This document shows, one piece after another, positions 1 through 15,521 of a stretch of 15,521 bases of DNA; positions within the stretch are counted from its first letter, which is position 1; each line of letters begins with the position of its first letter. Both the position numbers and the translations under genes were made by a program. Source of the stretch: Bacteroidota bacterium. GTDB taxonomy: Bacteria > Bacteroidota > Bacteroidia > Bacteroidales > UBA10428. Below the pieces are notes generated by a model that made no database searches, was not told where the DNA came from, and was given only the letters and a program-made list of their open reading frames with translations. The stretch lies in NCBI GenBank assembly GCA_024640925.1, contig JAHEEB010000007.1, positions 1 through 15,521 on the forward strand, in the 5' to 3' direction.

Positions 1-861
1 GTAGTAACCAATATACTGGAAGGTGCACAAAATGTTTCTATTGCAAGCGGCCAGATTAGTAGTACTACGCAGCAGCTATCGCAGGGAGCCAATGAGCAGG
101 CATCAACAACAGAACAAGTAACTTCGTCGATGGAGCAGATTTTTGCCAGCATACAACAAAACAGCGAAAATGCTTCGCTGACAGATTCAATTGCAACAAA
201 ATCGGCAAAGAGTATGAAAGATTTGTATAGTGCTTCTGAAAAGAGCCTGATATCGGTAAAAGAGATTACCAATAAAATTAGTATTATAAACGATATAGCG
301 TTCCAGACCAATATTTTAGCTTTAAATGCAGCCGTTGAAGCTGCAAGGGCTGGTGAACACGGAAGAGGTTTTGCCGTTGTTGCAGCCGAAGTGCGGAAAT
401 TGGCGGAAAGAAGTAAAACTGCAGCCAACGAAATTGTCGATTTGTCCCAGACGAGTCTTGATGTCACTGAGAAAACGGTTAGTCAACTTTCTTCCATAAT
501 CCCCGAAATTGAAAAAACAGCCGCACTTGTTCAGGAAATCTCTGCATCGAGTAAGGAACAGAATACAGGTAGTAACCAAATCAATAATGCTGTTCAACAA
601 TTAAGCCAGGTTACTCAGCAAAATGCCGCCGCATCGGAAGAAATTGCCACCAGTGCCGAACAGTTAGCCTCTCAGGCAGAACAATTAAAAGATATAGTAA
701 ATTTCTTTAAGGTGGATCAGCTATCCCTTAAAAGAAATATAATTCAGTCAGCCACTGCAAAAGAAAGCAAGAAACATAGAGAAGAATCTTTCTCTAAAGG
801 TACCTCAAAACATTTACTGAAACTTAAAACCGATGATGACAAGGATTTTGAAAGCTTTTAA
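1..861 (+). CDS. Methyl-accepting chemotaxis protein, C-terminal signalling domain (5' partial)
   Basis: The reading frame is open from base 1, so the gene starts outside the window; 286 residues are visible and the first in-frame ATG at 130 is internal. The protein is a long Ala/Gln/Ser/Glu-rich coiled coil. At the centre is the highly conserved hairpin tip of chemoreceptors ([20 protein letters not shown], followed by [20 protein letters not shown], about 298-408), which binds the CheA kinase and the CheW adaptor. Repeated Gln/Glu pairs in the flanking helices resemble methylation sites for CheR/CheB. The sensor domain, membrane segments and HAMP domain are not in view. The C-terminus is a charged tail ending in ESF and shows no NWETF-type CheR/CheB tether. 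The family call is firm, but the ligand and the motility type cannot be told. It converges with the phosphoketolase gene and is not part of the lysine operon. Confidence 0.95.
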
Positions 862-933
862 TGGTAATAGAAATAAGATAGTTTGTGCCGTTTTTTAACC
901 TTCTATCTATTCGAAAAGGAATCTTTGTAATAA

Positions 934-963
934 AAAAAACAGGATGAGTTTATCCTGTTTTTT
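934..963. terminator. Bidirectional intrinsic terminator
   Basis: A perfect 12-bp inverted repeat is seen: AAAAAACAGGAT (934-945), a 6-base loop, then ATCCTGTTTTTT (952-963). The A tract on one side and the T tract on the other give a U-rich 3' end on both strands. It lies between the convergent chemoreceptor and phosphoketolase genes and probably ends transcription from both. Confidence 0.85.
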
Positions 964-983
964 GTTCTGTTTGCATCAAATCT

Positions 984-3362
984 TTAATAAGGCCATTTCC
1001 AATCCCTTATTTCGGGCATGTCTTCGCCATATTTGCTGATAAAATGTTTGTGTTCTATCAACTTATCTCTCATTTTCTGCTTGATGTATGCACCTGAATT
1101 ACCAATACTATCTACCCTGTCTACCACATCGTTTACAAGGTGGTACCGATCCAAATCATTCAGAACTACCATATCGAAAGGTGTTGTGGTAGTACCTTCT
1201 TCTTTATATCCGCGTACATGAAGATTCTTGTGGTTTTCTCTTCTGTATGTAAGCCTGTGTATTAGCCAGGGATAACCATGATAGGCAAAAATTACAGGTT
1301 TATCCTTCGTAAAAATATAATCGAAGTCTTTGTCAGACAATCCATGAGGGTGTTCCGAAGCTGGTTGCAATGTCATAAGGTCAACTACATTTACAACCCT
1401 GATTTTTAATGCTGGGACAAGTTGTCGCAGAATATCCACCGCAGCCAGGGTTTCCAGTGTGGGTATGTCGCCTGCACATGCAAGTACAACGTCGGGTTCA
1501 CTGTTATTGTCATTACTAGCCCATTCCCATATGCCTATACCTGCTGTACAATGTTTCACAGCTTCGTCCATAGTAAGATACTGCAACTGGGGTTGCTTGC
1601 CGGCAACAATCACATTTACATACTGGCGGCTTCTTAAACAATGGTCGGCAACCGAAAGTAATGTGTTTGCATCGGGTGGCAGATAAACCCGTATAATGTC
1701 TGCTTTTTTATTTACCACATGGTCGATAAAGCCCGGGTCCTGATGCGAAAATCCATTGTGGTCCTGGCGCCAGACATGCGATGTAAGTAAATAGTTCAAT
1801 GAAGATATTTTTGCCCTCCAGGGTATGTGGTTGGTAGTTTTCAGCCATTTTGCATGCTGGTTGAACATGGAATCGATAATATGGATAAATGCCTCGTAAC
1901 AGGAGAAGAATCCATGGCGCCCGGTAAGCAAATATCCTTCGAGCCAGCCCTGAAGTGTTTGTTCTCCCAAAAGTTCCATAACCCTGCCATTTGAAGACAT
2001 GTGCTCGTCTTCTTTCAGTTTTTCGAGCAGCCACACTTTATCGGTTGCTTCAAAAACATCGGCTAACCGGTTCGAAGCTGTTTCGTCGGGACCCATTATC
2101 CTGAAGTTCTTATGCTCTTCGTTCAGCTTCATCACATCTTTCAGAAATTTACCCAATGCCCGGGTCGATTCGGCAACTACTGTTCCTGGTTTATCCATTT
2201 TAACAGCATAGTCTCGGAAATCGGGCATGGTCAAATCGCGCAAAAGCAATCCGCCATTAGCATGCGGGTTAGCACCTATTCTCTGTTTTCCTTTTGGAGC
2301 AAGAGTAGCTAATTCATCTTTCAGTTTTCCTTTATCATCGAAAAGTTCTTCGGGCTTATAGCTCTTCATCCATGTTTCTAACTCTTTAATGAGGGCCGGA
2401 TTTTCTTTAAACCCGGTAAGCGGAACCTGGTGCGAGCGCCAGGTATCTTCCATTTTCTTTCCTTCAACAACTTTTGGTCCTGTCCATCCTTTAGGTGTTC
2501 TGAGGACAATCATTGGCCAGGTTGGCAGCTCCTTGAATCCATTCTTTCGGGCTTCCTGCTGTATCGTTTGTATCTTTTTAATGATTCTGTCAGTTGTACG
2601 GGCCATTAAATCGTGAATTTCCTCCGGATCGTTTCCTTCGATAAAATAAGGTTGATATCCATGCCCCCTGAATAATTGTTCGAGTTGAGCATCACTTGTC
2701 CGGGCCATTACCGTGGGATTCGATATTTTATATCCGTTCAGATGAAGGATAGGCAGAACAGCCCCATCGCGTACGGGGTTTAAAAATTTGTTTGAAACCC
2801 AGCTCGATGCTAAAGCTCCTGTTTCGGCTTCACCATCGCCAATAACGCAGCAAACAATCAAATCGGGATTATCGAAAGCTGCTCCGTGTGCATGAGAAAG
2901 AGCATAACCCAACTCTCCTCCATCGTGAATAGAACCGGGGGTTTCGGGTGCCACATGGCTTGGTATGCCCCCAGGGAATGAAAATTGTTTGAACAGCCTG
3001 TTTATTCCTTCCTCGTTCTGGGGTATGTTTGGATAAACCTCGGAATAGGTTCCTTCGAGATAAGCATTGGCAACCAGTGCGGGACCACCATGACCGGGCC
3101 CGGTAATATACATCATGTTCAGGTCATACTTTTTAATGGCTCTGTTCATGTGAACATAGATTAGATTCAGTCCGGGACAGGTACCCCAATGCCCCAAAAG
3201 CCTGGGTTTAATATGGTTAATCGATAACGGCTCTTTTAAAAGTGGATTATCGTACAAGTAAATCTGTCCGACTGATAAGTAATTAGCGGCACGCCAGTAT
3301 GCTATTAGTTTTTTTAGCTCCTCGGCTGCCAGATAACTGTGTTTTGTGTTTTTTGATTTCAC
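984..3362 (-). CDS. xfp: Xylulose-5-phosphate/fructose-6-phosphate phosphoketolase
   Basis: This thiamine-diphosphate enzyme cleaves xylulose 5-phosphate (and often fructose 6-phosphate) with phosphate to acetyl phosphate plus glyceraldehyde 3-phosphate (or erythrose 4-phosphate), in the cytosol. The 792-residue length is usual for the family. Visible motifs are HWGT (58-61), TGPGHGG (87-93), the phosphoketolase signature DGGELGY (147-153), and the second signature ending in GDGEAETG (about 160-182), which binds thiamine diphosphate and Mg. The start is GTG at 3362-3360; the conserved N-terminal [15 protein letters not shown] begins about 20 residues later, so the start must be close to this. 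No Shine-Dalgarno sequence is seen. It stands alone: no acetate kinase or phosphotransacetylase is adjacent, and a 302-base gap separates it from the lysine operon on the same strand. It probably has its own promoter, although read-through cannot be excluded. Confidence 0.96.
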
Positions 3363-3664
3363 GGTACAAAGTTTTATTTCTATTAAAATTACGATTTTGA
3401 ATATAGAAATGCACGAATATTCTCGTTAATTAAACAGAAAATCATGCATTTTAAACGAAAAACAATCCTGAAAAGGTTTTTGTTTAAAAAAGTACAGTGG
3501 AAATTATCAATTACCAGGAAAAAATTCTGAAAAGTTTAGGAAAAAGTTCACTTCGGAAGGAATTTGCCACAAAAACGAAAACTCCAAAAACTGTCATCTA
3601 TTTTGAAAAAACACAATGACATTTACTGCTTTCTTCTCAAATCCATTAAAGATAAAGTAAACGA
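3363..3664. other. AT-rich intergenic region between saccharopine dehydrogenase and phosphoketolase
   Basis: No gene is seen in these 302 bases. On the - strand it must hold the 3' end of the long operon and the promoter of xfp. A weak inverted repeat TGTCAT/ATGACA (3592-3597 with 3616-3621, 18-base loop) is followed on the - strand by GTTTTTGG and could be a poor terminator for the operon. Near the xfp start, the - strand reads AAACTTTGTACC, which partly resembles the Bacteroidota -7 element TAnnTTTG, but no convincing -33 element was found. Both readings are weak. Confidence 0.4.
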
Positions 3665-5008
3665 TTAAGGTAGCAGTTCAACACTCTTTTCCCTGAATAC
3701 AATGTTATAATTTTCCAGTTCTTTCAGAATTGGCTCATAGATTTCTTTTATGGTAGGAATATAGACACCCTCCAACCTGATTTGTCCGGTAAGAACCATT
3801 TTTGTAGCTATACCAAGTGGCAGCCCAACGGTTTTGGCCATGGCTGTGTTTACGGAATCGTCGCCTGCAACAACAAGTGAAGTTGTTAATAGGGTAGGCT
3901 TCTGCTGATTTGCTTGATGGAAGATAAATTTATGCCACATTACAAGCATATCTTTATCACCTGGTTCCAGCACCCATTTATTACAAATGATGCGCTCCAG
4001 AATCTGAGCCGGGGTTGCATTCTTCAAACCAATTTTTGTGTTATCAAATATACCTAACCATTCAAGTTTTTCGCGGACATCTGAATCCTGATCAATATGC
4101 ATATAATGATAAAGCTTAGTTTTTACCGGATCTTCGCGACTGTAATAAAGAAACGAATTAATAAACTCCTTATAGGTCATTTCTTCTGTATTGTTCATGG
4201 TATATGAATCGTCTGTAGCACCTAACTGGACAAAGACATCCCAGGCACGGCAAAACCCCGGGCGGCGAAGCGTACCCCTGTATACGGTTGGGACACCCCT
4301 GAGATTGTATTTTTCGATATATTTTAATGAATCACGGTTGGCATATCCTTCAAATTTTCCATATCCCTGGATATCGATTACTTCGGTACGACGAAAAAGT
4401 CTGTGGTAAGGAATATACTTATAGGTTCCTTCCTGTATAAAACGGGCTGGGCCACCTTGTCCTGCGAGAACAACATTGCGTGGATTCCAGGTAATCTTAT
4501 AATTCCAAGGATTGTTATCCGATTCGGGCGCCATTAGTCCACCGGTGAAGCTTTCAAAACATTTCAATTCATGTCCCTGTTCCCTAATCCGGTCAATCAC
4601 ATGCATGGCCGACATATGGTCAATACCAGGATCAACGCCCATTTCATTCAAAAAAAGAATACCCTGAGCTTTTGCCTGCGTTGCCATTTCCAGTATCTCA
4701 GGTGATTCGTAAGATGCTGTGAGAAGCGATCGTGAATATCTAAGGCAGGCTAATGCAACTATCGGGTGGAATCGGGCTGGTAACATGGAGACTACGATAT
4801 CGGCACGTTGAACTTCTTCGTTTAACTGTTTTTCATTAAAAACATCGAAGGTAATTGTCCTTACAGAAGGCGAAACCTTAGCCAGAACAGATTGAATGTC
4901 ATTATCTCCAACAGTTATTTCCCAGCTATATTTTTGTGCATTCTCCTCAAGGTAGCGGATGAGCACTGAGGATGAACGACCAGCGCCGATAATCAATATT
5001 TTTTTCAT
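3665..5008 (-). CDS. Saccharopine dehydrogenase (L-glutamate-forming), SDH half of the saccharopine pathway
   Basis: It oxidises saccharopine with NAD(P)+ to alpha-aminoadipate semialdehyde plus glutamate. The 447-residue protein has an N-terminal Rossmann fold (ILIIGAGRSSS, residues 4-14), SMLP (74-77), the conserved GVDPGIDHM (124-132), and the family block GGL..PESDNNPWNYK (156-171), then RGTLRRPGF (244-252). These are the hallmarks of the saccharopine reductase/SDH family (fungal LYS9, C-terminal half of animal AASS). It lies 40 bases downstream of the lysine-ketoglutarate reductase gene and is the last gene of the operon. In animals the two activities are fused; here they are separate, adjacent genes. 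The ATG start at 5008 sits directly before the Rossmann strand, so it is secure. Direction (degradation rather than synthesis) is inferred from the ALDH7 neighbour. Confidence 0.93.
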   Translation of the reverse strand: MKKILIIGAGRSSSVLIRYLEENAQKYSWEITVGDNDIQSVLAKVSPSVRTITFDVFNEKQLNEEVQRADIVVSMLPARFHPIVALACLRYSRSLLTASYESPEILEMATQAKAQGILFLNEMGVDPGIDHMSAMHVIDRIREQGHELKCFESFTGGLMAPESDNNPWNYKITWNPRNVVLAGQGGPARFIQEGTYKYIPYHRLFRRTEVIDIQGYGKFEGYANRDSLKYIEKYNLRGVPTVYRGTLRRPGFCRAWDVFVQLGATDDSYTMNNTEEMTYKEFINSFLYYSREDPVKTKLYHYMHIDQDSDVREKLEWLGIFDNTKIGLKNATPAQILERIICNKWVLEPGDKDMLVMWHKFIFHQANQQKPTLLTTSLVVAGDDSVNTAMAKTVGLPLGIATKMVLTGQIRLEGVYIPTIKEIYEPILKELENYNIVFREKSVELLP

Positions 5009-5048
5009 AGTTCATTACTTACTAAAATCTGTTGGTTTTTATACTTTC

Positions 5049-6260
5049 TTAATCCGGCTGGTTCACCCAATCGTCCAGGTAGTTGTATTTTTCTGTTAGT
5101 TTTCCGTCCTGTGCAATGGTAGCCCTTAAAATAACATTTTCATCGTCTCCGGAAAGCAATAAGGGAAGAACATGGTTTATAATATTTTGTCCAAAATCTT
5201 TTGAAGCTTCGGCAGGTAATCCGCAGGGGAGATTGTCGATCGCCATTACTGTAATGTTTGCAGGATTGCTGAAGGGTGGTTCTTCTTTGCCGGTATAAGG
5301 ATTAAAATCATAGTAGGGCATTTTAAAATTAGTAGTTCTTATTGTAGAGGGTATCGATCCTTCCAGATCACAGGTAATATCAGCAATTACTTTAATTCCG
5401 AAACTTTTATCTCTCATCTGGTCAGGTGTGAATAAAACAGGAGCGCGGGGATCCCAATAAGCAGCCATGATCAGGAGATCCGTTTCATTGGTAAAACGAC
5501 CAAAATCACTTTCATATTCACCTGGATTTTTGAAAAAATGTTGCAATTCAAAGGGTTTTCCTGTTTTATTCCGGTTGTATTTTTCAGGTCCAAGCTGAAC
5601 ATAAACAGATTTTTTAATGTCTGAATTTCCCAAATATTCCTCAACATCAACTTTTTTAATACCAAAAGCATCCATCATTTCCACTGAACCTCCTGCTACT
5701 CTTCCATCGCCAGTTATTGCAATTTTTACAGGAGGCAACGATACCGATGAGACTAGTTTCTTCATCTCTCCCAGTTCTCCGAAATCTTGCGGATGTGGCA
5801 GAATATTGTATTTATGCCTGATACGCATTGCCCTGATTCCTGTATAGGTGCCAACTATTCCTGCCCAACGCCCAAATCCTATGATACGTATACCATTCCT
5901 GTCGGTGAGGGTTTCGTAATCAACTAATTTTATATGTTTCTTAAGCACCGCTTTCAGAAGTTTTTTGTTATGACTTTGCTTTTTAATCGTGTGGGAAAAG
6001 AAGAAATAGGTCTTGCCAGGTATCAGTCGGGTCAGATCAACTTCTTTCACACCCATTAGCACATCACAATTGCTGAGATTAGTTTTTACCTTAATACCCA
6101 TATCCGTATATTCTGCATCCGCAAAACACCGGTTATTACCCGGTTCCACGAAAACCTTCGTGCCTTGAAATTTTTCTTCAATCATTCTGCATTGTTCGGG
6201 TGATAAGGGTACCCGGTTGTCAGCCGGTATTTTTGTCTCTCGTAATATTCCTATCTTCAT
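5049..6260 (-). CDS. Lysine-ketoglutarate reductase (saccharopine dehydrogenase, L-lysine-forming type)
   Basis: It condenses lysine with 2-oxoglutarate and reduces the imine to saccharopine with NAD(P)H. The 403-residue protein has the alanine dehydrogenase/PNT-type N-terminal domain: RETKIPADNRVPLSP (7-21), VKE (71-73), and FFSHTIKKQSHN (87-98), the region carrying the substrate Lys/His residues in this family. A dinucleotide-binding segment ITGDGRVAGG (182-191) follows, then ADITCDLEGSIP (293-304) and DNLP (342-345). These match the LKR half of AASS and fungal LYS1 rather than alanine dehydrogenase. It starts with ATG only 12 bases after the ALDH7 gene and is followed by the SDH gene, so the two halves of the saccharopine route are co-transcribed. 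No Shine-Dalgarno sequence is seen. The cofactor (NADH or NADPH) cannot be read by eye. Confidence 0.93.
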   Translation of the reverse strand: MKIGILRETKIPADNRVPLSPEQCRMIEEKFQGTKVFVEPGNNRCFADAEYTDMGIKVKTNLSNCDVLMGVKEVDLTRLIPGKTYFFFSHTIKKQSHNKKLLKAVLKKHIKLVDYETLTDRNGIRIIGFGRWAGIVGTYTGIRAMRIRHKYNILPHPQDFGELGEMKKLVSSVSLPPVKIAITGDGRVAGGSVEMMDAFGIKKVDVEEYLGNSDIKKSVYVQLGPEKYNRNKTGKPFELQHFFKNPGEYESDFGRFTNETDLLIMAAYWDPRAPVLFTPDQMRDKSFGIKVIADITCDLEGSIPSTIRTTNFKMPYYDFNPYTGKEEPPFSNPANITVMAIDNLPCGLPAEASKDFGQNIINHVLPLLLSGDDENVILRATIAQDGKLTEKYNYLDDWVNQPD

Positions 6261-6272
6261 ATAACTTTGTAA

Positions 6273-7826
6273 TTAGGTTGAAACTTTAAATTCAATTCCT
6301 TGTGCCAGAGGAAGCTCCGAACTATAATTTATCGTGTTTGTCTGCCGTCGCATATAAACTTTCCATGCGTCAGAGCCCGATTCGCGACCTCCTCCCGTAT
6401 CTTTCTCTCCTCCAAAAGCGCCACCGATTTCGGCTCCGGAGGTCCCGATATTTATATTAGCAATACCGCAATCAGAGCCTGCGTGTGAAAGAAACTTTTC
6501 TGTTTCCTGCAGATTGTTGGAAAACATGGCTGAAGACAAACCTTGCGGGACAGAATTATGGATCTGAATGGCTTCCTCCAATGTCTGATACCGTATCAGG
6601 TATAACAAAGGTGCAAATGTTTCCTCCTGTACTATCTGATACTGATTCTCAACTTCGGCAATGCAAGGTGTAACATAGCAACCTGAAGAACAATTTTTAT
6701 CATCTACCGGATTGCCTCCATAAACAATCTTCCCTCCAGCCTTCTTTACTTCGTCTACTGCTCTGTAGAATTTTTCTGCAGCAAGTTTGTCAATAAGTGG
6801 CCCAACATGTGTTCCGGGATCCAGTGGATTGCCAATCTTCAGGCTACTGTAAACTTTCACCAGCCTGTCCATGAACTCGTCAAACAGTGAATTATGCAAT
6901 ATAATCCTTCGTGTAGATGTGCAACGCTGCCCTGCAGTTCCAACTGCCCCAAATACAACAGCATGCATAGCAAGTTCTATGTTAGCTGCTGGCGTAACTA
7001 TGATGGCATTGTTGCCTCCAAGTTCCAGGATTGTCCTGCCCAGACGCTCACCAACAAACCTGCCAACCTGTTTTCCAATTATTGTTGACCCTGTGAAGGA
7101 AATTAATGGTATATTTTTGTCCTTGAAAATATCATGGCCAAGGTATTTTGAGCTGGTGGCAACCAGGTTGAGCACTCCTTCTGGCACGTTATTTTCAGAA
7201 AGTACCTTTGCTATTATTTTATGTACCGCAATAGCACAAAGCAATACCTTGGAAGAGGGTTTCCAAAGCACTACATCGCCGCATACCAGTGCAATCATGG
7301 CGTTCCATGACCATACTGCCACTGGAAAGTTAAAAGCAGAGACGACTCCAACGATGCCCAGAGGATGGTACTGTTCGTACATACGATGACCGGGACGCTC
7401 GGAATGCATACTCAATCCATATAGCTGTCGTGACAGTCCTACTGCAAAATCGCATATATCAATCATTTCCTGTACTTCGCCTAAACCTTCCTGGTATATC
7501 TTTCCCATTTCCCAGCTCACCAGCTTACCCAAGGGTTCCTTATATTTCCTGAGTTCCACACCAATAAGCCGAACGATTTCTCCTCTTTTGGGAGCAGGAA
7601 TCATACGCCACTCTTTGAAAGCTTCACTGGCTTTGGAGACCAATATTTCATAATCTTTCAGAGTACATTGTTTTATGCCAGCAATTGAACTCCCATCTGC
7701 TGGTGAAAACGAAGTCAATACATCACCAATTGTGTTAATCCACTTTGTTCCAGTGCATAAACCGGGATTTATGGCTTCTATTCCCAGTTCTTTCAGCATT
7801 TGTTGAACACCATAATTTTTATCCAT
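6273..7826 (-). CDS. Alpha-aminoadipate semialdehyde dehydrogenase (ALDH7/antiquitin type)
   Basis: It oxidises alpha-aminoadipate semialdehyde (in equilibrium with piperideine-6-carboxylate) to alpha-aminoadipate with NAD(P)+. The 517 residues include the oxyanion Asn in FNFP (N166), the general base Glu in LELGG (E268), and the nucleophile Cys in GQRCTSTRR (C302). The C-terminal stretch FGGEKDTGGGRESGSDAWK (471-489), continuing to PLAQGI (506-511), is what I remember of human ALDH7A1, with the same length class, so the subfamily is well supported. It sits directly upstream of LKR and SDH, completing lysine to aminoadipate. Its presence argues for lysine breakdown, because synthesis would need an ATP-dependent aminoadipate reductase instead. 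Its start lies 14 bases beyond a 12-copy heptamer array that occupies its leader. Confidence 0.95.
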   Translation of the reverse strand: MDKNYGVQQMLKELGIEAINPGLCTGTKWINTIGDVLTSFSPADGSSIAGIKQCTLKDYEILVSKASEAFKEWRMIPAPKRGEIVRLIGVELRKYKEPLGKLVSWEMGKIYQEGLGEVQEMIDICDFAVGLSRQLYGLSMHSERPGHRMYEQYHPLGIVGVVSAFNFPVAVWSWNAMIALVCGDVVLWKPSSKVLLCAIAVHKIIAKVLSENNVPEGVLNLVATSSKYLGHDIFKDKNIPLISFTGSTIIGKQVGRFVGERLGRTILELGGNNAIIVTPAANIELAMHAVVFGAVGTAGQRCTSTRRIILHNSLFDEFMDRLVKVYSSLKIGNPLDPGTHVGPLIDKLAAEKFYRAVDEVKKAGGKIVYGGNPVDDKNCSSGCYVTPCIAEVENQYQIVQEETFAPLLYLIRYQTLEEAIQIHNSVPQGLSSAMFSNNLQETEKFLSHAGSDCGIANINIGTSGAEIGGAFGGEKDTGGGRESGSDAWKVYMRRQTNTINYSSELPLAQGIEFKVST

Positions 7827-7840
7827 AGAATATTTTGTTT

Positions 7841-7924
7841 GTGATCTGTGATCTGTGATCGGTGATCTGTGATCGGTGATCTGTGATCGGTGATCGGTGA
7901 TCTGTGATCGGTGATCTGTGATCG
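7841..7924. repeat. Perfect tandem heptamer array, 12 copies of GTGATC(T/G)
   Basis: Twelve units of 7 bases run without indels, with only the seventh base varying (T T G T G T G G T G T G in + strand order). It lies in the 147-base gap between the upstream dehydratase gene (ends at 7974) and the ALDH7 gene (starts at 7826), so on the coding (-) strand it sits in the ALDH7 leader. The unit length is not a multiple of three and the stretch is noncoding. Copy number may vary between strains. Confidence 0.95.
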
Positions 7925-7983
7925 GTAATTACTATTTACTCATCACTCATCACTGCTCACAGATCACTATTCACTATTCACTG
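7925..7983. repeat. Degenerate continuation of the heptamer repeat, in inverted sense
   Basis: On the - strand this region reads as diverged 7-base units of the form AGTGAnn (AGTGAAT twice, then AGTGATC, TGTGAGC, AGTGATG twice and others). It contains TCACAGATCAC at 7957-7967, the exact reverse complement of GTGATCTGTGA, which occurs six times in the neighbouring array. The two parts can therefore fold into a hairpin in several registers. The end of the repeat provides the last codons and the TAG stop of the dehydratase gene at 7974. Confidence 0.8.
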
Positions 7984-9746
7984 ATCAAATTCACCAATCC
8001 TCCTTTCTCCAGTATTTGCAATAATTTATCAGGCAAAGGATTGAATTGGATTTTTTTGTTTGCAATAGTAATACAGCCTGCTCCCATATCAATTTTTATT
8101 TCATCGCCCTGTTTATATGCTTCAATTGCCTCAGGTACAACCAATATCGGCAATCCCTGATTCACCGATGAGCGGAAGAATATTCTGGAAACTGATTTGA
8201 CCAATACCGCTTTAATTCCTATGGATACCAATCCTACAGCAGGATGCTCCCTGGAACTTCCGCATCCGAAGTTTTCTCCGCAAACCATAATGTCTCCCAT
8301 CTTTGCTCTGGCAGAAAACTGTTCATCGAAACCTTTTAATAAATGAGGAATGATTTTCTCAGGCTGCGAACTGTTTATTTCGTACGTCAGGTTCCCCGCA
8401 AACATCTGGTCGGTATTCAGATTGTCGACATCTTTATAATTCCAGACACCATTCGCATAACGGCAATCCGACTTTTCAATGATAATTGTTTCAGATTGCT
8501 TTATAAGATAAGGAAACTTCGATTTAATCGTATTGTCAGCAGGTGAGGTAATTTCACCCATTATAGCGGAGATTGCTACTGTAGCTGGTGAAGCGAGGTA
8601 AATAGATGCTTTCGGATTGCCCATTCTACCCAGGAAATTGCGGTTAGCTGTGGAAATTACATTGATACCATCCGCGGGAATTCCCTGTCCTGTTCCCAGG
8701 CATGGTCCGCAGGAAGGGGTAAGAATACTGGCACCAGATGCCAGAAATATCTCTGCCAATCCTTCTTTGATAGCTTTTAGGTATATATCACGCGATGCAG
8801 GGGTTATCAACAACTGAACGCCTTCTTTTACCTTTTTCTCTTTTAAGATTTTGGCTGCTATACGCAAATCTTCAATGCGGCCATTCGTACAGGTACCTAT
8901 CAGTGCCTGATTTATAAGTGTGCCGGCTATTTCATCTATGCTTTTTATATTGTCAACATGGTGTGGACAAGCAGCCAGAGGATACAACGCCGACAGATCT
9001 ATTTCATATTCTTTTTTATAGCTTGCATCAGGGTCGGCCCATATACCAGGTGTCCGTTGTCCGATATGACCAAACAACTGCTCATCTGCCTTGAAAACAG
9101 CATTTTTCGCTCCCATCTCCGAAGCAAGATTGGCTATTGTCATTCTGTCGGCAATTGTTAATGTTTTCACTCCTTCACCGTGATATTCAACAGACATATA
9201 GTCAGCTCCACTGGAACCAATCATTCCGATTATATGTAAAGCTAAATCTTTGGCATATACATTCTTTGGCAACCAGCCATGTAGGGTTATCTTCATCGAT
9301 TCAGGAACCCTGAACCAAGTTTCCCCATGTTTCCATAACCCTGCCGTCTCTGTACGGTCAATTCCTGTGGCAAAAGCATTAAAAGCACCGGCCGTACACG
9401 TGTGACTGTCGCTTCCGACAACTATCATGCCGGGAAGGGCATATTTCTCCATTAATTGATGACAGATTCCTTCGCCAGCATCATGAAAACGCTTTATGCC
9501 CTGGTCACGGACAAATGTTCTTATTTGCTGATAATCATTCGCCAGTTTGCTGTTGGTTGGCGGAGCATTATGGTCAAGCACTATCAATAACTGATCGGGG
9601 TTAAAAACCTTAGAACCATTCATTTTACGAAAAGTACTTTCTATACTGGAAGTATTATCATGACTGAGAATAATATCCGGCTTATGAAATACAATACTGC
9701 CAGCTGGTGCGCTAAATATTTTCTCGACAAATGTTTGTTTTGCCAT
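7974..9746 (-). CDS. Fused aconitase/isopropylmalate-isomerase-type hydro-lyase (second of two)
   Basis: This 590-residue [4Fe-4S] dehydratase joins a large (LeuC-like) and a small swivelling (LeuD-like) domain in one chain. Motifs in order are SHDNTSS (28-34), LDH (57-59), GSDSHTC (111-117), the cluster cysteines in TCTNGR (C286) and SCGPC (C346, C349), and the swivel-domain GCGSSREHPA (494-503). The small-domain specificity loop, where isopropylmalate isomerases have a YLRT-like motif, reads NLNTDQMFAGNLTY (442-455) and is different. All cluster ligands are present, so it should be active. By context it may dehydrate or hydrate (homo)citrate, (homo)aconitate or (homo)isocitrate; leucine synthesis is unlikely here because no leuA/leuB is seen. 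It starts 11 bases after the upstream dehydratase. Family firm, substrate inferred. Confidence 0.9.
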   Translation of the reverse strand: MAKQTFVEKIFSAPAGSIVFHKPDIILSHDNTSSIESTFRKMNGSKVFNPDQLLIVLDHNAPPTNSKLANDYQQIRTFVRDQGIKRFHDAGEGICHQLMEKYALPGMIVVGSDSHTCTAGAFNAFATGIDRTETAGLWKHGETWFRVPESMKITLHGWLPKNVYAKDLALHIIGMIGSSGADYMSVEYHGEGVKTLTIADRMTIANLASEMGAKNAVFKADEQLFGHIGQRTPGIWADPDASYKKEYEIDLSALYPLAACPHHVDNIKSIDEIAGTLINQALIGTCTNGRIEDLRIAAKILKEKKVKEGVQLLITPASRDIYLKAIKEGLAEIFLASGASILTPSCGPCLGTGQGIPADGINVISTANRNFLGRMGNPKASIYLASPATVAISAIMGEITSPADNTIKSKFPYLIKQSETIIIEKSDCRYANGVWNYKDVDNLNTDQMFAGNLTYEINSSQPEKIIPHLLKGFDEQFSARAKMGDIMVCGENFGCGSSREHPAVGLVSIGIKAVLVKSVSRIFFRSSVNQGLPILVVPEAIEAYKQGDEIKIDMGAGCITIANKKIQFNPLPDKLLQILEKGGLVNLISE

Positions 9747-9757
9747 AGTTTATGTGA

Positions 9758-11563
9758 TTATATCATTAACAGATCCCCTTTCTCGTAAATCATCTTCTGT
9801 ACATCGGAAAATGCAGAAATTTGGATGGTTTTATTATTCCTGGAGTTAGTTAATGTTCCTTTCTCCATATCAAGGATGACTTTGTCCCGATTTTCAAGCT
9901 CCAATTCTCCCAAGTTAACATATGTTAATACCGGGAATCCTGCATTGATGGCATTTCGTTCATAAATTGCGCCGAATGATTCCGCCAGTATTGCATGGTT
10001 TTCCAGTGCCTTGAAACAATCTACGGCATGTTGTCTCGAACTTCCGGCGCCGAAATTCTTTCCGGTAATTATGATATCGCCGGGCTCCGACTTTTGTGGA
10101 TAATTTTCCCATCCTTTCAGGTTACCCAGGGCATATTGCCCCATCTGTTTTATATCGGTTATGGCAAGATGCTGATTATGATAAATCATGTCTGTATCAA
10201 TATTGTCGCGGAAAATAAGCCATACCTTTCCTTCCAGGATCATTTTCTTTTCGGGCAAATATGAATCACTTACCGTTTTGGCTTTGGCTGGTCCGGCAGA
10301 AACTTTATAAACTGAAGGTGTTTGCGGTATGGCATCTTTTGTAGTGATATGACCAGCAATAGCTGAAGCCATAGCCGTAGAAACAGAAGCCAGGTAAACC
10401 TCCCCTTTCCCTTGCTTACCCTCGAAGTTGCGATTACCTGTGCTTATGGTTTTTTCTCCGGGGCCATTCTGACCAATTTGTCCCGATGCACAACCTGCAC
10501 AACCTGCATTACCGAATAAAGCACCAGCCGATTTGAAAATTTCAATCAGCCCTTTGCGCAGACAGTGGTTCCAAATCTCATCGGTCGAAGGAACTATCTT
10601 AAGAACTACACCGGGAGCAACTTTCCTGTCCTTCAGGAGTCTGGCAGCTTCATTCATATCTTCTACCCTGCCGTTGGTGCAACTTCCGATAAACACTGAA
10701 TCGATTTTAGTCCCCATAACATCCTTCACCGGCACAACATCGTGAGGTTTGCCTGGTAATGATATAACGGGAAAGAAATTCTCCAGATCGATTTCAAAGG
10801 TCTTTTCATACATTGAATCTGAATCGGCATATACAGGATTAAAATCAACGAATGAGCGAGAACGGCAATAGTCTAATACATTGTGTGAAGGTGGGAAAAG
10901 AAGGATAATGGCTCCCATTTCAGTGGCCATGGAAGAAATTGTGATCCGTTCATCAAGCGTTAAGGCTTCCACTCCATCGCCATATAATTCAACAGAGTAA
11001 CCGAGAAGTCCATCGGCACCAAATTTCTTTAACAGGTTCAGGGCAATGTCTTTTGCCGAAACCAGTTTTGGCCTTTTACCCTTTAGTATGATTTTTATTG
11101 ATTCGGGGATTTTAAACCAGATCGATCCGCGTGACCAGGCTGCAGCTATATCACGATCACCCATACCTTGTCCGAAGGCCCCAATTGCACCCAGAATATT
11201 GGCATGTGAGTCGGTTGATACAAGCGTTGAGCCAGGTGTGGCTATCCCCTCCTCAATAGCCAGGTGTGTGCCTATTCCAGCATTAATATCGTATACCGTA
11301 ATATTATTTTCTCTCGCGTACAGCCTGCATTTTTGCTGATTTGAGGCATATTGCTGGTCGGATCCTGTCGGATTGCAGTCGAACGTAAAAAATGTTTTAT
11401 CGGGGTCAGCAACAAGTAGATTATTCGCCTGCAAATTCTTGACCACACCAGCCCCACCAAAATCGCGAGCCAGTCGTACATCAATCAGAACATCAACAAT
11501 TTCTCCCGGAACTACTTTGTCTTTTCCGCAATGCGAAGCAAGTATTTTTTCAATAATAGTCAT
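9758..11563 (-). CDS. Fused aconitase/isopropylmalate-isomerase-type hydro-lyase (first of two)
   Basis: This 601-residue LeuC-LeuD fusion clearly differs in sequence from its neighbour, so the pair is not a recent duplication. It shows STDSHAN (116-122), the cluster cysteine in SCTNGR (C295), two further cysteines in GCAGC (C355, C358), and a swivel-domain GAGSSRQHA (505-513). It deviates from the usual pattern in two places: the common DH pair of the N-terminal region reads DC (62-63), and the usual PxCGxC cluster motif reads AGCAGC. The small-domain loop reads NIDTDMIYHNQHL (454-466), unlike isopropylmalate isomerase. It is placed between the HD-like gene (3-base gap) and the second dehydratase. 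Two dehydratases could share the two half reactions between homocitrate and homoisocitrate, as reported for yeast Aco2 and Lys4. The substrate is inferred only. Confidence 0.88.
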   Translation of the reverse strand: MTIIEKILASHCGKDKVVPGEIVDVLIDVRLARDFGGAGVVKNLQANNLLVADPDKTFFTFDCNPTGSDQQYASNQQKCRLYARENNITVYDINAGIGTHLAIEEGIATPGSTLVSTDSHANILGAIGAFGQGMGDRDIAAAWSRGSIWFKIPESIKIILKGKRPKLVSAKDIALNLLKKFGADGLLGYSVELYGDGVEALTLDERITISSMATEMGAIILLFPPSHNVLDYCRSRSFVDFNPVYADSDSMYEKTFEIDLENFFPVISLPGKPHDVVPVKDVMGTKIDSVFIGSCTNGRVEDMNEAARLLKDRKVAPGVVLKIVPSTDEIWNHCLRKGLIEIFKSAGALFGNAGCAGCASGQIGQNGPGEKTISTGNRNFEGKQGKGEVYLASVSTAMASAIAGHITTKDAIPQTPSVYKVSAGPAKAKTVSDSYLPEKKMILEGKVWLIFRDNIDTDMIYHNQHLAITDIKQMGQYALGNLKGWENYPQKSEPGDIIITGKNFGAGSSRQHAVDCFKALENHAILAESFGAIYERNAINAGFPVLTYVNLGELELENRDKVILDMEKGTLTNSRNNKTIQISAFSDVQKMIYEKGDLLMI

Positions 11564-11566
11564 ATC

Positions 11567-12112
11567 CTATTTTAGCCTGTTTTTAAAGGAGAGAAATGTC
11601 ATAAAATCGGCATGATGCACTATATATGCCTCTGTAGAACGCTTTACCATGTCACCTTCACCAGCATGAGTGGCAATAATATGGCATACTTCAGGCGGAA
11701 CGCCACATTGTTCTGCCAGGGAAACTCCGGAAAAAGGATGTCTGATATATTCACCATATCTTCCCTGAACGCAATTGCCATCATCATCCAATATATATTC
11801 AAGCATTTTGCCCACATCAGCAAGCATTGCGCCCGCAATGAGTACATCCATATCCACTGGAAGTTCGTCCTTAAAAAACTCATGGAATATGAGGCCACAC
11901 TCCCGGGCAATATGAACTACAGCCCTCTTGTGAGCCATAAAGCTTACTTTCAGATTGGGACCAGCCAGAAGAGTAAAAGGAATCTTATGTAAATCTTCGA
12001 TTTTCAGGACACTTTTTTGCAGCGCCAGCTCCCAGGTTTTAGCAGTCTTTTTTCGCAGATCTTTATCTTGAATCCACTCCAACTCAGGCCAAAGTTCTGT
12101 TAAAGTTGTCAT
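11567..12112 (-). CDS. Small HD-domain-like protein with an altered HD pair
   Basis: This 181-residue soluble protein has no signal peptide or membrane segment and resembles the HD phosphohydrolase fold. Candidate metal ligands are H61 (MAHKRAVVHIA), D99, H125 (RHPFSG), H149 (ATHAGEGD) and D169 (HHADF). The central motif, normally HDxGK, reads ADVGK (98-102), so the His of the defining pair is replaced by Ala while the rest looks kept. It may still bind metal through other residues, or may have become a binding or regulatory protein. It lies tightly between the dehydrogenase and dehydratase genes (22 and 3 bases), which suggests a role tied to the pathway, but I cannot name one. The start is ATG at 12112. 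Confidence 0.75.
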   Translation of the reverse strand: MTTLTELWPELEWIQDKDLRKKTAKTWELALQKSVLKIEDLHKIPFTLLAGPNLKVSFMAHKRAVVHIARECGLIFHEFFKDELPVDMDVLIAGAMLADVGKMLEYILDDDGNCVQGRYGEYIRHPFSGVSLAEQCGVPPEVCHIIATHAGEGDMVKRSTEAYIVHHADFMTFLSFKNRLK

Positions 12113-12134
12113 ATAGTCAGTTATTAATAGAGTA

Positions 12135-13322
12135 TCACAACTTTTTAATTATCGCGTCTCCCATTTCCCTTGTCGATGATGCTCCCATTTTCACAACATC
12201 GGGACTTCCTTTCATTTTAAGCATGTCATATGTACGGACCTTACCTTCTTTGATAACATTGGCTATTGCGGTCCTGATTTTTGTTGCCAGGGTATTTTCC
12301 TGCAAATGATCCAACATCATGCAGGCCGATTCGATCATAGCAATGGGATTAACAATTGAAACCGGATAGTTGGCATATTTTGGCGCTGAACCATGAGTAG
12401 GCTCAAACACAGCGACATCCCTACCCAGATTTGCACTGCATGCAAAGCCAAGACCACCGATCAGACCGGCAAATCCATCTGAAACAATATCTCCAAACAT
12501 ATTACCTGCCACAATCACACCATAATCTTCCGGATTTTTTGTCAGCCACATCATCTGAGCATCAATATTTGTGTTCCACAATTCAATGCCGGTGAATTCA
12601 TTTTGTATCTGCTTTGCCATATTGTACATCATGCCGGATGTTTCGCGGATAACATTTGGCTTTTCGCATAATGTAACTGATTTGTATCCATTCTTTGCTG
12701 CATGCTCAAATGCTGCCCGCAGAATTCTTTCAGTAGCTTTTCGAGTGAAAATTCTCGTAGATACCGCAATCTCCTCAGGAGGAACATTGACAAAGTTTTT
12801 CGCAAAGTTTTTATGAGTCCGCAAAGCCTCGTATACAATCCCTGCGGGATTACTCCATTCCACGCCGCAATATAATCCCTCCGTATTCTGTCTGAAAATA
12901 ACAACATCCACTACAGGTTCCTCTATTTCACCCTTAGCACCCCGTCGGATGAAGTTCAACGGATTCCCTTTATATGTGTGACAAGGCCTGATACAGATAT
13001 CAAGGTTAAAAAGCTGTCGCATACCAACGATAGGACTGGAATACACAAGTCCCTTTCCTTTCAAATCCGGTAAGAGCTCAGCTGCAGCCTCCTCATTTGG
13101 TTTGGATGTTATAGCACCAAATAATCCAACCTTGTGTTCCTTGAGGAGTTCGATTGTACGTTCCGGCAGAGGATTTCCTTCCCGGCACCATAAATCCCAC
13201 CCGATATCACCTTTAATGTAATCGGCATCAAACCCCACAGCATCGAGCACTCTGATTGCTTCCTGCATTACAACCTGACCTATTCCGTCGCCAGGCATTA
13301 CAACAATGGTTTTCGTTGACAT
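12135..13322 (-). CDS. Isocitrate/isopropylmalate-family dehydrogenase, probably homoisocitrate dehydrogenase
   Basis: This 395-residue beta-decarboxylating dehydrogenase shows GDGIG (11-15), the substrate loop YSSPIVGMR (94-102), R112, RQNTEGLY (144-151), K221, D254, metal ligands around NMFGDIVSDG (274-283), and EPTHGSAPKYA (307-317). The loop matches what I remember of fungal homoisocitrate dehydrogenase (YSSPIVALR) and differs from the SLNVALR of E. coli isocitrate dehydrogenase, where Ser and Asn hold the gamma-carboxylate. This points to homoisocitrate <-> 2-oxoadipate + CO2. The K315-Y316 and Y365/K369 pattern resembles the NADP-binding residues of E. coli Icd rather than the Asp-Ile of NAD enzymes. 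By context it may run reductively, carboxylating 2-oxoadipate derived from lysine. A plain isocitrate dehydrogenase is the main alternative. Confidence 0.88.
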   Translation of the reverse strand: MSTKTIVVMPGDGIGQVVMQEAIRVLDAVGFDADYIKGDIGWDLWCREGNPLPERTIELLKEHKVGLFGAITSKPNEEAAAELLPDLKGKGLVYSSPIVGMRQLFNLDICIRPCHTYKGNPLNFIRRGAKGEIEEPVVDVVIFRQNTEGLYCGVEWSNPAGIVYEALRTHKNFAKNFVNVPPEEIAVSTRIFTRKATERILRAAFEHAAKNGYKSVTLCEKPNVIRETSGMMYNMAKQIQNEFTGIELWNTNIDAQMMWLTKNPEDYGVIVAGNMFGDIVSDGFAGLIGGLGFACSANLGRDVAVFEPTHGSAPKYANYPVSIVNPIAMIESACMMLDHLQENTLATKIRTAIANVIKEGKVRTYDMLKMKGSPDVVKMGASSTREMGDAIIKKL

Positions 13323-13326
13323 AATC

Positions 13327-13740
13327 TTAATTTTTGATGTTAGCCACCTGTCTCACTACATCAATCACCGTTCCATCCACCCATTTGATTGCTGCAACAA
13401 TCTTTTCTCTAAAAACCGGTTTTTGTGGTTTGCCGCAAATAAACTCTGCTTCATCTTTCAGTTGACTAAGTGTTTTAACAGGTAGGTCTGACCCACTGAT
13501 TTTTTCTATGAGATCAGGCCGTAATGGATTCACTGCAATGCCTCTTTCTGTGATTACAACATCGATAAGTTCACCAGGTCCGCAAAGCGTGGTTACCTCA
13601 TCTCTAATCACGGGTATACGATCACGAAACAACGGAACAGGCAGTATAACTGTTTTGCCAAACAGACAATTCTGCCATCCGCCAATGCCATGCAGCAGAT
13701 ATCCATCGGAATGACTTACTACATTGGCATTGAAGTTCAA
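13327..13740 (-). pseudogene. citF: Citrate lyase alpha subunit, C-terminal part, after an in-frame stop
   Basis: This stretch continues the citF frame two codons after a TAA (13749-13747). It encodes about 138 residues typical of the alpha-subunit C-terminus, including FNANVVSHSDG and GIAVNPLRPDLIEKI. Its only possible start is TTG at 13740, in the middle of the conserved sequence (IDLNFN) and without a Shine-Dalgarno sequence, so it is best read as the severed end of citF rather than a gene of its own. No further stop or frameshift is present, so the break is either very recent, a sequencing error, or bypassed. The dehydrogenase gene begins 4 bases beyond its stop. Confidence 0.8.
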
Positions 13741-13746
13741 ATCTAT

Positions 13747-14892
13747 TTACGTGGCGCCCAGAATCGCAACATCCACCATGCTTGCAAAATTGCCCTTGCT
13801 ATGGTAGTTGTAGCTGGTAAAAGGACTTGTCATCACATGCCTTGGATTATCGCGAATAGAACGTACACCTTCGAGATCAAAAGTCTGACCATCGAGAATA
13901 TATTCCACCAAGCCTTCCTCAAGCATCTGAACCAGGTATTTATTACTGCCTCCCCTGGCAAACCTGGCTTTTATTCCTTTTTCCCTCATTATTTCAGCAA
14001 AAAAGTTTCCTACAGATAGAGCAGTACCTCCAGCTCCGGTCTGAAAGGAAAAGCCATTATGTATAATCCCGGTTATGTCGCAAAATCTGGCCGTCATCTC
14101 GGCAAGGAGCAACCTATCGGGACTACGTGTGATTTCGGTAGTTCCTGAAACAATCTTTTCGGGAATGCCAACCTGGTCGACTTTTACTGTGAAATCAACA
14201 TAATTTCCCTGGATTTGCCATGGTATGCAAGGGAAAGCCACCATGTTATCCGTTACAACTATTACCCTGTTGGCATATTGTGCATCGGCCAAAGCAAAGC
14301 CAAGCAAGCCACTGGCTGAATTACCGTTTACTCCATTGGCATTACCAAAAGTATCGGCACAACCCGCACCAATAACAGCGATGTCAATTTTTACATCTCC
14401 ATCCTGAATAGCTTGGTACCTGCCGCCATGAGAACGCAGCACTGCCGTTTTACTCATTTTACCTTCAGAACAGTAACGACCCAGCGGACCATTCATGCTT
14501 CCTTCGATGTGACTAATTGTACCATCGTCGAGGTATTTAAGTAAGTATGAATGACAAGGGAAGGACGCAGAAGGAAACCAGCACAAATTTTTGATCCCAA
14601 GCTCATGAGCACAATCAAACACCATGTTAGCTACAAGGTCACCTTCCCTGAAATGATGGTGTGTGGAGATGGTCATCCCATCCTTTAAACCTGCTTTAAC
14701 AAGAGCTTCTTTTAGTGTGGATATTTGTTTGTTACCATCAGAAGGATAATCGATGTTAGAAGGTATTCGTGGAGCAAAACGATTACCTGTCGGTTGGTAT
14801 TTACCAACCCCTTTGAAGGGCACAACCGGTTTGCCGTTAATACTGGTAGGTACGAACCGGCCTGCAGCATTTTTAACCAGATTATTGCTCAT
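13747..14892 (-). CDS. citF: Citrate lyase alpha subunit (acyl-ACP:citrate transferase type), interrupted by a TAA
   Basis: The alpha subunit exchanges the acetyl group on the lyase acyl carrier protein for citrate (or a homologue) and releases acetate. The 381 residues before the stop show HHHFREGD (78-85), GSMNGPLGR (131-139), SHGGR (154-158) and a Gly-rich FQTGAGGTALSVG (283-295), all expected for CitF. The reading frame ends at TAA within a conserved stretch: LGAT-stop-IDLNFN, where the family as I remember it has LGALEIDxxFN, so TAA probably replaces GAA (Glu). With the next segment the gene would be about 520 codons, the normal length. ATG overlaps the citE stop by four bases (ATGA), and there is a good Shine-Dalgarno sequence, GGAGGG, just upstream. 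By context the true substrate may be homocitrate. Confidence 0.9.
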   Translation of the reverse strand: MSNNLVKNAAGRFVPTSINGKPVVPFKGVGKYQPTGNRFAPRIPSNIDYPSDGNKQISTLKEALVKAGLKDGMTISTHHHFREGDLVANMVFDCAHELGIKNLCWFPSASFPCHSYLLKYLDDGTISHIEGSMNGPLGRYCSEGKMSKTAVLRSHGGRYQAIQDGDVKIDIAVIGAGCADTFGNANGVNGNSASGLLGFALADAQYANRVIVVTDNMVAFPCIPWQIQGNYVDFTVKVDQVGIPEKIVSGTTEITRSPDRLLLAEMTARFCDITGIIHNGFSFQTGAGGTALSVGNFFAEIMREKGIKARFARGGSNKYLVQMLEEGLVEYILDGQTFDLEGVRSIRDNPRHVMTSPFTSYNYHSKGNFASMVDVAILGAT

Positions 14893-15521
14893 TTGTAATC
14901 CCTCCAGTTTTTTGGTACTTTCCCTGCACGAACAGCTCTTTCGATGATCTTTAGGGCTCTTTTGACAACAGGCAAATCAACCATTTTCGAATCGATAACT
15001 ATAACCCCGGAGCCTTCCTGCTCTGCCTTTTCATAGGCAATCACTATCTTTTTAGCTTTCTCCGACTCCATCGCATCCGGAAGGAAATTTTCATTGATTA
15101 CAGGTACCTGTCGCGGATGTATGCACCCCATGCCCTCAAATCCAAGAGATTTGGAATCAATGACATTACGGGCCAGCGCTGCCAAATCATCAATGCCGGA
15201 AAATACAGAATCAATGGGTTGTATGCCAGCAGCTCTGGCAGCATTAACTACCATACAACGGGCAAAGAAAGATTCTTTTCCATCGGGTGTTCTCTGTGTA
15301 CCAATATCAGCGGTATAATCCTCAAGGCCAATAGCCAGGGCGACAACATTTTCGGAGGCACGGGCAATTTCAAATGCATTCATAACACCTAAAGCACTTT
15401 CAATTATGGGCATCAGGTGAATTGTGCTGTTTTTATGACCCAGAATTTCTGATATCTTCTTATCGGCTTCCAAAACATGAGAAACATGCTCACATTTAGG
15501 TATAAGAACAAGGTTAACCTG
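14889..15521 (-). CDS. citE: Citrate lyase beta subunit / HpcH-CitE family lyase (5' partial)
   Basis: The frame stays open to the right edge, so the N-terminal part is missing; 210 residues are visible. The beta subunit cleaves citryl-ACP (or a related acyl thioester) to acetyl-ACP plus oxaloacetate (or 2-oxoglutarate for homocitryl). Visible motifs are the metal-binding Glu in PIIESALG, the Asp in GLEDYTADIGTQRT, FARCMVVNAARAAG, and the loop GFEGMGCIHPRQV. All fit CitE. It ends with a TGA that overlaps the citF ATG, so the two subunits are translationally coupled. The acyl carrier protein CitD, expected upstream in a classical cluster, would lie beyond the edge if present. Without it, a CoA-thioester lyase (citramalyl- or malyl-CoA type) remains possible, but the pairing with citF favours a citrate-lyase-type complex. 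Confidence 0.92.
   Translation of the reverse strand, partial: QVNLVLIPKCEHVSHVLEADKKISEILGHKNSTIHLMPIIESALGVMNAFEIARASENVVALAIGLEDYTADIGTQRTPDGKESFFARCMVVNAARAAGIQPIDSVFSGIDDLAALARNVIDSKSLGFEGMGCIHPRQVPVINENFLPDAMESEKAKKIVIAYEKAEQEGSGVIVIDSKMVDLPVVKRALKIIERAVRAGKVPKNWRDYK
14898..14910 (-). promoter_or_regulatory. Shine-Dalgarno sequence of citF inside the end of citE
   Basis: On the - strand the sequence before the citF ATG reads CTGGAGGGATTACAA. The GGAGGG lies about 7 bases from the start and within the last codons of citE. Most other starts in this operon have no such site, so this one and the ATGA overlap together fix the citF start. Confidence 0.75.

Follow-up and report, generated by a model that had tools for sequence, protein, structure and literature searches.

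What would join genes for lysine breakdown to those of a citrate-lyase-like enzyme? The window analysed here, a stretch of 15,521 nt from a Bacteroidota draft assembly (1131 contigs, 82% complete), contains nine closely spaced genes, all on the minus strand, with distances of -4 to 40 bases except for 147 bases before the ALDH7 gene. They encode the C-terminal 210 aa of a CitE-like lyase (beta) subunit (14889..15521), a CitF-like CoA-transferase (alpha) subunit (13327..14892), a homoisocitrate-dehydrogenase-like enzyme of family PF00180 (12135..13322), an HD-domain protein (HDIG; 11567..12112), two dehydratases with fused large and small domains, namely Acn1 of the aconitase/homoaconitase family (9758..11563) and Acn2 of the homoaconitate hydratase family (7974..9746), an ALDH7-type L-piperidine-6-carboxylate/aminoadipate semialdehyde dehydrogenase (6273..7826), an LKR-like lysine-2-oxoglutarate reductase (5049..6260) and a saccharopine dehydrogenase (SDH; 3665..5008). 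The initial annotation had placed LKR, SDH and ALDH7 together with the dehydrogenase, two dehydratases and CitF/CitE in one apparent operon, and each of these genes was found in its place on the minus strand. The HD-domain gene was absent from that gene list; it is conserved in the cluster, with a homologue in 50 of the 51 stretches that hold the dehydrogenase, CitE and CitF.

We consider it probable, from gene content and gene order, that the operon serves to break down lysine by a route through 2-oxoadipate, reductive carboxylation and cleavage of homocitrate to acetate and 2-oxoglutarate. According to this proposal, LKR, SDH and ALDH7 would convert lysine to 2-aminoadipate with formation of one glutamate, and an aminotransferase encoded outside the operon genes would yield 2-oxoadipate. 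The PF00180 enzyme would then carboxylate 2-oxoadipate reductively to homoisocitrate, the two dehydratases would isomerise it via cis-homoaconitate to homocitrate, and the CitF/CitE-ACP complex would act as a homocitrate lyase, so that the alpha-aminoadipate pathway of lysine would run in reverse with the lyase replacing homocitrate synthase. The net reaction would be lysine + 2-oxoglutarate + CO2 + H2O -> 2 glutamate + acetate, two hydrides being consumed and two released; this overall equation, already given in the initial annotation, balances atom for atom. Saccharopine entry, reversed homocitrate steps and a lyase, the combination suggested there, have good support from gene content, from the conservation of gene order and from co-occurrence, with the substrates putative. 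Substrates, direction, aminotransferase and physiology of the route are all inferred from gene content and neighbourhood. As had been noted before, the aminotransferase step is absent from the window, none being found among the nine operon genes, which counts against the route. Synthesis of homocitrate for nitrogenase was considered on reasoning only and dropped, as it leaves the dehydrogenase, the dehydratases and the lysine genes unexplained.

Saccharopine/glutaryl-CoA lysine degradation likewise employs LKR, SDH and ALDH7 to reach aminoadipate; there 2-oxoadipate is oxidised to glutaryl-CoA, whereas in the cluster it would be carboxylated. At E <= 1e-5 the source genome (82% complete) has a single acyl-CoA dehydrogenase, which scored 147.2 bits against a glutaryl-CoA dehydrogenase cut-off of 470.

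The saccharopine-route trio is encoded together in the window. ALDH7 is assigned by a curated L-piperidine-6-carboxylate dehydrogenase model (796.9 bits, cut-off 730), and the SDH and LKR assignments rest on Pfam domains and position: SDH matched PF16653 with 251.2 bits (cut-off 31), and LKR has an AlaDh_PNT N-terminal domain and its place beside SDH. Among NCBIfam models SDH had no match and LKR only a far one under the cut-off. In other genomes, LKR homologues adjoin ALDH7 and/or SDH.

The dehydrogenase and the dehydratases are less clearly assigned by models. The window dehydrogenase fell below every listed equivalog cut-off including that of homoisocitrate dehydrogenase (best 268.8 bits versus 540), with this best score lying above the isocitrate dehydrogenase models; its best solved-structure match bears the name isocitrate dehydrogenase. 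Both the missed cut-offs and this match speak against the route. One residue position favours it: all 12 aligned cluster dehydrogenases carry Ile, as does homoisocitrate dehydrogenase (3asj/1x0l), where Asn stands in the isocitrate dehydrogenases 6lky, 6m3s and 6ltf and in three E. coli chains. A short stretch of the dehydrogenase compared with solved structures for specificity gave weak matches (E 0.19 and up). In a tree of dehydrogenases longer than 370 residues, built by a quick method, the lysine-linked form (9 rows) needs five changes, three of them forced by starred branches, which is in favour of the route.

Both dehydratases, too, stayed below every listed equivalog cut-off (226.9 bits for Acn1 and 327.2 for Acn2 versus 529.9 for homoaconitase, TIGR00139), and Acn2 passed the subfamily model TIGR01343 (496.3 bits, cut-off 385.7). 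The homoaconitase-family protein of a related cluster, L041, reached 881.3 bits with the cut-off of 529.9 (one protein tested). Among 27 related stretches, 26 encode a homologue of it, 51-77% identical and with the L041 protein included in the count, and 22 a PrpD-family dehydratase. Two dehydratase kinds, in three pairings, are present in 35 of the 51 stretches holding dehydrogenase, CitE and CitF, which we count in favour of the route; neither kind was seen in 13 and one kind in 3, which we count against it. PMC3556520 describes two enzymes as required for isomerisation of homocitrate in fungi. An ordinary aconitase is encoded separately in the source genome (1120.5 bits, cut-off 825.35), a point for the route.

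The window ends at the start of ten Ns inside citE, past which the contig continues. The N-terminal part of CitE with its fused CitD/ACP domain is encoded beyond this scaffold gap, at about 15532-16050 of the contig and outside the window; alpha, beta and acyl-carrier parts of a citrate lyase are all present, and a lyase devoid of a carrier was ruled out on this ground. A frame change in citE is only apparent and reflects the gap, the stop counted there apparently lying upstream of the start codon. CitF is 39.4% identical to its E. coli K-12 counterpart over 464 aligned residues, and CitE 38.8% over 201. Residue Ser14 of E. coli CitD is presumably the modified one. In an alignment of carriers from CitE sequences of more than 330 residues, rows L039 and L128 set aside, its column holds Arg in 45 of 48 rows and Ser in one, and the next column Ser in 47 of 48. 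CitG and CitX had no match in any of the 28 genomes including this 82%-complete one, with both matched in the E. coli positive control, which argues against a simple reading of the lyase.

Had the neighbourhood not been conserved, this would have spoken against the lysine proposal, as the initial annotation had pointed out. Of 80 loci collected by scanning species genomes, 6 showed the full nine-gene order (L096, L097, L098, L100, L110 and L174), and this objection is thereby removed; such complete recurrence also rules out a chance neighbourhood. An ALDH7 homologue is found on the stretches L099, L140 and L152 as well, and on the Anaerolineales contig L160 (58% identical). In genome G116, CitF is followed on its contig (L189), at a distance of about 4 kb, by homologues of ALDH7, SDH and LKR.

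Co-occurrence was analysed in 296 genomes of the phylum, 223 of them outside the class of the window. Outside the class, 27 genomes selected for having this dehydrogenase or the cluster (G184 and 26 whose dehydrogenase is 65-71% identical) were compared with the other 196, which include ten with a 50-55% identical dehydrogenase (G014, G055, G078, G097, G160, G172, G180, G196, G251 and G287), two of these being SDH-positive (G055 and G251). SDH was present in 12/27 versus 3/196 genomes (Fisher P 2.8e-10) and ALDH7 in 24/27 versus 59/196 (P 4.8e-9), kinship being ignored in both tests. A lysine entry enzyme, either SDH or lysine 6-aminotransferase, was found in 26 of the 27, one genome having both. 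Since ALDH7 (153/296) and lysine 6-aminotransferase (150/296) are common in the phylum, their presence alone is weak evidence. Of the 12 SDH genomes, 10 have an LKR homologue on the stretches retrieved, and lysine 6-aminotransferase and ALDH7 lie together on one stretch of at most 20 kb in 12 of 15. Several genomes do not fit: G047 lacks an entry enzyme, ALDH7 is absent from G047, G035 and G156, in five SDH genomes (G051, G062, G066, G070 and G224) SDH is isolated and its stretch carries no LKR homologue, and in G031 and G124, where SDH is absent, lysine 6-aminotransferase has an LKR homologue next to it. Furthermore, CitE and CitF are both present on 19 stretches of the 27-genome set, CitE alone at an edge on two and neither on six, again to the disadvantage of the route.

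This raises the question if the lyase half might act on citrate, converting 2-oxoglutarate via isocitrate and citrate to acetate and oxaloacetate, with the lysine genes forming a neighbouring aminoadipate-forming module. Such an arrangement would agree with the resemblance of the dehydrogenase to isocitrate dehydrogenases and with the L041 lyase, whose CitF exceeds the citrate lyase alpha cut-off and whose CitE is nearest to the citE model, though below its cut-off. The cluster also stands mostly apart from lysine genes, any of which were seen in 10 of 107 stretches, although these extend no more than about 10 kb to either side and many are truncated by contig ends; a lysine 6-aminotransferase call on L169 was dropped from this count as a distant aminotransferase (28.9% identity). 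However, the source organism already possesses an ordinary aconitase, and two dehydratase kinds, one of the homoaconitase family, are unnecessary for citrate. As the lysine entry genes moreover co-occur with the cluster and are co-linear in six loci, and the Asn of the compared isocitrate dehydrogenases is absent from the cluster dehydrogenase, we judge action on citrate to be decidedly unlikely. Forward operation of the same enzymes, in which acetate and 2-oxoglutarate would give rise to 2-oxoadipate, aminoadipate or lysine, appears very improbable indeed: most steps are reversible in principle as a matter of general knowledge, but ALDH7 is an oxidising aldehyde dehydrogenase, generally taken as effectively one-way, and an aminoadipate reductase is absent among the nine genes.

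A different matter, compatible with the lysine route, is whether the operon has lost its function, or is losing it, in the source organism and the route works in its relatives. The CitF gene has an in-frame stop (13747-13749) at a position conserved without exception in the 49 relatives of more than 450 residues, which is also at odds with a simple reading of the lyase. On the other hand, the remaining eight reading frames are uninterrupted except for the scaffold gap within citE, a draft of 1131 contigs may carry errors, and relatives have intact CitF copies. We regard decay as rather unlikely.

Among known systems, E. coli K-12 citrate lyase (CitDEF) shares alpha, beta and acyl-carrier parts with the cluster, which differs in the carrier fused to CitE, in Arg prevailing at the Ser14 column and in the absence of CitG/CitX matches. 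Fungal alpha-aminoadipate lysine biosynthesis (PMC3556520) has the homocitrate, homoaconitate, homoisocitrate and 2-oxoadipate chemistry in common, with two separate dehydratases, and related clusters share with it a protein above the homoaconitase cut-off. Unlike the fungal pathway, the cluster would operate in the breakdown direction, the CitF/CitE lyase taking the position of homocitrate synthase and ALDH7 that of aminoadipate reductase. Citramalate lyase of the methylaspartate route of glutamate fermentation (PMC8473912) likewise cleaves a hydroxy acid and releases acetate in an amino acid fermentation, but with another substrate and other upstream chemistry. Fermentation via lysine 2,3- and 5,6-aminomutases (PMC3149608 and PMC8473912) is also an oxygen-independent breakdown of lysine to acetate; the alpha subunit of lysine 5,6-aminomutase (PF09043) was not found in the source genome and had matches in 3 of 28 genomes, one over the cut-off and two weak.

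Neither a lysine route via homocitrate cleavage nor, by full-text search, a homocitrate lyase activity was found described in open-licence PubMed Central papers. Whether we are dealing with an undescribed lysine route, which would combine reductive carboxylation of 2-oxoadipate with a homocitrate lyase, be entered by saccharopine or lysine 6-aminotransferase, have an acyl carrier arm not made by CitG/CitX and extend over several phyla, is evenly balanced in our judgement. If true, lysine would be broken down with CO2 uptake and no glutaryl-CoA step, a homocitrate lyase activity would be gained, and members of the isocitrate/isopropylmalate dehydrogenase and citrate lyase gene families that lie in clusters of this type could be reassigned. 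Related dehydrogenases, accompanied by the cluster or some of it, were found on contigs that bear the labels Bacteroidota, Neomarinimicrobiota, Chloroflexi/Anaerolineales, Chlorobiota and Aminicenantes. Two named isolates, Prolixibacter denitrificans and Carboxylicivirga linearis, are among the carriers of the full nine-gene order, and because they possess the whole operon, the route is directly testable.

In order of transcription, the minus-strand operon encodes CitE, CitF, a PF00180 dehydrogenase, an HD-domain protein, two aconitase-family proteins of fused large and small domains, Acn1 (9758..11563) and Acn2 (7974..9746), ALDH7, an LKR-like protein and SDH, closely packed with short gaps; the gene set claimed in the initial annotation is present in one apparent operon. 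The sequence is positions 1-15521 of contig C784 in a draft genome of 5.67 Mb (1131 contigs, 81.9% complete). A phosphoketolase gene (984-3362) lies directly downstream on the same strand, and a chemotaxis-receptor fragment past it on the opposite one. The window ends at the start of ten N within citE; past these the contig continues with the remainder of CitE, including an N-terminal CitD/ACP domain (PF06857, E 6e-15), and a further open frame of no recognised kind.

The interpretation as a lysine catabolic route is largely supported at the sequence level, the enzyme activities being putative. The claimed overall equation, lysine + 2-oxoglutarate + CO2 + H2O -> 2 glutamate + acetate, is balanced atom for atom and, judging from the reaction types, the route would be hydride-neutral. 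A high CO2 level would favour the reductive carboxylation, as would the energetically downhill reaction of ALDH7; cells might use the route either to ferment or to supply respiration. Lysine fermentation as described proceeds via aminomutases (PMC3149608, PMC8473912). Searches of a library of open-access papers brought up neither such a lysine route among the papers listed nor the term "homocitrate lyase".

SDH was detected in 12 of 27 genomes (26 with a 65-71% identical dehydrogenase, plus G184) versus 3 of 196 others, and ALDH7 in 24/27 versus 59/196, which bears out the expected co-occurrence with lysine genes; these 223 genomes lie outside the window's class, and the P values ignore kinship. 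Of the three others with SDH, G055 and G251 have a 50-55% identical dehydrogenase. SDH or lysine 6-aminotransferase, an alternative entry enzyme, was present in 26/27 genomes (both only in G152, neither in G047); lysine 6-aminotransferase and ALDH7 are both common phylum-wide (150/296 and 153/296). Among the 12 SDH genomes, 10 have an LKR homologue adjoining SDH and/or ALDH7 on the fetched stretches, where none was seen for G066 and G152; SDH lies away from LKR in five (G051, G062, G066, G070 and G224). In G031 and G124, which have no SDH, the LKR homologue adjoins lysine 6-aminotransferase. The latter shares one stretch (<=20 kb) with ALDH7 in 12/15 genomes (exceptions: G035, G135 and G156). 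In G116 (locus L189), ALDH7, SDH and LKR homologues follow about 4 kb past CitF.

Gene order is conserved in other genomes as well. We scanned the dehydrogenase alignment against one genome per species and took the best 80 loci of a longer list, six of which show the complete nine-gene order (L096, L097, L110, L174, L098 from Prolixibacter denitrificans and L100 from Carboxylicivirga linearis). Partial order was seen at L099, L122, L140, L147, L152 and L162, with contig ends interrupting several. A dehydrogenase tree of 105 rows, built by a quick method and with 32 of its 102 inner branches drawn open, requires five changes for the lysine-linked form, of which starred branches force three. Closely related dehydrogenases from contigs labelled Neomarinimicrobiota, Chloroflexi/Anaerolineales, Chlorobiota and Aminicenantes (L119, L136, L143, L145, L152, L160 and L175) are dispersed among Bacteroidota on this tree, which suggests inter-phylum transfer or mislabelled bins.

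In the phylum sample, 38 of 296 genomes, including the window's, matched the dehydrogenase at E <= 1e-60; among the other 37, identity was 65-71% in 26 and 50-55% in 11. The stretches from these 26 genomes and G184 contain a homoaconitase-family homologue (26/27), PrpD (22/27) and CitE plus CitF (19), with an edge-located CitE lacking CitF in two more; models assigned the variant families on the related cluster L041 only, and the other stretches were counted as homologues. Pooling these 27 with the best 80 loci gave 107 stretches, of which 51 combine dehydrogenase, CitE and CitF. Two dehydratase kinds occur in 35 of the 51 (homoaconitase + PrpD in 22, Acn2 + Acn1 in 11, Acn2 + PrpD in 2), one kind in 3, and neither within reach in 13. 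Two different enzymes, aconitase and homoaconitase, likewise divide the isomerisation in the fungal pathway (PMC3556520). A homologue of the HD-domain protein (11567-12112) is present in 50 of the 51 stretches; this protein may be connected with the carrier arm of the lyase.

CitF contains an in-frame stop (13747-13749) at a column invariant in all 49 other CitF sequences of >450 residues; since the relatives have intact copies, the stop is either a genuine defect or a mistake in the assembly. Both CitF and CitE are ~39% identical to E. coli, and CitG and CitX had no match in 28/28 genomes (E. coli control positive). In the fused carrier, the column of E. coli CitD Ser14 is Arg in 45/48 rows and the following one Ser in 47/48, rows L039 and L128 with their later starts being left out. 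Taken together, these features point to a lyase that probably works like a citrate-lyase-type enzyme but lacks one of the features by which known citrate lyases are defined.

As to substrate, methanogen homoisocitrate dehydrogenase models of NCBIfam outrank isocitrate dehydrogenase models for the window's dehydrogenase, all below cut-off. Its best structure match is 6lky, named isocitrate dehydrogenase, followed by the homoisocitrate dehydrogenases 3asj and 1x0l. The window's protein and 11 relatives carry Ser-Pro-Ile in a stretch that we take to be substrate-binding; its Ile is Asn in 6lky, 6m3s, 6ltf and three E. coli isocitrate dehydrogenase chains, and Leu in two other E. coli chains, presumably engineered mutants. 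The Lys-Tyr of their HGSAPKY stretch is presumably a mark of NADP use. The window's genome (82% complete) separately encodes an ordinary aconitase and has one, generic acyl-CoA dehydrogenase; lysine 5,6-aminomutase had no match in it, a weak absence at this completeness.

Sodium-pumping biotin decarboxylase-like subunits (L062 4699-8905, L111 2-3706, L125 1203-5379) adjoin the dehydrogenase and/or CitE/CitF; carboxyltransferase and OadB were assigned by models on L062 only, L111 and L125 being cluster members. On the Anaerolineales contig of L160, an aldehyde dehydrogenase shares one open frame (14584-17226) with FtsH-like AAA and M41 peptidase domains, which could be an assembly fusion. Lysine 6-aminotransferase was found in all 11 genomes with a 50-55% identical dehydrogenase, versus 150/296 overall. 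In G078, a separate cluster (L197 7050-14544), which may provide another route for 2-oxoadipate, encodes an aldehyde dehydrogenase, a homoisocitrate-dehydrogenase-like protein, lysine 6-aminotransferase (645.9 bits, cut-off 520.8), an aconitase-family large subunit accompanied by a small-subunit-like frame, and a methylisocitrate-lyase-family protein that scores below cut-off.
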